This document shows positions 1 to 64,000 of a stretch of 64,000 nt of DNA, piece after piece. Positions within the stretch are counted from its first letter, which is position 1. Every line of letters begins with the position of its first letter. Under the pieces are notes generated by a model. The model made no database searches, was not told where the DNA came from, and saw only the letters and a list, made by a program, of their open reading frames with translations. Position numbers and translations under genes: made by a program. Source of the stretch: a virus; the IMG/VR virus record IMGVR_UViG_3300031933_000215, positions 1 through 64,000 of that record. One strand, given 5' to 3'.

Positions 1-21
1 CCTTTCGGTTAGGGAATAAAA

Positions 22-55
22 GAGGCCCCGTGTGGGTGGAGCCTCTTTTTTTTTT
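22..55. terminator. Terminator after nrdJb, probably bidirectional
   Basis: A GAGGC/GCCTC stem (22-26 with 41-45) carries an inner CCC/GGG pairing and is followed by a ten-T run on the plus strand. On the minus strand the same hairpin lies just past the nrdJb stop codon and is followed by a U-rich stretch. It can therefore stop transcripts from both sides. Confidence 0.75.
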
Positions 56-61
56 AGTCAG

Positions 62-793
62 TTACCCACACTTCGACCATCCGCAGTTCAGACAGGTCGG
101 ACACCCATCCAGCAGCTGAAGATCACCACCACAGGTCCCACAGTTGCCTACAGACGGCTTTTCGGTTTCTTCCGTGTCGTCTTTCGGATCAGGGGTTTCC
201 ACCGCTGGCGGTGTTTCTGGAGCCTGTACCGGCTGTGCACCTTCGATCATTTTTTCCAGCTTGATCTGACCGCCGTGTTCGTTCAGGAACCCACGACGGA
301 ACAGGATCTGTTGAATGGACCATGCAATGGCTGCCACCACGGAATCGTGGAACACTGGCTTGCCCCATTCGTTCTTACCGCACCGCACTGGCCCTTTGTC
401 CCAGGCCACTTTACGCAAGTCTTGGAGGGCTTGGGTGATGTACCCACCACGCGCCGCCAATGACAGGTTACGCATGGTCGCGGTGATCCATTGGTGTTCG
501 CTGGACAGCTGCCCGGATGGGATGAAGAACTCGATCGGCCGTTCAATGATGACGTCCTGACCGTCTACAACGCCCTCTACGGGGATGAAAGAGACCAACA
601 CATACAAACGGTGGCGTCCTTCGGCATCGTAATAGGTGACCTTCTCAGACACCGCTTCGAGGGACCCTTCTGGGCGACGCTCAATGCGGACCGTCAACGG
701 GTCGACGTCTTGACGGGGTGGTTCAACCGGAGTTTCGGCGTTCTCTTTCTTGATGTGAAAACCAACGATCTTGGAATTGATTTCTTTTGTCAT
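62..793 (-). CDS. nrdJb: Class II ribonucleotide reductase, small C-terminal subunit (NrdJb-like)
   Basis: 243 aa. The last 30 residues hold CGTCGG followed by a CPTCLNCGWSKCG tail. This is the zinc-type and redox cysteine tail that ends class II (adenosylcobalamin-dependent) ribonucleotide reductases and passes electrons to the active site. The middle of the protein is a conserved alpha/beta region of the NrdJ C-terminal part, joined to the tail by an acidic, Pro/Glu-rich linker (about 190-215). It lies 72 bases downstream of nrdJa on the same strand, so the enzyme is encoded in two pieces, as known for NrdJa/NrdJb of Pseudomonas aeruginosa. Subunit pairing is inferred from that precedent. 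Confidence 0.85.
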   Translation of the reverse strand: MTKEINSKIVGFHIKKENAETPVEPPRQDVDPLTVRIERRPEGSLEAVSEKVTYYDAEGRHRLYVLVSFIPVEGVVDGQDVIIERPIEFFIPSGQLSSEHQWITATMRNLSLAARGGYITQALQDLRKVAWDKGPVRCGKNEWGKPVFHDSVVAAIAWSIQQILFRRGFLNEHGGQIKLEKMIEGAQPVQAPETPPAVETPDPKDDTEETEKPSVGNCGTCGGDLQLLDGCPTCLNCGWSKCG

Positions 794-865
794 TGCGACT
801 GTCTTCTCGTTAATGTGTTCGCGGCCACCGTGGGGGTGGTCGTTTATGTCGGGTGGATGGGTCGA

Positions 866-2995
866 TCAGTACTTGCCGTACAGGCCTTCTTTCAGACTGT
901 CGTACAGGTTCGCCGCGACGTGTTCTTCGCCGTCGTACGTGACCTTATCGTTACCCTTGAACTCCATCTCCTCGCCGTTTTCCAACTTGAACACGTACGT
1001 GGTGTTGTCCAGGTCTTCTTCACGGACCAGCACGCCCTGGAACGCCTCGGGGTTGAAGCGGAAGGTGGTGCAACCTTTCAGACGTTGGTTGTACGCGAGC
1101 ATGTACAGGTTCTGGAACCGCTCGTACGGGAAGTCGGTCGGTACGTTCACCGTCTTCGAAATGGACGAGTCCACCCATTTCTGAGCCGCAGCCTGAATCG
1201 AGATGTGGTGTTCGGGTTCGATGTTTTCTGAGACCACGCAGTTCTTGGGCAGGTCTTCTGGCCCGGCTTCTGGGTTGACGAACGCGCGATACGCCAGCAG
1301 TTCGAACGAGACGACTTCAACCTGGGTCTTAGTCTTCTTCCCAGTCTCGATTACATTACGGTAGTACTGATGCGAGAAGGACGGTTCGATACCGTTACTG
1401 GCGTTGTTGCCCAAGGACAGACTGATGGTGCCGGTGGGCGCAATTGAGGAATGGTGAGTAAACCGGGCACCGGTCTTGGCCAGCTTCTCTACCAGCTCTG
1501 GGTCCACTTCAGCGATCCGCTCCATGTAACGGCTGTACTTGGCATGCAGAATACGGGCCGGTACCTGCTGGCCTTCCTTGTAGCCGTCTTCCACCAGACG
1601 CGGTTGTTGACGCAGGTGTTTGGCGGTCAGGCGTACCTTCTTACGCAGGGCCGGGGCCGGACCTTTCTCCAAGGCCAGTTCCAGTGCCATCTTCCAGCCT
1701 ACCAGCGCCAGCTCTTTGGTCACTTGATCGGTGAATTGGATCGAGTCCGGCTGACCGTAGGTGTAACCCAACATGGCCATGGCTGAGCCCAGGCCGAGGT
1801 AACCCATGCCGTGACGACGCTTCTCAACAATCTCACGCGCTTGTCCCTTCAACGGCAGGCCGTTGATTTCCACCACGTTGTCCAGCATGCGAGTGAAGAT
1901 GCGCACCACGTTGCGGTAACGCTCCCAATCGAAGCGGGCTTCGGGAGTGAACGGATCGATCACGAATTTGGTCAGGTTCACCGACCCCAGCAGGCAGGAA
2001 CCTTCCGGTGGCAGGGGTTGTTCACCGCAGGGGTTGGTCGCCTGAATGTCTTCACAGAACCAGTTGTTGTTCATGCGGTTGACTTCGTCAATCAACAGGA
2101 AGCCCGGCTCCGCGTAGTCGTACGTGGAGCGCATGATGGTGTCCCACAGGTCTTTGGCCTTAACCACATCCACCACCTCGCACGCCACGCGACCTTGATC
2201 GTCGTAAACGTAGTCGTCTTCCTTCACTGGCCAGTCGCGGTAGACCAGGGCGATGTCTTCGTTATCCAGGCAATCTTCTTTGATGGGGAAGGCCAGCTGC
2301 CAGTCTTCGTCTTTCTGAACCGCCTGCATGAATTCATCGGTGATCAACAGGGACAGGTTGAACTGACGCAGTCGTCCATCTTCACGTTTGGCCTGGATGA
2401 ACTCCATCACATCCGGGTGACCCACATCGAACGTGCCCATCTGGGCCCCGCGACGACCACCGGCACTGGCAACTGTGAAACACATGCGATCGAAGATGTC
2501 CATGAACGCCAGGGGTCCATTGGTTCCGGCCCCAGCGCCGCGAACGTGTGCGCCTTTATGACGAATGGTGGAGAACGCGTAGCCGATACCACAGCCCGCT
2601 TTCAATGTAATGCCCGCATCCCGGACGGACTCAAGGATATCCAACATGGAATCTTTGACAGTACGGGACACCGTACAGTTGATCAATGACACGGCCGTCT
2701 TGTGTTCGGCAGCCCCGGCGTTCGAGGTGATCCGACCGGCCGGAATGGCACCGTGTTCCATCGCCCACAGAAACTCCTTGTACCAGAAGTCCCGGAGTTC
2801 TTGGGTTTCCTCTACGTCCGCCAACGCGCGGGCCACCCGCTTGTACGTATCGGCCATGGTTTTATCAACAACATTACCGTGCCGGTCCCGCAGCTGGTAC
2901 TTGGAGCCCCAGATATCCACCGACGTATCCTGAAACGGGATATCGGAAGTGAAATTAGCGGACAAAGGTTTAGAATTTTGGGTCGATTTGGTCAT
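866..2995 (-). CDS. nrdJa: Adenosylcobalamin-dependent ribonucleotide reductase, catalytic subunit (NrdJa-like)
   Basis: 709 aa catalytic subunit that reduces ribonucleotides to deoxyribonucleotides for phage DNA synthesis. Visible motifs are LINCTV near residue 107 (first active-site Cys), a glycine-rich segment at 150-190, NPCGEQ at 321-326 (active-site Cys and Glu) and APTGTISL in the barrel. There is no ATP-cone-like N-terminal domain beyond the usual short leader. The ATG at 2995 is preceded on the minus strand by AAGG with normal spacing. The C-terminal cysteine tail is absent here and is supplied by the next gene, nrdJb. A class II enzyme works with or without oxygen but needs cobalamin from the host. 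Confidence 0.93.
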   Translation of the reverse strand: MTKSTQNSKPLSANFTSDIPFQDTSVDIWGSKYQLRDRHGNVVDKTMADTYKRVARALADVEETQELRDFWYKEFLWAMEHGAIPAGRITSNAGAAEHKTAVSLINCTVSRTVKDSMLDILESVRDAGITLKAGCGIGYAFSTIRHKGAHVRGAGAGTNGPLAFMDIFDRMCFTVASAGGRRGAQMGTFDVGHPDVMEFIQAKREDGRLRQFNLSLLITDEFMQAVQKDEDWQLAFPIKEDCLDNEDIALVYRDWPVKEDDYVYDDQGRVACEVVDVVKAKDLWDTIMRSTYDYAEPGFLLIDEVNRMNNNWFCEDIQATNPCGEQPLPPEGSCLLGSVNLTKFVIDPFTPEARFDWERYRNVVRIFTRMLDNVVEINGLPLKGQAREIVEKRRHGMGYLGLGSAMAMLGYTYGQPDSIQFTDQVTKELALVGWKMALELALEKGPAPALRKKVRLTAKHLRQQPRLVEDGYKEGQQVPARILHAKYSRYMERIAEVDPELVEKLAKTGARFTHHSSIAPTGTISLSLGNNASNGIEPSFSHQYYRNVIETGKKTKTQVEVVSFELLAYRAFVNPEAGPEDLPKNCVVSENIEPEHHISIQAAAQKWVDSSISKTVNVPTDFPYERFQNLYMLAYNQRLKGCTTFRFNPEAFQGVLVREEDLDNTTYVFKLENGEEMEFKGNDKVTYDGEEHVAANLYDSLKEGLYGKY

Positions 2996-3112
2996 TTGAT
3001 ACAGCCTTAATGATAAAGCATTTTTGGTGGTTAAGGGAAAAAATACGGCGACACGCCTTTTGAAGGATGCCGCCTGAAGAATTCGTCTGTTCGAGTTTCC
3101 TTAGGAGTACCC

Positions 3113-3142
3113 TTGAGCCGCTCGAACATATAATTGGCTCAA
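3113..3142 (+). repeat. Hairpin in the nrdJa/DHH divergent intergenic region
   Basis: TTGAGCC (3113-3119) and GGCTCAA (3136-3142) form a 7-bp stem around an AT-rich loop. It lies in the 237-base gap between the divergent nrdJa and DHH genes, where promoters for both directions must sit. It could be an operator or a leader hairpin; the sequence does not decide which. I saw no match to a cobalamin riboswitch. Confidence 0.4.
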
Positions 3143-3232
3143 ACTCATCCCATCAGGACGGGAGGTAGAATTTTACCAATGGAGTCAATAACATGTCATA
3201 TTGACTATACTTTAATGAGGAGGGAACAGCCC

Positions 3233-4093
3233 ATGGAAAACGTTCATTGTATCTACCATGCCAACTGCACCGACGGCTTTACCGCCGCTTGGGTAGTGAG
3301 TCAGCGTTACCCGAACGCGGTCCTGCACGCAGCCGCTTACGGTCAACCGGTACCGATCATCCCAAAAGACGCGGTAGTCTACATAGTAGATTTTTCGTAC
3401 GACCTTCACGAGCTGGTGGCCCTGGCTCAAGTGTGTAAGTCGGTTCATGTTCTGGATCATCACATCTCTGCTGTCCGCAAACTGAAGGATAAGGTGGCAG
3501 AGTCACACGACGTGTTTCAACTGCCTGATAACCTTGAGTTGTATCTGGATATTGAACGGTCGGGAGCTCGTTTGGCATGGGATTATTTCTTCCCCCGAGA
3601 GGACGAACTGCCCGATCTGGTACGGTACGTTGAGGACCGGGACCTTTGGAAATTCAAGTATGAGGACAACACCCGTAACTACGTCCGGGCACTGATGGCA
3701 CGTCCATTCAGTATCGACGCTTATACCGAGGTCCACGAAACCAAGACGCAGAAGATTCTCGACGAAGGCGAAGTGTTGACGACCAGTGACGAGCGTCACA
3801 TCGAATGGCACCTTCAAGAAGCCACTCGTATGGTGACATTTGAAGGCGTGAAGACCCCGCTGGTCAACGCACCCAAATACTTGGTATCCGAGATCACACA
3901 CCGTCTGGTAAAAGAACACCCGATCGTTCTGGCGTACCATGATTCACCGGATGGTCGCGTTTTCCGAGTCACGACGGACTCCGAGCGTTCCGGTTTCGAC
4001 GCCTCCCGTATTGCGGAACAGTACGGTGGTGGGGGACACACTGATGCCGCTGGGTTCATCGTGCCCAGCAACCACACACTTCACCAACTGTAA
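3233..4093 (+). CDS. DHH/DHHA1 family phosphoesterase
   Basis: 286 aa from the ATG at 3233, chosen for the GAGGAGG site 9 bases upstream. The DHH superfamily motifs are all present: HANCTDGF (9-16), IVDFSYD with D53, VLDHHIS with DHH at 75-77, and a C-terminal GGGGHTDAAGF that is the DHHA1 substrate-binding signature. Relatives include nano-RNases, RecJ and cyclic-dinucleotide phosphodiesterases, which are Mn-dependent and cut phosphodiester bonds in short RNA, ssDNA or signal nucleotides. The short length without RecJ's extra domains points to the nano-RNase or phosphodiesterase side. The exact substrate cannot be told. The next gene begins 9 bases downstream. Confidence 0.85.
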   Translation: MENVHCIYHANCTDGFTAAWVVSQRYPNAVLHAAAYGQPVPIIPKDAVVYIVDFSYDLHELVALAQVCKSVHVLDHHISAVRKLKDKVAESHDVFQLPDNLELYLDIERSGARLAWDYFFPREDELPDLVRYVEDRDLWKFKYEDNTRNYVRALMARPFSIDAYTEVHETKTQKILDEGEVLTTSDERHIEWHLQEATRMVTFEGVKTPLVNAPKYLVSEITHRLVKEHPIVLAYHDSPDGRVFRVTTDSERSGFDASRIAEQYGGGGHTDAAGFIVPSNHTLHQL

Positions 4094-4102
4094 GGGTTGT
4101 TC

Positions 4103-4435
4103 ATGAAAGGGCTTTATTCCAACCGAAACGATTTCCACGCCGTCCGCTGGTATAAGAACGGCGACCACCCCAACGACAACTCGGAATGGATATCCGGAGA
4201 TGGCGATGACCGTTTCTTGAGTGAAGGTCACGTGGTGCGTTATTACCGTGACCCCAGGGTTGCTTCTGACACCAAGTGTCAGAAATGCGGTCACATCATG
4301 CATGACCACGGATTCATCGATGCCGGTGAAGACGGTGCGGTGGTGTGTCCTGGCGACTGGATAATCAATTGCGAAGAAGAAGTCTACAAAGTAATGAGTC
4401 CTGACGAGTTCCAAACCTTCATTGACGAGTATTAA
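4103..4435 (+). CDS. Small putative zinc-binding phage protein
   Basis: 110 aa, no known function. Around residues 55-80 it has CQKCGHIMHDHG and then VCPGDWI, a cysteine/histidine set that would suit one zinc ion. I recall small phage proteins with this CPGDW pattern, but none with a proven role. The ATG at 4103 was preferred over a TTG at 4097; a weak AAGGG site lies just upstream. It follows the DHH gene with a 9-base gap, so the two probably share a transcript. Confidence 0.7.
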   Translation: MKGLYSNRNDFHAVRWYKNGDHPNDNSEWISGDGDDRFLSEGHVVRYYRDPRVASDTKCQKCGHIMHDHGFIDAGEDGAVVCPGDWIINCEEEVYKVMSPDEFQTFIDEY

Positions 4436-4449
4436 CTCAAATTCAGACC

Positions 4450-4457
4450 TATATCAC
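4450..4457 (+). promoter_or_regulatory. Putative phage promoter motif TATATCAC
   Basis: TATATCAC, preceded by the AGACC context that recurs at several other sites in this window, lies 37 bases before the start of the next gene. It resembles the phiKZ early promoter consensus TATATTAC read by the virion RNA polymerase. Assignment is by motif only. Confidence 0.5.
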
Positions 4458-4493
4458 TCCAGTGAGACAACTACGAATAAACGGGAGTTTAAC

Positions 4494-4745
4494 ATGTCCG
4501 CTGATGTGATGATCATGATCGACGCCATGGTTCTTGAAGACCTGCTACTGACTCGCCATATTGACCGCTCGGCTCGCGCGGGTAAAACAAAGATACCTTC
4601 CCACGAAGAACAGTTGAAGGAGTACACTCGTACCCATTACGAGAACCTCGCTGAACTGCGCAAGATCGGAGGGGAGGAAGCCATTGATTTGTTGGTGACT
4701 TGTCTGCGGGAAAAGAAAACCACCGGTGATTTACTGGCCGCCTAA
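4494..4745 (+). CDS. Small conserved-looking phage protein
   Basis: 83 aa, unrecognised. The ATG at 4494 follows a GGGAG site. The protein looks mainly helical, with a hydrophobic N-terminal stretch (MIMIDAMVLEDLLL) and charged remainder. It has its own promoter-like motif upstream and a strong terminator downstream, so it may be transcribed as a single gene. No function is proposed. Confidence 0.65.
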   Translation: MSADVMIMIDAMVLEDLLLTRHIDRSARAGKTKIPSHEEQLKEYTRTHYENLAELRKIGGEEAIDLLVTCLREKKTTGDLLAA

Positions 4746-4756
4746 TTACGGCATAG

Positions 4757-4788
4757 GAGCCTCCCATAGCGGGAGGCTCTTTTTTTTT
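4757..4788 (+). terminator. Rho-independent terminator
   Basis: GAGCCTCCC/GGGAGGCTC (4757-4765 with 4771-4779) with a 5-base loop is followed by a nine-T run. A CGGCATA tag (4749-4755) sits between the stop codon and the stem. It separates the plus-strand gene from the convergent terminase gene, whose stop is just beyond. Confidence 0.9.
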
Positions 4789-4790
4789 CG

Positions 4791-6965
4791 TTAAAACACG
4801 AAACCCACCTGAGGCATTCGACTTTGGCGAGCGTGTCGATTGAGTTTGTTCTTACGACTGCGCGTCTCATGTGCCTGTTTGATCATCGCGTCGATGGAAT
4901 TACCCATACTCTCTTGGATGTCAAACCGGCCTGACAATTGCTTCAGGCGCATCTCCAATTTGGAAATGGTCATTGGATCGTTCGCGACTTTCAGTTCCTC
5001 CATTAACCGGTTGAACTCGTTCATGTATTCTTTCTGTTGGTTATGGCGGTGCACCTCGGTCTTGGACATCTTAACCTTGTCAATCTCCGTGTCGGAGAAG
5101 ACTTTGGTGGCGTCGATGCCGTAAACGTCCAAGTGTTTCGCCTTGGTGCAGAACCAGTGAGCCAACAAGAAAGACACCACCATGTCGTCGTGGTTCCCTT
5201 GCGAGTGGTCAATCCGTCCGTTACGGATAGTCAACGACAGGATCTCATTGATCAACGTCTTATCGTAGATCCGCTTTCCGCCCAGACGAATGGCCGATTT
5301 CAAAGCAGCACCGTAAAGGTTATCCCGAGAGTGGGCCCCGGACCCGGAGGTGTTGAAACCGAAATACCGCTTGAACCGGTCGTAGAAATACGAGGGTCTT
5401 GCGTTAACCGGACGTTGGATTTCCTTCCATTCGGTACTGTACTTGTTCGGATCGTCCACGATTAGGTTGTAGATCCGTTTGAACGGGTCCACGCCTTCCA
5501 CTGTTAAGTGAATGATCATGGTGTCCAGGATAGCCATACCACTGGACTTTCGCTCAGGCACGAACGTGATGTTGGGGAAACGGATCAACAACTTCGCCAG
5601 CCATTTCGAGAACCGGCTGAGGTTCGTCTCGTTGTATCGGCCGGTGCAGATGACGTCGTGGGTGTAGGCATCGATGATGACCAGACCTGTGGCATCGTTC
5701 TCGGCACCAAGTGCGTCACTGGGATCGTTGCCGGCCACAAACTTACTGGACGCCATCCGACTTTCAATCTCGTGTTCCGGGATGTACCAACGAATGGTGT
5801 ACCCTTCCTCGGAGATGTCCATGTAATCGATTTCACGTTCCGAGCTTTTGACTGCTTCTTTCTCTTCCGTGTTCAGTGGTGACCCTTCGTTACCGGTGGT
5901 CCAAATGTTCAGGTAATCCCGGTCGGCGATTTCACCTTCGGATGCGGATTCCCGAAGTTTCTGGAACAGCCATTGATCGGTCTTACCCAGTTGACGATGG
6001 TTGAACGCGCCGTAGATCAACGGCTTTACGCCAGAGGATGCCAAATCCACAACCCGCTCCAACTCGGCCTGGTTCTTCAGATCGAAGTACCGTTCGTCCC
6101 AAATGGCACCGCCGGTTAGGAACCGGTAAGCGTAACCACCATCCCGGGAATTGATCTTACCTGCGGTTGTGGTGTATACGTTACCGTAAGGTTGGTTCAC
6201 CGACGCCGCTTCTTCCCGAGCGGCCGAACCGGAGGACAGGGCAACGGGTAGAGAGATCTCAATGAGGTTGATGTACGCCAGCTCATCGAAGTGCATGATA
6301 GGCACGGTCAGACCCCGGCCCAGTTTGTCGGCGGCGATCTTGTCGTTACGACCCACCGACGTCTTGTAGCGATTGCCGAGTTTGTGGTTGGTGATGATTT
6401 CACTGTTGTCGGCATCGATGCGGTTGGGGTAATAAATGTAATCGGGGAGCAGGGCCCGGATTTCTTTGAGGCGTTCAACGTTGTTGTTACGAAGCGCCAA
6501 ATCCTTAGTGATCAGGTTAATGGTCGTGTTACTGGCCCAGATGTCCTTCAGTCCGGTAAACAACACGTCCGCTGAGACCGACTTACCGGTCTGTCGGGGT
6601 TGGAGCAATCCAAAATCCACGTGGTTAAAGAACGACCAATACATGGCGATGTTGCCACGGTTCGCACGGAAGCGTACCGGGACCGTACCGGCGTTTGGTG
6701 GTAGTCGGGCTACTTCACGGAAGAAGTACCATGCGTTGTAGCGACACTCCATACTGATTTTGAATTTGGTTTCTTGTGAGAGGTCGGGATCGAATGGGTC
6801 GACGCCCACTAGGTCGGGTTGATACAACGCCAAGATGAATTCGGCGTTTTCAACCCCCATGTTCTTGTACAGGAACACCAACCGTTTGAACGATTCGTTG
6901 GTTGTGTTGTAGTCAACAATCGCCGTCGGGTAGTCATTCCAATCGTCTTTGAAGAGTATCGTCAT
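4791..6965 (-). CDS. terL: Terminase large subunit (TerL)
   Basis: 724 aa DNA-packaging motor. The ATPase half has Walker A PRQTGKS (about 123-129) and Walker B IMHFDEL (D227, E228). The nuclease half carries acidic residues in GNDPSDA, in the FVPE strand, and in a late HDDMVVS motif, fitting the RNase H-like headful nuclease fold. An N-terminal region of about 90 residues precedes the ATPase. The gene heads a minus-strand position just before three probable virion genes, the tail sheath and the tube, the same order as phiKZ gp25 to gp30. The ATG at 6965 is clear. Confidence 0.93.
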   Translation of the reverse strand: MTILFKDDWNDYPTAIVDYNTTNESFKRLVFLYKNMGVENAEFILALYQPDLVGVDPFDPDLSQETKFKISMECRYNAWYFFREVARLPPNAGTVPVRFRANRGNIAMYWSFFNHVDFGLLQPRQTGKSVSADVLFTGLKDIWASNTTINLITKDLALRNNNVERLKEIRALLPDYIYYPNRIDADNSEIITNHKLGNRYKTSVGRNDKIAADKLGRGLTVPIMHFDELAYINLIEISLPVALSSGSAAREEAASVNQPYGNVYTTTAGKINSRDGGYAYRFLTGGAIWDERYFDLKNQAELERVVDLASSGVKPLIYGAFNHRQLGKTDQWLFQKLRESASEGEIADRDYLNIWTTGNEGSPLNTEEKEAVKSSEREIDYMDISEEGYTIRWYIPEHEIESRMASSKFVAGNDPSDALGAENDATGLVIIDAYTHDVICTGRYNETNLSRFSKWLAKLLIRFPNITFVPERKSSGMAILDTMIIHLTVEGVDPFKRIYNLIVDDPNKYSTEWKEIQRPVNARPSYFYDRFKRYFGFNTSGSGAHSRDNLYGAALKSAIRLGGKRIYDKTLINEILSLTIRNGRIDHSQGNHDDMVVSFLLAHWFCTKAKHLDVYGIDATKVFSDTEIDKVKMSKTEVHRHNQQKEYMNEFNRLMEELKVANDPMTISKLEMRLKQLSGRFDIQESMGNSIDAMIKQAHETRSRKNKLNRHARQSRMPQVGFVF

Positions 6966-6997
6966 AACGGAAATCTCATTGGAAAAACGGTTAAGTC

Positions 6998-7005
6998 TAT
7001 ATAAT
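6998..7005 (+). promoter_or_regulatory. Putative phage promoter motif TATATAAT
   Basis: TATATAAT in the context AAGTC-TATATAATC lies about 70 bases upstream of the small gene at 7077. It matches the family of AT-rich motifs found before other genes in this window. It lies between two divergent genes, so orientation is inferred from the context bases. Confidence 0.45.
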
Positions 7006-7076
7006 CCTAGTGATAACAGGCCTTCTAAGGAAGTTATCTATAAAAAACTACGAATAAAATACTAGGAGAATTGCAC

Positions 7077-7463
7077 ATGTTTAAGAAACTTTTGACCCAG
7101 TTCCGTACCAAGGACTTTTCCGAATTTCCCAGCGAATTGAAATGTGTGGTGGCGGTGATCAACCACAAAGGCGACACTCAACCGTACATGGCCAAGCGGG
7201 AACACCAACACGGCCGCGCCCGTCACACCGTAGCCTTCCGGTTCGACTATCCGTACCAGCAGCGCACCATCCAAGGCATGCTGGACGAATTGATCCTGTC
7301 CATGAAAGGTATGGATCGCCCAGTCGCTCCGATCGAATACACTCAGATCGACGACGTGACTCTGGAAGTCACTTTCAACAAAACCTACCGTATGGGCGAT
7401 GGTCCTCGTCGCATTTACGACGCGTTCATCGAGCGCTCCATGGGTTCCCTGCGTTTTGCATAA
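7077..7463 (+). CDS. Uncharacterised phage protein
   Basis: 128 aa, unrecognised. The ATG at 7077 follows an AGGAG site. The sequence reads as a small alpha/beta protein with alternating strands (LKCVVAVINHK, VAFRFDYP, VTLEVTFNKT) and a central helix (IQGMLDELILSMKGM). It sits alone on the plus strand between terL and the minus-strand virion genes, with its own promoter-like motif and terminator. Its GC-rich, regular codon use suggests a well-expressed gene. No function is claimed. Confidence 0.75.
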   Translation: MFKKLLTQFRTKDFSEFPSELKCVVAVINHKGDTQPYMAKREHQHGRARHTVAFRFDYPYQQRTIQGMLDELILSMKGMDRPVAPIEYTQIDDVTLEVTFNKTYRMGDGPRRIYDAFIERSMGSLRFA

Positions 7464-7480
7464 GACATAGCCGACATAGT

Positions 7481-7520
7481 GCCTCCCCAAAAGGGGAGGC
7501 GGCTATGCTTATTTTTTTTT
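7481..7520. terminator. Rho-independent terminator between convergent genes
   Basis: GCCTCCCC AAAA GGGGAGGC (7481-7500) is followed by a T-rich run ending at 7521. A CGACATA tag lies at 7472-7478, just before the stem, and GGCTATG follows it. The convergent minus-strand gene ends at 7524, so the hairpin probably serves both. Confidence 0.88.
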
Positions 7521-7523
7521 TGT

Positions 7524-9188
7524 TTAGGTTGGAACCCCTTCTCGGATGACCACCGGCAAGGCAGAAATACCCAACTGAAGATCGCTGTCGTACGTCCGAC
7601 GAATCCATTCGATGTAAACCAACTCGCCGCGTTTGAGGTCGTTGATTACAACCAACGCCTCGTCCCACTGATCAACAGTGAACTCCCAGCTGTTATGAAG
7701 GAAGCGAACCCGGAAATGCGTTGGTTCAGGAGGCAGAACTTCTGTCGCCTCGTTAACCAGTGGCTCAATACCGTAGTACAGTTCCTTCAGCCAAACTTCC
7801 TTGCTGGGCATTCCATTGGCCAGATACAGATGCCAGTAGTTGGTGTTGACGTATTCCAGATCGGCAATCAGATTCTGACCATAGCCTTGTTCCTGATCCG
7901 GGCGGAAGTAGACAACCCAGTTTGGTTGTTCGGCGTCGCCTCGGGCCATCAATGCAATCTGGAAAGACTGTACGTGCCGGTATTGGGCAAAACGACCGTC
8001 AACCTTGTTGAGATCCACCGCAACCGTGAGCGATTGCATGACACCATACTCGGTGGGGCGGAACGGTTGTGAATTCACGCCCATCTGAACGTAAGGTGTT
8101 GCGTTGTAGAACGTCTGACGATCTAGGTTGTACAGCCAGTACTCCAACCGGTAACCGCGCTCGGCGTCCTGCCAAATTGGGAAGACAAATAGCTTGACTT
8201 CGTACGCGCCGTCACGCGGAGCGGTCTTGGCCTTATACGGTACCGTGAGGCGTCGATTGGCAGTCGGTTCAAGGTTGTAGGAAACCTCGTCTTCTGCTAG
8301 GTTGTAGGCCAGAACCATCGGGAACTCTTGACCCACCACCGTCGCAATGTAGTTGTTGATTCCATACAAACTGAACTTACCACCGTCGATTGGCAGTCGG
8401 TGCTTACTACCATCACTGTAGTGAACCAGACCCGTCATGGGCAGGGACTCAACCGTCACGTTCAGAGGGAACTCGATCGTCTGCGGGTCGGCTGAACTAC
8501 TGAACGGTGTGTCGATGGAAATGGCCGAGACGTATTTGCGAGCTGTGTCTGGATGACGGATAGCCGCAGTGTTCTTGACCAACAGTTGGGCAATGCTCAC
8601 CACTTTCCCGTCTTGAGCGTATGCGACCAGCGTACACAACTCACCATCTTCCATCGCTTCGGTAGTGTATCCGGCCATGGGAGCCTTAACGACGTCCTGT
8701 TCCGCATCGGAAATTTCTACGGACTCCAAAGGAATGGAGGTTCCCAAGAAATTTCCACCACCATCGTAGAAAGTGGAGATTACCTTACCTTCATCCAAAT
8801 TGATATCCGACCCCAAGAAGACCTTGTAGTGGTCCACCATGGAACCATAAAACATCAAGCGGGAATCGGGCGACAGTGTATGGGGTGTAACCGATTGGTC
8901 CAAGAAAAGCCGATACGACTCAGAAACGTAACCTGGACCCGTGCCAATCAGTACATCAATCCCATCGTTATCCGTTTCCCGCTCGGGCATGTACCATGGG
9001 GTCAGTACTGACATCCCGGTAGTGTAGTCCACTTCGGTGACCAGCATGAAACCTTGCACGGGATCAAAAACTAAGTCTTGTGGGTTCGGTACCCATTTGC
9101 CATCACTGTCTTCAGTGACGATCTCATCCCTCCGCCAGATCCGGAACCCGCGATTGGGGTCCCGGTAATTCGTGTTAATCGTATTCAT
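7524..9188 (-). CDS. Probable virion structural protein (phiKZ gp26-28 region)
   Basis: 554 aa, no known motif seen. The composition is rich in beta-strand-like segments, Tyr, Val and Gly, with few charged helices, as in tail or baseplate proteins. It is the last of three minus-strand genes lying between terL and the tail sheath. That position matches phiKZ genes 26-28, which encode virion proteins. The start ATG (9186-9188) has a GAGG site upstream, and the gap to the preceding gene is only 9 bases. The structural role is inferred from order and composition. Confidence 0.7.
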   Translation of the reverse strand: MNTINTNYRDPNRGFRIWRRDEIVTEDSDGKWVPNPQDLVFDPVQGFMLVTEVDYTTGMSVLTPWYMPERETDNDGIDVLIGTGPGYVSESYRLFLDQSVTPHTLSPDSRLMFYGSMVDHYKVFLGSDINLDEGKVISTFYDGGGNFLGTSIPLESVEISDAEQDVVKAPMAGYTTEAMEDGELCTLVAYAQDGKVVSIAQLLVKNTAAIRHPDTARKYVSAISIDTPFSSSADPQTIEFPLNVTVESLPMTGLVHYSDGSKHRLPIDGGKFSLYGINNYIATVVGQEFPMVLAYNLAEDEVSYNLEPTANRRLTVPYKAKTAPRDGAYEVKLFVFPIWQDAERGYRLEYWLYNLDRQTFYNATPYVQMGVNSQPFRPTEYGVMQSLTVAVDLNKVDGRFAQYRHVQSFQIALMARGDAEQPNWVVYFRPDQEQGYGQNLIADLEYVNTNYWHLYLANGMPSKEVWLKELYYGIEPLVNEATEVLPPEPTHFRVRFLHNSWEFTVDQWDEALVVINDLKRGELVYIEWIRRTYDSDLQLGISALPVVIREGVPT

Positions 9189-9197
9189 AAACTTTCC

Positions 9198-11864
9198 TCA
9201 TCGTGCGACAGTGACGAACGCGGAAACGTCCGGGCGGTGCCGCAAATAGTGGTTCAAGATGCGAACGTAGAAGTTGTATTGGTAAAGGTCCAATTCAACC
9301 GGTTCAGTGAACCAATGTGGGTATACCTCGATGTGCACGTCATCGTAGTCAGTATTACAAGGGTCGTGGGGAAGTAACCACTCATAAGCCTGACACCAAA
9401 CACGTATGTCTTCCTCGCTGTACTGATCCTTAATGCCCTCCGGGTAGAGAACACCGTTGAGCAGATCGTGCAGTACCTTATTAGCAAACGGGGAAAACAC
9501 CCGGTATTGGGTTACGATGAAATCGGGGTGGTCCGGATGTGGGTGCGGGAGTTTTTCCGTCAGGTAGTCACTCACTCCTTTTTCCAACAGGTCGTCCGCT
9601 TCCCTGGCCTTGAGGTCATTGTCGTACACCTCCCGGAAAACAACCGGTGGGGTCTGAATCTGATACGGCGCACCATTGTCAGCGTTCTCAATCACCACGT
9701 TGGAATTGTCTTCCGCAAACTCCAGCTCGTCGGGATGGTGATACCGACCACCTGAGATCACTCGGCGAACTTTACGCTCATGAATGTTGTACCGATGGTT
9801 GTTAGACAGGACTCCGTATTGAATGAACCCGAAGTCATCCACCGGCAGGCGGTGCAGATCGGGTTGACAGAACCCGTAACACCGGACCAAGATCCGCTGC
9901 ACGTCAACGTCGAGGTACTCGTAGTTGTTCAACACAACCCGAGGCCAGTCCACTGTGTAGTCCAACCCCTCGATTAATGACCGACCGTTCAGGAATATGT
10001 CTAGCTGTCCATAAGGAATGGTCAATTCCGTATCACCACGAACACCCTGATGGGTCTCTTCCGCCATTATCGAGAAACTGAAATGGCCAGCGTGTCGGTT
10101 GATTTGAATTTCTCGACAGTAAAACGCGTCGTCAATGCGTACCGCACCGTAAATACCACCGTTGGTGTTATGCCAGTGCCAGATAGAGTCACCGTCGGTG
10201 TGTTCAAGGTAGCCATACTCATCTAGGGCGGGGTCATCAGTGATGTCCAACCATTGGTCCTGCGGTATTCCACGCCACATTGGTGTAACATACACACGGA
10301 AGTTATGCCCTTCCGGAATCACCACCGGCACGGTGCCGTACACCGTGTTTGGCGACTTACTACCGTAACCGGTGAGGGCCTCAACCATCTTACAGTTCGG
10401 GTTTCGCACTGGGTAATAAAACCCATTTGGGTGATAGTACCAACCCAGCAACACGCCGTTGTCGTCGTACTCAAACACCGTGGTGTTTTCACTGTGCTCG
10501 TACGCCAGTTCAGCGTACGGGACGCCGTTCCGGTCCTTGACCAGTGATGGGGTGTTTGCCAGAATGGTCGCTGCCGCATGGTACCCATAAACCGAACCCA
10601 TTAACTCCTGCTGTTCCTTTTTGGCAGCTCGATCTTGGGTCGGGTCATTATAGCTGATCGGATGAATGACGTATGGGTCGGCCGACATCGTCAGGACGTA
10701 CGGACTCTGTTCTAGGTTGGTGGCGTGCCACAGAGGCAGGCTGGCTTCGGTGCCAACCATGGCGTCCACAATCTTTCGACTGGGGAGTCGATACAACTCC
10801 TGAATGCGGTTGGCTTCCGGAACCAGAGGTCGTTCGTAACCCGAATGGCGAATAAACACCTGAAGGCGTTTACCCATGGGGGTGGACCATTTGGTGCTGG
10901 GCCAACGTTCTGAGTTTTCCAGATGACGCGGGTCTTCGGGATTTGCCATGACAGCGTTGGTCACGCGATCGGCAGGCACGCTGTAATCCTTATGCGTCAC
11001 CATCCGAAGCCAATCTTCCTCGTTGCGGTGATACCCAATCCCAACAAAGCGGTCTTGAATGGTTCGATTGACGATAAAGATGTCAACGTCATCCAAGTAT
11101 TCAATTTGCTGGACGCTCGGGTCGTCATAATGAAGTAGGTATTTACGAACGGCATCCAACTCGGAATAAAACGCAGGAAGATCATCGACCTCGAATTCTA
11201 CCATACGTTTGATGGAGCCATCCAGTACGTACTCCAGCGTGTCTCCAATCTGAGCCGTGGTCAACGAAAGGTTATGAACGAACCGACCGTTAACAAAATA
11301 GTAAGGGAACCCACCGTGTTCTTCAACCAGCAAACGAATCTCACGTTGGATGAGCAGTATGTCGTCCTCAGTAGTGGCGGTAATGCCATTGCAAAAGATG
11401 TGACGATTCCCTACCGACCGATCGCTGTTAAAGTAGGCATTGCTGTAAACCCGAAGGTAGAGGTCGGAGTCTTCCAAATCGTTTATGCGATCGTTGACCG
11501 GAACCGCCACAATCAGGTTTTTGTTTGACGTCAGTCGGATGTAGCTGTTGTAACGCGGGAACTGCACACCGTTGGCGGTATAGAGTTCGTTGTATAAAAG
11601 CTCACTCTCCGCCAGTTTGGCAAAGTTCATCCACGTTCTGGTTTTTAAAGGAAGACCCAGCCGTTTCGGGATAGCCTTGCCTATCTGGTAGACGTGGTAA
11701 TACACGTCCTTTGTGGGTAGTTCCAGCTGTTCGTAAAACAACCGGATATTGTCCCGCGATCCGTAACGTGGGGTAAGACGCGCAAGCCGATACACAAACT
11801 GTCGATCCTGCGCTGGATTACACCACACGTTAGCAATCGCGTGTCGCAGCAATTGCGCGTTCAT
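9198..11864 (-). CDS. Large probable virion structural protein (phiKZ gp26-28 region)
   Basis: 888 aa, no catalytic motif visible. Short beta-like segments rich in Tyr, Asn and Pro fill most of the length, with only brief helices, typical of baseplate or fibre-like proteins. The ATG (11862-11864) is preceded by GGAAGG. It lies 12 bases from the upstream and 9 bases from the downstream gene, so the three minus-strand genes form one operon next to the tail sheath. Baseplate or tail function is an inference from this neighbourhood. Confidence 0.7.
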   Translation of the reverse strand: MNAQLLRHAIANVWCNPAQDRQFVYRLARLTPRYGSRDNIRLFYEQLELPTKDVYYHVYQIGKAIPKRLGLPLKTRTWMNFAKLAESELLYNELYTANGVQFPRYNSYIRLTSNKNLIVAVPVNDRINDLEDSDLYLRVYSNAYFNSDRSVGNRHIFCNGITATTEDDILLIQREIRLLVEEHGGFPYYFVNGRFVHNLSLTTAQIGDTLEYVLDGSIKRMVEFEVDDLPAFYSELDAVRKYLLHYDDPSVQQIEYLDDVDIFIVNRTIQDRFVGIGYHRNEEDWLRMVTHKDYSVPADRVTNAVMANPEDPRHLENSERWPSTKWSTPMGKRLQVFIRHSGYERPLVPEANRIQELYRLPSRKIVDAMVGTEASLPLWHATNLEQSPYVLTMSADPYVIHPISYNDPTQDRAAKKEQQELMGSVYGYHAAATILANTPSLVKDRNGVPYAELAYEHSENTTVFEYDDNGVLLGWYYHPNGFYYPVRNPNCKMVEALTGYGSKSPNTVYGTVPVVIPEGHNFRVYVTPMWRGIPQDQWLDITDDPALDEYGYLEHTDGDSIWHWHNTNGGIYGAVRIDDAFYCREIQINRHAGHFSFSIMAEETHQGVRGDTELTIPYGQLDIFLNGRSLIEGLDYTVDWPRVVLNNYEYLDVDVQRILVRCYGFCQPDLHRLPVDDFGFIQYGVLSNNHRYNIHERKVRRVISGGRYHHPDELEFAEDNSNVVIENADNGAPYQIQTPPVVFREVYDNDLKAREADDLLEKGVSDYLTEKLPHPHPDHPDFIVTQYRVFSPFANKVLHDLLNGVLYPEGIKDQYSEEDIRVWCQAYEWLLPHDPCNTDYDDVHIEVYPHWFTEPVELDLYQYNFYVRILNHYLRHRPDVSAFVTVAR

Positions 11865-11876
11865 TATCCACCTTCC

Positions 11877-12797
11877 TTAAACAAAGCGGGATTGAATGCT
11901 CCGGAACATCTGATCGGCGAACCGGGACAACTCGTGGGGGCGTCCAGTGGTTTCCACTCGACGGGACAAAACTGTTTTCCGGTACGAACGTTCGCCGGCG
12001 GCTGAATACACCATCGCTACAAACGTTGGCATGTGTTCCAAAGCAACGCCCACGTGTTCACGTGCATTGACCCCAATCCAGCTGTTAGCAACCAGTGTGT
12101 AGAGGTCGATGAACTTCAGTTGACTCAGACCCACCGTACCGCTGCACTGACGAATAGCGGTGGCGAATGCGTCTGCATCGTTCAATGGACCTAACTGATC
12201 AGCCACCTCCAAAATGATGTGTGTGGGTACCGATGTGACCCGAGCAATTTGTGGGGCAAGACGGTGGCGATCCGCTTCAGACAACTCGTTACCATCCAAC
12301 AGTTGGGTGTGGTAATAGTACGCCGCGACGATCGAAACCCGCGCTTGGTATTCCAGTGCCAGACCAAACCGCTGAGCCAGAGCCAGGGTAATCCAGCGAA
12401 TGAATGTCTTGATCGGGATGTCGCCCAGACGCTGGAAGAAGGTACTGCCTTCGGTAGCCAGGATTTGGGTGAGGATCAGACGCATGCATTGGAAACTGTA
12501 ATCGTTGGAAGCTACAAGACGGTATGAGTCATTACGCCGATTCCAGCTCATGTATGGTCGTCCGTCAATTACCCATTTGGGTTTGGACTGGGTTCCAATG
12601 TTGACGAACTGCGTGAACCCGGGGACGTCATTGTAATCGTCGGTCGGGGGAATAAAGAACGCATCCCGGATTTGATTACCAGCTGGAGTGGTCAATGCAG
12701 GGAGTGGGTTTTCGATATCGGCCCGCTTCAATGCGTTCGTAATACGATCGACCTTATAGGCTTTCGTAATGGTCGTGTAGTAGGGATCTATCACCAT
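11877..12797 (-). CDS. Probable virion protein next to the tail sheath
   Basis: 306 aa from the ATG at 12795-12797, chosen because AGGAG stands 8 bases upstream; a longer in-frame reading upstream lacks such a site. The sequence is mixed alpha/beta with several Arg-rich segments (RRNDSYR and a C-terminal RSIQSRF). No family is recognised. It is the first gene of the three-gene minus-strand set that ends before terL, facing the divergent tail sheath gene. Virion association is inferred from this position. Confidence 0.68.
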   Translation of the reverse strand: MVIDPYYTTITKAYKVDRITNALKRADIENPLPALTTPAGNQIRDAFFIPPTDDYNDVPGFTQFVNIGTQSKPKWVIDGRPYMSWNRRNDSYRLVASNDYSFQCMRLILTQILATEGSTFFQRLGDIPIKTFIRWITLALAQRFGLALEYQARVSIVAAYYYHTQLLDGNELSEADRHRLAPQIARVTSVPTHIILEVADQLGPLNDADAFATAIRQCSGTVGLSQLKFIDLYTLVANSWIGVNAREHVGVALEHMPTFVAMVYSAAGERSYRKTVLSRRVETTGRPHELSRFADQMFRSIQSRFV

Positions 12798-12839
12798 GAT
12801 CAGGCTCCTGACAGACATTGTGAAAAAATACTGAGTCTC

Positions 12840-12847
12840 TATATCTA
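12840..12847 (+). promoter_or_regulatory. Putative promoter motif upstream of the tail sheath
   Basis: TATATCTA in the context GAGTCTC-TATATCTAGG lies about 90 bases before the sheath start, in the divergent gap. It is a looser match to the AT-rich motif family of this window. A late promoter would be expected here, so the call is tentative. Confidence 0.35.
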
Positions 12848-12937
12848 GGATATTAGACCAATATCTATGAATTGACTCAGATTCATGCTCATAACATCGG
12901 TATCCAGACTCCACAGCGCTAATTGGAGAATACAACT

Positions 12938-15025
12938 ATGGCTAGTCTAACTAATGCCGCACCGAAGTTTATCTTCGAAGGCATCAATGATCAGTCTCGT
13001 GGCACCATGGTCCGCGAGCCTGAGACGTACCCGCAGCATATGCCCTTGCTGCGGCTGTTCACTGAAACCGGTCCGACAACAACCACTCTGGTAAACTCCT
13101 CCAGTGGTTCGTTCAACGACATCTTCGGCAGCAAGAGTCTTGCTCGTCGGGGCAAATATTTCAACACTCAATCTCTGCTGGCGGAAACCCTGCTGGCGGA
13201 AGGCAACGGGTTCTTTGTTAAGCGTCTGCGTCCGGAAGATGCACCGAACCCCGCCCGCATCATCGTCGCCATCGACATTGTTGAAGACGACATCCCTCGG
13301 GTTTCCACCCGTCTGTCCGGTTTTGATTACCCGGACCTGGTGGACGAGAACGTCAATGTTGACGAAAACGGCAACGTTGAAACCGTCAATGGTCTGCGTG
13401 GCAAACTGGTTCTGATCAAAGACAACGAGTCTTCGGTTGGTACTCAAAAGCCGGGTCCTGGTACCTTTGTTTCTGAGCGTGATGGTACCCAATCCACCCT
13501 GTACCCGCTGTTTGAGCTGCCCGCCAGCTTCTTCGGTGAGCCGGGCAACCACCTGGGTTTCCGGATGTGGGCTCCGACCACTCAAGACCCCAACCCGTTC
13601 GACGAGCAAACCACTGAGCAGTTCAAGACCCGGATGTACCGGGCACAGTTTATGCAGCGTCACGATGCCGGTAGTACACCGGTAGTTATCCCCACCGTTA
13701 CCGGTGAGAGCTACGTCGACCTGTGCTTCACTCCGGATGCTTACAGCGAATCTACCGACAAGGAGTATTACGCTGAGAAAGTCCTGACTCAAGCCTACGA
13801 AGACGACGGCATTGACTCCGGTGAACCTCCGGTTTATTCACCGTTCGAGAAGATCCACGTCTATCAGGAAAACTTCGACCTGGTTCAGACCATGGTTTAC
13901 GAAGCCGAGCTGCGCGTGAACCCGTCTGCAGTAACGCACCTGGCCGCGCCTGGTCAAGTCGATCTGTTCTCCGCCGTTGACATCGACGGTGACCCACTGC
14001 ACAGTCTGCTGCTGGAAGGCCCGCTGGACGGTGGTGTTGAAATCGGTAAAGAAGCCACTGTGTTTGCTTCTGGTGGCGGTGACGGTACCACAGATCTGGC
14101 GATGTATGAAACGCTGGTGAACCGTGAGAACCGGAACTTCGGTGAGCTGGGTGACGAATACGAAAACCTGCCGCTGTATCCGTTCTCGGTTGTGTACGAC
14201 ACCGGCCTGTCCATGGAAGGTAAGTACGAAATGATGACCGTGTTAGGTCGTCGTCAGGACGTACGTTGCATCTTCACCACGTATGTGGAAGCCGAAGAGC
14301 GTCTGCCGACCAAGTCCGAAGAACTGTCTCGGACTCAGGCCCTGATGGCACGCCTGCGGGCCTACCCGGAATCCACCCTGCATGGCACTGCGGTGTGCCG
14401 GGCGGAGATCATTCAGCAAACCGGTTTCCTGGCGGGTGGTGGTTACAACAAACCCGTACCGCTGGTGATCGATTACGCTCAGCGTTGGGCACAAATGGCC
14501 GGTGCTGGCTCTGGCAACATGCGTGAAGGCAAAGACATCGACGTTAGCCCGAACAACCGGGTACGGGCGGTAAAGGACCTGAACGTTAAGTTCTTCAACC
14601 AGCGCATGCAGTCGGACCTGTGGACCAACGGTGCCACGTACACCCTGTCCTACGATCGTCGCAGTCAGTTCTACCCGGCTCTGCACTCCGTGTACAACGA
14701 CGACACTTCTGTACTGATCTCACCGATCACCGTCAGCATCTGCTGTGACGTGATTCGTCTGATCCGTCGAGTGCACGCCGAGTTGTCCGGCAATGCCAAG
14801 CTGACCAAAGAACAGTTCATTGAGCGTTGTGACTCGCTGGTACTGGAAATGGTCGATGGTCGTTATAACGATCGTGTGGTGGTGGTTCCCAAGACCTACT
14901 ACACCGAGAATGACGACAAGCGTGGTTTCAGCTGGCACTGTAAAGCCACCGTGTACGCGAACAACCCGCGCACTGTCATGATCTTCGATCTGGAAACTCG
15001 CCGCATGGAGGACCTGGCGCAGTAA
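12938..15025 (+). CDS. Contractile tail sheath protein
   Basis: 695 aa from the ATG at 12938 (GGAG 9 bases upstream; a TTG at 12923 is in frame but poorer). The length equals that I recall for phiKZ gp29, the tail sheath. The C-terminal part has the sheath-like pattern YYTENDDKRGFSWHCKATVYANNP, here split for brevity as YYTENDDKRGFSW and KATVYANNPR, which resembles the conserved subunit core of contractile sheaths. The codon use is strongly biased towards CTG and GGT, as expected for a very abundant virion protein. The tail tube gene follows after 38 bases. Confidence 0.85.
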   Translation: MASLTNAAPKFIFEGINDQSRGTMVREPETYPQHMPLLRLFTETGPTTTTLVNSSSGSFNDIFGSKSLARRGKYFNTQSLLAETLLAEGNGFFVKRLRPEDAPNPARIIVAIDIVEDDIPRVSTRLSGFDYPDLVDENVNVDENGNVETVNGLRGKLVLIKDNESSVGTQKPGPGTFVSERDGTQSTLYPLFELPASFFGEPGNHLGFRMWAPTTQDPNPFDEQTTEQFKTRMYRAQFMQRHDAGSTPVVIPTVTGESYVDLCFTPDAYSESTDKEYYAEKVLTQAYEDDGIDSGEPPVYSPFEKIHVYQENFDLVQTMVYEAELRVNPSAVTHLAAPGQVDLFSAVDIDGDPLHSLLLEGPLDGGVEIGKEATVFASGGGDGTTDLAMYETLVNRENRNFGELGDEYENLPLYPFSVVYDTGLSMEGKYEMMTVLGRRQDVRCIFTTYVEAEERLPTKSEELSRTQALMARLRAYPESTLHGTAVCRAEIIQQTGFLAGGGYNKPVPLVIDYAQRWAQMAGAGSGNMREGKDIDVSPNNRVRAVKDLNVKFFNQRMQSDLWTNGATYTLSYDRRSQFYPALHSVYNDDTSVLISPITVSICCDVIRLIRRVHAELSGNAKLTKEQFIERCDSLVLEMVDGRYNDRVVVVPKTYYTENDDKRGFSWHCKATVYANNPRTVMIFDLETRRMEDLAQ

Positions 15026-15063
15026 GCGCCGGGTTCGCCCCATAGCTAACAGAGGAATTGCAA

Positions 15064-15927
15064 ATGTCACGCTATCAAAACCCTTTCATTGGTAATCGCG
15101 CCTATGGATTGGGACAGGCGGCTAACACGGTCGATATCTCACAGGCCGGTACCAAACAGTTCGCTCCCAACCTGGCCAACCTGGCGGCCAACACGCCGTA
15201 CGTTCGCCGTAACGTCGTGCCTTTTCTGATTGAGGCACCGCGTTTCTTCCAGTACACCAGCAACCCGGAACTTTATGTACGCTGTCTGAAGGCGTTCATT
15301 GAGAACCACACCCGCACCATCGACGGTCTGAACCAGCAGTTGACGGTTGACACCGCCGAAGCACCGGTGGGCGGTTCTGGTGAGCGGATTCAAACCGCTA
15401 CCAACGTTACCCGTGCGGTCAGCAACCCGACTCACGGTTGTTGGGAACTGCAAGGTCGTGCGATCTCCAAGTTCATCAAGTGGTGGATTCAGTACGGTAT
15501 CGGTGACGAGAACACCAAGGTACCGCTGATCGTTGCCGACGGCAACATCGCTGCTGAGAACTACGACGCCACCTTCTACGGCGCCACCATCCTGTACATC
15601 GAGCCCGACCCTACGTTCACCGACGTGGTCAGTGCTTGGCTGTCCACCAACATGTTCCCGACCGCCACGCCGGTATGGGAAGGTTCCAAAGACGCCAGCC
15701 AGCTGGGTCAGAACCTGGACATCAACGTGGAATTCACAGCCACCACCGATGTGTCTGTTGGTACTCAACTGTTTGCTCGCGACATCCTGCAGAGCCTGAA
15801 CATTGGCGGTATGAACCCCAATGAGAACCCGCTCTGGCTGGAAAACATCGCAGCCGACATCAAGGCCGCCGACAACGGTGTGGAAGGTCAGCTGGAGAAA
15901 GGTGCTTCCGAGCGCATCAGCTACTAA
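15064..15927 (+). CDS. Tail tube protein
   Basis: 287 aa from the ATG at 15064, with AGAGGA upstream. It directly follows the sheath gene, and sheath-tube order is near universal in contractile-tailed phages; phiKZ gp30 is the equivalent. The sequence is rich in beta-strand segments (FEFTA-type alternation, for example [13 protein letters not shown]) and shares the sheath's high-expression codon bias. A strong terminator follows the stop. The assignment rests on position, size and composition, since no short signature exists for tube proteins. Confidence 0.75.
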
Positions 15928-15942
15928 CCATCGGCATAGACT

Positions 15943-15968
15943 TGGGGTCTCTTCGGAGACCCCAGTTT
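15943..15968 (+). terminator. Terminator after the tail tube gene
   Basis: TGGGGTCTC TTCG GAGACCCCA (15943-15951 with 15956-15964) forms a 9-bp stem with a stable UUCG tetraloop, followed by TTTATT. CGGCATA at 15932-15938 lies between the stop codon and the stem. Confidence 0.88.
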
Positions 15969-15993
15969 ATTCGTGAATCAATCGAGGTCCGTT

Positions 15994-16338
15994 ATGCCCA
16001 GTCAACGTGAAATCGAACGTGCGAAAGCTCGGGTGCGGCGCTCCCTGGACCGTGCGCGTGAAAACGGGTTGCTACCGCCACGGAATGCAGATAAGGCGAA
16101 CCCGCCAGCGGAAGATAAGTCGGTCCCTGCAGGTCGCAATGTCAGTGAGTTGAAAAGTCGCCCTAACCCCCCGGTCAACGAAGCCCAAAAGCCCAAGGAA
16201 GAGCAAAAGCAAGAACAGGAGATTCGGGAAGTCAGTTTCGCTAAACATGTCTCAACCCACGTATCCAAACAGAAAAACGGCCTACATGGGCAACTGGAGT
16301 CGGGAGCAAAGAACCGACTGGATTTGAAAAATCGCTAA
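15994..16338 (+). CDS. Small basic, charged protein
   Basis: 114 aa from the ATG at 15994 (GAGG site upstream). It has an Arg/Lys-rich N-terminus (REIERAKARVRRSLDRAR), a Pro/Lys/Glu/Gln-rich middle (KPKEEQKQEQE) and a basic end. Most of it is probably disordered. It follows the tube gene, so it could be a virion accessory or a chaperone-like protein, but nothing in the sequence proves this. Confidence 0.65.
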   Translation: MPSQREIERAKARVRRSLDRARENGLLPPRNADKANPPAEDKSVPAGRNVSELKSRPNPPVNEAQKPKEEQKQEQEIREVSFAKHVSTHVSKQKNGLHGQLESGAKNRLDLKNR

Positions 16339-16387
16339 TCTGTAATGAGAGGGGACATGCCCCACACAGTCTACAAATTCTTAAACC

Positions 16388-16395
16388 TACATCAC
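16388..16395 (+). promoter_or_regulatory. Putative phage promoter motif TACATCAC
   Basis: TACATCAC with the AAACC context just upstream lies about 31 bases before the start at 16426. It is a one-base variant of the TATATCAC motif seen elsewhere in the window. Confidence 0.42.
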
Positions 16396-16425
16396 TCATG
16401 GGATAGTTCAACACAAGGAGTTACA

Positions 16426-16899
16426 ATGCGTCGTTTAATGCGGTTTAATCACAAACGTGGACAAAAACCAAAAGTGGTAATTGTCAAAGGCAACCCCGAC
16501 AAGATGGTGGGGATGGAGAAACTGGCTCAGGCTTACTATCAAGAGATCGCTAACTACCTAGAAGACATGGGGTTTAAAGTGGAGATGGATGATGGTGAAC
16601 CCAAAACCTGTCCGGACATGAACGCAATATTCTGGGTAGCCCATTCCCGTGGGGTTGATCGTGAGCGCTGCGTTCCTCCGACTGAGAAATGGCGTTTTTT
16701 GAAGTTCGGCGATTTGGAAGGGGTCATTCATCCAACGGACGCCCGCTGGCAACGGTCCATCACCAACCACACCACGTCCAAGCAACAACCCCCAAAGGAG
16801 CATTTTGTGTTTACGATCGAACAGCAAGAGGCGATCAACGCGCTTGTACGTAAGCTTTCAAAGCACCCTGATTTTAAGGACCGGTTCGTTGGTCGATAA
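16426..16899 (+). CDS. Uncharacterised phage protein
   Basis: 157 aa from the ATG at 16426, supported by AAGGAG. It begins with a basic segment (MRRLMRFNHKRGQK), then an alpha/beta core with a VVIVKGN strand-turn and a helix YYQEIANYLEDMG. Later WVAHSRGVDR resembles a strand-turn-helix, but I cannot match it to an enzyme family. Its upstream promoter-like motif and downstream terminator suggest a single-gene transcript. Confidence 0.7.
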   Translation: MRRLMRFNHKRGQKPKVVIVKGNPDKMVGMEKLAQAYYQEIANYLEDMGFKVEMDDGEPKTCPDMNAIFWVAHSRGVDRERCVPPTEKWRFLKFGDLEGVIHPTDARWQRSITNHTTSKQQPPKEHFVFTIEQQEAINALVRKLSKHPDFKDRFVGR

Positions 16900-16907
16900 C
16901 GACATAA

Positions 16908-16948
16908 GAGGAGGGATAGTCCCTCCTCGATTTATGTTTTTTTTTTTA
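16908..16948. terminator. Rho-independent terminator between convergent genes
   Basis: GAGGAGGGA TAG TCCCTCCTC (16908-16916 with 16920-16928) is a 9-bp stem followed by TTTATG and a run of eleven T. CGACATA at 16900-16906 directly follows the upstream stop codon. The minus-strand gene ends at 16946, so it is shared. Confidence 0.88.
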
Positions 16949-17860
16949 TTTCACCGACCGATCAATCCAGAGCGTCAGGGCCAACACGATACCGTACATC
17001 TCTGTGGTCAGATCCGCCAGCGGTTCAATGCGATCCGCCGAGAAAACCTTCGCCACCCACTGCCAGACTTTGGCGGCGTAGAGTTGATCTTCGGTTTCGT
17101 TACACTTGATCACGTCCCAGATCCGTTCCGGTTCTTCCTCATCCAACTTATACAACGAATCCCACGCATACCGGTACGCGACTTCGTTGTCGTTGATGTG
17201 AATGCCCAACTTCAACAACAGATCGGAGATCCGAACGATTTCTTCGTGAGTCAGTGCCGGGAGTGTGTCCACATGACGGTTGGGTTTGGCCAGTGATTGT
17301 TTCACACCGACCATGTGGCCACCCAATGGCAACTCCACCGTCATGGTTTTGGGCAACCGCATGTGGGGAATCAGGTGGTTGACTTGCTTGGCGTCGTCAA
17401 CGGTGAACTCGCCTCGCTCTAAGATCTCGATGACTGGAGCGTTGATCCGATCGCAGGCCTTGAGGTCCTCCACCAGTTCGTTGCGGTAATTGGCGATCAC
17501 CGTAAAGGTCTGATTCAACAGATCACGAACCGACTGCACTGTTTGTGCCGGTTGGAGGTATTCGGCAATATCATGCGCATCCACGTACCCTTCGACCAGT
17601 GGTTGTTTGTCCAACCACTGTTTGTTGGTGTAGTAGCTCTGCAGGGCCTGCCTCAGAATGTGAAGACCGGTGCCGTTGACGCTGTCGTTGTCGGACAGAC
17701 GGTTTCGAACCACACGCTTCTTGATCTCGTTCAACCCATCGGCCATGTCTTCCATGCTCAGACCCCAGGTCAATCCCAGAAAGCTCGACAACTGAAACGG
17801 GTGTTCACTGGTGGTGATGGGGAAATTCTCCGTCAACACCTCCCGGATGTCACTGCTCAT
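16946..17860 (-). CDS. Uncharacterised phage protein
   Basis: 304 aa, unrecognised. The ATG at 17858-17860 has AAGGGG 5 bases upstream. The sequence is largely helical and charged, with repeated leucine and valine positions and no obvious catalytic motif. It is transcribed with the HD-domain gene (10-base gap) and with a 407-aa gene further upstream. The last 17 residues end in a hydrophobic helix-like segment (MYGIVLALTLWI), which might be a membrane or packing helix. Confidence 0.68.
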   Translation of the reverse strand: MSSDIREVLTENFPITTSEHPFQLSSFLGLTWGLSMEDMADGLNEIKKRVVRNRLSDNDSVNGTGLHILRQALQSYYTNKQWLDKQPLVEGYVDAHDIAEYLQPAQTVQSVRDLLNQTFTVIANYRNELVEDLKACDRINAPVIEILERGEFTVDDAKQVNHLIPHMRLPKTMTVELPLGGHMVGVKQSLAKPNRHVDTLPALTHEEIVRISDLLLKLGIHINDNEVAYRYAWDSLYKLDEEEPERIWDVIKCNETEDQLYAAKVWQWVAKVFSADRIEPLADLTTEMYGIVLALTLWIDRSVK

Positions 17861-17869
17861 AAAGTCCCC

Positions 17870-18559
17870 TTATTGCACAAGACCGTAAGTGTCTTTGATG
17901 TATCGAATCTGTTCGTCCAAAACAATGGTGCGGGCTTTCTGCCACAGATACCGACCGGGTTCGGTGTACAGGTGAAGGCCATTGACAAACTCCCGCTGTT
18001 TTTCAACAAACGCTTTGGGTTCGATCATGTTGCCGGTCATTACCGCGATTTCTTTGCGCAGCCCACCAACGACATGCGCCACCCCAACCGTACTGAAACT
18101 GTATAACACATCCGCATCGCGAATGCAGCGTTCCAATTCGGTGGTGGGGGTGTGGATGAACGGAAATTCAGTCACCCGAATGAGCGCTTCAACTTCGTCG
18201 AAGTCGATGCCACGGTCACGGGTCTTTTGACCCAGTCCGGTCTCAGCAAACCAACGTAGACCAGCGATTGCCCGGTCAATGTTTTCCCGATCAGACAGTT
18301 TTCCGCCACTGTGATCGAAATCGTGAAACAGACACGCCAGTACCAACGCCACCTCGGGTTTACGCCCCACATACAGGTTAGAGGTCAACAACAACTGGTC
18401 TGCAATTCGGGCCATGTGATACAGATGCGTGTTGTTGTGGTACGGCAGATCGCCGGAGGGATTATTGGCTTGGACCCATTCCCACACGGGAAGGAGTTTC
18501 AATACCTTCAGACGAAAACGAAACAGTGTGTCTTGAACAACGAGATCAATATTCGGCAC
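17870..18559 (-). CDS. HD-domain phosphohydrolase
   Basis: 229 aa. The metal-binding HD signature is intact: PYHNNTHLYHM (H41, H45), then LACLFHDFDHSGG with HD at 79-80, then RDADVLYSF with a further Asp near 150. The H-N-x(2)-H and HDxxH arrangement is close to cyclic-nucleotide phosphodiesterases, although the following Asn of that signature is missing. Known HD enzymes hydrolyse phosphomonoesters or diesters of nucleotides, ppGpp, dNTPs or cyclic nucleotides. The start is probably GTG at 18559, with a GAGGG site about 10 bases upstream. It lies in a minus-strand operon. The substrate is unknown. Confidence 0.85.
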   Translation of the reverse strand: MPNIDLVVQDTLFRFRLKVLKLLPVWEWVQANNPSGDLPYHNNTHLYHMARIADQLLLTSNLYVGRKPEVALVLACLFHDFDHSGGKLSDRENIDRAIAGLRWFAETGLGQKTRDRGIDFDEVEALIRVTEFPFIHTPTTELERCIRDADVLYSFSTVGVAHVVGGLRKEIAVMTGNMIEPKAFVEKQREFVNGLHLYTEPGRYLWQKARTIVLDEQIRYIKDTYGLVQ

Positions 18560-18587
18560 AAGTGACAGGCCCTCTTTGGTTATTGTG

Positions 18588-19811
18588 TTACGAGTAATGG
18601 TCTTTGGTCAACGCCCTCAGCGTGATGTACAGCAATACTCCCGTACGCACTGAAGCAATTACTGCCCCATTGCGAGTTGTGACTGCGTTGCGCACCAGCT
18701 TCTCAGTGTGCTGGCGGAGTTTGAGCACCGACGCGTCGGATGAACGCGATGCCATCAGCAGTGATCGCAATTTGGTCAGTAGACCGGGCAGGTCGTTCTT
18801 ACGACCCAAGACCGCTCGGTTACTTTGCAGATAATCAAACGTGTAGAGTAATGTTTCGTTAACAATCTCTTCCAGGTATTTCTGGCTACGCTGGCTGTAG
18901 TTCTTGCTCAGGTACTGAAGCGATTCGCGCAACAGCTTCGGGGGCATGGTGGGCATGGCCGAGGCAATCACGTCCATCAATTCAGGCTTGATCAGGTTGC
19001 TCTCGTTTTGCGCCACCTCGTGCATGTACCGGATGTACGCGCTGTACCCATTGCGTCGGTCCTTCAGCACCATCTCCCCGTCGGTGGAGATCATGGCGTC
19101 ACTGGTGGAGGTGACCCGAACCCCCGCTCGCAGGGTTTCCAGATACACCACGTAGATCTTCTTCACCACTTCCCGAATGCGCCCTTGCGTGTCAGTCACC
19201 ACGCGGATCAAAGACTCGTCCGGTTTGAAGTCTCGGATGGCCCGGCGGTAGATGGAGTTGGGAGACACCAAATCGAACGACCGGGCTTCCAGCAAAGCAC
19301 GCCAAGAGCCGTAACGGCGGATGTCGTACCGACCGGACAGGGCGGCGTAGGTAGCTTGGGCCACCGCTGGGTCGGCGGGGTACTTGAAACGCGGTTGCAA
19401 CAAGCTGGTCAAGAACCGGTAATGGAGTACCATGAACGCGTGGGCTTGGGCTTCTTTGCGGAGCTTCTGAGGAATGCGGGTTTCCCGCTCCAACCGGTGA
19501 GCGATGTAAATGGGGGTGTAGTTGAACACGTCCGACATCACCTTGAAGTCGAAGTTGATCGCTTTCACCGACTTGAAGCGTTCGTGCAGGAGTTCTTCGT
19601 CAACCTCCAACACGTCTTCGTACCACGTTTCCCGGTCAGACTCCAGAAACCGAATGGGGTGGACTCCCATCAGTACCCCACCGAAGAACGCGTTGTGATC
19701 TTCGTTGCGGGTCATGAAATTCTGGGAATAGCGAATGATGCGCTTACACAGGTCTCGGTTGAACTTGACCTGATCAAACTGCTCATCAAACACGGCTTTG
19801 AGGGTGGACAT
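18588..19811 (-). CDS. Uncharacterised phage protein, possibly virion
   Basis: 407 aa from the ATG at 19809-19811, preferred because AAAGG lies 9 bases upstream, while another ATG six bases earlier is too close. It is rich in helices and Arg/Leu, for example in LLTKLRSLLMASR near the end. The C-terminus includes a short hydrophobic segment (GVLLYITLRALT). No family is recognised. It leads the minus-strand operon that includes the HD hydrolase. Confidence 0.68.
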   Translation of the reverse strand: MSTLKAVFDEQFDQVKFNRDLCKRIIRYSQNFMTRNEDHNAFFGGVLMGVHPIRFLESDRETWYEDVLEVDEELLHERFKSVKAINFDFKVMSDVFNYTPIYIAHRLERETRIPQKLRKEAQAHAFMVLHYRFLTSLLQPRFKYPADPAVAQATYAALSGRYDIRRYGSWRALLEARSFDLVSPNSIYRRAIRDFKPDESLIRVVTDTQGRIREVVKKIYVVYLETLRAGVRVTSTSDAMISTDGEMVLKDRRNGYSAYIRYMHEVAQNESNLIKPELMDVIASAMPTMPPKLLRESLQYLSKNYSQRSQKYLEEIVNETLLYTFDYLQSNRAVLGRKNDLPGLLTKLRSLLMASRSSDASVLKLRQHTEKLVRNAVTTRNGAVIASVRTGVLLYITLRALTKDHYS

Positions 19812-19942
19812 AATCATTACCTTTGCATAAGTTGACTGACGGTATGAAACACCTGTGGGTTGCATTCCATCACTTTACAGACCTAGATCATTGGGTTGAG
19901 GAATCCATCCCGAAGACTTTCATCCCTAGAGAGGTACGTCCC

Positions 19943-20272
19943 ATGAGTCCGGTAACATCTCTAATCAATGACCTGATCGACACCGAGGTTAAGTCTCTGG
20001 CCAATAAGCTGGAGTCGGTGGTACAGTTTGCACACGACGATCGGGGAATCATTGATGCGCCCACTGGCAACCTCACCGTTTTTGCATTGGATCATTTCCC
20101 CTACCTGCAACACCGTTTGCGGGATACCCTGTTGGGAACGAACGGCGAATACGCGGCCGAGCTGCTCGGCGACCTGGGGTTCCAATTCACCACGGCTTAT
20201 TCGGAGCCTCGGGTTTATTTGACCAGCGGTCAATACATCCAGCTGTCCAACCGTGTGAAAGCCCACACCTAA
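19943..20272 (+). CDS. Small uncharacterised protein
   Basis: 109 aa from the ATG at 19943, supported by GAGAGG 8 bases upstream; a longer in-frame version from about 19844 lacks a good site. The sequence alternates amphipathic helices (SLINDLIDTEVKSLANKLESV) with short strands. The composition resembles the gene at 20419, suggesting a shared transcript through a modest hairpin. Function unknown. Confidence 0.65.
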   Translation: MSPVTSLINDLIDTEVKSLANKLESVVQFAHDDRGIIDAPTGNLTVFALDHFPYLQHRLRDTLLGTNGEYAAELLGDLGFQFTTAYSEPRVYLTSGQYIQLSNRVKAHT

Positions 20273-20284
20273 AGAGCATATAAC

Positions 20285-20313
20285 CAGGAGTCCCTGTGGG
20301 CTCCTGTATGCCG
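20285..20313 (+). terminator. Hairpin with TATGCCG tag
   Basis: CAGGAG/CTCCTG (285-290 with 301-306 of this kilobase, that is 20285-20290 and 20301-20306) forms a stem, followed by TATGCCG at 20307-20313. No long T run follows, so it is a weaker terminator than the others but bears the same tag. Confidence 0.6.
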
Positions 20314-20418
20314 TTTCCAGATGAAACCGATACGTTGGTCGTCTGTGATCTTTAAACCATCTTATGAAGGCCTGTAGACCGTTACAGGCGTATTAATGCA
20401 ACCCAAATAGGAATCGAC

Positions 20419-20817
20419 ATGTCTGAAACCAACCAGCTCCTCTCTTGCGGACGTTCCAACCAGTTCAAAGTCAAAGACCTGGAAGCCTTCAAGGCCGCCG
20501 TCCAACCCTTTGACGTCACCATAGTGGAAGATGAGGGCGACGATCATACGGTGAGCATCCTGGCCAATGCCCGCAGTGGGATCAGTTTTACCAAAGATCA
20601 ACAACACATCCTGGAGTTGTTGGTTGAGCACCTGACCGACGACTCGGTGGCGATCCTGATGCAGATTGGTTACCGGGCCGATTCGTTGGAGTTGGTGGGT
20701 AACGCCGTGGCGGCGAACAACAAAGGACAGATTCGCCAGATTGACCTGAACTACATCTACCGGATGGCGCAGGACCTGTTGGACGACACGTCCGAAGTGA
20801 CCGCCTGTGCCGACTAG
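20419..20817 (+). CDS. Uncharacterised acidic protein
   Basis: 132 aa, ATG at 20419 with a GGAATC site. It looks like a compact alpha/beta protein: a strand (FKVKDLEAF), an acidic loop and long amphipathic helices ending in YIYRMAQDLLDD. Relatives of this type occur in phage genomes as unknown small proteins. No motif gives a function. It is the last gene before the 424-base non-coding region. Confidence 0.65.
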   Translation: MSETNQLLSCGRSNQFKVKDLEAFKAAVQPFDVTIVEDEGDDHTVSILANARSGISFTKDQQHILELLVEHLTDDSVAILMQIGYRADSLELVGNAVAANNKGQIRQIDLNYIYRMAQDLLDDTSEVTACAD

Positions 20818-21029
20818 GGAAATCGCGCCGGGTCGGCCGCTCAATCCCCACCTGTAGAACCACAGGAGATTGGATGGTGTGAACACTAACCATCCTGCGG
20901 CGGCGGAACACGTATCCCTTTCCGTCAGGACCAAGTAATAGTCTTGTATTCCTATCGTCCCATTAGGACGTATGATAGGAATACAGGACGTGAAGCGATA
21001 GAAAGAGATCTTTACTTTGTTTTGAAAGA

Positions 21030-21062
21030 GGGAGACGTTAGTCTCCCATCCTTATTTCTTTT
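21030..21062 (+). terminator. Terminator-like hairpin
   Basis: GGGAGAC GTTA GTCTCCC (21030-21047) is followed by ATCCTTATTTCTTTTTA, a T-rich tail. It is the first plausible stop for transcripts of the 20419 gene. Confidence 0.7.
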
Positions 21063-21141
21063 TATCTAAAGGACTTTTTTGGTCCTTTAGAATTAATTTA
21101 CTGTCTCTTCCTTATATTTATGTGGGGGACCGAACACGCAC

Positions 21142-21170
21142 GAAGTGGGGGTGAGGGCCCCCACTTCTTT
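21142..21170 (+). terminator. Strong hairpin, probable terminator
   Basis: GAAGTGGGGG/CCCCCACTTC, a perfect 10-bp stem with a six-base loop, is followed by only three T. It is very stable and could be a terminator or a structured RNA end. Confidence 0.6.
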
Positions 21171-21241
21171 AAGCGTGAAAGGTATCCCTGAATCTGTACC
21201 ATAGTACTTTTTAGTATTTTATTTTTGAGGAAGAGAATCCC

Positions 21242-21403
21242 ATGCTTAAAAAGCTTCATCAAGGGTATCTCAAACTCATGTGTAAACACAAATGGGTGGA
21301 TAAGACGAAACCCGACGACAAGCACTATCGGATCGGTTGTCGTTTGTGTGGCAAGGAGGTACGCTTGAGCGCAAAGACCCCAAAGTCTCAGAGAGAGAAA
21401 TAG
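21242..21403 (+). CDS. 53-aa putative zinc-finger protein
   Basis: A short gene of 53 codons from the ATG at 21242, with GAGGAAGAG about 7 bases upstream. The protein has MCKHKW in the middle and CRLCGK 19 residues later, giving three cysteines and a histidine that could bind one zinc. It is basic (many Lys and Arg), which would suit nucleic-acid binding. It lies just after the hairpin region. It could be chance, but the ribosome site and paired cysteines favour a real gene. Confidence 0.6.
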   Translation: MLKKLHQGYLKLMCKHKWVDKTKPDDKHYRIGCRLCGKEVRLSAKTPKSQREK

Positions 21404-21742
21404 CGACTCAGGAAAAAATACGCGCGGGTTATAACCTATGTGGAGTTAGCAACTTCATAGCCATGGGTATTCTCGCAGTTGTCGTAAAATCCTTGCAGTC
21501 TCCGGGTGCTGTAAGGTAACTCTTCGTGGGTTCTCTCTCTCCCTTAGCCCGGCTTCGAATTCAATACTGCCTGGGGTTCGCCCCGGGCTTTATTCCGTCA
21601 CCCTGCAAATCGAAAAGGACAACACCCATGGAAAACATCTTGGTCAATAGCAAAGATTCACTCTCCGCCTCAGAACTATGAGGCTAATCCTGTGGTGGCG
21701 ACAACCCACCCATAACCCAAAGCAACTCTAAGGAGTATACCC
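21404..21742 (+). other. Leader region before the tubulin-like gene
   Basis: This 339-base gap contains a strong terminator (21569-21588) and a 17-codon reading frame at 21628-21681, which has an AAAGGAC site and begins MENILVNSK. A perfect stem GCCTCA/TGAGGC overlaps its end (about 21667-21684), and a second stem of GGTGG/CCACC type follows near 21693-21710. The layout recalls a leader peptide with hairpins, but there is no direct evidence of regulation. A clear ribosome site AAGGAG sits at 21730-21735. Confidence 0.45.
21569..21595 (+). terminator. Rho-independent terminator
   Basis: GCCTGGGG TTCG CCCCGGGC (21569-21588), 8 bp with one G-T pair and a UUCG loop, is followed by TTTATTCCGTC. 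It separates the small zinc-finger gene from the tubulin-like region. Confidence 0.85.
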
Positions 21743-21772
21743 ATGACTGTTAAAACACGACTCTACGCATGG
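21743..21772 (+). other. Apparent orphan start of the tubulin-like gene
   Basis: The best ribosome site here (AAGGAG at 21730-21735) points to the ATG at 21743. It begins MTVKTRLYAW, which fits the first beta strand of a tubulin-like protein, but this frame closes at 21880. The tubulin-like homology continues in the next frame from 21769. The glycine-rich GTP-binding loop expected in between is absent. Confidence 0.55.
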
Positions 21773-22623
21773 TCGATACCAGTCAATCCAACCGCACCGA
21801 AGCCCTGGATCAGGACCTGTGCTATTTCATCGAAGAGCTGGACGGCTCTGGTAAGAACCGTAAAGAAAACTACTCGGTGATTGCCAAGGAAGTGGAAAAC
21901 ATCCTGGCGCGTTACCAGCCGGGCGATTTCAACATCGTTCTGTTCTCCATGGCCGGTGGCTCTGGCTCGGTGATCGGTCCTCTGGTGATCAAGGCTCTGC
22001 TGGAAGCGGGTGAAACCGCCGTGGCGGTTCTGGTCGGCTCTGACGACAGTGCCATCTCGGTGACCAACACCATCAACACCCTGAAGTCTCTGGAATCGGT
22101 TTCAGTGATGGTGGGTCAGCCGGTGGTAACCGTGTACCACGAAAACACCGCCGGTGTTCCGCGTAAGGTGATCGACGACGAAGTCGAGTTCGTCCTGCAT
22201 GCCCTGACCGAACTGACCAGTCAGAACAACCGGGAGCTGGATACGCAAGATCTGACCAACTGGGTACAGTACCACAAGGTCTGCCCGGTACGTCCGCAAC
22301 TGTCAGCCCTGTCGGTGTTCGATAACCGTCAGGAAGCGGCCAAGCAGATCGAGCCGATCTCGGTGGCGTCCCTGTACGCCGACCCGGACAAGGACAACCC
22401 ATTCGGCAGCCCGCACTACGCGACCGTGGGCTACCCGCGTGAGGGTACCATGCAACTGTCCGATCAGCTGCACTTCGTGATCAACACCGCCGACATCGAA
22501 GAAACCTTCAATCACCTGACCGAACGTCAGAGCGAACTGAACAAAGCGTACAGCTCGTACCGCCAGCGTAAAGCCGTGGTGGATGTGGACGACGATGTTA
22601 CCGGCGATGGCATGATCCTGTAA
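21769..22623 (+). CDS. phuZ: Tubulin/FtsZ-like protein, PhuZ homologue, N-terminus missing
   Basis: 284 aa as read from the ATG at 21769. SMAGGSGSVIGP (61-72) matches the tubulin/FtsZ T4 loop that binds the GTP phosphates, preceded by the strand FNIVLF. An acidic tail, DVDDDVTGDG, ends the protein, as in PhuZ, whose tail is needed for filament assembly. PhuZ makes the spindle that centres the phage nucleus; phiKZ gp39 sits in the same relative position. The protein starts at DTSQSN, which would be the second strand, so roughly 30 residues with the first GTP-binding loop are lacking. The start at 21769 has no ribosome site. Either the gene is damaged, the sequence has a local deletion, or the product is a divergent, truncated form. 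Confidence 0.72.
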   Translation: MVDTSQSNRTEALDQDLCYFIEELDGSGKNRKENYSVIAKEVENILARYQPGDFNIVLFSMAGGSGSVIGPLVIKALLEAGETAVAVLVGSDDSAISVTNTINTLKSLESVSVMVGQPVVTVYHENTAGVPRKVIDDEVEFVLHALTELTSQNNRELDTQDLTNWVQYHKVCPVRPQLSALSVFDNRQEAAKQIEPISVASLYADPDKDNPFGSPHYATVGYPREGTMQLSDQLHFVINTADIEETFNHLTERQSELNKAYSSYRQRKAVVDVDDDVTGDGMIL

Positions 22624-22636
22624 CAACGACGACATA

Positions 22637-22667
22637 AAGGTGGGGTTTCGGCCCCACCTTTTTTTAT
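22637..22667 (+). terminator. Rho-independent terminator after the tubulin-like gene
   Basis: AAGGTGGGG/CCCCACCTT (22637-22645 with 22652-22660) is followed by seven T. CGACATA at 22630-22636 lies directly before the stem. Confidence 0.9.
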
Positions 22668-22678
22668 TTGGAGATTTG

Positions 22679-23188
22679 ATGATGGCCAAGAAGTCAAAGC
22701 ACGATGGTCTTGACGCGTTATTGGCCAAGGAGTTGGGGCTGGAACTACAGACGCAGACATTGCCGTTGAAGAAAGTGCAGACCATGGTCAAAGAAGCCAA
22801 CGGTTTGTATTTCGCCTTTGTGATCGATGGTTATTACTACTACGATACGGTTGAGTCGTGGGCTGGTAGTTTGGGTTGTCGTGTAAAACCCAAGCGGTTC
22901 TTGTTGGAGCCCCGCGTTCGTCAGCGACTGGAACAGCGTCATTACCTCCGATGGTACTTCCACTATGGAACGGCGTTGTATCGGGTACAGATTGCCAAAC
23001 CCAAAGACCTGTTCGATCGCTTGTGGTTTCAACCATGCGACGACAACCCACGGTCGACCAACGTTCTCATTGAGGTTGAATCCATGTTTCTGCGAAAGAA
23101 ACCATTGATGCAACTGCGTGAATCGAAACTGCCTTGGTACGATATTCCTGATCACTGGGAACCTGTAGAAATGAAAAAGCGAGCATAG
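22679..23188 (+). CDS. Uncharacterised phage protein
   Basis: 169 aa from the ATG pair at 22679/22682, with GGAG at 22670-22673. It is basic and aromatic-rich (YYYYD, RQRLEQRHYLRWYFHY) and ends in Lys-Arg residues. The N-terminal stretch is Lys-rich. No family is recognised. It lies between the tubulin-like gene and the GIY-YIG island, with its own terminator. Confidence 0.68.
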   Translation: MMAKKSKHDGLDALLAKELGLELQTQTLPLKKVQTMVKEANGLYFAFVIDGYYYYDTVESWAGSLGCRVKPKRFLLEPRVRQRLEQRHYLRWYFHYGTALYRVQIAKPKDLFDRLWFQPCDDNPRSTNVLIEVESMFLRKKPLMQLRESKLPWYDIPDHWEPVEMKKRA

Positions 23189-23189
23189 A

Positions 23190-23232
23190 CCCTCCCCTGA
23201 TTTGGGGAGGGCTTTATGCCGTTTCTTTTTTT
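23190..23232 (+). terminator. Rho-independent terminator with TATGCCG tag
   Basis: CCCTCCCC/GGGGAGGG (23190-23197 with 23204-23211) is followed by CTTTATGCCGTTTC and eight T. The TATGCCG tag follows the stem, the mirror of the CGRCATA tag seen before other stems. Confidence 0.88.
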
Positions 23233-23279
23233 TTGGTTACGGTGCACCGGTGATGGTGCAATGCAAGTAATTAAAAGTT

Positions 23280-23287
23280 TATATTAT
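23280..23287 (+). promoter_or_regulatory. Putative promoter motif TATATTAT
   Basis: TATATTAT lies 39 bases before the GIY-YIG gene. It is seven of eight bases identical to the phiKZ early promoter TATATTAC. The surrounding DNA is AT-rich, so a chance match is more likely here than elsewhere. Confidence 0.4.
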
Positions 23288-23325
23288 CTCAGTGTAATTT
23301 AGTAGAGTTTAGTAAAGGACCCATC

Positions 23326-24333
23326 ATGTTTTATAGCACTGAGTTTAAACGTAATGAAAAACAATGGTTAGTTTTTATAATACTCCATATAAAAACTAAC
23401 TTTAAATATATTGGATATACAAACAGCCCTAAGAGAACACTGATTAATTTTTATTATAAACTAAAACGCGGAACTCACACTAACAAACATATACAAAATG
23501 CATATATGGACGACCCTAGATTGGAGAGAATTTATTTTGGGGTCGATTCTGAAATAGAAGCTATAAAATTAAAATCAATGCTAATTCAACGATACGCTAA
23601 ACGTGGTGAACTTTTTAACATTGATAAGTTAAATAACCACAAAGACAATGACCCTAGGGTTGACATTATTGTAGACAAGGTTGAAATGGACGATAGTGTT
23701 AAATTACCTCCAATGGACAAAAGGAGGTATGAAAGATTTATAGAGTTGCGTTCGAAACCATTCGACACCTTAGCAACCCCGAGTGGTTTACATGTACTGA
23801 CAAATACTGACATACATGCAAAAAGTAGAGTCGTGGGTGTGTATGTCATATACCACCCCAAAACAGGGAAGTATTATGTTGGTAGTACATCTAACCTTTA
23901 TTCAAGAATTGTAGCTCACCTTTCGGGATTAAGAAAAAACAATCACGAAAATAGTTCTCTTAACTTGGCTTTTAAGTCTGATCCGCAGATTGAAATTATT
24001 TGTTATAAGACTGATGACCGAGAGAAAGCATTTGAGTTAGAGCAGGACTTGATGGATAGTAATAAACATAATTTATTCAATAAAGCGTTAGACTCTAAGA
24101 ATAACTTCCACGGTTATATTTACAAGGGAAAACCAATGCCTGACTGGATACGCGAAAAAATTAGCAATTCGAGTAGAATACGTACCGATTTAAAACGAAC
24201 TCCAATTAATATTGATGGTGTTGTTTATTCATCAGTTAGTGAAGCTAGTAGACAGCTCGGTATCAATAAACGAACACTTTTCAGAAGAATACATTCTAAA
24301 ACACATCACAACTACACCCTGCATGTTAATTAA
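23326..24333 (+). CDS. Tandem GIY-YIG homing endonuclease with NUMOD1-like tail
   Basis: 335 aa, free-standing. The second GIY-YIG domain starts VYVIYHPKTGKYYVGSTSN with a following SRIVAH, residues about 166-195. An earlier copy (about 15-40) reads FIILHIKTNFKYIGYTN, matching the same plan but lacking the first Gly-Ile-Tyr. The C-terminus (INIDGVVYSSVSEASRQLG plus a helix) resembles the NUMOD1 DNA-binding module of homing endonucleases. The base composition is strikingly AT-rich beside GC-rich neighbours, a sign of transfer. It acts as a mobile gene that cuts related DNA lacking it. Promoter-like and terminator sites frame it. Confidence 0.85.
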   Translation: MFYSTEFKRNEKQWLVFIILHIKTNFKYIGYTNSPKRTLINFYYKLKRGTHTNKHIQNAYMDDPRLERIYFGVDSEIEAIKLKSMLIQRYAKRGELFNIDKLNNHKDNDPRVDIIVDKVEMDDSVKLPPMDKRRYERFIELRSKPFDTLATPSGLHVLTNTDIHAKSRVVGVYVIYHPKTGKYYVGSTSNLYSRIVAHLSGLRKNNHENSSLNLAFKSDPQIEIICYKTDDREKAFELEQDLMDSNKHNLFNKALDSKNNFHGYIYKGKPMPDWIREKISNSSRIRTDLKRTPINIDGVVYSSVSEASRQLGINKRTLFRRIHSKTHHNYTLHVN

Positions 24334-24337
24334 CATA

Positions 24338-24379
24338 AACCCACTGGCGGAGACCAGTGGGTTTTGTATGCATTTTTTT
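24338..24379. terminator. Terminator between convergent genes
   Basis: AACCCACTGG/CCAGTGGGTT (24338-24347 with 24354-24363), a perfect 10-bp stem, is followed by a T-rich tail with eight T. The minus-strand gene ends at 24386, so it is shared. Confidence 0.88.
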
Positions 24380-24385
24380 TGTTTG

Positions 24386-25183
24386 TTATGGACCACCAAC
24401 AATGGTCCTTATGTGTCGACGGCGTGCTTCGGGGTCGTTGAGGACACTAATTTTCAACCAGCGCCGCAAACCTTCTTGATACATTTGATCGGAGTCGGCG
24501 TAGTTCATGATGGTCTCGCGGAACACCCCGAGCATTTGACCACCAGAGAGCTGCCCTTGGTCCATCGGCACGATCATCTTGTTGTAGATGTAGGCTTTGG
24601 TGGCCAGTACGCACAGCTTGGCAAACTCAGGGATAGCCGGCGGGCGAATGAACGACAAGGCGTCGTCGTTACCCAAACGAACCCGCATGAACGCAGTAAC
24701 GTAAGGCAGATACACAAACCGAGCCATCACGGTGTTGTGGGCGATCAGGTTCAAATACGAGGTCATGGCGGGTGGTACCCGCATCGCGCTGTCCAATACC
24801 CGACGCGTCTCGGAGGCCATGGGTGATTCTGTGTAGTGCAGTGCCATCCCGGCGTTTTGATAACCCAATGCTGCAAAGTGAACCGAATACACCTGAACGA
24901 TTGGGCGGTTCTGAACCACCTCGTTTGGAATGTGGTAGATCACAGTGTACGGATCGGTTTGTTCGGCCCGCACGGGATCTTCCAGTGGAATGAAGGCTTC
25001 GGTACCACCGTGGAGATCCAAATCCACCAAGACCCGGGGGTCGATGATCTGCTCCCGAATTCGAGTGTCTAAAGAGACAACTGTCTGGCTGTTTTGCAGC
25101 TCTTGGGAGATGAATGCTTCGTTGAGGATTGCTTGCGGGATGGAGAAGCGGATCTCATCCAGTGCTTTGGTGATCGGATTCAT
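24386..25183 (-). CDS. Uncharacterised, probably structural, protein
   Basis: 265 aa from the ATG at 25181-25183 (AGGAG upstream). The sequence is mixed alpha/beta, with many Val, Tyr and Pro and a C-terminal helix-rich region ending RRRHIRTIVGGP. It has no catalytic motif. It is the only minus-strand gene in this part of the window and is separated from the plus-strand array by about 150 bases. A virion role is possible on composition alone. Confidence 0.65.
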   Translation of the reverse strand: MNPITKALDEIRFSIPQAILNEAFISQELQNSQTVVSLDTRIREQIIDPRVLVDLDLHGGTEAFIPLEDPVRAEQTDPYTVIYHIPNEVVQNRPIVQVYSVHFAALGYQNAGMALHYTESPMASETRRVLDSAMRVPPAMTSYLNLIAHNTVMARFVYLPYVTAFMRVRLGNDDALSFIRPPAIPEFAKLCVLATKAYIYNKMIVPMDQGQLSGGQMLGVFRETIMNYADSDQMYQEGLRRWLKISVLNDPEARRRHIRTIVGGP

Positions 25184-25336
25184 AAAAGCTCCTGTGAAGC
25201 CGTCTGAGAGGTTTTCTTGGCGAGGTAATACTCTGGCTCCAGATAGTATACTAAAGGGCGTCAGGCTGCCGTAATGGAACCAGAAATAGATCTACATCAT
25301 AAGGTTGGTGTAGAAGACAACAGACTAAGGACCCAC

Positions 25337-25741
25337 ATGTCACAGATACTATCCGGCCCAGCACGGGTTTATGTTTACGACATCACCACCGTCCTACAAC
25401 TGATGCAACCGGTACTCAGTGACATCGAAGCCCACCGCGCGATTTCGGTGTTGGGTGTGGACGGGGTGATTGACGCCTTTTTGGAAAAGACCATTCACGA
25501 TTTCGAAGTCGTTTCGGTGTGGGAACACCTGCCCGGCAGGTACCCCTCCGAACTCAATAATCTATTCATCCGTCAAACCGAGGCGATATCGGAACTCTAC
25601 CGCCAGCTGTATTTCCCGCCAGATTGCGCCGGGTCCATGGCCACAATACGAAGAATACATGGAACGCTCTGGCTCGTGGTCTTCGATCCCATGCAGATTG
25701 GACCCTACGAAAAACCAAAAACAGAACACGTGTTTCATTAA
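25337..25741 (+). CDS. Array gene 1, uncharacterised
   Basis: 134 aa from the ATG at 25337, preferred over 25274 because it directly follows a GGAC site. The protein begins with a strand (VYVYDITTV) followed by acidic helices (DGVIDAFLEKTI, LNNLFIRQTEAISELYRQLY). This plan is repeated by the following seven genes. The 12-base gap to the next gene and the same strand suggest one operon. No function can be assigned. Confidence 0.68.
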   Translation: MSQILSGPARVYVYDITTVLQLMQPVLSDIEAHRAISVLGVDGVIDAFLEKTIHDFEVVSVWEHLPGRYPSELNNLFIRQTEAISELYRQLYFPPDCAGSMATIRRIHGTLWLVVFDPMQIGPYEKPKTEHVFH

Positions 25742-25752
25742 GGGCTTAGGCA

Positions 25753-26718
25753 ATGCAAAAAGATGAACAATGTTTTATAGTGCTGGATGTCAACGGCTAC
25801 ATCAACGCGCTGAAACACGCCGTCAATGTGTTTAACCAAACCGGATTGGAACTGAAAGTGGTGCAAGGAACCGAGGAGGTGACGGTTCACCTGGACCCCC
25901 TCCCGACGTTGTGTACCACCCGAGCGCTTCGGGTGTTGTACGCGCTGGTCGAAGAGACTGTCAGTCAACACGTACACTACCGTCTGCACTCAAACCCGGT
26001 TCCGGTTATTGCCCAAACGCTTCGCGACTGCGCCGTACCTAGTGACGAAGACTGCATGATGACCGAGAACTTCCTGTGCAACGAGACGGTCGATGGCGTG
26101 GTATTGGAGTTGACCCGTCAGGTATCGCACCACATTAGCGGGCAGCCCTGGCGGCAATGGCAGGTGATGTCGTCGTCCCACATGTTGGCATTGATCGGCG
26201 GTAAGGATTTCCGGGTGGCCGAATGGGAACGCTTCCACGGTCACGACTACCGCAGTGAAGACGAGTTGTTGCGAGTGAACATCACTTCTACGGTGAACAT
26301 CATTCAGTACAGCATCGGTTACGACCTGGCCATCCCGATCGACAACATCCCCATCCACGCATTGGTGTTGGATACCCTTCGCAGTCATTGCCCGGAGTTT
26401 GTGTTCAAGAACGACCACACGCTCTACCCTAGCATGTTGGATGGCATGGGCGTCAGTGACTACGAAGCGTTCTACCGCAAACACCTGCGCGAACCCATCG
26501 AGTCCTTCGTGCTGATGTTCCTACACAGTCAACTTGAACCGTTCGAGAACTATGATGCCGAACTGACCGATGACTTCCTGTTGGTGGTTACCCGCCGCAG
26601 TAAGACCCGGAGTCAGGAGGAGCGTTTGTACCGGGAACTGCGTCAGAGCATCGACGCTGGTGACTGGCTACCCGAACGGGAAATCCGTTGGATGAGACAA
26701 TATGAGCGAACCCGCTAA
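25753..26718 (+). CDS. Array gene 2, larger, uncharacterised
   Basis: 321 aa, ATG at 25753. It opens with CFIVLDVNGYINALKHAV, like the strand-helix start of its neighbours, and is about twice their length, so it may be two units fused: the second half again shows a strand and helix (NIIQYSIGYDLAIP). Many Val, Thr and His residues mark the sequence. It overlaps the next start by 17 bases, which suggests coupled translation. Function unknown. Confidence 0.68.
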   Translation: MQKDEQCFIVLDVNGYINALKHAVNVFNQTGLELKVVQGTEEVTVHLDPLPTLCTTRALRVLYALVEETVSQHVHYRLHSNPVPVIAQTLRDCAVPSDEDCMMTENFLCNETVDGVVLELTRQVSHHISGQPWRQWQVMSSSHMLALIGGKDFRVAEWERFHGHDYRSEDELLRVNITSTVNIIQYSIGYDLAIPIDNIPIHALVLDTLRSHCPEFVFKNDHTLYPSMLDGMGVSDYEAFYRKHLREPIESFVLMFLHSQLEPFENYDAELTDDFLLVVTRRSKTRSQEERLYRELRQSIDAGDWLPEREIRWMRQYERTR

Positions 26719-27181
26719 TACGAAGAACGTCGTATTGGCCATCGACAAACGTGAGTTACTCTACATGCACCCCGGTCTGGTTGACCGGGGGGCTATGCTC
26801 GGAATCCCGGAAGACGTGACTTACGAGTTGGTGCTGACCATGACCGACGTGTTTAATTTACACGTGAGCTTGTCCGAAGAGCTTTCAATGGTGGAAGACG
26901 AGATGTACAACATCTTCGAGTTCATGACCGACCCGTACCTCACCTCCGAGGCCGGGATGGATTCCGCTGAAGGGTCGCGATTGGACGACTATTGTCGGGA
27001 GGTGTACGAGTCATTGCAGACCCTGCGGGGGATGATTCCCCTGAACGTCACCAACCTGCAGTACCTGTCGCACTTTTTGGAAAGTCGCTTTCCCCACCTG
27101 TTCTACGTGGGTGGGGTGATGCACACCGGACGTGTCCCTAACGACTACATGTTTAACGAAAAATACTTCCTGTTCATGTGA
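26702..27181 (+). CDS. Array gene 3, uncharacterised
   Basis: 159 aa, ATG at 26702 inside the previous gene's end. The pattern is a leading strand (VVLAIDKRELLY), a long acidic amphipathic helical region (LSMVEDEMYNIFEFM), a Tyr-rich helix (LDDYCREVYESLQTL) and a C-terminal strand (LFYVGGVMH). No motif gives function. It ends 7 bases before the next start. Confidence 0.67.
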   Translation: MSEPANTKNVVLAIDKRELLYMHPGLVDRGAMLGIPEDVTYELVLTMTDVFNLHVSLSEELSMVEDEMYNIFEFMTDPYLTSEAGMDSAEGSRLDDYCREVYESLQTLRGMIPLNVTNLQYLSHFLESRFPHLFYVGGVMHTGRVPNDYMFNEKYFLFM

Positions 27182-27188
27182 GGACACC

Positions 27189-27575
27189 ATGTACACCTGT
27201 TTGTGGACCGTGAGCTTTATTGAGTTCACGGCTTTAGCTCCCAACATCAAGGAACTGGCAAATCGGGCTGGGATCACCATGACCGATACCATTCGGTTGT
27301 GTGTAGACGCCCTGGATTACACGTTCAGTGGGGACGTTGTTGATCGCATGTTGTCCGAGGCATTGTACCTTCGGATCTACCAGCACTACGACGACTACCC
27401 GCACCACGTGACCATTCCGTCAGAAGACAAGGAAGCGTATGTGCGGGCGTGCGACTTGACCGTGAGGCACCTACAACGCTTGATGCCATACCAAGGCAGA
27501 CCCACCGAAATCAGCTTGGACCGCACGATACTGGGCCAAGCTATTTATATGCTAGTTCATTACGATAACCGTTGA
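27189..27575 (+). CDS. Array gene 4, uncharacterised
   Basis: 128 aa, ATG at 27189 with GAGGAC directly upstream. The protein begins TCLWTVSFIEF, a strand, then a helix (IKELANRAGI) and a Tyr-rich acidic helix (LYLRIYQHYDDY). Conserved hydrophobic and acidic positions follow the layout of its neighbours, although simple identity is low. Function unknown. Confidence 0.66.
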   Translation: MYTCLWTVSFIEFTALAPNIKELANRAGITMTDTIRLCVDALDYTFSGDVVDRMLSEALYLRIYQHYDDYPHHVTIPSEDKEAYVRACDLTVRHLQRLMPYQGRPTEISLDRTILGQAIYMLVHYDNR

Positions 27576-27587
27576 AGGAACCGAATC

Positions 27588-28016
27588 ATGCAGATACTTT
27601 ATGTCATCGATGGTGCTGAAATCAAAGCCGCTGTTGGTGTTGTGGGTAAGCCTGTGGCCAAACACGCGGTCGAGACCTACCTTGCGTACATCCACGCTGT
27701 CGTTTCGGGGGAATTGACCCACTGTCACGATAACCTGAACGAGTACATCCATCAGGCGTACTTCGATCTGGTTGAATCCCGCAAGATCCAACAGGTGAAA
27801 GACGACGTCCCGATAAACACCAACTGGTACCGGGATTTTACGCGCCTGATTGAGGTTATGAACCGACACATCGGTCGGGGCGTGCTCCAGTTCCTCTCGT
27901 TGGGCATTCCGGTCATGGCGGTGGAGGTAGAATACTTGGGCGTGATCCGTAAGAAAGGCGACATCCTCCTTAAGATCGATGTCAAACTCAAGAACACGAT
28001 AACACATGGAGAATGA
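27588..28016 (+). CDS. Array gene 5, uncharacterised
   Basis: 142 aa, ATG at 27588 after a GAAGGA site. It starts with a strand (MQILYVIDGAEI), then a helix (VETYLAYIHAVVSGEL) and further helices, ending with a beta-like stretch (VAVEVEYLGVI) and a basic tail. The next gene begins 3 bases after its stop, showing tight operon packing. No function is proposed. Confidence 0.67.
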   Translation: MQILYVIDGAEIKAAVGVVGKPVAKHAVETYLAYIHAVVSGELTHCHDNLNEYIHQAYFDLVESRKIQQVKDDVPINTNWYRDFTRLIEVMNRHIGRGVLQFLSLGIPVMAVEVEYLGVIRKKGDILLKIDVKLKNTITHGE

Positions 28017-28019
28017 CCT

Positions 28020-28505
28020 ATGCGTAGCAGTCTGGTGGTCGATCGCCGGAGGGTGGACGATGCCTTAACCCGTATCCGGTATCTGTTAGAGGTCAATTAC
28101 GAAGAAGGCCGTCTGACCGAAGAACAGAAGGCAACGATACCCGCAGCGGTGTACGAAGGTTTCTCGTACTACCTTGAGATGGTATGCTCGCGGGTGCTTG
28201 GCGGACCCAACGTCGCGTACATCTTGGCCGAGTACATGTACGGGGCCCACATAAAACCCCACAACTATCCTGTGGTCTGTGCTGAGTTGGAACACACGTT
28301 CAAACTGGCCAGCGAGTTTGTGTTGGGCGCTCTACAAAACCTCACCCAACAGGTGGAGGCCAATTGCGAGGACGTCACTGACCTTCAGTTCATCCCTTCG
28401 GAGAACACACACCTCGGGGTTTTCATGATGGAATCCGAGCCTATTGTTGAAGAAAACGACATCGGTCGTGGCCTGACTGAGCCTGTCATGCAAACGTACC
28501 TGTGA
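28020..28505 (+). CDS. Array gene 6, uncharacterised
   Basis: 161 aa, ATG at 28020. A leading strand (SLVVDRRRVDDAL) is followed by helices including VYEGFSYYLEMVCSR, the Tyr-rich helix seen in other members, and LEHTFKLASEFVLGAL. The C-terminus is acidic. The ATG starts 3 bases after the previous stop, so translation is likely coupled. Function unknown. Confidence 0.67.
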   Translation: MRSSLVVDRRRVDDALTRIRYLLEVNYEEGRLTEEQKATIPAAVYEGFSYYLEMVCSRVLGGPNVAYILAEYMYGAHIKPHNYPVVCAELEHTFKLASEFVLGALQNLTQQVEANCEDVTDLQFIPSENTHLGVFMMESEPIVEENDIGRGLTEPVMQTYL

Positions 28506-28554
28506 ATGGGTACCGTTTGGTTAGGGCTGTGTCGGTTTGATTATGAGGACACGC

Positions 28555-29022
28555 ATGCTTACCACGATTAAATGGATCACCGTTGTGTGCATCCCAACCC
28601 TAACCAAACAACACCTGGACCAACCGTTTGCGCCATTGAACGCAAACGAGGTCGACACCACGGCCCTGTGGGACGGGTACGCCAAGTATCTGATGGAGAT
28701 CTATGGCGAGTACCATCTGACCGAGCGCGTGCGCCAGCCTGAGGAAGAGTTCTTCCAAGAGCTGTGTTACGTGAAGCTCCAGGGCCTGGTGGACATTGAA
28801 CAGCTGTTGGATGTGTATGAGCGACTGACCAAAGACCACCACGCCTACATCCTTGAAGCGTTGGAATGCATTGCGCAAGAGGACTGTTACCTGAAATCGA
28901 TTCAGGCCCAATGGCGGATGGAACGGGACGGTCGACAGCTACCCATGCTGTTCTTTGAAAGCAGTACGTTGTTTGATTTCATTGAAGGCACACCACCGGT
29001 CTACACGGTGAGTGAAGAATGA
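28555..29022 (+). CDS. Array gene 7, uncharacterised
   Basis: 155 aa from the ATG at 28555, where GAGGAC is just upstream; an ATG at 28543 is an alternative. It begins with a strand (TIKWITVVCIPTL) followed by LWDGYAKYLMEIYGEYHL, again a Tyr-rich helix in the same relative place, and acidic helices such as LVDIEQLLDVYERL. Function unknown. Confidence 0.66.
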   Translation: MLTTIKWITVVCIPTLTKQHLDQPFAPLNANEVDTTALWDGYAKYLMEIYGEYHLTERVRQPEEEFFQELCYVKLQGLVDIEQLLDVYERLTKDHHAYILEALECIAQEDCYLKSIQAQWRMERDGRQLPMLFFESSTLFDFIEGTPPVYTVSEE

Positions 29023-29032
29023 GTGCAGGGCT

Positions 29033-29395
29033 ATGAGAAAAACGCTGATGGTGATGGACGTGCGGGACTTTGGAGTGATCGAACACCCACGACATTCGAA
29101 GTTCGGCATGGAACTGTCACAAGGCTTGATCCACACCTACCTCGTGGGTTACAGCCGATGGGGAATGGGACAGTTGGACACCGCGTGCGATTATGAGGCG
29201 TTCGCTGCCACAATTCTTGAAAACACGGATGGCTTTCATTTACTCAACGACCTGGAAAAGGACCTCTTACTCTATGAGAGCGTCCAATACCTCCAGAGCT
29301 TCATCGATTACGTGGAGTCTCGGCTGGCGGACCAACGCATTGACGTGTTCCCACCCTTGAGACCCCACCGTCGTGTCATGCTTTTGGTGGGATAA
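29033..29395 (+). CDS. Array gene 8, uncharacterised
   Basis: 120 aa from the ATG at 29033, with CAGGG just upstream. It starts TLMVMDVRDFGVIEH, a strand-turn, then helices with LLNDLEKDLLLYESVQYL near the end. It is the last member of the array, and the terminator at 29404 closes the operon. Function unknown. Confidence 0.64.
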   Translation: MRKTLMVMDVRDFGVIEHPRHSKFGMELSQGLIHTYLVGYSRWGMGQLDTACDYEAFAATILENTDGFHLLNDLEKDLLLYESVQYLQSFIDYVESRLADQRIDVFPPLRPHRRVMLLVG

Positions 29396-29403
29396 CACCG
29401 ATA

Positions 29404-29440
29404 GGGGACCTCCGGGTCCCCGCATCTTTATTTTTTTTTA
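29404..29440 (+). terminator. Terminator at the end of the array operon
   Basis: GGGGACC TCC GGGTCCCC (29404-29421) is followed by a T-rich tail with nine T at 29430-29438. It ends the run of eight array genes. Confidence 0.88.
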
Positions 29441-29602
29441 GTCCCCTTTGGAGATAGGAAAAACTACGCGAGGTGTCGATAGTCTAGGAGGCAACTTCTT
29501 TGTATAAACAGACCGCGTTAAACCGAAATCAAGGACGGTTAGCTTCCTCTTTGGGAAGTCATTGGCTCCAAAGTACAAAGGGATTACATAAGGAGAGTCA
29601 TC

Positions 29603-30019
29603 ATGCCCAGTATCTACGATGTCCAAATCGGACAGCGTTTCTCGTTTGAGGTTTACCCCACGTCGATCATTGGTAACAATTTCCAAGACGTGCGACTGGA
29701 AGGTATCCTCAGTGCCCGCGCGGCCGCTTCGTATGGTTTTGACATCGAAGCCCTTCACGCGAACGTGTATCCAACCCTGCCCCAGGGCTCTGCCCCGAAC
29801 GACCCGTTCCAATACAGCTACATCCGCATACAGTACCCCTCGGGTGAGTATGCCATTGTCGGGGTCCCCTGGATTCGCCAGGAGTCCATCGTGATCTCCA
29901 GCGGCGGGACCATCCATTTGACGTTCGACGACAAAACCCAATCCGACCTGGACCGTATTCTGATGGCCCTGTCAAGCAATGGGTATCGTCCGGACGATGT
30001 AAAAGTACAGACTCAGTAA
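29603..30019 (+). CDS. Small beta-rich protein, possibly SH3-like barrel
   Basis: 138 aa, ATG at 29603. It is dominated by short strands separated by turns (YDVQIGQRFSFEVYPTSI, EGILSARAA, YAIVGVPWI) and ends in a helix. That layout suits an SH3-like beta barrel, a label I recall for similar small phage proteins. The 207 bases upstream hold a terminator tail and nothing else I can name. A terminator follows. Function unknown. Confidence 0.65.
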   Translation: MPSIYDVQIGQRFSFEVYPTSIIGNNFQDVRLEGILSARAAASYGFDIEALHANVYPTLPQGSAPNDPFQYSYIRIQYPSGEYAIVGVPWIRQESIVISSGGTIHLTFDDKTQSDLDRILMALSSNGYRPDDVKVQTQ

Positions 30020-30063
30020 GCGTCTCCACGTGTGTTCCTAAGCCCTGTAAACATGCGTCTTCG

Positions 30064-30092
30064 CCGCCCCCGTCGTGGGGCGGTTCTTTTTT
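30064..30092 (+). terminator. Rho-independent terminator
   Basis: CCGCCCC/GGGGCGG (30064-30070 with 30077-30083) is followed by TTCTTTTTT. It lies between the small beta-rich gene and the DNA polymerase. Confidence 0.87.
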
Positions 30093-30153
30093 GCCGTCGC
30101 ACCGGTGAAACAAATACGCCCTCACCCAATGTGATAGGCAGAGGAGAGAAACC

Positions 30154-32280
30154 ATGGAAAACCCATTTGTACTACCCGACGACAATTATCAACGCGACCT
30201 GAACATCATTGCCGGCTATTACGACGATGCCGCCAAGTACCTGCAACTTCAGACCGGTCAGTCGTTTGATACCTGTTTGGATTATGTGCGGTCTCGGGTA
30301 CATCCGGGAAAACCCAACGGATTCAACGATCCCCGAGCGTTGGTGTTGTCGAAAGACGAAAACGGCGATCGGGAACCAACCACCCAAAGCTTCATGCAGT
30401 TCTTGACCCGTGTGACCAAGAACAACCTGCTGTTGTCGCCCAGCATGGCGGCCTACATGCCGGAAGATCAGAAAGCCTCCACCCATGCAAAGTACATCGA
30501 AGAAGGGGTGGGTAAACGGAAGAAAGTCAAAGGGCAGATGTTCGAGGCCGAACGCAACGGCGACGACGAATTGGCGCTGGTGAAGAAGGGTGAACAGAAT
30601 AACCTGAAGATCAACAACAACTCTTACTCCGGTGCGACGGTGTCAACCGCCACCATCCTTTATTACAAGTCGACCCACAGCTCGCTGACGTCCACGTGTC
30701 GGACGGCCACGTCCTACGCCAATGCCGCCAACGAAAAGTTCATCGCCGGGAACCGCCATTACTACAACCCGGAAATTACCAAGTCGAACATTCTATCACT
30801 GATTAATGGGGCCGACCTTGAACTGATTGATCAAGCGTGTCGGGAATTCGATCTGGTATACCCGACCCCCAAGGACGTGGTGGACTGCGTGCGGTATTCG
30901 AGTGTGCAGTATTGGGACGGTGAGGAGCACCTCCAATCCATTATGAACATGGCTGAAACCATGACCCCCACTGAACGGGCGGCGGTGGTGTATGTTGCCG
31001 ACCTGTACCACCTCCACAAACACAACCCCAAGTTTGTGGTGAACTTCTTGATGGAGCTGTCGTCGGTGGGAAGTCCCGATGCTGGGGTGACGGACGAAGA
31101 GTTCAAGTCGTGTGACGACGATGTGCAGATGCTCGCAAACTTCCTGTGTTACGATCTAGTGGACGGTCGGAAAACGGAGACACTACTGGAGGAAGCGCCA
31201 GAGGTGTACGAGATGATCAAGAGCAGCGGCTTGAACGTCATCAACGTCCTACACAAATACAAGTCAATGATCCACGCATTCTGGTTGACCAAGACCGTGC
31301 CCAGTTCTATTCACGCGTTCCCCAGCGCGTACCGCAAGGCAGCGGTGGTATCGGACACCGACTCGACCATGTTCACCATGCAGTACTGGGTCGAACAGTG
31401 CTTCGGTCACGTCAGTTACGCGGTGGAAGCCCAACGCGTGGTGTTCGCCATGGTATTCTTGGTCAGCGAACTCATGCTACACATTCTGGCGATCCAGTCG
31501 GCAAACATGGGCGTGTCGAAGAAGAAGCTGCGCCTGTTGGCCATGAAGAACGAGTTCTACTTTGCCGTGTTGTCAATGACGACTCGGTCCAAGCACTACT
31601 ACGCTTCTCAGGACGCGCAAGAAGGCTTGATGTTCCCCAAACCCAAGCTGGAAGTAAAAGGCGTGGGTCTGCGTGATTCAAAGGTTCCCAAGAAGATCAA
31701 CGATGGGGCCAAGGATCTGATGGAAGACATCATCGGTACCATTAAGGCCGAAGAAAAGCTGAACATGCGGGAGATCTTGAAGCAGGTGGCGGACATTGAA
31801 CGGGAGATCGCGTCGAGTGTCCAGAGCGGTTCGTACGAGTACATGACGTCCGGTCAGGTAAAGTCCAAAGAGTCTTACAAGAACCCGGAAGTGTCAAACT
31901 ACATGCAGTACGAGTTGTGGCGGGATGTGTTCGCCCCGTTCTTGGGTAAGACCAAAGAGCCGCCGTACTCGGTGGTTAAGGTCTCACTGGTGGCCAGCAA
32001 CAAGACGGAGATCGAGGAGTGGTGCAAACGGATGGGCAACGACAGATTGGCCACGCGCCTCAAAGAATGGTTGCTTCAGCGCCGGCGTACCAACCTGTCA
32101 ACCCTGTTGATCCCACAGGAAGTGGTGGAAACCACCGGGATACCGAAAGAGATCATCGCCGGGGTCGACACCCGCAAACTCATCTTTAACACCATGGGGG
32201 TATACTACCTGATGTTGGAGTCGTTGGGAATCTTCAAGCAAGACAAGAAACTCGCACGACTGTTGTCCGACTACTATTAA
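30154..32280 (+). CDS. Family B DNA polymerase, polymerase domain
   Basis: 708 aa. KINNNSYSGA (about 151-160) matches family B motif B (K-x3-N-S-x-Y-G), but the usual Tyr before Gly is Ser. VVSDTDSTMF (about 407-416) matches motif C with its catalytic Asp pair DTD. These catalyse nucleotide addition in phage DNA replication. I could not identify a clear motif A (DxxSLYP) or the exonuclease motifs, so the N-terminal part may be encoded elsewhere, as suspected for other phiKZ-type phages. The gene is preceded by its own AGAGGAG site and followed by a shared terminator. Confidence 0.8.
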   Translation: MENPFVLPDDNYQRDLNIIAGYYDDAAKYLQLQTGQSFDTCLDYVRSRVHPGKPNGFNDPRALVLSKDENGDREPTTQSFMQFLTRVTKNNLLLSPSMAAYMPEDQKASTHAKYIEEGVGKRKKVKGQMFEAERNGDDELALVKKGEQNNLKINNNSYSGATVSTATILYYKSTHSSLTSTCRTATSYANAANEKFIAGNRHYYNPEITKSNILSLINGADLELIDQACREFDLVYPTPKDVVDCVRYSSVQYWDGEEHLQSIMNMAETMTPTERAAVVYVADLYHLHKHNPKFVVNFLMELSSVGSPDAGVTDEEFKSCDDDVQMLANFLCYDLVDGRKTETLLEEAPEVYEMIKSSGLNVINVLHKYKSMIHAFWLTKTVPSSIHAFPSAYRKAAVVSDTDSTMFTMQYWVEQCFGHVSYAVEAQRVVFAMVFLVSELMLHILAIQSANMGVSKKKLRLLAMKNEFYFAVLSMTTRSKHYYASQDAQEGLMFPKPKLEVKGVGLRDSKVPKKINDGAKDLMEDIIGTIKAEEKLNMREILKQVADIEREIASSVQSGSYEYMTSGQVKSKESYKNPEVSNYMQYELWRDVFAPFLGKTKEPPYSVVKVSLVASNKTEIEEWCKRMGNDRLATRLKEWLLQRRRTNLSTLLIPQEVVETTGIPKEIIAGVDTRKLIFNTMGVYYLMLESLGIFKQDKKLARLLSDYY

Positions 32281-32289
32281 CGACATAAA

Positions 32290-32333
32290 GCCTTTCTCTA
32301 AGCGCCACCGTGGACTGCTTAGAGGAAGGCCCT
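32290..32333. terminator. Bidirectional terminator
   Basis: GCCTTTCTCTAAGC/GCTTAGAGGAAGGC (32290-32303 with 32317-32330) is a 14-bp stem with one G-T pair. CGACATA at 32281-32287 follows the polymerase stop. The stem faces the convergent gene that ends at 32341. Confidence 0.85.
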
Positions 32334-32340
32334 TATTGCG

Positions 32341-32637
32341 TCAGTGCAAAACCGTGGTAGGTACCGCACCTTCTTCTTGGGCGACGGCGTACCGGACGTT
32401 CAGTCCCGTTCCAATGGGGACCAAGAAGGAGTGTACAACGTCTGGGTCGTGAGGGAGTGTGAACTCCAGTTCCATTAGCTCCCCGTCTTGAACCATCTGT
32501 TCAAGGAACTGGCCGGAGAACAAGGCGCGTTCTTCCTCCGACAGTTTTCCGATCAGGTCCAAGGGTTTCAACCCCTTGTAGTATTCAACCAGAGTCAATA
32601 CTTTTTCTTTTACGTCCGCTTCGGTTTTAAGCTCCAT
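32341..32637 (-). CDS. Small uncharacterised protein
   Basis: 98 aa from the ATG at 32635-32637, with AAGGAA upstream on the minus strand; a longer reading upstream lacks support. It looks helical at the start (VKEKVLTLVEYYKGLKPLDLIGKL) with acidic residues and a strand-like C-terminus. It shares a minus-strand transcript with the larger gene upstream. Similar in size and tone to the gene at 59562, with which it may be related. No function is proposed. Confidence 0.65.
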   Translation of the reverse strand: MELKTEADVKEKVLTLVEYYKGLKPLDLIGKLSEEERALFSGQFLEQMVQDGELMELEFTLPHDPDVVHSFLVPIGTGLNVRYAVAQEEGAVPTTVLH

Positions 32638-32665
32638 AGCGATTCCTTTTAATGCAAGTGATGTT

Positions 32666-33763
32666 TCAACCCCAACCGTGGCCCTTACTGTCCAGGTGGT
32701 CAATAAGGTCACGAATCTCTTTGCGGTACTGCTTGACAACGGCGGGACTGCCGACACCAGAGAAGATGCTGTCGTTGCTGGCATCCACCAAACTGGTGTA
32801 CAGGTTGTTGAGGTACGTCCGGTCGCCTTTGTGCTGTTTCACTCCGGTCTCTAGGATGTAACGCATGTACGGTAGCCGTGCGATCTGCAATGCCCAGTCG
32901 TTGTGTCGACTGACCGGGTCTTTTGGCAGCTCCATGACTTGGTACAGGTTTTCTTTGATCAACATCGGGGTCCGGTAAGGGATTTGCTCGATGTCCACAT
33001 CCCGCCAAGCCTGACTGTCAAGCAGCCATTTGCCAAATCGATCCACTCGACCTGAGTAATCGGCCAGATAGAACGGATGCGGTGTTGGGTACTTCGGCAT
33101 GCCGATCCCACGGGAGAGTCGGGCCACGCGATTGAAGACCGCAATGTCCAGATAACTCGCCAGACTGTTGGGTAACACAAAACTGCCAATGAATCGAAAC
33201 ACGCTTTCGGGCTGATCGTATTGTTCGGCCTTGGCTTTCAACCAATACCGATACTGGATGGCCAACAGTGGGATGTCAATGACCGACACGCCCCAGCCCT
33301 TACCGGGGAGTTTGTTGTTCGGAACCGGCATCCCTAAGTCGGTGCGGGTGTGGTAGAGGAACGTAAACGGAGCCCAGTCCTTCCATTCCCGATCGGCCCG
33401 TTTCAGATCGGTGTTGCCTTCCGAGGCGATCAGGATCTCATCGGTCTGAGGTCCAAGACTCACCCCGGCTTCATGTACACGCCCACGATACGTACTGGAG
33501 GTGATGTTAAACGCACGAGCCACACCCACTGACGCGTCCTCAACAAACCGACGATACCGTTCGTCGTCCAGGTCCCACCGCCGTGGTATGTGCATAAGAA
33601 TCCGACCTAGGAGGTTGTCGGAATCCACCCGTTTCGGGTTACGTCGATAGTACGCTCGGACGTCGTTCAGTGACCGGGTGTAGAACCGCCGAAGAAAAGC
33701 CAACTGGGGGTAAACGAGCGCACCGGTTTTACGTCTGGGTGGTTCGCGGAAAAACTGATGCAT
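32666..33763 (-). CDS. Probable virion structural protein
   Basis: 365 aa from the ATG at 33761-33763, chosen because the next upstream in-frame region would run through the AT-rich promoter area. It begins MHQFFREPPRRK and is basic, with many Arg, Tyr and Trp residues and no catalytic motif. That composition resembles head or neck proteins. It forms a minus-strand pair with the 98-aa gene. The structural role is inferred from composition only. Confidence 0.62.
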   Translation of the reverse strand: MHQFFREPPRRKTGALVYPQLAFLRRFYTRSLNDVRAYYRRNPKRVDSDNLLGRILMHIPRRWDLDDERYRRFVEDASVGVARAFNITSSTYRGRVHEAGVSLGPQTDEILIASEGNTDLKRADREWKDWAPFTFLYHTRTDLGMPVPNNKLPGKGWGVSVIDIPLLAIQYRYWLKAKAEQYDQPESVFRFIGSFVLPNSLASYLDIAVFNRVARLSRGIGMPKYPTPHPFYLADYSGRVDRFGKWLLDSQAWRDVDIEQIPYRTPMLIKENLYQVMELPKDPVSRHNDWALQIARLPYMRYILETGVKQHKGDRTYLNNLYTSLVDASNDSIFSGVGSPAVVKQYRKEIRDLIDHLDSKGHGWG

Positions 33764-33796
33764 GACGTATGTCCTGTTTCCAAAGGTTTTAAGATC

Positions 33797-33804
33797 TATA
33801 TCAT
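33797..33804 (+). promoter_or_regulatory. Putative phage promoter motif TATATCAT
   Basis: TATATCAT with the upstream context TTAAGATC lies 44 bases before the gene at 33848. The same extended sequence, GATCTATATCATC, is found at 49004-49016, which is strong evidence for a real recurrent element. Confidence 0.6.
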
Positions 33805-33847
33805 CCGGGTGCAGGCAACACACTGCACAACTAAAAAGGAGTCAACG

Positions 33848-34285
33848 ATGAAAAACGAAAGTCTCGCTGCGGTTCGCAAAGCGATTGAAGAGCTCCGGAT
33901 CGTAGAACAGTCCCTGATGCTCGAAAGTAAAGGGGGTGAACAAAAGAACATCCCAACCAACGAGGTGCTGCAAAAACACCGTACCGATAACAAGAGCTGG
34001 CGGGTGACTCCGGAAAAGCCAGCGGTGGTCGCATCGTTTGCGTTTGAAGATCCGAACGAGGTCCCCACTTACCCGCACATCACAACTTTCACTCAGGATT
34101 CCAAGACCCTGTTGGAACTGTTCGATGAAATCCGGGAGTATATCGCAGACCAAACAAATGACGGTAAAGTCATTACTTATGTGGATATGCGTTTGGCATC
34201 CAAGGGTCTGACGTTGGATGTGGTGGACAAAGAAGTCGAACGTCCAGAAGAAAACAACGCGTCGGAAGATACCGACGATCAATAA
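33848..34285 (+). CDS. Uncharacterised acidic protein
   Basis: 145 aa from the ATG at 33848, after AAAGGAG. It has an N-terminal helix (LAAVRKAIEELRIVEQSLML), a central strand-rich part and an acidic tail (EERPEENNASEDTDD-like). It precedes the chimallin gene, separated by 222 bases that contain two promoter-like motifs. Acidic tails are common in regulatory phage proteins, but no function can be read. Confidence 0.66.
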   Translation: MKNESLAAVRKAIEELRIVEQSLMLESKGGEQKNIPTNEVLQKHRTDNKSWRVTPEKPAVVASFAFEDPNEVPTYPHITTFTQDSKTLLELFDEIREYIADQTNDGKVITYVDMRLASKGLTLDVVDKEVERPEENNASEDTDDQ

Positions 34286-34301
34286 AATAAAAACTACTCT
34301 C

Positions 34302-34309
34302 TGTATCAT
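34302..34309 (+). promoter_or_regulatory. Putative promoter motif TGTATCAT
   Basis: TGTATCAT in the context CTCTCTG-TATCATCC is the first of two AT-rich motifs upstream of the chimallin gene. It is a weaker match. Confidence 0.35.
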
Positions 34310-34419
34310 CCTATAGAGAGAAGTTGTCTCTCGTCTGGGATTACGATCCTGGACTTAAGAGGTTATGCCCCCGACACAAGGCATTTGGTGTTTGTTTGTA
34401 ATGAAAAAAACTTCAGACA

Positions 34420-34427
34420 TATATCAC
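34420..34427 (+). promoter_or_regulatory. Promoter motif TATATCAC upstream of chmA
   Basis: TATATCAC with the CAGAC context lies about 80 bases before the chimallin start. It shares CAGACxTATATCAC with the site at 4450. In phiKZ, the TATATTAC element drives early transcription by the virion RNA polymerase. An early, strong promoter is what a shell protein needed at infection onset would require. Confidence 0.58.
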
Positions 34428-34507
34428 ATGCAAGACAATGCCGTGGGTATTGGTTAGAGATCGACGCATCTCACAGGTTAACTGACAAACTGCAAAAGGA
34501 GCCGCTA

Positions 34508-36403
34508 ATGGCTATTCATGACGAAAACGAAAAGCAACCGAACAACACTCAGCAGCCGAAGTCCGGTGCTGAGCAACGTACCGCTCAGAACCCGTACGCC
34601 AACCAGCAAACCGCCGGTGGCGCTGCACCCCAGGGAGGCCGCATGGGCATGGGCAGCCTGAACCAACACCTGCGTCGTTCCGGCTCTTACGATCGCAGCG
34701 AGTCCCGCTCTTCTGAGGCCCTGCGCGGTCTGCAGGAAACCCGTCGTGTACTCCTGGAGTCCCAAGCTCTGCAGGACGACTTTGAGCTGATCCGCTTCGA
34801 CCGCGATGCCAACCGCGTTGGCCTGCCGGCCATCCTGGCGACCAAATCCATCAAGCAGCAAGGTCAGGTGTACACCGTGGTTCGTACGCTGCTGCTGGAA
34901 GCTGAAGGCATCCGCCTGCAACCGCGCATCGAGCAGAACGGCATCCAGCGGATCGAGATCCCGACCCGTGCCCAGGACGTGTTCAACGATGTGTACTGGA
35001 ACCGGATCACCGATTTCCTGCGTCGTGCGAAAGGCGTCCAGGACATGACCGTGGTCGATGCTGGTCCGCTGGTGGTACCGGCCGACTTCGATTTCAAGGA
35101 CGACATGGATGTTTCCCGCATCCTGATCTCTTCTGTCAACCGTTGCGATGACATCATCGCTCGTCTGATGGGCGAAGATCCGTTCTCCATCGAGCTGTTC
35201 AAGCGTCAGGAAGAGCGTCTGACTGCGCGAATCGACTTCACTGGTGAGCAGGTCCACAACGTGGTCGGTCACCCGGTCCGTAGCGACGTGGTTGTTACCA
35301 TGAACCGCGCCGTGGCCAACGTTTCCCAGGAAGAAGATTTCTACGAGCGTGAAACCTCGTTCAACAGCGTGGCAGGCTTCATCAACCTGGAATACGCACC
35401 GGCGCCGCAGCAGCAGCAAGTGGCCTGGGGTCAGCAGCAGCCCGAAACCCAACTGTTCACTCCGAGCTTCGTCATCACTGACGTGTCTCAGGCGGACTGG
35501 ATTCAGGCACAGACTCCCGAGCTGTACCTGCTGGCGATCTCCAACGCTTACCGCGTAACTGCTGGTACTGCGTGGGTTCGTAGCTTCCTGCCACAGGTTG
35601 GTAAGGAAGGTGTGGACACTCGTGACATCGGCGCGCTGGGCTACATGACTCAGGCCGGTCAGAAGATCGAAACCAAGTCCGATAGCTTCACCGACGAGGA
35701 CTTCGTGAAACTGATGACCGCTCTGGTTCGTCCGAACCCGTCGTTCCTGATGGACGTCGACCCGGTTGGTGATCACGCTGCCATCGAGAACTACTTCGTG
35801 GACGCAGCTTTCGAAGGTCCTAACCAGCAGAAGGCGAACCAGAAGCTGATCCAGGCAGCCGACAACCTGACCGGTGGTCGTTTCTCCACTCACTTCAACG
35901 CGCGGGAAAACGCTCTGGTGATCCCGTACGGCCAGGAAGTGCACACCGGTTACTACATCGGTGAAGACGGTGAGAAGCGGGACATCCGCGATCTGGACGT
36001 TCTGGCCATGCTGAACCTGACCAAGGGCAACGTGTCCGACTTCATGGAATGGTACCGCACCCTGTGCGATAACACCATGCCTCCGGGCGTACGTCTGCAG
36101 CAGCGTGAGCGTTACGAACGTCAGTTCCTGGACAAGGGCCTGAAGATCACTGGTCGTGCAATTCGCCTGCTGCTGACCCCGGCGGCCATCGAGGCGCTGG
36201 ATGCAGCAACTCGCGAAGCAGGTCTGCACGTGGACATGGAAAACGTTACCAGCGTCATGGGCGCTCAGCGTTTCGTGGGCAACACCATGATCAACCAGTA
36301 CACAGTAAGCCGCAACGCCAACATGGGTTACGGTCAAGCCAACAACGGTCCGGCCTCCGGTCCGGCTCACGTTGGTGTGACTTCCAGCGGCCGCATGTAC
36401 TGA
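34508..36403 (+). CDS. chmA: Chimallin, major phage nucleus shell protein
   Basis: 631 aa from the ATG at 34508, after AAAAGGAG. The length equals that I recall for 201phi2-1 gp105, the type chimallin. The gene directly precedes the beta-prime N-terminal fragment, as phiKZ gp54 precedes gp55. Codon use is extremely biased (CTG, CGT, GGT), fitting a very abundant protein. The N-terminal 60 residues are Gln/Asn/Pro/Gly-rich and probably flexible; the ends of chimallin are known to link subunits in the shell. ChmA forms the closed lattice that encloses phage DNA and excludes host nucleases. Identification is by synteny, length and expression pattern, not by a motif. Confidence 0.78.
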   Translation: MAIHDENEKQPNNTQQPKSGAEQRTAQNPYANQQTAGGAAPQGGRMGMGSLNQHLRRSGSYDRSESRSSEALRGLQETRRVLLESQALQDDFELIRFDRDANRVGLPAILATKSIKQQGQVYTVVRTLLLEAEGIRLQPRIEQNGIQRIEIPTRAQDVFNDVYWNRITDFLRRAKGVQDMTVVDAGPLVVPADFDFKDDMDVSRILISSVNRCDDIIARLMGEDPFSIELFKRQEERLTARIDFTGEQVHNVVGHPVRSDVVVTMNRAVANVSQEEDFYERETSFNSVAGFINLEYAPAPQQQQVAWGQQQPETQLFTPSFVITDVSQADWIQAQTPELYLLAISNAYRVTAGTAWVRSFLPQVGKEGVDTRDIGALGYMTQAGQKIETKSDSFTDEDFVKLMTALVRPNPSFLMDVDPVGDHAAIENYFVDAAFEGPNQQKANQKLIQAADNLTGGRFSTHFNARENALVIPYGQEVHTGYYIGEDGEKRDIRDLDVLAMLNLTKGNVSDFMEWYRTLCDNTMPPGVRLQQRERYERQFLDKGLKITGRAIRLLLTPAAIEALDAATREAGLHVDMENVTSVMGAQRFVGNTMINQYTVSRNANMGYGQANNGPASGPAHVGVTSSGRMY

Positions 36404-36426
36404 TCGGTAACGATCGGCAACCACTA

Positions 36427-36457
36427 AGAGAGGGTCTTCGGGCCCTCTCTTTTTTTG
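36427..36457 (+). terminator. Terminator after chmA
   Basis: AGAGAGGG/CCCTCTCT (36427-36434 with 36443-36450) with a UUCG-type loop is followed by seven T. It separates the highly expressed shell gene from the polymerase gene. Confidence 0.9.
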
Positions 36458-36485
36458 TTCCTAACCTCAGAACGGAGAACTCCGT

Positions 36486-37931
36486 ATGGGCATACATACC
36501 GAGATGGTTGACTTCGATGAAGAGTTCATGCAGCTCGATATCGAACCCATTGTGGTCAACGATTACAACACCAGTATCCCGGAAGAGAAGGAGGCATTGG
36601 ATCGACATCTGTACACGCACTACCAAGGAACCGATGTCATTGAAGAAGCCGCTTCGTGTGACTGCGGTCGATTGACCAAGGTGTACCGGATTGGCGTTGT
36701 TTGCTCGGATTGCAATACCCCCGTCCAAAGCACGACCGATCGTCCGATAGAATCCATGCTGTGGATTCGAGCGCCGGAAGGGGTGAAGGCACTGTTCAGT
36801 CCGGAAGCGTGGATGGTCCTGGAACCGGCCATGCGGGTTCGGGAGTTCAACATCCTGGAGTTCCTGACCAACACGGATTATCGGTACGACATCAACCGGA
36901 TCAACTCGAAAGAGACCCGGCGTAAGATCAACAAGCTGGTGTCCAACAACATCCCTCGGGGATGGAACAATTTCATCGAACACTTCGATGAGATCATGGA
37001 CTTTCTGTTCAACGCCTCCGTCATCGATTCCAACAAAACCAACAAGCGGGAGTTGTGGCGGTTCATTCAAGAAAACAAGGCACGGTTCTTCCCCAAGCAC
37101 CTGCCGATTCCATCCAAGGTGTGTTTCGTTGTGGAGTCCACCACCAGTGGGGTTTACATCGACAAACCGTTGGGACTGGCAATGGATGCGGTACTGACCA
37201 TCGCGTCCATACGGTCGGCACCGGTGCCGTACAAGCCCACCGTGGTTCAGAATCGGGTGGCGAAGTCCGTCCGTGAACTGACCAAGTTCTACCACGAATA
37301 CACACGCAGCCGTCTGGCGAAGAAGCCGGGGATGTATCGGCGGCATGTGTTCGGGTCACGACTGCACTTCAGTGCTCGGGCGGTTATCACCTCCATTTCC
37401 GATCCTCACGAAGGAGACGAACTGCACATCCCTTGGGGGCTGGCCACCCAGCTGTTCAAGTACCATCTAGCCAACAAACTGCTGAAGCGCGGCTACAGTG
37501 CCAATGGCGCACTGGAGTTCATCTACAGCAATGTGTTACGCTACAACCCACTGTTGGACGAGCTGTTCCAGGAGCTCATCAACGAGGCACCGGACGGTGG
37601 TCCTGCGTGTGTGTTCCAGCGTAACCCGACCCTGCAACGGGGGTCAACCCAGCAGTTTCGGATCACTCGGGTGAAGACGGATGTGAACGACAACACCGTG
37701 TCGATGTCGGTCTTGACGCTCCGGGCCCCGAACGCTGACTTCGATGGCGACCAGCTGAACATGATCCTGATCCTGGATAATGAGATGCGTCGCGCCACCG
37801 CACGACTGGCCCCGCATCTGTGGGTGTTGTCGCCGGACATACCGCGTCAGATCTCAGGCAACTTGGAGCTTCAGGGTCCAGTGGTGGACACCGTGGTCAA
37901 CTGGCTACATGCCGACTACCTGTCGGCCTAA
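36486..37931 (+). CDS. Non-virion RNA polymerase, beta-prime N-terminal part (phiKZ gp55-like)
   Basis: 481 aa. NADFDGDQLN (416-425) is the universal beta-prime catalytic motif: Asp residues 418, 420 and 422 hold the active-site magnesium. CDCG and VCSDC (near residue 59 and 78) form the first zinc-binding site, and RLHFSARAVI corresponds to the conserved RxxxSGRSVI-type region. In phiKZ the enzyme is made of separate beta and beta-prime fragments that together transcribe middle and late genes inside the nucleus, independent of the host polymerase. The ATG at 36486 has GGAG upstream. Three small genes follow in the same direction. Confidence 0.93.
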   Translation: MGIHTEMVDFDEEFMQLDIEPIVVNDYNTSIPEEKEALDRHLYTHYQGTDVIEEAASCDCGRLTKVYRIGVVCSDCNTPVQSTTDRPIESMLWIRAPEGVKALFSPEAWMVLEPAMRVREFNILEFLTNTDYRYDINRINSKETRRKINKLVSNNIPRGWNNFIEHFDEIMDFLFNASVIDSNKTNKRELWRFIQENKARFFPKHLPIPSKVCFVVESTTSGVYIDKPLGLAMDAVLTIASIRSAPVPYKPTVVQNRVAKSVRELTKFYHEYTRSRLAKKPGMYRRHVFGSRLHFSARAVITSISDPHEGDELHIPWGLATQLFKYHLANKLLKRGYSANGALEFIYSNVLRYNPLLDELFQELINEAPDGGPACVFQRNPTLQRGSTQQFRITRVKTDVNDNTVSMSVLTLRAPNADFDGDQLNMILILDNEMRRATARLAPHLWVLSPDIPRQISGNLELQGPVVDTVVNWLHADYLSA

Positions 37932-37946
37932 TAAAAGGAAACTGCA

Positions 37947-38315
37947 ATGCAACAAAACGAACCGAACGCAACAAAGCCACACAATCCCGACGCCGAAGGT
38001 GGGACGATGAAAGTGACTTTGGGCGAGGACAAGCAAACGCAACCCACAGTTAATATCTCTGTGACCAGCAACCTGCCTCACATTGGTAAGACCGCCATCG
38101 CAGTGATCATCACGGACGCCCTGCTGACGCAAGGCTTTGAAAACGTTCGAGTGTTTTCGATGGATGGGGATTTCCCGAAACACGCCAACCGGGATCTCCT
38201 TACCGTAGACGATCTTGCCGTTGAACCGTTGATTCAGATCGACGACACCAACGGGTATGGGATCGGTGAATTCACCACACAGTTTAAAGTGGGGCCTAAA
38301 ACCCAAGGGGGGTGA
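37947..38315 (+). CDS. Small protein with a P-loop-like segment
   Basis: 122 aa from the ATG at 37947, after AAAGGAAA. TSNLPHIGKTAIAVII (54-69) looks like a strand-loop-helix nucleotide-binding start, but it lacks the first glycine of the usual GxxxxGKT. VFSMDGDFP follows as a possible second strand. The protein is too short for a full P-loop enzyme, so it may be a reduced NTP-binding protein or a regulator. It sits 15 bases after the RNA polymerase gene, and its stop overlaps the next GTG/ATG start. Confidence 0.68.
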   Translation: MQQNEPNATKPHNPDAEGGTMKVTLGEDKQTQPTVNISVTSNLPHIGKTAIAVIITDALLTQGFENVRVFSMDGDFPKHANRDLLTVDDLAVEPLIQIDDTNGYGIGEFTTQFKVGPKTQGG

Positions 38316-38317
38316 TC

Positions 38318-38935
38318 ATGGCACAGTACGTACCAGGCGGTGCCGATCTCATTGACATCATGGCCGGTGGACGCCCCGACGAAGCCACCCGACAGTGGTT
38401 CGCCGAACGGGCCGAGGTGGTTCAGCAGAACCTGACCAACACCAGCCGGGCGTTCTTTGATCGGGCCCGGAGCCTGTATCAGACGATCTCCGAATCGCAA
38501 GCGCTGCAGATGCTGCGGAACCTCAGGACCAAGAGCGACGATGTGTGGTCGGGCAACGTGATCGAACCACTGCGGACGCTGGAGTCGATCCAGACCGCCT
38601 CGCCGGTCATGCAGCGGATGATCATGGCTCAGCCGGATCTGCGCAAGCGGTACCTGAACCAAGAAGTGGAAGCGTACGGCGACAACTACACCAACTTCCA
38701 CGGCGACGTTTGGGGTGCGATGCACTTCGACTACCGACGCGTCATGGACGGTGTACTGGAATTCGAAGACGAGTCCAGTTACGTCATCCGTCACTTCATC
38801 GACTACATGGAAGAGGACGAACGCAACCTGTCAACGCACGAGAAGATCGACATCCTGAATACGTGGGATGTGGTGAAACGTCTGTTAGACGAAGGCGGGG
38901 AAGACCCCACCTCACCGGTAGGCAACGACCTCTAA
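38318..38935 (+). CDS. Uncharacterised helical protein
   Basis: 205 aa from the ATG at 38318, with GGGG-GTGATC just upstream. Long helices dominate (ATRQWFAERAEVVQQNL, YQTISESQALQMLRNLRT), with an acidic C-terminal domain. No motif indicates function. It overlaps the end of the P-loop-like gene by a few bases, so the two are probably translated together as part of the polymerase operon. Confidence 0.68.
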   Translation: MAQYVPGGADLIDIMAGGRPDEATRQWFAERAEVVQQNLTNTSRAFFDRARSLYQTISESQALQMLRNLRTKSDDVWSGNVIEPLRTLESIQTASPVMQRMIMAQPDLRKRYLNQEVEAYGDNYTNFHGDVWGAMHFDYRRVMDGVLEFEDESSYVIRHFIDYMEEDERNLSTHEKIDILNTWDVVKRLLDEGGEDPTSPVGNDL

Positions 38936-38945
38936 CGGTAATAAG

Positions 38946-38978
38946 GAAAGGGCCCCGATCCGGGCCCTTTCTATGCCG
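38946..38978 (+). terminator. Terminator with TATGCCG tag
   Basis: GAAAGGGCCC/GGGCCCTTTC (38946-38955 with 38962-38971), a perfect 10-bp stem, is followed by TATGCCG at 38972-38978 and a T-rich stretch at 38993. Confidence 0.83.
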
Positions 38979-39002
38979 TTGGATTGAAACTTTTTTAAGA
39001 CA

Positions 39003-39010
39003 CATATTAC
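39003..39010 (+). promoter_or_regulatory. Putative promoter motif CATATTAC
   Basis: CATATTAC lies 59 bases before the gene at 39070. It differs from the phiKZ early consensus TATATTAC by one base, the closest match in the window. Confidence 0.5.
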
Positions 39011-39069
39011 ACTCATGGTAACTTGAGTTACTCAAATCCCCTTTTCACTTTGTTGAAGGAAACAAAACA

Positions 39070-39396
39070 ATGACGACTGAAGGTTCCCCGTACCAAGAGC
39101 TGGTCGATCTATTGCGCAAGTACGACAGCTTGCCCGATATGTCCGAGTTCGAATACGAGTATGTCTCGGCTCAGAGCGAGCACGTTGACCGCTACACGCC
39201 CGAGGCCAGAGAACTGTTGGAACAGATCTGCTCCATGGCCAACCATGAATTGATCGACGACAATGGTGCGCCTAAGTACGCGGCAATGAACCAACTGGAA
39301 TACGAAGGTTTCCGGGTGAGCCCGGGGGAAACCGACTCCTTTGGTTGGTTGTCCGGGCTGATCAACACCCGCAACGGCTGGATCGTTTTCGGGTAA
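39070..39396 (+). CDS. Uncharacterised acidic protein
   Basis: 108 aa, ATG at 39070. Acidic and aromatic, with MSEFEYEYVSAQSEHVD near the start and LSGLINTRNGWIVFG at the end. No motif is recognised. Its own promoter-like motif and terminator point to single-gene transcription, perhaps early in infection. Function unknown. Confidence 0.65.
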   Translation: MTTEGSPYQELVDLLRKYDSLPDMSEFEYEYVSAQSEHVDRYTPEARELLEQICSMANHELIDDNGAPKYAAMNQLEYEGFRVSPGETDSFGWLSGLINTRNGWIVFG

Positions 39397-39402
39397 CATG
39401 CG

Positions 39403-39442
39403 GCGGTGGGGACCATACCCACCGCTTTCCTATTTTTTTTTT
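39403..39442 (+). terminator. Rho-independent terminator
   Basis: GCGGTGGG/CCCACCGC (39403-39410 with 39418-39425) is followed by a ten-T run. Confidence 0.88.
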
Positions 39443-39487
39443 AGTCCACGGAAGGATAGTATGGTAACCCGCAAAGGAGAAACAGTC

Positions 39488-39892
39488 ATGGGTAAAAGTG
39501 TTCCTACACTGTCGTCGATCGGATGGATATCCACGGTCGAGGAGAAAGGCGATTTTGCCTTGTCGTATTTCATCACCAGCGAGTATTCACAGTCAGTCCT
39601 CCATCAAGGGCAGATTGTGTCGCTCCAGTACTTGGTGAAAGAATTCGGGTCGAACCCCATGAAGTTGGAAACCGAGATTTCCAACGCGTTGGAAGGTTTG
39701 ATGGAGCGGTACTTTGATGACAGCGCCACGTCGCGCGTGGTTGTCTCCGAGCCTGACCCAGAGAAACCGAACGAACTAACAATACGCTTCTGGTGTATTG
39801 TACGTGAGAATGGCCGGGAGTATTCGCTGGGACGCAGCGTTGTGTTAACCGATTCCCGGATCAGTAAGATTGCGAAACTGAACAATGGGTAA
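39488..39892 (+). CDS. Uncharacterised protein
   Basis: 134 aa from the ATG at 39488, where AAAGGAG lies 8 bases upstream; an in-frame ATG at 39461 also has a site (GGAAGG) and is a good alternative. The sequence is beta-rich (IGWISTVEEKGDFALSYFI, RFWCIVRENG), with a small helix in the middle. It is the first gene of a plus-strand operon leading to the SbcD-like nuclease. Function unknown. Confidence 0.65.
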   Translation: MGKSVPTLSSIGWISTVEEKGDFALSYFITSEYSQSVLHQGQIVSLQYLVKEFGSNPMKLETEISNALEGLMERYFDDSATSRVVVSEPDPEKPNELTIRFWCIVRENGREYSLGRSVVLTDSRISKIAKLNNG

Positions 39893-39905
39893 TTGAGGTA
39901 CACAT

Positions 39906-40430
39906 ATGACGGATAAAAAAGCCGATGAGGTGACGGTCGGGAACATGGACAGTGAACCGCCCGAACTTCCACCTATGGAAATGGCACCCCACAACCCACA
40001 CATGCTTTTGAAACGGGTGGAAGAACTGACCGAACAGAACGAGGCGTTGACCAAACGGGTCCAACGGCTGGAGCGGTCGATCCTTGAGTTAACCACGATC
40101 CAACACCGCCAGACGGTTAACATCTTCGAAAGCATTGGCTCGGCCATTACCGGTATTGGTAAGAGTTACCAAGAACGCGTCAACCCCACACCACCCAGTA
40201 AAGAAGTCGTTATTCAAACCGTCCCGGACGAGTCTGAACGCAACGACCAGACGCTGTGGTTGATGTTGATCGACGGTCAAGCCAAAGCAGGCATCATGGT
40301 GGATGGGGAATTCAAACCCCAACCTTACCCCGCCGAACTGTTGGTTCCAGCGACCGAATGGTTGATCGACCGGGGTCTTGGCGTGGATCACCCGGTGGAA
40401 GTGAACCTCTTTGTTAAAACTCGAAAATAA
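39906..40430 (+). CDS. Coiled-coil protein
   Basis: 174 aa, ATG at 39906 with GAGG upstream. A clear heptad repeat runs through residues 31-65 (LLKRVEELTEQNEALT, LEKR-type spacing), which would form a coiled coil, probably for dimerisation. A C-terminal domain of mixed strands follows (WLMLIDGQAKAGIMVDGEF). The gene lies 13 bases after its neighbour in the operon leading to the SbcD-like nuclease. Its role is unknown. Confidence 0.7.
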   Translation: MTDKKADEVTVGNMDSEPPELPPMEMAPHNPHMLLKRVEELTEQNEALTKRVQRLERSILELTTIQHRQTVNIFESIGSAITGIGKSYQERVNPTPPSKEVVIQTVPDESERNDQTLWLMLIDGQAKAGIMVDGEFKPQPYPAELLVPATEWLIDRGLGVDHPVEVNLFVKTRK

Positions 40431-40444
40431 AAAGGCTGTGTCTC

Positions 40445-41020
40445 ATGGAACAAAAAGCAAAGACTCATGAAGAGCTCCTGCTCGGCGATTCATTGTCGGT
40501 AATCCTGGAAGAAGAGCGGCGCCAATTGCCGGTCATCTCCGAGTATCAGTTTCAACGGGAAGTGGTGGACATCTTGGCCAACCCGTTTGGTGAGGACGCA
40601 CTGCGTCAGTACGCTATCTACGTGGGCGAGTTGACCAAACCACTGAACGTGGTGTCGAACGAGGACCGCAACCAGATCCTGTTTACGGTACCGGCATTGG
40701 TGCAGTCCCCAGTGACCACGATCGCTTACGGTTCCGGCATGACGGCGGAAGCGTTCATGCGGACGCTGAATCGGGACGTGGATTTGGGTGGTCGCCGAAT
40801 CAATCAGAAGATCCGAGACTTCATGATGCAGATGACCCAACGTCCGAACTACCTGGAGACGGTCATTTACCCCATCAGGGACATTCTCGCTCGCTATGGG
40901 CGCCAAATGGTGGATCTCCCTGGCGTTCCCCAGATGAACCAAACAAACCCCGTAGCGGGCTCCTCAGCGCCTCAGAGCACCAGTAACTCATCCTTCTCCG
41001 ACGACGAATATGAAGATTGA
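40445..41020 (+). CDS. Uncharacterised phage protein
   Basis: 191 aa, ATG at 40445. It is mostly helical, with a Ser/Asn/Gln/Pro-rich C-terminus (NQTNPVAGSSAPQSTSNSS) that ends in an acidic DDEYED tip, a style seen in partners of DNA-binding proteins. Its last 11 bases overlap the SbcD-like gene start, so translation is coupled. A role in DNA replication or repair is only inferred from its neighbour. Confidence 0.66.
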   Translation: MEQKAKTHEELLLGDSLSVILEEERRQLPVISEYQFQREVVDILANPFGEDALRQYAIYVGELTKPLNVVSNEDRNQILFTVPALVQSPVTTIAYGSGMTAEAFMRTLNRDVDLGGRRINQKIRDFMMQMTQRPNYLETVIYPIRDILARYGRQMVDLPGVPQMNQTNPVAGSSAPQSTSNSSFSDDEYED

Positions 41021-42164
41021 TGCGACGAAGTCACCGGGCAGCTTTCGGTTCGTCAGTTTGGGGGATGTTCATCTAGGACACCACCAGACCCCGACGGCCA
41101 AGATCATCGAAAACCTGGACCGGTATTGCACCAACGACCAAGTCCTGAAAGACGTTGACATGCTGATCATCACCGGCGACTTGTTCGATCGGCTGTTGCA
41201 CAACGCCGATGACAGCTTGCATTTGATCAACCGGTGGATCACCCGGGTATTGTACCGCTGTGCGTACTTGGACGTGGCCATTCGAATCGTCGAGGGTACG
41301 CCGTCCCACGACCGGGGACAGTCCCGGTTCTTTGTGGAACAAGCCAAGAACGCCAAGATCAACGTGGACTTGTATTACGCCACCCAACTGGAGATCGAAC
41401 ACAACGAGCGGTTTGGCATCACCATCCTGTACATCCCCGACAAATGGCGCCCAGACACGACGGAGACCTTGGAAGAGGTCAAACTGTTGATGCGCAAGCA
41501 GGGGCTGGAACAGGTGGATTACGCCATCATGCATGGGGCGTTTGAATACCAACTTCCCAGCATTGTGAAAGAACCCACCCACGACAGTGCCACGTACTTG
41601 TCGTTGGTTCGGTACTTCATCCTCATCGGCCACGTACACCTGATGACTCAACTCGAACGCATCTTGGCGGCCGGTTCATATGATCGGATTTGTCACGGCG
41701 AAGAGGGCCCCAAAGGGTATTACGATGTCCGTGTCCGGGGACCGGACGATTACGACGTTGTGTTTGTGGAGAACAAAGGCGCCAAGCGGTACGACACGCT
41801 CGACTGCACGGGGTTGGATACCAAGGAACTCAACGTCAAGATTCGTAAGGTGGTGGAAACACTCCCTAAAGGTAGCGCCATACGTCTACGGTGTTCACCA
41901 CATGACGCAGCGGCTGGGGATATTGATGGGTTGGTGAAACTCTATCCACAGTTCGAATGGAGTATCGTTAAGGATCGCGAGAAGGTCAAAAAGGAAAGTG
42001 TTCTGGACACCTTCATGAACACGGACATGGAAGAGTTCATTCCGATCACCAAGGACAGCATCGAAGGCTTGGCCGAACAGGAACTGGAACGTCAAGGGTT
42101 GGACACGGCGTTCGTGGCCAATTGCACTCACCGACTAAAGGAGCTACTCAGTGGATTACATTGA
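41010..42164 (+). CDS. SbcD/Mre11-like exonuclease
   Basis: 384 aa. The calcineurin-like phosphoesterase motifs are in order: GDVHLGH (18-24), GDLFDR (56-61), a GTPSHDRG segment in place of GNHD (about 91-98), MHGAF, and ILIGHVHL (about 211). These bind two metal ions and cut DNA ends, as in SbcD and Mre11. Such nucleases act with the SbcC/Rad50 ATPase, but no such gene lies in the window. It overlaps the gene before and after (13 bases with the next), so the three genes form a tightly linked unit. Confidence 0.88.
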   Translation: MKIDATKSPGSFRFVSLGDVHLGHHQTPTAKIIENLDRYCTNDQVLKDVDMLIITGDLFDRLLHNADDSLHLINRWITRVLYRCAYLDVAIRIVEGTPSHDRGQSRFFVEQAKNAKINVDLYYATQLEIEHNERFGITILYIPDKWRPDTTETLEEVKLLMRKQGLEQVDYAIMHGAFEYQLPSIVKEPTHDSATYLSLVRYFILIGHVHLMTQLERILAAGSYDRICHGEEGPKGYYDVRVRGPDDYDVVFVENKGAKRYDTLDCTGLDTKELNVKIRKVVETLPKGSAIRLRCSPHDAAAGDIDGLVKLYPQFEWSIVKDREKVKKESVLDTFMNTDMEEFIPITKDSIEGLAEQELERQGLDTAFVANCTHRLKELLSGLH

Positions 42165-42993
42165 ACGTGAAACTGGGCAGTTTCCGTTATCCATCGGGAC
42201 ATCACTTGCGTTCGAGGGGTTGTTCGGGATACACCCGAACCAGCCCCGACACCCGTCCGGCTACGCCCGCATCAAAGAGGTGTGGGTCAACCTGAGGACG
42301 CTGATCCGCAACTGCTACGCGGCCATGACGGTGGAGAATTCCAAAAAGGCCTCCATCGAAATGTCGGCGCAGGTGATTTACGATGAGATTCAGTCCCTGC
42401 CTGACATCATCCGCCAGCAAGCGAAAGGCCGCTACGGCATTCGACTGTACCAGAACGACCTGTCCGACATCAAATGGCAATTCCCCAATGCCAAGCATAA
42501 AACGCCCCGAACCGAAAAGCAGCGACACTACCACAATTATGAGCAGTTGGTGTTGAAGCTGTTGTTGGACATGCTGAGCTCGGAGAAGATCCCGGTCCTT
42601 ACCGTGAACCGAAAACCGCCCATGCAACAAACCACCGTGGCGTTATTGACCCATTACCCTCATGAGCTACTGTGGCGGTTTCAGTTTGAACGTCTGTTCT
42701 TACTCGAATCCCACACCGGTAAAGTGAAGTCGGTTGGGCAGTGGAGCAGTAAACTCAACGGCGTTGACGAAGAGGATCAACTCCCCGTGAATGAGTTCAC
42801 CCTCCAACTGTTCGGCGAAGGTACTTTGCTGAATAGCTTTCCCAAGAAACTCCGTGACGAAGTAAAACAACTGGCGATGGTGCGGAAGTGGTCGGCGATC
42901 ACCACCGTGCCAAAGATCCAGAACGACGTTCTCCGCTACGGCGGTGAGGGCCTTAAGAACGTCTACCGGGAACTCACGATACGCACCGGATAA
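42151..42993 (+). CDS. Uncharacterised protein, coupled to the SbcD-like gene
   Basis: 280 aa, starting at a GTG (42151) with AAGGAG upstream inside the previous gene. The sequence is mixed, with a helical middle (YNEQLVLKLLLDMLSS-like) and RFQFERLFLLESHTGK later. I do not recognise a family. Coupled translation with an SbcD-like nuclease suggests a shared process such as recombination or repair, but this is inference. Confidence 0.67.
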   Translation: MDYIERETGQFPLSIGTSLAFEGLFGIHPNQPRHPSGYARIKEVWVNLRTLIRNCYAAMTVENSKKASIEMSAQVIYDEIQSLPDIIRQQAKGRYGIRLYQNDLSDIKWQFPNAKHKTPRTEKQRHYHNYEQLVLKLLLDMLSSEKIPVLTVNRKPPMQQTTVALLTHYPHELLWRFQFERLFLLESHTGKVKSVGQWSSKLNGVDEEDQLPVNEFTLQLFGEGTLLNSFPKKLRDEVKQLAMVRKWSAITTVPKIQNDVLRYGGEGLKNVYRELTIRTG

Positions 42994-43106
42994 ATTACTC
43001 CGCGTCGCTATCATACGAGAAACCCAAGCACGCAGACGCCCGATGTGTTTAAAGGCGTATGTCGTCGTCTCAACGGAATAAACCATAATTGACCTGGAGT
43101 ATACAC

Positions 43107-43829
43107 ATGGCTGACCAACGTCCCCCCATCAAACCCAATCCGCTGGACGTCATGTCCACGTGGTTCTTTGCCGAGCCGGTAGCCGGTGCTACGAAGCGCC
43201 CGAACTTCCGCGCCAAAGTGATTGGTAACGTCCCTCGGTTTGTTGTTAAGACCAACGTCCCCGATGACCGGAACAACGGTCGTATTGATTTCAACATGGA
43301 TCTGCCGACCTTTGGTGCGATCATGAGTCGGTTCCAGAAACTGGCCGACGGTGGTGATGAGCCGTTCACTTTCGAGTACAACGACGACTTCGTCGGTGGT
43401 AAGAAGCTCGACAAGCCGGTAACCGTGGCCAGTGTAAAAGGCGGGCGTGATCGTGAAACCGGTCGCATCTACATCGCCGTATTGGGTTACAACCGACCGA
43501 AGATCCAGTTCTTCTTCGGCCCGTCCAAATTCCACGCCATGAAACACGGCGATGGTTCCGAAGTCAGTCAGGCTGAGGTCAGCAACGCGTACTGCGCCAG
43601 CTTTGTGAACATGTATTCCAAGTTGGTTGCTGAACTTCTGGTCTCCGAGTTCAACGAAGACGGTAAGAACGTGGCCAAGGCACCGACAGCCCAAGGCGGC
43701 GGTGGTGGTCAAGGTTACCAGAACCGTGGTGGCGGTCAGCAGTATGGCGGCGGCAACAGCGGCGGCGGTCAACCGTCCGGTGGTGGCGATAGCTTCAAGA
43801 ACGCCGACAGCTTCGAGGATTTCCTCTAA
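43107..43829 (+). CDS. Putative single-stranded DNA-binding protein
   Basis: 240 aa from the ATG at 43107, after a GGAG site. The first 180 residues are beta-rich, fitting an OB-type fold. A flexible Gly/Gln tail of about 40 residues (GGGGGQGYQNRGGGQQYGGG and more) ends in an acidic, aromatic tip, SFEDFL. That flexible-tail-plus-acidic-tip design is typical of SSB proteins, which use the tip to recruit polymerase and helicase. Its place beside the SbcD-like nuclease and polymerase genes fits. Fold identity is inferred. Confidence 0.6.
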   Translation: MADQRPPIKPNPLDVMSTWFFAEPVAGATKRPNFRAKVIGNVPRFVVKTNVPDDRNNGRIDFNMDLPTFGAIMSRFQKLADGGDEPFTFEYNDDFVGGKKLDKPVTVASVKGGRDRETGRIYIAVLGYNRPKIQFFFGPSKFHAMKHGDGSEVSQAEVSNAYCASFVNMYSKLVAELLVSEFNEDGKNVAKAPTAQGGGGGQGYQNRGGGQQYGGGNSGGGQPSGGGDSFKNADSFEDFL

Positions 43830-43840
43830 CCTTCCATTCA

Positions 43841-43877
43841 CACAAACCCCAGGGACCATGTGGCTCTGGGGTTTGTG
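43841..43877 (+). terminator. Strong hairpin after the SSB-like gene
   Basis: CACAAACCCCAG/CTGGGGTTTGTG (43841-43852 with 43866-43877) is a perfect 12-bp stem. No T run follows, so it may be a terminator with another signal or a processing site. Confidence 0.7.
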
Positions 43878-43908
43878 CCCTACCCCCAATTGAATAAAAA
43901 ATCAAACC

Positions 43909-43916
43909 TACATAAT
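43909..43916 (+). promoter_or_regulatory. Putative promoter motif TACATAAT
   Basis: TACATAAT in the context CAAACC-TACATAATCC lies about 61 bases before the gene at 43977. It shares AAACCTACAT with the site at 16384, which supports a common element. Confidence 0.48.
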
Positions 43917-43976
43917 CCACGTGGTGACTCGCCTGAATAAGTGAGTCAAAGAAACGATCCGCAAAGAGGCTTAGGT

Positions 43977-45545
43977 ATGCATCTTGAAGTTACCCAAACA
44001 CAGGGCGATGGGTTTACGGAGGTCGCAGCGGTTCACAAAGGTGCGCGGTTGACGTTCAACACCAGCACCTACGGTAAAGTGAAACTGGCCGACCCCACTC
44101 AGGTGTTCAAAGAGATTAACGAGTATTGGGAATGGGCGGGCGAAGAAGTCCAAGACCACGTCTGGTCCCAGTATCAAGAAATCAAGGAGTACCTGGAGCA
44201 GGTTCTTGATCCGTTCCACATTGGCAAATACCTGAAGAAGCACATCACCCTGATGTTTCAGAAAATGCCCATGTCGGATATGTCTAAATGGCTGCTGACC
44301 CGTGGTGGCCTGTACGTGCCGTCGGACATCCCCGACGCCATTGAGGAAGACGCGCGGTACAAGCGGGAAGATCAGACGTACGTGAAATCCCACTACATCG
44401 ATCTGGCCACCCTGGCCCTAGCACTGCGTCCGCTGCTCCCCATCTTTGGTGAGTACATCGACCAAGGTGGTCAAGGGGTTGGTAACGACCTCTATAAAGA
44501 GATGGAAGTGGTGGGGTTGATCACCGAAACCGAATTGGTGAACTACCCCATCGAAGAGCCGGCCTTTGACAAGCTCTTCAACTACATCAAGATCACCACC
44601 GAAGACGGCCCGGTGTCTCTCGGCCGTCTGTGGAAAGGTATGGGTTCGGCAGAGATCCCATTGTGGTTCCAAGCGAAGGTGCTGGTGCGTCGGTTGACCA
44701 TCGTCCCGCTCACGGACCACACTGCCACCCATTCAATCATTGCGAACGTGTACCGTTACGTTCGTACCAACATGAAACCCACCGACCGTCGGGCGACCGA
44801 CAAGGTGAAGGAGAAAACCCCCGAAGATGAAGGCCAAGACGAAGACGATAAGACGTCGCTGCTGGAAAATTACAAAGTCAAACAACGTATTGCTGATGGC
44901 GACGCCGTCCACTTCACGGTGTATAGTGAGAACATCGCAGGGATCGCCCAACGCGTCGATCCCACAGTGGATCTGAAACTGATCGAACAGACCACAGCGA
45001 TTCTTCCGGATGTGGACAAACTCCAAATCCACCCACACCAAGTTCGACTGGCCCAATGGGTACTGGCCAAAGCGTTTCCACCCAGAGCGTTTTACCATAT
45101 CCAAAAGTCGGCGGTACAACGACTACTCGCAGCAGCTCAAGCACTGCTGTGGCATTGGGGTTACTTGGACATCGCCATTCTGTTGCAGGTCGAACAGATC
45201 AATACGACCGAGCAGAACATCCCTGGCATTACCCAGCAACCTCGGAGCAACACGCGGATCTCACGCAAGTACATTGATGAGTTGATGGTGGCGTACCCAC
45301 ACGTTAAACCACAACGCCCGAAAGCAGGCACGGGCGAAATCAACAACCGCAGCGGTAACATCGCAGCCATTGGCATCAACAATGTCACGCGTCTGATCAT
45401 GCAAAGCAACTGGTACTACCACGGTCCTCTCGAACTGCGTCAGCTGGCGCAACAAACCGAGGGACGCGGCGTGGTTGCGGTACCACCCGCCATTAAGAAC
45501 CGCATCACTGAACTGGTGCTAGACTTGGCAAAGATCAATCAGTAA
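43977..45545 (+). CDS. Candidate fifth subunit of the non-virion RNA polymerase (phiKZ gp68-like)
   Basis: 522 aa from the ATG at 43977. No RNA polymerase motif is present. It contains helices with Trp/Tyr-rich segments (EINEYWEWAGEEVQDHV), an acidic linker at about 280-300 (DKVKEKTPEDEGQDEDDK) and a C-terminal helical domain. In phiKZ, gp68 (about 520 aa) is the unique fifth subunit of this enzyme, and lies between the beta-prime N-terminal gene and the intron-split beta gene. The size and gene order match here. Purely positional evidence, so moderate confidence. Confidence 0.5.
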   Translation: MHLEVTQTQGDGFTEVAAVHKGARLTFNTSTYGKVKLADPTQVFKEINEYWEWAGEEVQDHVWSQYQEIKEYLEQVLDPFHIGKYLKKHITLMFQKMPMSDMSKWLLTRGGLYVPSDIPDAIEEDARYKREDQTYVKSHYIDLATLALALRPLLPIFGEYIDQGGQGVGNDLYKEMEVVGLITETELVNYPIEEPAFDKLFNYIKITTEDGPVSLGRLWKGMGSAEIPLWFQAKVLVRRLTIVPLTDHTATHSIIANVYRYVRTNMKPTDRRATDKVKEKTPEDEGQDEDDKTSLLENYKVKQRIADGDAVHFTVYSENIAGIAQRVDPTVDLKLIEQTTAILPDVDKLQIHPHQVRLAQWVLAKAFPPRAFYHIQKSAVQRLLAAAQALLWHWGYLDIAILLQVEQINTTEQNIPGITQQPRSNTRISRKYIDELMVAYPHVKPQRPKAGTGEINNRSGNIAAIGINNVTRLIMQSNWYYHGPLELRQLAQQTEGRGVVAVPPAIKNRITELVLDLAKINQ

Positions 45546-45585
45546 GCTGATTGTGAATTTTTAACTGCAAAAGAGAGAGAACCCC

Positions 45586-47241
45586 ATGTACGGTTTAAAC
45601 GTTAATATCTCGATCGCGGATTTTATTCTGACGCAGACCGGGACCTACCAGGAGCAGAACCTCCGGCCGTTCACCACCAACATCCAAGCCGAGGCGATCA
45701 ACGCGCTGGAGCGTTCGACCCGTGGTGGTCGCAACCTGGGCGTGTCCGCTGTGGAGGAAGTTGCTGGCAGTGTAATCCGGCCCTCCGCCACGCCGGAGGC
45801 CAACGTCAACATTCAGCAAGGCTGGGCGTCCCGCCGGTTCCGGTTTCTGATGCGGGTGGTGGAAGAACATCCGTTCAACGCCGGTCAGCGGGTGCAGCGC
45901 ATCCTGTTCGGCTACACGGACCATTCGGACGCCTCCATCAACCACCTGGACCCGGAAATGCGGGTGTACTTCAACTCCGAAACGGTGATTGCCGATCACA
46001 TTCGCAACACTCCCAATGGTCCGGTGTCCGAGCCGATCGTGCTGGCGGCAAACCAGATCATCTCCCCACTGGACATGTTCGGTCCGGCGTCGAACTTCTC
46101 GGCGTACTACCAGAGCCCGTCCTCGTACCTGATCCGTCCGGAAGACGTGTTCGGTATGGGTCAGACTCGCAGTGTGACGGAAAAACTGATGCAGTCCGGT
46201 CAGTTTGAAGGCGGTATTGATCTGGTCATGGACTCCCGCAACACGGTGGGTCATGGTGGCACCTATAAGTACTCCCGTCGTCGTGACACCTCGCCGTCCC
46301 GCTACCTCTCAGACACCCTGTCCGCGTACAGTCACGCGGTGAAGGAGTCTCAGATGGAAGAGGAAGGCATCGGTGTGGGTGATCAGGAAGTACTGTACGG
46401 CGAAGCTCAGAGCCACGCCGCGAACCAGGACATCCACAAGAACATGTTCTTCTCCCGTCTGAAAGACGAGGCGCAGTTCATGGAGCGCGGGTACGTGAAG
46501 TTCAAGGACCTACAACAGATGTTCCCGGAAGTTCAGCACACCACGAAGTACTCGTTGGACGATGGTCGCAGCATTCGTCGCGTCAATCAGGCGCAGGATA
46601 GTGAATATTGGACCGGTTCCGACAACATGACGTTGGCCGCGTGTACGCTGGCGCAGGTAGTCCCGTCCATCATGATGGACAACTACATCCGCACCATCAG
46701 CTTCGCGGTAACCAACGGCCATGGCTTGGGCGAATACCTCATTGACTTCCACGAGAATGGCACCACCGGTGTGGTTCCTGGCCTGTCGATGATCGCGCCC
46801 TTGCAGGAGTTCCAGCGTCGTTTGATCACCGACGTGCTGAACACCGTCACCATGAGCAATCAGATCGGCTTCCAGATCAGCATGAGCTCGGATCTGGCCG
46901 GCGACAGTGTCATTGACATTGCCATGGACGGGGAACCCGTGCGTCGTTACGTGGCACCCACGTTCAGTGACTCGCTGTTCGCTCCGGTGATCACCCGTGA
47001 CCGCCAGCGTCCGCAGGACATTTCCAATGACCTGCTGTACTTGGTAGAGCACACAATCCCCAACGCTCGTGAGACGGGCATTGTCGGTGCCCAAGGCCAA
47101 CCGTTCGATCAAGCCTTTGGACATCAGCCGCCCCATCCGGCCAACGGTCCACACCAGGAACCGATGGTAGGCAATGGTTATCCCTCCAACCCGTACAACA
47201 ACCAAGGTTTTAACAATGGCAACGATACAGGACTTTTATAA
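45586..47241 (+). CDS. Uncharacterised, probably abundant, protein
   Basis: 551 aa, ATG at 45586 after AGAGAGAGA. Strongly biased codon use (CTG, CGT, GGT) in its first two thirds suggests high expression, as in virion proteins. The C-terminal 50 residues are Asn/Pro/Gly/His-rich and probably disordered. No motif indicates function. It overlaps the next gene by 26 bases, which implies coupled translation; both end in low-complexity tails. Confidence 0.66.
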   Translation: MYGLNVNISIADFILTQTGTYQEQNLRPFTTNIQAEAINALERSTRGGRNLGVSAVEEVAGSVIRPSATPEANVNIQQGWASRRFRFLMRVVEEHPFNAGQRVQRILFGYTDHSDASINHLDPEMRVYFNSETVIADHIRNTPNGPVSEPIVLAANQIISPLDMFGPASNFSAYYQSPSSYLIRPEDVFGMGQTRSVTEKLMQSGQFEGGIDLVMDSRNTVGHGGTYKYSRRRDTSPSRYLSDTLSAYSHAVKESQMEEEGIGVGDQEVLYGEAQSHAANQDIHKNMFFSRLKDEAQFMERGYVKFKDLQQMFPEVQHTTKYSLDDGRSIRRVNQAQDSEYWTGSDNMTLAACTLAQVVPSIMMDNYIRTISFAVTNGHGLGEYLIDFHENGTTGVVPGLSMIAPLQEFQRRLITDVLNTVTMSNQIGFQISMSSDLAGDSVIDIAMDGEPVRRYVAPTFSDSLFAPVITRDRQRPQDISNDLLYLVEHTIPNARETGIVGAQGQPFDQAFGHQPPHPANGPHQEPMVGNGYPSNPYNNQGFNNGNDTGLL

Positions 47242-48559
47242 GAAATCCCTGAGCGCTCTGCGTTTCCAGGTGGACGACGATGACCTCATCAGCTTCCTGA
47301 ACCCGGAAGGTCGCGCTACCCCGACAGTCGTGGATGGCCGTCGGTTGGTACTGCCGACCAAGCAGCGACTCCGGGAAGGCTTCGGTGAGGACCTCCAACC
47401 GTTCCATCCGCTGTCTGAGAACATCGCGCGGCGCAGTGCGTCGCCGGTGATCAAGAACATGCAGCGGACGGCCAAAGCGGTGCTGGCCCATTACTTCACC
47501 GAGCTGTCACTGCGACTGCTTGCGGTGGCCTCCGACCCGAGTCTGCACAAGGACCTCCCACCGGCGTGCAGTGAGTACTTGAAGAAAGTGTCCAATGCGG
47601 ATGCGAAAACCCTCAAGGACTTCGACACGCTGATTGGTAAGGCCGTGCAGAAGAACAAGCTAATCACGCTGTACCTGCGCAATGGCGGTACCGTGGATGG
47701 GAAGAAGATGAATCGCCTGTGTGTGATTCGCTTCCCAATCATGGACGAGCTTAACGAGGAAAAGCCCTTCGGCATCAAGCTGCGTAAGAAAGACCGCGCG
47801 ACGCTGCAGGCGCTCTTCCATCACATCATGCCATTCGGCGACAGCCCAGAGGAATACAGCGCCGGGTCCAACTCGCGGATCGCGCCGTTCTTCGACGCGT
47901 TCATGCGAGCGTATGCGAAAGTGGCTGAGCAGCTGAACAGCGTGGTACGTAAGTACGCCAAGCCGATGGAGATCTCTCTGGAGCCCATCGACCTGAGCTA
48001 CCTCGAAGAGCTGGACAATCTCGGTCAGTACTACGAGAAGATTCCAAGCCTGCGGGGTAACGATGGCGGTACGAAGGAAGACACGCCCGAAGAAGCCGAG
48101 GCCACCAAGGCACCCACGGAAAAGCCGATCAAATCGGAAACCGTACAAGCACGGACGCCTGGGAAATCCACCCCCCTACCTCCGGCTGAAAAACCAAGCA
48201 GCGGGATGTCGGTGGACGACTTCATGAAGACCATCAACCCGCAGCAGGCACAGCCTGCCCAACCGCAGAACCCGTACCAAGCGGCACCACCACCCAACCC
48301 GTACGCAACCCCCGGTCCGGTAGCGCCTTACGGCCAACCGAACCAACCCATGGGTGGTTACGGCGGCTACGGTGGTGGTTACGGCGGTGGTGGCTACGGC
48401 GACCCCAGGCGTCCAGGCTGGCTGACTGGTGGTCAACCCAACCAACCTTCCCAACCAGTTAACCCGTTCGCGCAAGCGCTCGCTGGTGGTGCTCAGGCAC
48501 AGCCGTCTGGTTATGGGAATCAACCCTACCCCCCAATGGGTGGCGGTAGCAGTCTGTAA
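47216..48559 (+). CDS. Uncharacterised protein with Gly/Pro/Gln-rich tail
   Basis: 447 aa from the ATG at 47216, inside the end of the previous gene. A folded N-terminal part (about 1-250) is followed by an acidic/Pro linker and a long tail of PQNPYQ, GGYGG and QPNQP repeats (about 310-447). Such tails are known from SSB-like and condensate-forming proteins. The coding bias is high. No function is recognised. A terminator follows. Confidence 0.66.
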   Translation: MATIQDFYKKSLSALRFQVDDDDLISFLNPEGRATPTVVDGRRLVLPTKQRLREGFGEDLQPFHPLSENIARRSASPVIKNMQRTAKAVLAHYFTELSLRLLAVASDPSLHKDLPPACSEYLKKVSNADAKTLKDFDTLIGKAVQKNKLITLYLRNGGTVDGKKMNRLCVIRFPIMDELNEEKPFGIKLRKKDRATLQALFHHIMPFGDSPEEYSAGSNSRIAPFFDAFMRAYAKVAEQLNSVVRKYAKPMEISLEPIDLSYLEELDNLGQYYEKIPSLRGNDGGTKEDTPEEAEATKAPTEKPIKSETVQARTPGKSTPLPPAEKPSSGMSVDDFMKTINPQQAQPAQPQNPYQAAPPPNPYATPGPVAPYGQPNQPMGGYGGYGGGYGGGGYGDPRRPGWLTGGQPNQPSQPVNPFAQALAGGAQAQPSGYGNQPYPPMGGGSSL

Positions 48560-48573
48560 CGCAGACGCGGCAT

Positions 48574-48606
48574 AGAGGGAGTCCGTTGGGACTCCCTCTT
48601 TTTTTG
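48574..48606. terminator. Rho-independent terminator between convergent genes
   Basis: AGAGGGAGTCC/GGACTCCCTCT (48574-48584 with 48589-48599), a perfect 11-bp stem, is followed by seven T. CGGCATA at 48568-48574 borders the stem. The minus-strand gene ends at 48607. Confidence 0.9.
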
Positions 48607-48978
48607 TTAACCTGAGACTTTGGTGGAAAGGTAAAGTGTCCGCAGATCGGCCAGAATGTCATCGGGTGGCATCAATAGCGTAAACCCGATTTCCCGCACG
48701 TAGGGGTTGTGCAACTGACGACCGAACTGATTGGGACTTTCCATGCCATTGACCCGCATATAAATCCAGTGTTTATCGAGCGACACCCCCAACTCACCCA
48801 ACAGACCGTAGAAATCCCCTTCGTACTGATGGATCTTGTCGGGACTGACGTTCGACCGTTGTGTCGTTGGATGGTACCGTAAGATTTGCAGGTGCGTCTC
48901 CAGGATCGTACGGAACTCCGGTTCGTACATTACCTCATCGCCCGGCGGGCGTTTCAGGGTGGCTATGGTAAAAGCCAT
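48607..48978 (-). CDS. Small uncharacterised protein
   Basis: 123 aa from the ATG at 48976-48978, with AGGAG upstream on the minus strand. The sequence is mixed, with PPGDEVMYEPEFRTIL early and an aromatic centre. It lies divergently from the polymerase beta gene, whose promoter-like motif stands in the gap. No family recognised. Confidence 0.67.
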   Translation of the reverse strand: MAFTIATLKRPPGDEVMYEPEFRTILETHLQILRYHPTTQRSNVSPDKIHQYEGDFYGLLGELGVSLDKHWIYMRVNGMESPNQFGRQLHNPYVREIGFTLLMPPDDILADLRTLYLSTKVSG

Positions 48979-49006
48979 GGATGTTGCTCCTATTGACATT
49001 GAGATC

Positions 49007-49014
49007 TATATCAT
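49007..49014 (+). promoter_or_regulatory. Promoter motif TATATCAT upstream of the polymerase beta gene
   Basis: TATATCAT within GATCTATATCATCC lies 47 bases before the beta gene start. The 13-base block GATCTATATCATC also occurs at 33794-33806. Confidence 0.6.
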
Positions 49015-49060
49015 CCCGTTGGACACTTAAATAACTGCAGTAATTCGAGGATCGATAAAA

Positions 49061-50242
49061 ATGACCGAACGAAACCGTAAAGAGATTGGGGTGGATATGC
49101 TTGGCGTGAACGCCATGGACCCCTACTTCCAAAATTCATCAGGTCCCCGGAAGGCAATGTTCTCCACCCAGATCGGTCAGGCCCCGATCGTGGATGGTAA
49201 TACCCCACGCCGGATCTTCACTGGCGTGGAAACCAAATACGCCGACGACACGTTTGATGTGTCACTACCTTGCCACGCAACCATTTTGAAAGTCATTCAC
49301 AAGTTCCCTATCGGCATGGGTCGGGACGTCATTCGGCATAACCCCACCACCGTGGTGATCTACGAAGATTACTACGACCCACATAAGACCATTGGGGTGT
49401 TGGAAGTCAACGATTTCATGTCACTACACCAGGACTTCGGGTTCCGCATGGAGAAAGATCCGGAAGTGTGGAACGAACTGGGTCCGCGTGTGATGATGGA
49501 GAAAGGGACGCGTCTGGCCAAATCCCCAGCGGTCCGTGAGAACGGTCAGTATGGGATTGGATTGGAAGCAGAAGTGGCGTTCATGTCCATGCCTGGTACC
49601 ATCGAGGATGGGTTCGTGGTGTCCCGGACGTTCCTGGAACGGATGACGCCCCGAACCTACAACACGGCCGTAGGTAATTGGGGGCGGAAAGCGTTCCCGT
49701 TGAACCTTTATGGAGACGACGAGCACTATAAGCCGTTCCCGGACATTGGCGATACCATCCGGGACGACGGATTAGTGTTTGCTCTGCGGGAGATCGATGA
49801 CGATCTTGGCGTGGCAGAGATGACCCCGCGTGCCCTGCGGGAAGTGGACTACGCGTTCGACAAACCATTCTTCGGGAAACCCGGGGCCAAGATCGTGGAT
49901 GTCAATGTCTACCACGATGACCGACTGAACCCGTCCAGTACGCCGGTCGGTATGGACACCCAAGCTCGGAAGTACTACGACGCTCAGGTGGTGTTCTACC
50001 AATCACTGATGGACGAGTATAATCGCTTGGCTAAACGGCGCGGTAAGCGTCTGTGCATCACTCCCGAGTTTAACCGTTTGTTGGTGGAAGCTCAGATGTT
50101 CCTGCCAGTGGCAGGGGACCGCCGTAAGCTGACCCGGATGTACCGTCTGGAGCAACTTGACGAATGGCGTGTGGAGGTGACCTACGAGAAACGCTTGGAA
50201 TCCAACATGGGTTACAAGTTCACTGACATGCATGGTGGTAAT
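49061..50242 (+). CDS. Non-virion RNA polymerase beta C-terminal part, exon 1 (phiKZ gp71-like)
   Basis: 394 codons of exon 1, joined to exon 2 after intron removal to give about 712 aa. YFQNSSGPRKAMFSTQ near residue 22 corresponds to the conserved beta region with HNQSPRN-type residues. The exon ends in YKFTDMHGGN, which lines up with the beta active-site region that reads GDK-x-GRHGNKG in bacteria; the following Lys is supplied by exon 2. Without splicing, a stop codon comes at once (50243-50245). A phiKZ gene, gp71-73, has an intron with an HNH gene at the corresponding place. Confidence 0.9.
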
Positions 50243-50287
50243 TAATTTGTGAGGGTTCATCTATCTCCAGCAATATTAGGAGGTAAG

Positions 50288-51241
50288 ATGAAAAAGAGTA
50301 AAGAGTTTAGACGCATTCCCGGATATGATCAATACGCTGTCAGTAAAGACGGTGTGGTGAAGTCCGTGGTTAGAGATATTGTACTCAGCCAATACCTTTT
50401 AGATGGGTATTTGATTGTAGACACGTTCCGTGGATCAAAAACGGAAACCCTACCTGTCCATAGAGCCGTTGCGTTGGCATGGGTTGAAAACCCAAACCCT
50501 GAGAAGTTTACAGTGGTCAACCACAAAGACGGCGATCGGACAAACAATTGGTACGAGAACCTTGAGTGGACTGACTACTCAGGGAACAACTACCACGCCA
50601 TTAATAGTGGTCTGCGCAACGACAACATTCCTTGTCGCATCCGGGATTTCGAAACCGGCGAGATAACGGAATTCAGTTCTATGGCACAGGCAGCAGTGGC
50701 GATGGGTTTACGGGCATGTGAACCGTACAGTATCTTAAGACCAAAGATGTTCGGGAAGTTAGTTGCCGATAAATACGAGCTTCGGTTTAAAGACGAACCA
50801 ACACCCTGGTTCTACGAAAATCGAACCGAGCGAGTTAAGCCTTCACGTTACATGGTTATTGTAACGGAAGAGGACGGTAGCAGTCGGGAAATCTTCTCGA
50901 CGCGTGCTCTCCTTAAAGAGTATCAACTCTACGACAGCCCAATGAAATCAATCCCGGAGCTGGCGAAGTTTGGGAATCAGAAATACCCAAACAAAGAGTT
51001 CAAGGTACTTGACAGTTACTCCGGGGATCTTTACCGGGTTACGCGTCAAACCAAAGAGAGCCGTAAGCTACCTGTCCTGGCACGTAATCCAGATGGGGAT
51101 ATGCATTTCGACTCTTTGACTCAATGTGCCAAACACTTCGGTGTTGATCGTTCCGTCATTCACAATCGACTTGATAAGCAAATAGATTTGGATGGATGGA
51201 CCTTCACAAGAAATATTGCCCCTTCAGTCCTTGATGGCTGA
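50288..51241 (+). CDS. HNH homing endonuclease with NUMOD4 (intron-encoded)
   Basis: 317 aa from the ATG at 50288, after AGGAGG. The N-terminus (EFRRIPGYDQYAVSKDG) is the NUMOD4 DNA-binding motif. The HNH core reads VHRAVALAWVENP then VVNHKDGDRTNNWYENLEW, the His-Asn-His metal-binding catalytic finger. The C-terminal half repeats NUMOD-like DNA-binding segments (MHFDSLTQCAKHFGVDRSV). It cuts intron-less copies of the beta gene to drive spread of the intron. It equals phiKZ gp72 in place and type. Confidence 0.92.
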   Translation: MKKSKEFRRIPGYDQYAVSKDGVVKSVVRDIVLSQYLLDGYLIVDTFRGSKTETLPVHRAVALAWVENPNPEKFTVVNHKDGDRTNNWYENLEWTDYSGNNYHAINSGLRNDNIPCRIRDFETGEITEFSSMAQAAVAMGLRACEPYSILRPKMFGKLVADKYELRFKDEPTPWFYENRTERVKPSRYMVIVTEEDGSSREIFSTRALLKEYQLYDSPMKSIPELAKFGNQKYPNKEFKVLDSYSGDLYRVTRQTKESRKLPVLARNPDGDMHFDSLTQCAKHFGVDRSVIHNRLDKQIDLDGWTFTRNIAPSVLDG

Positions 51242-51584
51242 AGGAGTCTCCTTTAACTGACGGGAACGCCCTGAGAGCCTCATACACCAACTACATCGGT
51301 GGAAACACATGTAGGGCCAGTCTAATCAGCTGGACGGTAAAAGAGATGAGGATTGGGTGATCCGCAGCCAAGCTCCTACGGATCGCTGTGAAGCGAGCTA
51401 CGGAGAAGGTTCAACGACTAACCGTTCACCACGGTGTACCCGCCAAGCGGCGTCGGCTAATTACCGGTTAATAGGGAAATGGGGAGCCTCTCATTGAGGG
51501 GAAGATATAGTCTGGTCCTTGGGGAAACTCAAGGCGGGTGTCATTGCACACCGGGTACAAGTAGCGATTGTACTGGACAAAACG
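51242..51584 (+). ncRNA. Group I intron catalytic core (3' part)
   Basis: The 343 bases after the endonuclease stop contain no gene. They hold complementary stretches (CAGCTGGACGG and similar, GAAGGTTCAACGACTAACC, ACCGCGGCGT-type stems, GCCTCTCATTGAGGGG) ending in AGATATAGTCTGG, which fits the P3-P9 domain of a group IA-type intron. The full fold needs modelling. Confidence 0.7.
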
Positions 51585-52541
51585 AAAGGCGTCGTCTGTA
51601 AGATAATGGAGGACGCCGACATGCCTGTGGATGAGAACGGCAACCGAGCCGACGTGGTCATCTATGGCATCTCCACAGTTAAACGGATGAACTTTGGTCG
51701 CTTCTACGAACAGTTCATCAACGCTGCCAGTCGGGACCTACTACACAAAGTCCGTCGTCAGGCGGGTCTGAAACACAACGTCAAACCCACCGCCTATCAG
51801 TTGGCTACGGTCAAACAGAATACGGAGGTAGTGGAGTCCATTTGGCAACAACTGATGGGTTACTACGAGATCGTGGCCCCACTGCAACAGGACCTATTGA
51901 TTGACGACCCAGACCACTGGCGTCATGTAGAAGCGGTGCTGATGGACGAGGGGACCTGGCACGATGGAATCTACCTGTGGGTTCCGCCCGATAACCCGGT
52001 CAACAACCTAGCGATGGCAAAGGAGTTACGCGACAGTGAGTTCTGCCCGCACTATGGCCCGGTGACCTATCGGGACAACGCGGGTAAAATGGTGACCACG
52101 GTGGACCCCACATTGATCGGTACGCTGTACATGATCATGTTGGAGAAAACCGGGGAAGACTGGTCTGGGGTGGCTTCGGTGAAAACCAACCACTTCGGGG
52201 TACCGGCCAAGCTCAATAACTACGACAAACAAACCGCACCGGGACGGCAGGCACCGGTTCGAGCGCTGGGCGAGTCCGAGACCCGTTCGTACATCTCCAC
52301 GGTAGGTCCAGAAGCCACCATGGAGTTGTTGGACCAGTCAAACAACCACACCACCCACAGCCATGCCGTGGAGACAATCCTCAAAGCACCCAAGCCAACC
52401 AACATCGACAAGGTGGTGGATCGGAAGAAGGTGCCGTTTGGTGGTTCACGTCCGGTGGCACTGGTGCAACACGTGCTGAACTGCCGTGGCATCAAGTTTG
52501 TCTACCGACCAGACACGGAAGGCAGTGGGAACCAACTGTAA
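51585..52541 (+). CDS. Non-virion RNA polymerase beta C-terminal part, exon 2 (phiKZ gp73-like)
   Basis: 319 codons including stop. It begins KGVVCKIMEDADMPVDENG, matching the bacterial beta stretch that runs NKGVISKI-x2-EDMP-x-DENG, and continues with VKRMNFGRFYEQ, the counterpart of PSRMNIGQILE. The first residue is the second active-site Lys. An open frame extends into the intron up to 51519, but that part is intron. Together with exon 1 it forms the catalytic C-terminal half of beta. The beta-prime C-terminal gene follows after 24 bases. Confidence 0.9.
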   Translation, partial: KGVVCKIMEDADMPVDENGNRADVVIYGISTVKRMNFGRFYEQFINAASRDLLHKVRRQAGLKHNVKPTAYQLATVKQNTEVVESIWQQLMGYYEIVAPLQQDLLIDDPDHWRHVEAVLMDEGTWHDGIYLWVPPDNPVNNLAMAKELRDSEFCPHYGPVTYRDNAGKMVTTVDPTLIGTLYMIMLEKTGEDWSGVASVKTNHFGVPAKLNNYDKQTAPGRQAPVRALGESETRSYISTVGPEATMELLDQSNNHTTHSHAVETILKAPKPTNIDKVVDRKKVPFGGSRPVALVQHVLNCRGIKFVYRPDTEGSGNQL

Positions 52542-52565
52542 TTGTAACACAAAAGGGCTTAGAAG

Positions 52566-54536
52566 ATGAACCGTTACAACGCGCGTGATCTGTTGGCCCT
52601 CACCGTTGACGAGTTGTGGTCGCTCCCAGAGGAGCGCCACATCATCGTCTTTGACGATGGGGAACTGACAACACATACCCGGGCAACCATCACCTCGGTG
52701 TACCTCTGGTACATCATCCAACAATACCCCGACACTCCGATCTTGAAGGAGTTCCATCTGGGGGGCCAAACCTTCAGCAGTAAGCTGATGGTCGGGTTGA
52801 TCAACAAAGTGATCTGGACGGTCCATGATCACCATCAAGTGGACCCGGAGGTCTTGGCCAAATGGGCATTCGATACCACCAACCGTTTCTACAACGACTT
52901 CACCGTCCGCTTGGCGGCCCACGTCTCCAGCATGAGCATGTTCGACGTACTGGAGATCATGTATCACCCAGAGGTGCAGAAAGCCAACAAGGAAGTGGAG
53001 CCCACTCAAGCGTCCATCGAGGAGGAATGCTACCCCCGTTTGAAGAAGGTGTTGACCGAGGCGCCGGAATTGAACGGCAACCCGATGGCGGATGCCTGTC
53101 GATCGGGCACCGCTTCAGCCGGTCAGGTGTTACAGTGCGTGGGCCCTCGTGGGTTCATGACCGACATCAACTCGGACATCTTCCCCGAACCGATCATGAC
53201 CGGGTACATCGAGGGCATCAATGGGCTGTACGAGTCCACGATCGAATCCCGTTCCGGCTCGAAGTCACTGCTGTACAACAAGGAGCTGCTGCGGTCCACG
53301 GAATACTTCAACCGGAAGACCCAGTTGATTGCGGAGTACGTTCGCAACCTGCACCCTGGCGATTGCGGTACACCGCACGTTCGGGATTTCCCGGTCATGC
53401 ACGACAACCTCAAATCCCTGGAAGGGAAGTACCACGTGGTGGATGGGAAGCTGGAAGTCCTGCGTGGTGATGAGGAACACCTGTGCGGAAAACACATCAA
53501 GCTTCGTTCGGTTTTCGGGTGCATTCATCCCGACCCGGCGGGCGTGTGCTTGACATGTTATGGCGAGCTGGGTCTGGCCATTCCGTACGGCACCAACGTC
53601 GGGCAGGTCAGTGCGGTGTCCATGGGGGACAAGATCACCTCCAGCGTACTGTCGACCAAGCACTTGGATTCCACATCCCGTGTGGAGAAGTTCCACCTGG
53701 AAGGGGTTGAGGCCAAGTATTTGGAGTACGGCAAAGAACCGGAGATGCTCTACCTCAAGAAGAAACATCGGAACAAGTCGATCCGTTTGGTGGTGGCACG
53801 CCAGGAAGCCCCGAACTTGGCGGACGTTTTGATGCTGAATGATCTGGATAATTACCCGGTCGCCAACGCCAGTCAGATTACGATGATGCAATTCATCGTG
53901 GATGAAGGTGACGAGGGTCAAACGCAGGACGTCCTTCGGGTCTCCCTGTACAACCGTCGTTCCAGCTTCTCCAAAGAGTTGCTGCGCCACATCTCCAAGA
54001 CGCGATGGACCCACGACAGTCGGGACAACATCGTGATCGATCTGACCGGTTTCGACCTTACCCAACCACTGCTTTCACTGCCGTTCAAGCACGTTAACAT
54101 GCACGAGGTCATGAAGCGCATTCAGAGCTTCCTGCATTCGTCCAGCGACAGTGAGAACAAGAAACTGAAGGTGTCTACACGTGACGTATCCCGAAACAAA
54201 CTCAAGTTCCTGAAAAACTACAAGGACCCGACAGAGGCCTTGGTCAGCTTCACGGCCATGTTGAATGAAAAGCTCAACATCAACATTGTGCATTGTGAGA
54301 TCCTGCTGTACGCCATGATGGTTCGGTCCTCAGCGCAGCGCGATTATCGACTCCCCATCCCGGGATTCGATGGCTCGTTTGAGAACTACAACAACCTCAT
54401 GATGAACCGCAGTCTCAGTGCTGCCATGGCTTACGAGAAACAAAGCGCCCCGCTGGTCTCTCCTTCCAGTTTCGTCTACACTGATAGGAATGACCACCCG
54501 TACGATCTGATCGTGTTGGGAGGGCGTGTGAGCTAA
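52566..54536 (+). CDS. Non-virion RNA polymerase, beta-prime C-terminal part (phiKZ gp74-like)
   Basis: 656 aa. GVCLTCYGELGLAIPYG and NVGQVSAVSMG-D (about 327-356) match the second zinc-binding region and the start of the trigger loop in beta-prime (GVCAKCYG and GEAIGVIAAQSIGEP). The next segment ITSSVLSTKHLDS is in the trigger helix position, ending with the catalytic His. GSKSLLYNKELLRSTEY matches the bridge-helix-adjacent region with KKGLVDTAVKT-type spacing. This completes the split enzyme with 36486 and the beta gene. The ATG at 52566 follows the beta stop by 24 bases. Confidence 0.92.
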   Translation: MNRYNARDLLALTVDELWSLPEERHIIVFDDGELTTHTRATITSVYLWYIIQQYPDTPILKEFHLGGQTFSSKLMVGLINKVIWTVHDHHQVDPEVLAKWAFDTTNRFYNDFTVRLAAHVSSMSMFDVLEIMYHPEVQKANKEVEPTQASIEEECYPRLKKVLTEAPELNGNPMADACRSGTASAGQVLQCVGPRGFMTDINSDIFPEPIMTGYIEGINGLYESTIESRSGSKSLLYNKELLRSTEYFNRKTQLIAEYVRNLHPGDCGTPHVRDFPVMHDNLKSLEGKYHVVDGKLEVLRGDEEHLCGKHIKLRSVFGCIHPDPAGVCLTCYGELGLAIPYGTNVGQVSAVSMGDKITSSVLSTKHLDSTSRVEKFHLEGVEAKYLEYGKEPEMLYLKKKHRNKSIRLVVARQEAPNLADVLMLNDLDNYPVANASQITMMQFIVDEGDEGQTQDVLRVSLYNRRSSFSKELLRHISKTRWTHDSRDNIVIDLTGFDLTQPLLSLPFKHVNMHEVMKRIQSFLHSSSDSENKKLKVSTRDVSRNKLKFLKNYKDPTEALVSFTAMLNEKLNINIVHCEILLYAMMVRSSAQRDYRLPIPGFDGSFENYNNLMMNRSLSAAMAYEKQSAPLVSPSSFVYTDRNDHPYDLIVLGGRVS

Positions 54537-54546
54537 CCACGGAGGA

Positions 54547-54586
54547 CGGGGGAGGGTGACAGCTCCCCCGTTGTTGTACCCAACAA
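54547..54586 (+). terminator. Hairpin pair over the helicase start
   Basis: CGGGGGAG/CTCCCCCG (54547-54554 with 54563-54570) is a perfect 8-bp stem, directly followed by TTGTTG/CAACAA (54571-54576 with 54581-54586), which runs into the ATG at 54586. It may be a terminator of the polymerase operon or a fold that hides the helicase start. Confidence 0.6.
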
Positions 54587-57153
54587 TGAAATCATTACTG
54601 ACGCTCGACGTTTATTCTCACGGGGTCCGCATCAGTGGATACACCCGTGAGACCTTTCGTATCATTGCTGTTTTTTTGGAACGACTGGCGCTAAAAGAAC
54701 CACGCCACATTCCACAGGAACGGCGAATGGTCATGGAACTGAAGAAACGGTTCTACGGCCTAACCGATTCCCGCAAGGAATCTTTCATCCACCGCTACCA
54801 GCTTGAAGAGTTTCTGCTCTACTTGAAAGACCGTGGATTGGAAGGGCGATTTGAGATCAACCATATCGACGCCCCGGTACCCACCCCAGCCACGTTTGAT
54901 ATTTACGATCACTATGAAACCCGTGGATACCAGATTCCCATCGTTGAGTTCATGACCACCCCCGATAAGCGCTCTTGCCGCCTGGACCTCCAGACCGGCA
55001 AGGGGAAGGCCGAGACACTCTATTCTCGAATTAAAGTGCCTGGTGGTTGGTCTACAATGGGTGAGATGGAGGTTGGTACGAAAGTCACAGCATGGGATGG
55101 AACCACCACCCATGTAACGGGAGTATACCCACAGGGAACCACTCCCGTTTATAGGGTAACGTTTTGGGACGGACGTCATGTTGATGTTTGTCCTGAGCAT
55201 CTCTGGAAAGCGTTCTATGTGAACACTGTACCCCATAGACGGTGGCGGGTTATTGATACCTTGGAACTCAAAAGACTAAGTGAAATGCCCAATCCACGGG
55301 TATATGTTCCTTTGTGTCAATCCGAAGACGGCCCTGAGGTTGATGTCACAATACCGCCATACACACTGGGCGTACTTATTGGAGACGGTAACCTAACCGG
55401 AACCGGTATAAATATATTCAAACCAGATAACGAGCTGTTCGAAAATATTAGGGAGGAATTATTACCGGGTCACGAGTTACGCGACTCTCTAAAGAAGCCG
55501 GGTTTACGTTCCTTGGTAAATGCCAACGGAGGTGAAAACCTATACCGTCGCTACCTCAAAGAAATGGACATTGACGGAACCTATTCTTGGGAAAAATACA
55601 TTCCCCAGAATTACCTCCACGGATCTACGGAACAACGGTGGGCATTACTACAGGGATTGATGGACACAGACGGGACAGTCAACACCAGAGAAACCGGTGG
55701 GGCTGTGTCGTTTAACTCCACCAGTCGTCGTTTGGCGGGGCAAGTTCAATACCTTGTGCGTTCTCTTGGCGGTATTGCCTCAATCAGTGAACGCAATACA
55801 CAATACACATACAACGGAGAAAAATGTCAGGGACGTAAGTCTTACGATGTTAACATCCGTCACCCGAAACAACGAAAACTATTCCGCCTACCACGGAAGT
55901 TAGAACGTATACCTGAAACTAACCAATATTCGGAGGATTTAAAACTCAGAGTTCGTTCGGTTGAATACCTTGGTGAGGAACCAACTCAATGCATTTCAAT
56001 CGATCATCCGGAGCGCCTGTATGTAACCAATGACTTCATTGTGACACACAACACCTATTGCGCCTTACGGTCGGTGGCCACCCTGGGCGTTCGGACGGTG
56101 GTGATGGTGTCGCCCAAATACTTCGGCATTTGGGAAAAAGCCCTGAAAGAAACCTACAAAGACATAGATGGACGTTACTGTACGGTTTCCGGTTCCGCCG
56201 AGTTGCGGGCGTTGATTGAGAAGGGCGTGGAAGGAGACCTGGACTACGATGTGATCATTGTCTCCAACGTAACCTACCGCAGCTACCTGGAATCGTACGA
56301 GCGGTTCGGTGAGGCGATCACCAGCATCGGCTATTTGGTCCCGCCCCCACGGTTTCATGAAGCCTTGGGCGCTGGGGTGCAAATCAACGATGAGTTCCAA
56401 GACGACCCCGGTCTGGTGTTCCGCACGGATGTTTACACGAATGTCAGAAAACAGTTGTACTTGTCCGCCACGCCATTCACTGGGAACGAGTTCGTCACCC
56501 GCATGATCGACGTGATGCTCCCCAAAGAGACGTCCTGTCCCTTGCCGGAATACGACCAGTACATCAATGTGATCGGACTGATGTACCACGACCCGGACGT
56601 TAAACGCAAAGACTACCTGACGCCCTTTAAGAACACCTACAATCACACCCGGTACGAGAAACGCCTGCTCAAAGCCAAGCGTCGATTGGAACGGTACAAG
56701 CGGATGGTGTTCAAGGTCATCAACGGCATTTACATCAAAGACCGGGAACCGGGCCAGAAGCTACTGGTTCTGTGCGCCACGGTGGACTTCATCAAACACC
56801 TGACCAAGGAGTTGAAGCTGAAGTACCCCGACTTGACCATCGGTGAGTTCGTGGCGGGGTCCAACCCCAAGACGCTGCAAACCAACGACATCACGGTGTC
56901 GACCATCAAGTCGGCCGGGACCGGTCAAGACATCATTGACTTAAGAGAAGTACTGCTGCTGCAAGCAACGGATTCCAAGAAGGACAACATCCAAATCCTG
57001 GGCCGTCTGAGACGCATGAAAAACTGGCCAGAACACACACCACGCATGACGTATATGGTGTGTATGGACATCCCACAGCAGATTCGTTACTTCAAAAATA
57101 AGAAGGGTCATTTCGATGGACGCGTCGTGTCCCATCGGGTGATGCGTATCTAG
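54556..57153 (+). CDS. SF2 helicase containing an intein
   Basis: 865 aa precursor from GTG at 54556, with GGAGG upstream; ATG at 54586 is the alternative and lacks a clear site. The helicase halves are Walker A QTGKGK at 146-151 joined after the intein to TYCALRS; motif II INDEFQDD; SAT motif LSATPF; and motif VI QILGRLRRM. The spliced product of 517 aa would unwind DNA or RNA in replication or transcription. Phage nuclear replication is the likely setting. The gene immediately follows the RNA polymerase genes. The intein (55009-56052) must splice out for the Walker A loop to form. Confidence 0.9.
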   Translation: MTAPPLLYPTMKSLLTLDVYSHGVRISGYTRETFRIIAVFLERLALKEPRHIPQERRMVMELKKRFYGLTDSRKESFIHRYQLEEFLLYLKDRGLEGRFEINHIDAPVPTPATFDIYDHYETRGYQIPIVEFMTTPDKRSCRLDLQTGKGKAETLYSRIKVPGGWSTMGEMEVGTKVTAWDGTTTHVTGVYPQGTTPVYRVTFWDGRHVDVCPEHLWKAFYVNTVPHRRWRVIDTLELKRLSEMPNPRVYVPLCQSEDGPEVDVTIPPYTLGVLIGDGNLTGTGINIFKPDNELFENIREELLPGHELRDSLKKPGLRSLVNANGGENLYRRYLKEMDIDGTYSWEKYIPQNYLHGSTEQRWALLQGLMDTDGTVNTRETGGAVSFNSTSRRLAGQVQYLVRSLGGIASISERNTQYTYNGEKCQGRKSYDVNIRHPKQRKLFRLPRKLERIPETNQYSEDLKLRVRSVEYLGEEPTQCISIDHPERLYVTNDFIVTHNTYCALRSVATLGVRTVVMVSPKYFGIWEKALKETYKDIDGRYCTVSGSAELRALIEKGVEGDLDYDVIIVSNVTYRSYLESYERFGEAITSIGYLVPPPRFHEALGAGVQINDEFQDDPGLVFRTDVYTNVRKQLYLSATPFTGNEFVTRMIDVMLPKETSCPLPEYDQYINVIGLMYHDPDVKRKDYLTPFKNTYNHTRYEKRLLKAKRRLERYKRMVFKVINGIYIKDREPGQKLLVLCATVDFIKHLTKELKLKYPDLTIGEFVAGSNPKTLQTNDITVSTIKSAGTGQDIIDLREVLLLQATDSKKDNIQILGRLRRMKNWPEHTPRMTYMVCMDIPQQIRYFKNKKGHFDGRVVSHRVMRI
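55009..56052 (+). mobile_element. Intein with LAGLIDADG endonuclease in the helicase Walker A motif
   Basis: 348 aa intein that starts at an Ala (AETLYSRIKVPGG), contains block B-like DGRHVDVCPEHLWK, two dodecapeptide motifs (YTLGVLIGDG near 118-127 and LLQGLMDTDG near 213-222), and ends YVTNDFIVTHN before the Thr of the next extein. The Ala first residue and Thr at +1 mark the less common class. Insertion is after the Lys of GKGK, so splicing restores the GKT loop. The whole gene would be inactive without splicing. Confidence 0.9.
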
Positions 57154-57156
57154 TTT

Positions 57157-57182
57157 GGGCGTCCTTCGGGACGCCCTTTATT
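57157..57182 (+). terminator. Rho-independent terminator
   Basis: GGGCGTCC TTCG GGACGCCC (57157-57164 with 57169-57176) is followed by TTTATTCCG. It ends the polymerase-helicase operon. Confidence 0.87.
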
Positions 57183-57222
57183 CCGCCAGCTCGGCATAAC
57201 CAACGACAACGGAGCAATACCC

Positions 57223-57957
57223 GTGACTACTGCATTACTTAAGAAAGGAAGTTTCAAGATCCTGGATGACCTGGCCTGCGACATGTCGCGCGTCATGTTG
57301 GTCGAACTCAAAGACATGAATTTGGCCAACTTTGTGGACACCACCCCCTTCTTCAGCGATGGGGGCGAGGCGGTGAAAGAACTGCTGGAATGGTTCGGTG
57401 TTCCTGACGACAACGTGATCATGGCTCACTGCCACTGGTCTCGCGGTAACAAGCGTCAGCTGCGCGGTACCGGCATGACCGCGTACCACCCTTTCATCGT
57501 TCGCGTTAACGGACAGACCCGGATCTGGGCGTTTGCTATCCCCAACGAACTATCCCGGAATTGGTTGATCGGTACGTACCTGGGTTACCCACAGTGCTGC
57601 GTTGCGGAGTACGAGGAAGACCTGAAAGTCAGTGCCACCGACGGGTTGTCACCGCTGGAAGAGAAACGCAAGCACTTGGAAGAACACGCCCCCAACCACA
57701 CCGCTGGGGAAGTTCCCTGCTGGCAGTGCATTCGGGACGTGTTCTCTGATCCCAGTCGGACCGGCAATCGATTGATTCAGATCTCAACCCGCAGTCAGGA
57801 AACGTTCTGGAACGATTCGAACGAAGCGTTCTTGGCGTTCTTCGATGCGGTGAATGCCTATCTGGGCCACCGCCTCAGCCCGTGGACGCCTGAGGGTCAC
57901 ACGGTTTCCGAAGCCAACGAATCCTTGAGGGTAAAAGATGAAACGACTGCTGCATAG
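57223..57957 (+). CDS. GYPxCC protein, copy 1
   Basis: 244 aa from GTG at 57223, with GGAG 9 bases upstream. GYPQCC (121-126) and CWQC (166-169) form a paired-cysteine set that could bind zinc or iron. The same motifs with the same spacing recur in the gene at 58895, so they are paralogs. The upstream domain (VPDDNVIMAHCHW, YHPFIVRVNG) looks like an alpha/beta fold. No family with known function is recognised; the role is unknown. It overlaps the next gene by 20 bases. Confidence 0.68.
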   Translation: MTTALLKKGSFKILDDLACDMSRVMLVELKDMNLANFVDTTPFFSDGGEAVKELLEWFGVPDDNVIMAHCHWSRGNKRQLRGTGMTAYHPFIVRVNGQTRIWAFAIPNELSRNWLIGTYLGYPQCCVAEYEEDLKVSATDGLSPLEEKRKHLEEHAPNHTAGEVPCWQCIRDVFSDPSRTGNRLIQISTRSQETFWNDSNEAFLAFFDAVNAYLGHRLSPWTPEGHTVSEANESLRVKDETTAA

Positions 57958-58393
57958 AACGTTATCGTTTCTGGGGTTTGGACATCTGTACGAGACCCCA
58001 GCCCAACGCATCATGAAAGAACACAACTTGGGGGCGGTTGAACACCACACAGTGCAAGAACACAACATGGCAGCACCGCCGCCCGAACCGGAAGAAACCA
58101 CGGAACACGAAGATGACTTTAACGAGTTCGAGCGTCAAGTGGATCAGTTGTTCGATTGGTTGTTAGAACAGATCAATTGGTGTTATTACCAACTCAATCG
58201 TGGTCCGGTTGGTCCGCCAGCGTATGCCAATCTGGAAGAGAAGTTGGCGGCGTGCGAATTCATGGCCAACAACCTCCAGGCGTTAAAGGAAACGCTGGAT
58301 CATCAGACCAGTTCGCTGACCCCCGAAATGAAACAGCGGTACAACACGGTTTTGGAGAAAGTCGGTTACGAGTACCGGGGTCACGACGGATAA
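57938..58393 (+). CDS. Uncharacterised protein
   Basis: 151 aa, ATG at 57938 within the end of the previous gene. Glu-rich with a His/Gln-containing middle (HNLGAVEHHTVQEHN) and helices (LFDWLLEQINWCYYQL). No motif is recognised. Translation is probably coupled with the GYPxCC gene. Confidence 0.64.
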   Translation: MKRLLHRTLSFLGFGHLYETPAQRIMKEHNLGAVEHHTVQEHNMAAPPPEPEETTEHEDDFNEFERQVDQLFDWLLEQINWCYYQLNRGPVGPPAYANLEEKLAACEFMANNLQALKETLDHQTSSLTPEMKQRYNTVLEKVGYEYRGHDG

Positions 58394-58453
58394 ATTTCAC
58401 TCGCCCTTTAAATTGTCTGTTAAACCGTTTGTCATAAAAGGAGCTAACCGTAT

Positions 58454-58840
58454 ATGGGCCTACAACTGATCCCTGGCCAGCTTGAGAAGTTTGTTGGGGT
58501 GTTTTACCGAATCAACGCAAAAACGCCACCAGCGCGTCCTGACGTCCATGTGGACGGTGTCCTGGAACGACTGGTGATCTCCAAAGGCCAACTGCAGGTA
58601 CTGATTGACGGTCAGTCGGTGGACGTGAACATCCCGCCCGAGGAACAGGTGGATGAGGCGACCTACCAAGGCATGCTGCAGTTGCTGGTTAACCAACTGG
58701 TGGAAATGTTACAAGTCCCACAGTACACCCACGACGTTCTTCAAGCGATGCAGAAGGGCGGACTGATTGCACAGTTCCAAGGGGTTACCCTACGGATGAA
58801 CCCACTGACCGCCGGTGTCGGTGAGGTCGATCAGTTTTAA
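58454..58840 (+). CDS. Uncharacterised protein
   Basis: 128 aa, ATG at 58454 after AAAGGAG. A strand-helix mix with a helical C-terminal half (YQGMLQLLVNQLVEMLQV). No motif is seen. It lies between the two GYPxCC paralogs and ends with a terminator of its own. Confidence 0.64.
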   Translation: MGLQLIPGQLEKFVGVFYRINAKTPPARPDVHVDGVLERLVISKGQLQVLIDGQSVDVNIPPEEQVDEATYQGMLQLLVNQLVEMLQVPQYTHDVLQAMQKGGLIAQFQGVTLRMNPLTAGVGEVDQF

Positions 58841-58846
58841 ACGCAC

Positions 58847-58876
58847 CATGGGTCCTTCCGAGGGCCCATGTTTTAT
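58847..58876 (+). terminator. Terminator
   Basis: CATGGGTCC/GGGCCCATG (58847-58855 with 58862-58870), 9 bp with one G-T pair, is followed by TTTTATTCCG. Confidence 0.85.
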
Positions 58877-58894
58877 TCCGTCAAGGGAGTTGTC

Positions 58895-59509
58895 ATGATC
58901 ATAGCCGAACGCGAAGAAGAAGGACGGTACGTCGGGCTGGTAGAGATGCCAGTCCCCGAATCGGTTCGGATGAAGAACCCAGCAAAACCAACCAAAGATT
59001 TTTACGAACTCATGCAATGGCTCGGGGTTCCTCAAGCGGAATCGGTCATCAGCATTGAGTTTGCCAGAGACCTCGCAACCAAGGGAAAGAACCACGATGA
59101 TCGTCCTGGGTACCACACCTGGATGCCAACTATCGTGCGCTTCCCGGATCGGGTTGTTATTTGGGCCATCACCTTACGTAAACCTGTACACAAACACTGG
59201 GTCATCGGCATGTGGTACGGGTACCCTCAATGCTGCATCAAAGAACATCTAATCGACATCGAACATTACCGTCGAAGTGGATTTACCGACAACCCCATCG
59301 CCAAGAAACGGAAAGAAAACCACCCGTACCGTGGTGGGCCCGTACCTTGCAACGCATGCCTGACCGACCCTTATCCCGATTTTAAGGAACAGGTCAAACG
59401 CCACCGCCAGTGTCCAATCCCTTACCCTACCGCAGTTCCTGGGAAGACCTGGTTTGGTGCGGTGCTGTGTTACGGTCGCGGTGAGCTGAAACCTTGGGGC
59501 CGACGTTAA
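58895..59509 (+). CDS. GYPxCC protein, copy 2
   Basis: 204 aa from the ATG at 58895, with GGGAG 8 bases upstream. GYPQCC (109-114) and CNAC (152-155) repeat the layout of the 57223 protein, as do WVIGMWY (101-107) against WLIGTYL. The N-terminal domain also follows the same plan (ELMQWLGVPQAESV against LLEWFGVPDDNV). These are diverged duplicates separated by two other genes. Metal binding is likely from the cysteines; function is unknown. Confidence 0.68.
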   Translation: MIIAEREEEGRYVGLVEMPVPESVRMKNPAKPTKDFYELMQWLGVPQAESVISIEFARDLATKGKNHDDRPGYHTWMPTIVRFPDRVVIWAITLRKPVHKHWVIGMWYGYPQCCIKEHLIDIEHYRRSGFTDNPIAKKRKENHPYRGGPVPCNACLTDPYPDFKEQVKRHRQCPIPYPTAVPGKTWFGAVLCYGRGELKPWGRR

Positions 59510-59515
59510 ACAATC

Positions 59516-59535
59516 CGTCCCACGGGACGCTTTAT
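59516..59535 (+). terminator. Short terminator-like hairpin
   Basis: CGTCCC AC GGGACG (59516-59529) has a two-base loop and is followed by CTTTATA. It is a weak example, but matches the general pattern of hairpin then TTTA in this phage. Confidence 0.5.
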
Positions 59536-59561
59536 ATACCACAAAACGAGGAGTAGCAATA

Positions 59562-59885
59562 ATGAGCAACGATGAGAACAAAACCCTGGACGACGCTTAC
59601 GACGCCATCCGTGCCGAGCTATTGAAACACATCGGTATGAACGGTGGGTTCATCAGCCAAGGCGCCTTGATGGCCGTCATGTTCAACGGCGACGGTGCCG
59701 TGAATGCCGCTGGCAGTCTGATCATCCAGGTTCTGGAACGGATGGTTGAGGAAGGCGATGTGATGGAGATGAAACTCAAACACAAAGCCTTGGGTGGGTT
59801 TGGTCAACCGTACTACGTGGACCACAACACCGAGATCCATTTCACCGACAACAGTCAGAAGCGTACCCAGACCCGGAGTGTTTAA
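59562..59885 (+). CDS. Small uncharacterised protein
   Basis: 107 aa, ATG at 59562 after an ACGAGGAG site. Helical, with MAVMFNGDGAVNAAGSLIIQ and LERMVEEGDVMEMKLKHK. The latter resembles the 98-aa protein at 32341 (MVQDGELMELEFTLPH), so they may be distant relatives. No function known. Confidence 0.66.
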   Translation: MSNDENKTLDDAYDAIRAELLKHIGMNGGFISQGALMAVMFNGDGAVNAAGSLIIQVLERMVEEGDVMEMKLKHKALGGFGQPYYVDHNTEIHFTDNSQKRTQTRSV

Positions 59886-59890
59886 TCAAA

Positions 59891-59934
59891 GGCACCCTTC
59901 GGGGTGCCGTCTATGCCCTTTCTTTTTTTTTTGG
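59891..59934 (+). terminator. Rho-independent terminator
   Basis: GGCACCC TTCG GGGTGCC (59891-59908) is followed by GTCTATGCC and ten T. The TATGCC tag again lies after the stem. Confidence 0.88.
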
Positions 59935-59938
59935 TCAA

Positions 59939-59966
59939 CGACATAAAGCCCGCCCCGAAGGGCGGG
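59939..59966 (-). terminator. Terminator for the minus-strand frameshift gene
   Basis: CCCGCCC/GGGCGGG (59949-59955 with 59960-59966) lies just past the minus-strand stop at 59970. Read on that strand it is followed by CTTTATGTCG, the same TTTATGYCG tag. CGACATA occurs at 59939-59945 on the plus strand. Confidence 0.8.
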
Positions 59967-59969
59967 TGT

Positions 59970-60488
59970 TTAATCGTCACTGTTAGTGAAGTCCAAATCC
60001 AGTTGACGCTGCACACTGCGGTGGGTGTTCTCTTGCTGCGTGGCATCGGCTTGAGAGATGTCGTACAGCAAGTCCACGACGTACGGCGGTAGGTCCAAGA
60101 ACTCAGACAGCGACAAACCAAACTGTTTGCGGATCTGGTAATTGTAGTAACGTCGAATGTGGCTGAACAGCATGCTACCTTCCATGGCATCCTCTTTGGG
60201 ATGCATGGCCACCAACGCCAGCGGCTTGTGGGGATGGGGCTTCTCATGATCGAAGATCCCATACTCGGTTTGGTAACACGACAGGGTGATGATCTCAGCG
60301 GCCGTGGCACGGACCGCTGGGAGTTCGCGCAGCAACGCATCGATTTGGCCGGTGCTGTTTAGTTGATGCAACCCAAAGCTGGAGAACGCCACGTGCCCGT
60401 TCGCGTCGTCAAGATCGAGCGTTAGACGACTGAAACGGGCGTCCGTGTTGGTCTCCGGGTCTAGCTGTGCTTCAGGCTGACCAACGTA
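59970..60488 (-). CDS. Extension reached by -1 frameshift (tail assembly chaperone-like)
   Basis: 172 aa read from the slippery site, with no ATG or ribosome site of its own near the beginning. It continues the 558 residues before the shift, giving a 730-aa product. It reads FY|VGQPEAQLDPETN and ends in RQLDLDFTNSDD. The C-terminal part has FGLSLSEFLDLPPYVVDLL, a pattern like the short helix motif of tail-assembly chaperone extensions (GT proteins). GTG codons exist at 60392, but they fall inside this sequence, so a separate start is unlikely. Frameshift use is inferred from the sequence. Confidence 0.62.
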   Translation of the reverse strand, partial: YVGQPEAQLDPETNTDARFSRLTLDLDDANGHVAFSSFGLHQLNSTGQIDALLRELPAVRATAAEIITLSCYQTEYGIFDHEKPHPHKPLALVAMHPKEDAMEGSMLFSHIRRYYNYQIRKQFGLSLSEFLDLPPYVVDLLYDISQADATQQENTHRSVQRQLDLDFTNSDD

Positions 60489-60494
60489 AAAAAA
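60447..60494 (-). promoter_or_regulatory. Slippery heptamer and downstream stem for -1 frameshifting
   Basis: On the minus strand the zero frame reads ACT TTT TTT ACG, giving the canonical X XXY YYZ site T TTT TTT (60494-60488). Two bases later begins GTTGGTC, which pairs with GACCAAC 25 bases on (60485-60479 with 60453-60447), a 7-bp stem that can pause the ribosome. Slipping one base back opens the long downstream frame. Confidence 0.68.
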
Positions 60495-62161
60495 GTGGTA
60501 AGAACATCAAGGGGAACCAGATGCTCAAACCGCTCCTTAAACTTCTCAGCGACCGGGGTCTGACATTTGGGACAGTTGAACGATGGGATGGCAATCATGC
60601 TGATGAGGCTGTCGTCCATGTAACGATTCACCTCACCGAAGAACGTGTCCACGAACTCGTCGGTGGAGAAGATGTGGTTCAACGTTTCATTGATCACATC
60701 GGTGTCTTCCGACACCAGTTCTTCGTTGCCGTCCTCGTCCTTCTCGTGGATCGAGGTAACCCAATGGCTGTACTGACGGGCCGTGGTGGCCATCCCCAGA
60801 CGGGTGATGTACTGATCCCGGTTACTGCCGTGAGGTGGTTCGTTGAATGCCCCTTGGGTCATTTCGATGATACCGTTTATCCATGCCTGACCGGAGTCCT
60901 CATACTCCTGAATGCTTGGGACTTTCAGGGTCACCCCCAACTCGCCAAACCAGACCAGTCGTTGCCCGCCCCGAGTGTGTTCGGTCAGATACAGGCGCTG
61001 CTCATCGTCGGTCATCTTGGTGAATTTCCGAGCCATCAGTTTCTTCTGACCTTGGGTCAGTGAGGTACTGTCGGTCCAGTACAGGCGGTTGAGGTTCAGT
61101 GTTTCCTTAGTGACGTGTTGGCACTTCTCCACATCTGCCAGACACGGATGGGCATATGGGAACCCTTTCGGGTACAACGTCACCGCCAAACCCCAGAGTA
61201 CCATGGGGGCGTCCAACAACAGGATCTTTTCCTTCAGGTCACTTGGCGTTGTGTAATGCACGTTGCTGTCAATGACATACTGGAGTGCGAAGTCCAGTGC
61301 TGCCGACATCAACACCTGGGCGGTGTTGGAGAACGCCATGCCCTTACTGTCCGCACCCAGCGTCACCTTGATCTGCTGTAGCTCGTATTGCAAACCGGTG
61401 ATAGCTGACAGTGGTGGTGTCTTCATTCGCAGCCAAACGCCACTGTGCCACAGCGGCACATCAAATACGGTACCCACACCGGCTCGCCGAGCCAGGTAGG
61501 TCATGGTCTCCTCGCGACTGTGGTGGGTACCACCCAACTTCTGTTTGGGTTGACCCGGACGCAAGCCTTGACCTTCGTGATCCAGGATCTGTTGCCAGTC
61601 ACTACCTTCCCGTGCCAGACTGTTCTCGCCAAATCCGTTGAGTTGGGCGTAGGTCAGTGCGTTCATCGCCGTACGGAACCAAGCATTGCCTTCGTTGTCC
61701 GCAACCTCCCGGCCTTGCTTGGTGGCTTTCCTCTCCAGTTCCTCTTCCCGCGCGTTAATGTTTTCCAACATAGTCGTGGAACGGTCGAGAACCTGACTTA
61801 CCGTGCTGTAAGCTTCCCGGAAGACAGTCAGGATGTCAGTCAGCGCCGGGTCGGTAGTCAATTCCCCAGTAGTTTTCAGTTTCTCTTCAAACTGGTGGTA
61901 CGGCTGGTCGGGCACGAACGCATCGGTGGCCTCATCTTCGGGCTCTTCGTCACCCTCATTGCTGGGGTCGTTCCCGGTATCGGCTTCGCCTTCCTCGGTG
62001 GTTTCCTGTGTTGGGTGGTCGTGGTCTTCAGGCTCGGTGTTCAGAGCCATGTCTTCAGGCTCCGGCTCGCCGAACCGCCCCTGAAACTCTTCGGGAGTGG
62101 GTTGGGTATCGGACGACTCGTTGTTGACGTTCGGATTTTCGTTAGAATCGTTCTGATCCAT
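60461..62161 (-). CDS. Zinc-ribbon protein, short product of the frameshift pair
   Basis: 566 aa ending in LVSLKHS; 558 of these residues are shared with the frameshifted form. The first 100 residues are highly acidic and probably disordered (ETTEEGEADTGNDPSNEG). A helical region follows at about 110-170. NCPKCQTPV near residue 532 is half of a zinc ribbon just before the shift site. It resembles tail or baseplate assembly chaperones of large myophages, whose genes often end in a frameshift, although the length is greater. The ATG (62159-62161) is 2 bases past the previous stop. Confidence 0.68.
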   Translation of the reverse strand: MDQNDSNENPNVNNESSDTQPTPEEFQGRFGEPEPEDMALNTEPEDHDHPTQETTEEGEADTGNDPSNEGDEEPEDEATDAFVPDQPYHQFEEKLKTTGELTTDPALTDILTVFREAYSTVSQVLDRSTTMLENINAREEELERKATKQGREVADNEGNAWFRTAMNALTYAQLNGFGENSLAREGSDWQQILDHEGQGLRPGQPKQKLGGTHHSREETMTYLARRAGVGTVFDVPLWHSGVWLRMKTPPLSAITGLQYELQQIKVTLGADSKGMAFSNTAQVLMSAALDFALQYVIDSNVHYTTPSDLKEKILLLDAPMVLWGLAVTLYPKGFPYAHPCLADVEKCQHVTKETLNLNRLYWTDSTSLTQGQKKLMARKFTKMTDDEQRLYLTEHTRGGQRLVWFGELGVTLKVPSIQEYEDSGQAWINGIIEMTQGAFNEPPHGSNRDQYITRLGMATTARQYSHWVTSIHEKDEDGNEELVSEDTDVINETLNHIFSTDEFVDTFFGEVNRYMDDSLISMIAIPSFNCPKCQTPVAEKFKERFEHLVPLDVLTTFFTLVSLKHS

Positions 62162-62163
62162 TG

Positions 62164-62676
62164 TTAAGCCTCTTCCGTTGCAGGGGTGAGTTCCAGCATG
62201 TCACCGTGTTGCTCACGAATGACTTCAATCAGTGAAAGAATCAGCGGGGCAATAACCGTTTCGAAATGCGTTTCCAGGTTACTATATTCCATGCTGATTG
62301 AGAACATCACCGGCCAATCTTTCTCAGGCGGTACGCCCGAACGCCCTGCGTGTTTCTGATGGAGCGCGTCCAGGTTTTCTTTGTACTGTTTGATGTCACC
62401 AAGCAGTGTGTTGAAGCAACGAGAGAAACCGTCGGGGTCGTCCAGCTTCTCTTTCAGAGTGTCGAGCTGGTTCATGACTGGCAAGGTGAATCCCTGCGTG
62501 TGCAGAAGCTTCTTGGCACATTGGTGATACATCTGGTTAAGGACTTCCCAACCGGTTTCCGACTTCAATACAGCGTCGGCAACTACGCGTTGTGTTGCCT
62601 CGATATCTTCCTTGGTCAGGTCAACATCTTGTACATCAGCCGGTGCTTCATTAAGGTTCTTTTCGTTGGAAGACAT
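62164..62676 (-). CDS. Uncharacterised helical protein upstream of the frameshift gene
   Basis: 170 aa from the ATG at 62674-62676, with GGAG upstream. The sequence is almost all helix, acidic at the N-terminus (PADVQDVDLTKEDIEAT) and at the tail (HGDMLELTPATEEA). The next gene starts two bases after its stop, so both are translated as a pair. Its role may be assembly-related if the neighbour is a chaperone, but this is inference. Confidence 0.67.
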   Translation of the reverse strand: MSSNEKNLNEAPADVQDVDLTKEDIEATQRVVADAVLKSETGWEVLNQMYHQCAKKLLHTQGFTLPVMNQLDTLKEKLDDPDGFSRCFNTLLGDIKQYKENLDALHQKHAGRSGVPPEKDWPVMFSISMEYSNLETHFETVIAPLILSLIEVIREQHGDMLELTPATEEA

Positions 62677-62745
62677 AAAGCGTTATAACTCCGTTATTAT
62701 GAAATCGTGATAAGCCGAGCGGGTGGTGAGACGTCATTCTCGTCA

Positions 62746-62753
62746 TATATTAG
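62746..62753 (+). promoter_or_regulatory. Putative promoter motif TATATTAG
   Basis: TATATTAG lies 93 bases before the plus-strand gene at 62846, in the divergent gap. It is seven of eight bases like TATATTAC. Confidence 0.4.
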
Positions 62754-62845
62754 CTGCCCCAAGTAGTTTAACCCACATTTAAGTACCACGGGATTTCGTA
62801 ACAGTATGTTAAAACTCATTCCCAAACCGACCCGAGGCTGTTGTC

Positions 62846-63697
62846 ATGTACGAAGAAATACAGGTGGGGCTAGATGGCGTCGTTACGCCCGAACGCATGG
62901 ATGTGCTTCTCGAAACTTACCGTCAATTGACCAAATCAGGATTGGACGCATTGAACGATGAGTTGATTGGCATTTTTAACATGCAAGACGGTATCGCCGA
63001 TAACGCCATGTTTGCCAGTCGGGTGGAAGATTGTCTGATGATCGGGGCAATCGAGGTTCTGCGGACACACGGCATTACCGTGAACCCACAAACCGCCGAA
63101 ATGACAACATTGACCGACACGATCCAGACACTGAATGACTTCGAGCACTACATTGTTCCGGAGGTGTTGGTTGGTCTGGTGGGTCCGGATGAAGAACCCG
63201 ACTTGGCACTGGCGTCGGTCGTTGCTTTGTTTACCGACAGCACTGAGGACGACGTGATTAATGCGGTGGACGCGGTGGAGACCTCGGTCATCGAACGAAT
63301 GCGGGCCGTGGCGGAACGCCAAATGGAATACGAGGCGGAGGCGCAGTCGGTCCCGCCAGACCACAACGAACGGATCGGTCACATCAACACATTGATTCGT
63401 CAGTACGAAGGGCGTCACCCAGCGATCGTAATGGAGATGGCCGAACATGGTATCCCCAGTGGTCAGCGACTGAACAACTTGTTTGAGCAGGTCTTTGAAC
63501 AGATCGACGGATACACCCCCAAAGAGCTGGGGGTTGAGTTCCTCGGGCTGGTACTGTACAGCGACACCCCCTTGTCCGACGTGTATGAAGTTGCCAGCGG
63601 GTTGCCCCAAGAATTCACCGACAGTCATTCAGAACAGTACCGCATCGGTCATGCTCTGGATCAGGCGTTCTCGTATATTAAAGGTGGCTCGTTATGA
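62846..63697 (+). CDS. Uncharacterised protein
   Basis: 283 aa, ATG at 62846. Acidic and helical throughout, with repeated hydrophobic heptad-like positions (LTDTIQTLNDFEHYIV, LNNLFEQVFEQID). The helix LNNLFEQVFEQI recalls LNNLFIRQTEAI in the 25337 protein, a faint sign of relation to the array genes. It overlaps the following gene by 4 bases (ATGA). Function unknown. Confidence 0.65.
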   Translation: MYEEIQVGLDGVVTPERMDVLLETYRQLTKSGLDALNDELIGIFNMQDGIADNAMFASRVEDCLMIGAIEVLRTHGITVNPQTAEMTTLTDTIQTLNDFEHYIVPEVLVGLVGPDEEPDLALASVVALFTDSTEDDVINAVDAVETSVIERMRAVAERQMEYEAEAQSVPPDHNERIGHINTLIRQYEGRHPAIVMEMAEHGIPSGQRLNNLFEQVFEQIDGYTPKELGVEFLGLVLYSDTPLSDVYEVASGLPQEFTDSHSEQYRIGHALDQAFSYIKGGSL

Positions 63698-64000
63698 ACA
63701 AACGGGAATACTTTTTCACCGCCCTGAAAGCCGGGGCCTGCAAAAAGCGGGCCTGGGTGAACAGTGTGTTTGCGGTGGTTGAAGACGAACAGTACCCCAC
63801 ACAACCTTTCCCGTACCAGTTGGTGCGGTTACCGGAACACGACCGGTTGATGTTTGCCGACCCCGAACAAGACATGGACTGGGTAACCATTGAGGACAGC
63901 GATCGGGAGACCGCGCTTTGTGCGTTCAAAGAAAAGGTAACCTTGAACCCGGGCGAGTTGGCCAACTTCCAGGGTGAGGAACCGATCGTTACCGCGTACG
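63694..64000 (+). CDS. Start of a larger gene, cut by the window end
   Basis: The first 102 codons of a gene that runs past the window edge. It begins MNKREYFFTALKAGACKKRAWVN and contains FKEKVTLNPGELANFQGEE. The ATG overlaps the previous stop (ATGA), so translation is coupled. No motif is complete. The position after the helicase region would allow a virion RNA polymerase fragment (phiKZ gp80-like), but this is only a guess from gene order. Confidence 0.6.
   Translation, partial: MNKREYFFTALKAGACKKRAWVNSVFAVVEDEQYPTQPFPYQLVRLPEHDRLMFADPEQDMDWVTIEDSDRETALCAFKEKVTLNPGELANFQGEEPIVTAY

What the first reader, a model, noticed from the sequence alone, without database searches (positions are those of the whole stretch)
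21743..21900. Tubulin-like (PhuZ) gene lacks its N-terminal GTP-binding segment
The strong ribosome site leads to MTVKTRLYAW, a good first beta strand, but this frame closes at 21880. The rest of the protein (DTSQSN, then AGGSGS) lies in the next frame. About 30 residues with the first glycine-rich loop are missing, and adding them would give the usual PhuZ size of about 315 aa. So a deletion plus frame change seems to sit at 21765-21772. If real, this nucleus-forming phage would have a disabled or unusual spindle.
Basis: partly seen in the sequence, partly recalled or inferred. Interest (0 to 1): 0.75.

Follow-up and report, generated by a model that had tools for sequence, protein, structure and literature searches.

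The report
Broken spindle gene in nucleus-forming phage
In this assembled phage genome the tubulin (PhuZ) gene that normally builds the phage's spindle has lost about 61 bases near its start, which removes part of the GTP-binding site and throws the gene out of frame, so the phage probably makes no working spindle; losing this gene is already known in other phages of this kind.

Summary
A good ribosome site (AAGGAG, 21730-21735) leads to ATG 21743 and MTVKTRLYA, the normal PhuZ first strand. The coding frame then switches at 21769-21771, and the rest of PhuZ (VDTSQSN to 22623) lies in another frame. All 39 IMG/VR homologues carry the first glycine-rich loop (GGxGxN) in frame. The missing piece was not found elsewhere in the 231.8-kb genome.

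This is a nucleus-forming phage by gene content: chimallin, the shell protein, is at 34565-36355. Best explanation: a recent out-of-frame deletion, perhaps part of a rearranged 5' end, inactivated phuZ. The downstream codons still look constrained, so the event is young or a strain variant. The contig looks closed (55-base identical ends) and no repeat explains an assembly collapse, but reads could not be checked.

Natural loss of PhuZ is published (Asesino clade, Ariel, pTD1), and phiKZ tolerates its deletion. This is one more case, caught at the broken-gene stage. I found no sign of a novel working spindle. Interest is modest.

The parts
21525..21627 (+). 5' leader shared with the phuZ leader of relative G001/L017 (motif CTCTC..AGCCCGGCxTCGAATTC at 21533-21563, stem-loop 21569-21588, then AAAAGGAxCAACACCC)
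21628..21742 (+). 115 nt absent from G001 between leader and phuZ start; begins with a 17-aa ORF (MENILVNSKDSLSASEL, 21628-21681) whose ATG sits where G001 phuZ starts. Origin unknown
   Evidence: no match elsewhere
21730..21735 (+). Shine-Dalgarno AAGGAG for the phuZ start
21743..21769 (+). phuZ start and first strand, MTVKTRLYA; the frame runs on as non-PhuZ sequence and stops at 21880 (45 aa)
21769..21771 (+). deletion junction: about 61 nt (T1 loop GGxGxN, helix H1, start of strand 2) missing relative to L017 and L018, with frame change
21769..22623 (+). rest of phuZ (284-aa ORF, homologous from V2 at 21772): T4 loop AGGSGS, T7 catalytic LDTxDLxNW and C-terminal tail intact
34565..36355 (+). 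chimallin (nuclear shell protein), 39% identical to phiKZ gp054; shows the phage belongs to the nucleus-forming group

Best explanation
phuZ of this nucleus-forming phage is a recently inactivated gene. An out-of-frame deletion of about 61 nt removed the codons for the T1 nucleotide-binding loop, helix H1 and the start of the second strand, perhaps together with or after a rearrangement that put 115 nt between the old leader and the start codon. Ribosomes that start at 21743 make a 45-aa nonsense peptide. No good start exists for the 284-aa remainder, and if made it would lack the loop that holds the nucleotide phosphates, so it should not form a dynamic filament. The phage then probably grows without a PhuZ spindle, with poorer nucleus positioning and capsid delivery, as PhuZ-less and PhuZ-deleted phages do. 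Shown: the break, its size against relatives, the absence of the segment elsewhere, the intact homologues, the chimallin gene. Inferred: no function, the phenotype, and that the deletion is real in the phage.
For: 39 of 39 homologues intact in frame; closest relatives 67-73% identical with 61 nt more at this place; a profile of the N-terminal segment finds it in G001 at E 2e-19 but nothing credible in G000, the only weak hit being the phuZ frame itself at E 0.04; only one PhuZ gene in the genome; no ribosome site before ATG 21769; frame preference flips at the junction. Contig ends share exactly 55 bases, the pattern a circular k=55 assembly leaves, and no 55-mer across the junction repeats; the longest repeat there is 12 nt, so a repeat collapse is unlikely. 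Synonymous-rich divergence (pN/pS 0.34 against L017) and no rate excess against L017 mean the gene was under constraint until recently. Literature: PhuZ is not essential and can be deleted from phiKZ (PMC10299810); natural losses occur (PMC11724907).
Against: No reads, so a minority or chimeric path cannot be excluded. The downstream 284 codons have no stop and are well conserved, which a long-dead gene would not show. The tool may hide near-identical records, so no second strain could be compared.
Confidence: 0.62

Rival explanations
1. The deletion is an assembly or strain-mixing artefact: the virus population has an intact phuZ, and this contig took a minority or chimeric path through the 5' end.
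For: Metagenome-derived contig without reads; the remaining reading frame is well conserved; two unusual changes, 115 extra nt and 61 missing nt, lie within 145 bp of each other.
Against: No repeat of assembler k-mer length at the junction; contig appears closed, with a 55-base end overlap; no comparable frame break turned up among 130 G001 ORFs with a match in this contig: the split hits were repeated related genes or a frame that looks antisense.
Confidence: 0.27
2. A real deletion caused by a homing endonuclease: the GIY-YIG endonuclease 0.7 kb downstream (23326-24333) or a related one cuts in or near phuZ, and faulty repair left the deletion.
For: A GIY-YIG/I-TevI-type endonuclease lies at 23326-24333; relatives G002 and G003 carry one in the same slot downstream of phuZ, and G004 carries one directly upstream of phuZ.
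Against: G002 and G003 have intact phuZ with the endonuclease in place; another gene lies between it and phuZ; cleavage site unknown. This concerns only how the deletion arose.
Confidence: 0.06
3. The truncated gene still works: the remainder is made by internal start or frameshift and acts as a shortened PhuZ, or a passive or dominant-negative partner.
For: The 284-aa ORF is stop-free and conserved; AlphaFold still gives a confident PhuZ-like fold for it (pLDDT 91; best PDB match phiKZ TubZ 3zbq, TM 0.95).
Against: No ribosome site at 21769; the T1 loop is kept in all 39 homologues; a confident model of a truncated protein built with a family alignment says little about folding; no second PhuZ to partner with.
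Confidence: 0.04
4. The missing codons sit elsewhere and are joined in by intron splicing, trans-splicing or an intein.
For: This genome has a group I intron and an intein-like insertion in a helicase-like gene.
Against: No segment resembling the PhuZ N-terminus in six frames of the whole genome; no Rfam intron near phuZ; the gene is short of sequence, not interrupted.
Confidence: 0.01

Closest known systems
PhuZ / phage TubZ of phiKZ, 201phi2-1, PhiPA3 (phrog_4733; PDB 3zbq, 3r4v)
   Same: Full match over V2-L284 (33-43% identity to cultured phages); T4 glycine loop, T7 catalytic loop and acidic tail present; PhuZ C-terminal Pfam domain TubZ_C_2.
   Different: Lacks T1 loop, helix H1 and start of strand 2; frame broken after residue 9.
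PhuZ-less chimalliviruses (Erwinia phage Asesino and its clade; Vibrio phages Ariel and pTD1; PMC11724907)
   Same: Nucleus-forming phage by chimallin content that probably lacks a working PhuZ.
   Different: Those lack the gene altogether; here most of it remains, so the loss looks recent.
IMGVR_UViG_3300035492_000331 (G001, L017; 231,290 bp)
   Same: Closest intact relative: similar genome size, shared leader, PhuZ 73% identical.
   Different: Intact 313-aa PhuZ starting directly after the leader; lacks the downstream endonuclease.

Membership tests
PhuZ phage tubulin | Sequence match to the PhuZ family and its C-terminal domain | tested here: met
   phrog_4733 E 8.5e-94 and TubZ_C_2 E 1e-31
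PhuZ phage tubulin | T1 loop (GGxGxN) after the first strand | tested here: not met
   Missing; present in 39 of 39 homologues and not found elsewhere in the genome
PhuZ phage tubulin | T4 glycine-rich loop and T7 catalytic loop | tested here: met
   AGGSGS and LDTQDLTNW present
PhuZ phage tubulin | One open reading frame from a proper start | tested here: not met
   Frame break at 21769-21771; start at 21743 gives 45 aa
PhuZ phage tubulin | GTP-driven filaments | not testable with these tools
   Needs protein work
Nucleus-forming phages (Chimalliviridae) | Chimallin shell protein | tested here: met
   34565-36355, 39% identity to phiKZ gp054, E 1e-121
PhuZ-less chimalliviruses | No phuZ gene at all | tested here: not met
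   Most of the gene remains

The most novel reading that the evidence does not exclude
A PhuZ remnant without the T1 loop is still made and kept under selection as a non-GTP-binding regulator or anchor in a nucleus-forming phage.
Probability: 0.03. Interest if true: 0.75.

Novelty: new member of a known kind. Interest (0 to 1): 0.3.

Why it matters
Natural loss of the phage spindle has been seen only as complete absence in the papers I read. If the deletion is real, this is a loss caught in progress, in a phage whose near relatives keep the gene, and it shows that spindle loss can start with a small out-of-frame deletion. It supports the view that PhuZ is useful but dispensable. It also warns that gene counts by similarity would score this phage as PhuZ-positive.

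Tried and rejected
Whole-genome six-frame search for the missing GGxGxN segment by motif and by profile with a positive control in G001: not found. Rfam search for an intron at phuZ: none; the only intron is at 51163-51534. Searches for near-identical strains or the junction region in phages, viral and genome collections: none beyond L017-L019; the tools say near records may be left out. A short paper search for 'PhuZ' with 'pseudogene' or 'truncated' and 'frameshift' gave no earlier report of a broken phuZ. AlphaFold of the remainder was confident, but this is not taken as evidence of function, since the alignment forces the family fold.

Full report
What is there. The window is the first 64 kb of a 231,818-base viral contig. 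Its two ends share exactly 55 identical bases, which suggests a closed circle assembled with k=55 (inference). The phage carries chimallin at 34565-36355 (39% identical to phiKZ gp054, E 1e-121), with phiKZ-like DNA polymerase and RNA polymerase subunits nearby, so it belongs with the nucleus-forming phages by gene content.

The phuZ locus. AAGGAG at 21730-21735 precedes ATG 21743, which starts MTVKTRLYA. The duplex with the 16S tail scores -7.4 kcal/mol, close to the relatives' values; the ATG at 21769 scores +0.4. The first frame runs on as non-PhuZ sequence and stops at 21880. The PhuZ body is the 284-aa ORF 21769-22623. It matches phrog_4733 (tubulin PhuZ) at E 8.5e-94, but only from profile position 39, and it keeps the T4 loop AGGSGS, the T7 loop LDTQDLTNW and the acidic tail.

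What is missing. The three closest IMG/VR relatives, L017 (73%), L018 (70%) and L019 (67%), have an in-frame start such as MTVKTRVYA-AGGCGTNLAQRIMSEHLDACF-IDTSESN in L018. The window goes from MTVKTRLYA almost directly to VDTSQSN. The DNA alignment gives a gap of 61 nt against L017 and L018, so about 20-21 residues and one frame step are missing. All 39 IMG/VR homologues carry the loop in frame. In the model of intact L018 the missing stretch holds helix H1 (11-18), with the T1 loop, and the start of strand 2 (26-32). A profile of this N-terminal stretch finds G001's copy at E 2e-19 but no credible second place in G000.

More than a simple deletion. The leader upstream (21525-21627) is shared with G001, including a motif, a stem-loop and the ribosome site, and has the same spacing to a start codon. 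In G001 that start codon is phuZ's own. In the window it opens a 17-aa ORF (21628-21681), and phuZ starts 115 nt later with a second ribosome site. So the 5' end differs from G001 by 115 extra nt and 61 missing nt within about 145 bp. One rearrangement, for example an imprecise exchange with another phage's phuZ 5' end, could explain both, but no donor was found; this is inference.

Age. Between the window and L017, pN/pS over 283 codons is 0.34, and the relative-rate test shows no excess for the window (27 against 28 changes with L018 as outgroup, 23 against 26 with L019). One test, against L018 with L019 as outgroup, gave more changes on the window side (38 against 15), as expected if L018 and L019 are simply each other's closest relatives (75% identity). 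The gene therefore looks constrained until recently. Either the deletion is young, or it is a minor variant that the assembly captured, or the remainder still has a use.

Artefact or real. Nothing in the sequence explains an assembly collapse: no 55-mer across the junction recurs, and the longest repeat across it is 12 nt. The comparison of 130 G001 ORFs with the contig gave no other clear frame break in a real gene; split hits were repeated related genes or one frame that looks antisense, and several gaps are large in-frame inserts of intron or intein type. But reads were not available, and near-identical records may be hidden from the tools.

Function. PhuZ binds GDP/GTP in its N-terminal domain and forms dynamic filaments (PMC3678025; PMC12908238). 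Losing T1 and H1 should abolish nucleotide binding; this rests on knowledge of the tubulin/FtsZ fold and was not tested. PhuZ is not essential: phiKZ without it is viable with mispositioned nuclei (PMC10299810), and the Asesino clade, Ariel and pTD1 lack it (PMC11724907). A phage with this allele would be expected to survive with a less efficient infection.

Verdict. A probable loss-of-function allele of phuZ in a nucleus-forming phage: a correct and careful observation, an expected kind of event, and a modest point of interest as a loss caught in progress.

Noticed in passing
window 23326-24333 (+): GIY-YIG homing endonuclease (335 aa) with I-TevI-type DNA-binding end between a phrog_14072 gene and a DUF7484 gene. 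G002 and G003 have one in the same slot, only about 34% identical while the DUF7484 neighbour is about 80% identical; G001 lacks it; G004 has a GIY-YIG gene directly upstream of phuZ.
   Followed up: partly
window 51163-51534 (+), with ORF 50249-51241: Group I intron (Rfam RF00028, 69.7 bits) with an ORF (50249-51241) overlapping its 5' part that looks like an HNH/NUMOD endonuclease by eye, next to phage genes conserved in G001.
   Followed up: partly
window 55009-56052 (+): Intein-like insertion with LAGLIDADG endonuclease domain in a helicase-like gene, seemingly at the Walker A motif (TGKGK | insert | TYCALR); G001 lacks it.
   Followed up: partly
G000 195481-196868 (L014): About 1.4 kb in-frame insertion in a conserved 862-aa gene that is uninterrupted in G001, perhaps another intron or intein.
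   Followed up: no
window 21525-21681 (+): Leader conserved with G001 that now points at a 17-aa ORF instead of phuZ, followed by further tiny overlapping frames.
   Followed up: partly

Follow-up and report, generated by a model that had tools for sequence, protein, structure and literature searches.

In the lambda gpG/gpGT pair and in other G-T chaperones, a -1 shift near the 3′ end of a single gene gives rise to two proteins, the longer of which carries a C-terminal extension that lacks a start of its own. The lambda pair acts on the tape measure protein. In T4, gp26 and gp51 both belong to Pfam PF12322, and gp51 is the longer at its C-terminus; at the very end of gp26 a Cys pair is followed by Phe-Phe, and gp51 has a C-terminal extension of similar motif. 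Both proteins are listed as hub assembly chaperones in a T4 tail review (PMC3004832). The T4-like cyanophages (P-SSM2, S-PM2 and others) carry T TTT TTC close to the gp26 stop, and their gp51 extension lies in the -1 frame. We found a much larger gene of the same architecture in phiKZ-type phages. On the evidence of sequence comparison, we consider it virtually certain that a programmed -1 ribosomal frameshift is conserved across these phages; the products and their ratio have not been shown.

The locus and its relation to known systems

The window is a 64,000-nucleotide stretch of a viral record (IMG/VR IMGVR_UViG_3300031933_000215, positions 1 to 64,000). The features of the locus are as follows.

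62164-62676, minus strand: upstream gene, possible partner, 170 aa, homologue of phiKZ gp78 (phrog_14050, E=2.5e-35)
60461-62161, minus strand: zero-frame gene, an ORF of 566 codons, homologue of phiKZ gp77 and 201phi2-1 gp136, for the predicted short product
60563-60574, minus strand: codons of the second Cys pair of the zero-frame product (C530-P-K-C533, numbered from the ATG at 62161); both Cys are invariant across 27 aligned members
60488-60494, minus strand: slippery heptamer T TTT TTT, zero frame ACT TTT TTT ACG, in the last codons of the 566-codon gene
60461-60463, minus strand: zero-frame stop TAG, 24 nt 3′ of the heptamer
59970-60488, minus strand: -1 frame extension, 172 codons plus stop (TAC GTT GGT ... 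TAA), supported by the open frame, tblastn matches, purifying selection and AlphaFold2
60447-60485, minus strand: 7-bp stem GTTGGTC (60485-60479) / GACCAAC (60453-60447), read from the sequence and not supported as a stimulator

The zero-frame protein matched phrog_4585 (E=4e-138) and runs from an acidic low-complexity N-terminus through a well-folded domain to a Cys pair and Phe-Phe at its end. From the heptamer, the -1 frame reads TTT TTT TAC... and continues for 172 codons beyond the shared Phe-Phe to the TAA at 59972-59970. The predicted fusion is thus 558+172 = 730 aa long, and its FFY junction peptide would contain STFFYFGGLEVK. The -1 frame offers no possible start before a GTG at 32 codons and no ATG before 94 codons; neither codon has a Shine-Dalgarno sequence ahead of it. 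A first-pass annotation, made from the letters of this DNA alone, had proposed slippage at T TTT TTT that joins the gene to a start-less 172-codon frame. Its coordinates for the heptamer and the frames proved right when the sequence was re-read, and the proposal is strongly supported by the 76 homologues described below. Among 144 mechanical ORFs of at least 100 aa in the window, eight have an in-phase X XXY YYZ heptamer near their end together with a -1 frame that is open from the heptamer, and the 566-codon gene has the longest extension of the eight (163 codons past the zero-frame stop, the next being 109).

In the window (62164-62676, minus strand), as in almost every annotated relative fetched, a phiKZ gp78-type gene precedes the frameshift gene; it is possibly a partner of the frameshift gene, and its function is unknown.

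phiKZ gp77 and 201phi2-1 gp136 and gp135 are direct homologues that share the heptamer and the -1 extension, but their records list separate hypothetical proteins or, in phiKZ, lack most of the extension. The frameshift is unannotated in every phiKZ-type record that we fetched. Recognizing it would add a missing domain to the products of these genes, as the extension is annotated as separate, truncated or absent in annotated records. No earlier description of this frameshift, or of one in cyanophage gp26/gp51, was found in the open-licence PubMed Central literature, mostly at the level of titles and abstracts, and a description elsewhere is not excluded.

Predicted fold and function of the two products

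AlphaFold2 modelled the last 479 residues of the zero-frame protein with pLDDT 90 and pTM 0.90, and the extension alone with pLDDT 89 and pTM 0.71. In a Foldseek comparison of the zero-frame core with viral models, phiKZ-type relatives ranked first, and the lower ranks included T4-like baseplate hub (assembly) proteins (E = 6e-4 to 2e-3, probability 1.00, TM by target about 0.5-0.57). This remote match, which rests on predicted structures, suggests that the zero-frame core shares its fold with the T4 gp26/gp51 hub-assembly family. A PDB fold search with the same model gave nothing below E = 0.7, and searching Pfam and the PDB by sequence with this protein of the window gave nothing useful. In particular, Pfam PF12322 had no match to the window protein at E<=1 and none in the phiKZ, SPN3US or Goslar genomes; phrog_634, the gp51-type C-terminus, was neither among the PHROG matches of the extension nor found in those three phages. 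When phiKZ-type sequences were aligned with gp51 by hhalign, the motif was placed correctly and the similarity was weak, and HMM-HMM comparison with T4 gp26/gp51 recovered no more than a weak alignment of the tail besides the Cys-pair motif. As sequence profiles leave homology of the phiKZ-type and T4-type proteins unproven, we claim only that the folds are similar and that the mechanism is of one kind, although we lean towards homology rather than analogy.

In P-SSM2, a T4-like cyanophage, a single PF12322 gene ends ...CAG AGT TTT TTC GTA TAA, and a gp51-type C-terminus (phrog_634) overlaps it in the -1 frame. In all 51 distinct cyanophage-type loci gp26 ended AGT TTT TTC Nnn stop, and the gp51 extension lay in the -1 frame, which stayed open for 176-185 nt beyond the stop in contigs long enough to show it. 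Salmonella Vi01 likewise has the extension in the -1 frame, but its site, ATT TTC, is less canonical. These cyanophage proteins are much smaller than the phiKZ-type ones (239 + about 60 residues) and, unlike them, are clearly PF12322. The cyanophage gp26/gp51 genes thus resemble a -1 frameshift pair, and public records mostly list them as separate genes.

T4 itself differs from the phiKZ type in having two separate genes without a slip site, and PF12322 matches the T4 proteins but not the phiKZ-type ones. A frameshift from gene 26 to gene 51 in T4 was rejected as a candidate; the two genes lie on opposite strands, and gp26, which ends GAG TTC TTT GAG TTA CTA TAA, has no slip site. T4 is said to be the exception to the conserved frameshifting of tail genes.

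The zero-frame product is about 4 times the size of lambda gpG and, in contrast to gpG, carries Cys pairs; the phiKZ-type gene also differs from G/GT in having no Pfam or PHROG chaperone match. G/GT genes lie between those for tail tube and tape measure, whereas in the records fetched the phiKZ-type gene adjoins no gene annotated as either; its annotated neighbours are phiKZ gp78/gp79-type genes and genes for head structural protein, RNA polymerase subunits and helicase, and many neighbours are unnamed. Such neighbours, and the lack of any function from Pfam or PHROG, would also suit a protein that is made by a real frameshift and serves not as a tail or hub chaperone but in some other assembly or replication role. 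We regard this alternative as unlikely, though it cannot be set aside lightly. Of the lower-ranked Foldseek matches outside the phiKZ type, most of those that bear a specific functional name are T4-like baseplate hub (assembly) proteins or tail assembly chaperones, the frameshift architecture matches that of cyanophage gp26/gp51, and the record of one Erwinia phage labels the homologue T4 gp26-like. An assembly-chaperone role, which is inferred and has no proteomic or reporter data behind it, is therefore likely in our judgement, and the zero-frame/fusion pair is best read as related or analogous to the lambda G/GT chaperones, though large. The likeness to tail-assembly chaperones noted in the first-pass annotation is thus borne out by the fold and by the comparison with T4 gp26/gp51, but not by any Pfam or PHROG sequence match. 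The records of 201phi2-1 gp136 and gp135 do not carry the mass-spectrometry note that gp138 and gp139 carry, which is only a hint that the products are absent from the virion. With the chaperone reading, a conserved phiKZ-type gene of unknown function gains a concrete functional hypothesis.

Conservation of the slippery site and of the -1 frame

In tblastn searches, the zero-frame protein matched 221 phage records and the -1 frame matched 76, and in most of the Pseudomonas phages listed the similarity of the -1 frame starts at query residues 1-4, that is, at the slippery site. We assembled homologues from 25 named phiKZ-type phages (including phiKZ, Noxifer, PhiPA3, 201phi2-1, Goslar, SPN3US and Special G) and from IMG/VR relatives, and removal of duplicates left 76 distinct homologues, the window included. 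The IMG/VR relatives were gathered with narrower alignment sets, and the most diverse alignments lacked conserved stretches. One IMG/VR subset was retrieved partly by the Phe-Phe pattern and is thus partly selected for the motif, whereas the named phages and the other IMG/VR sets are not.

The -1 frame was open beyond the zero-frame stop in all 76 homologues, for 341-518 nt in 75 of them and for 146 nt in phage RVTF4, while the +1 frame was usually shut within tens of bases. At the join, 73 of the 76 have zero-frame TTT TTY exactly, and the three exceptions (L095, L096 and L109) retain TTT at the equivalent place, followed by a -1 codon for Tyr. The heptamers of the 73 sites were TTTTTTT (32), TTTTTTC (20), GTTTTTT (9), ATTTTTT (8), GTTTTTC (3) and ATTTTTC (1), so that the base before TTT TTY was T, G or A and never C. 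Where it is G or A (21 of 73 sites), the P-site tRNA would mispair at one base after the slip. The first Phe codon at the site is always TTT, although the other Phe codons of these genes favour TTC over TTT by 951 to 441; among 43 other Phe-Phe pairs in the same genes, none is TTTTTT and two are TTTTTC. A raw probability product of 10^-40 for this pattern overstates its significance, as the sequences are related, but the pattern extends over highly diverged groups of homologues. Within the 27-member alignment of the zero-frame protein, C340, C347, C530, C533 and Phe557-Phe558 are invariant; what had been described from the window alone as a zinc ribbon beside the shift is thus conserved as an invariant Cys pair followed by an invariant Phe-Phe.

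In RVTF4, the extension ends early and its tblastn match falls in two pieces, which suggests that this record carries an indel or sequencing error.

A fused message could also be made if the RNA polymerase, and not the ribosome, slipped on the T run. phiKZ-type phages use their own multisubunit RNA polymerases, and we know of no measurement of the slippage of these enzymes on T runs, which leaves some room for this explanation. We nevertheless hold it to be very improbable. As many as 28 of the 73 sites have just 5 or 6 T, which is short for polymerase slippage, and the run is always phased XXY YYZ. The same site also occurs in T4-like cyanophages, which rely on the host RNA polymerase.

The -1 frame could instead be a downstream gene in its own right, with an independent start or one that is translationally coupled near the zero-frame stop. 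Most public records do annotate a distinct ORF with a late start, and the 201phi2-1 annotation places a TTG start that overlaps the stop. However, the similarity begins at the slippery site itself, as an alignment also shows. The first possible -1 start is found, at the median, 32 codons in; its position is not conserved among homologues, and in none of the 73 is it preceded by a Shine-Dalgarno sequence (background 5.4% per position), whereas 53 of 72 starts of the zero-frame gene have one. Moreover, the -1 frame is under purifying selection, also in the codons before any start. Past the zero-frame stop, pN/pS was 0.10-0.55 in 14 sequence pairs, with 365/212/829 substitutions at the first, second and third codon positions; in the zone ahead of any possible start the corresponding counts were 32/14/63. 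Given the lack of Shine-Dalgarno sequences at the -1 starts and the purifying selection, the extension is most simply reached by frameshifting, and a separate gene is scarcely credible. Homopolymers are error-prone, and the first-pass annotation had kept open a sequencing or assembly error in which a miscounted T run splits an ordinary 730-codon gene; we give next to no weight to this reading. The split recurs with its phase and T run in 76 distinct homologues drawn from many sources, the zero-frame tail after the shift varies among them from about 8 to 44 codons, and another IMG/VR contig has an identical 400 nt around the site, which rules the error out. None of the fetched homologues passes the site in one continuous frame, and the T run is conserved rather than miscounted.

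Downstream RNA structure, which often but not always accompanies programmed -1 shifts, is not supported as a stimulator here. The 7-bp stem noted in the first-pass annotation exists and folds in isolation, but its z against shuffled sequences is only -0.96. Across the 73 homologues, RNA structure starting 0-6 nt after the heptamer had a mean z of about 0, with no excess of folding energy (pseudoknots were outside the test). A weak excess of structure was seen further 3′ (mean z -0.4 to -0.7 at 15-90 nt, 73 homologues) and is left uninterpreted.

Proposed mechanism, ancestry and other features of the window

Taken as a whole, a frameshift that gives a short and a long gp26/gp51-like assembly chaperone is, in our assessment, highly probable as the explanation of the locus. 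Most ribosomes would read TTT TTT ACG and end at the TAG, giving the 566-aa short protein. Some would slip back one base on the U-rich heptamer, with re-pairing of Phe-tRNA, and would then read TAC as Tyr. The slipped ribosomes would run to the TAA at 59970 and make the 730-aa fusion, whose 172-aa C-terminal domain is predicted to be mostly helical. By inference from the fold and from the T4-type parallel, the short protein may be a gp26-like and the fusion a gp51-like hub or tail assembly chaperone. There might be many short copies and few long ones, and the tail domain of the long form could tether a second assembly partner, which is likewise an inference.

We favour, but only slightly, the idea that a short and a long chaperone made by -1 frameshifting are ancestral to the T4-type and phiKZ-type contractile-tailed lineages. 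T4 would then have lost the shift by duplication into gp26 (short) and gp51 (permanently long), and the phiKZ-type version would have become enlarged. This offers a testable explanation for the T4 exception, in that T4-like cyanophages keep the shift and T4 has two genes.

Several other features of the window were recorded. Two ORFs on the minus strand, 38234-38794 and 43011-43889, have an in-phase TTTAAAC heptamer with -1 frames open for 109 and 103 codons, respectively; neither had a Pfam or PHROG match, and possibly they are not genes. Near the end of the ORF of the terminase large subunit (4791-6965, minus strand, 724 aa) there is a GGGTTTC heptamer with a -1 frame of 92 codons. The best PHROG terminase stretch of this ORF spans no more than about residues 2-220, and an insertion or a split gene is possible. 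Finally, a predicted helicase ORF with a GTG start (54556-57153, plus strand) matched Pfam LAGLIDADG_3 and Hom_end and appears to carry an intein with a homing endonuclease, inserted after a TGKGK motif. As read by eye, the intein would start with Ala and end with HN before Thr.
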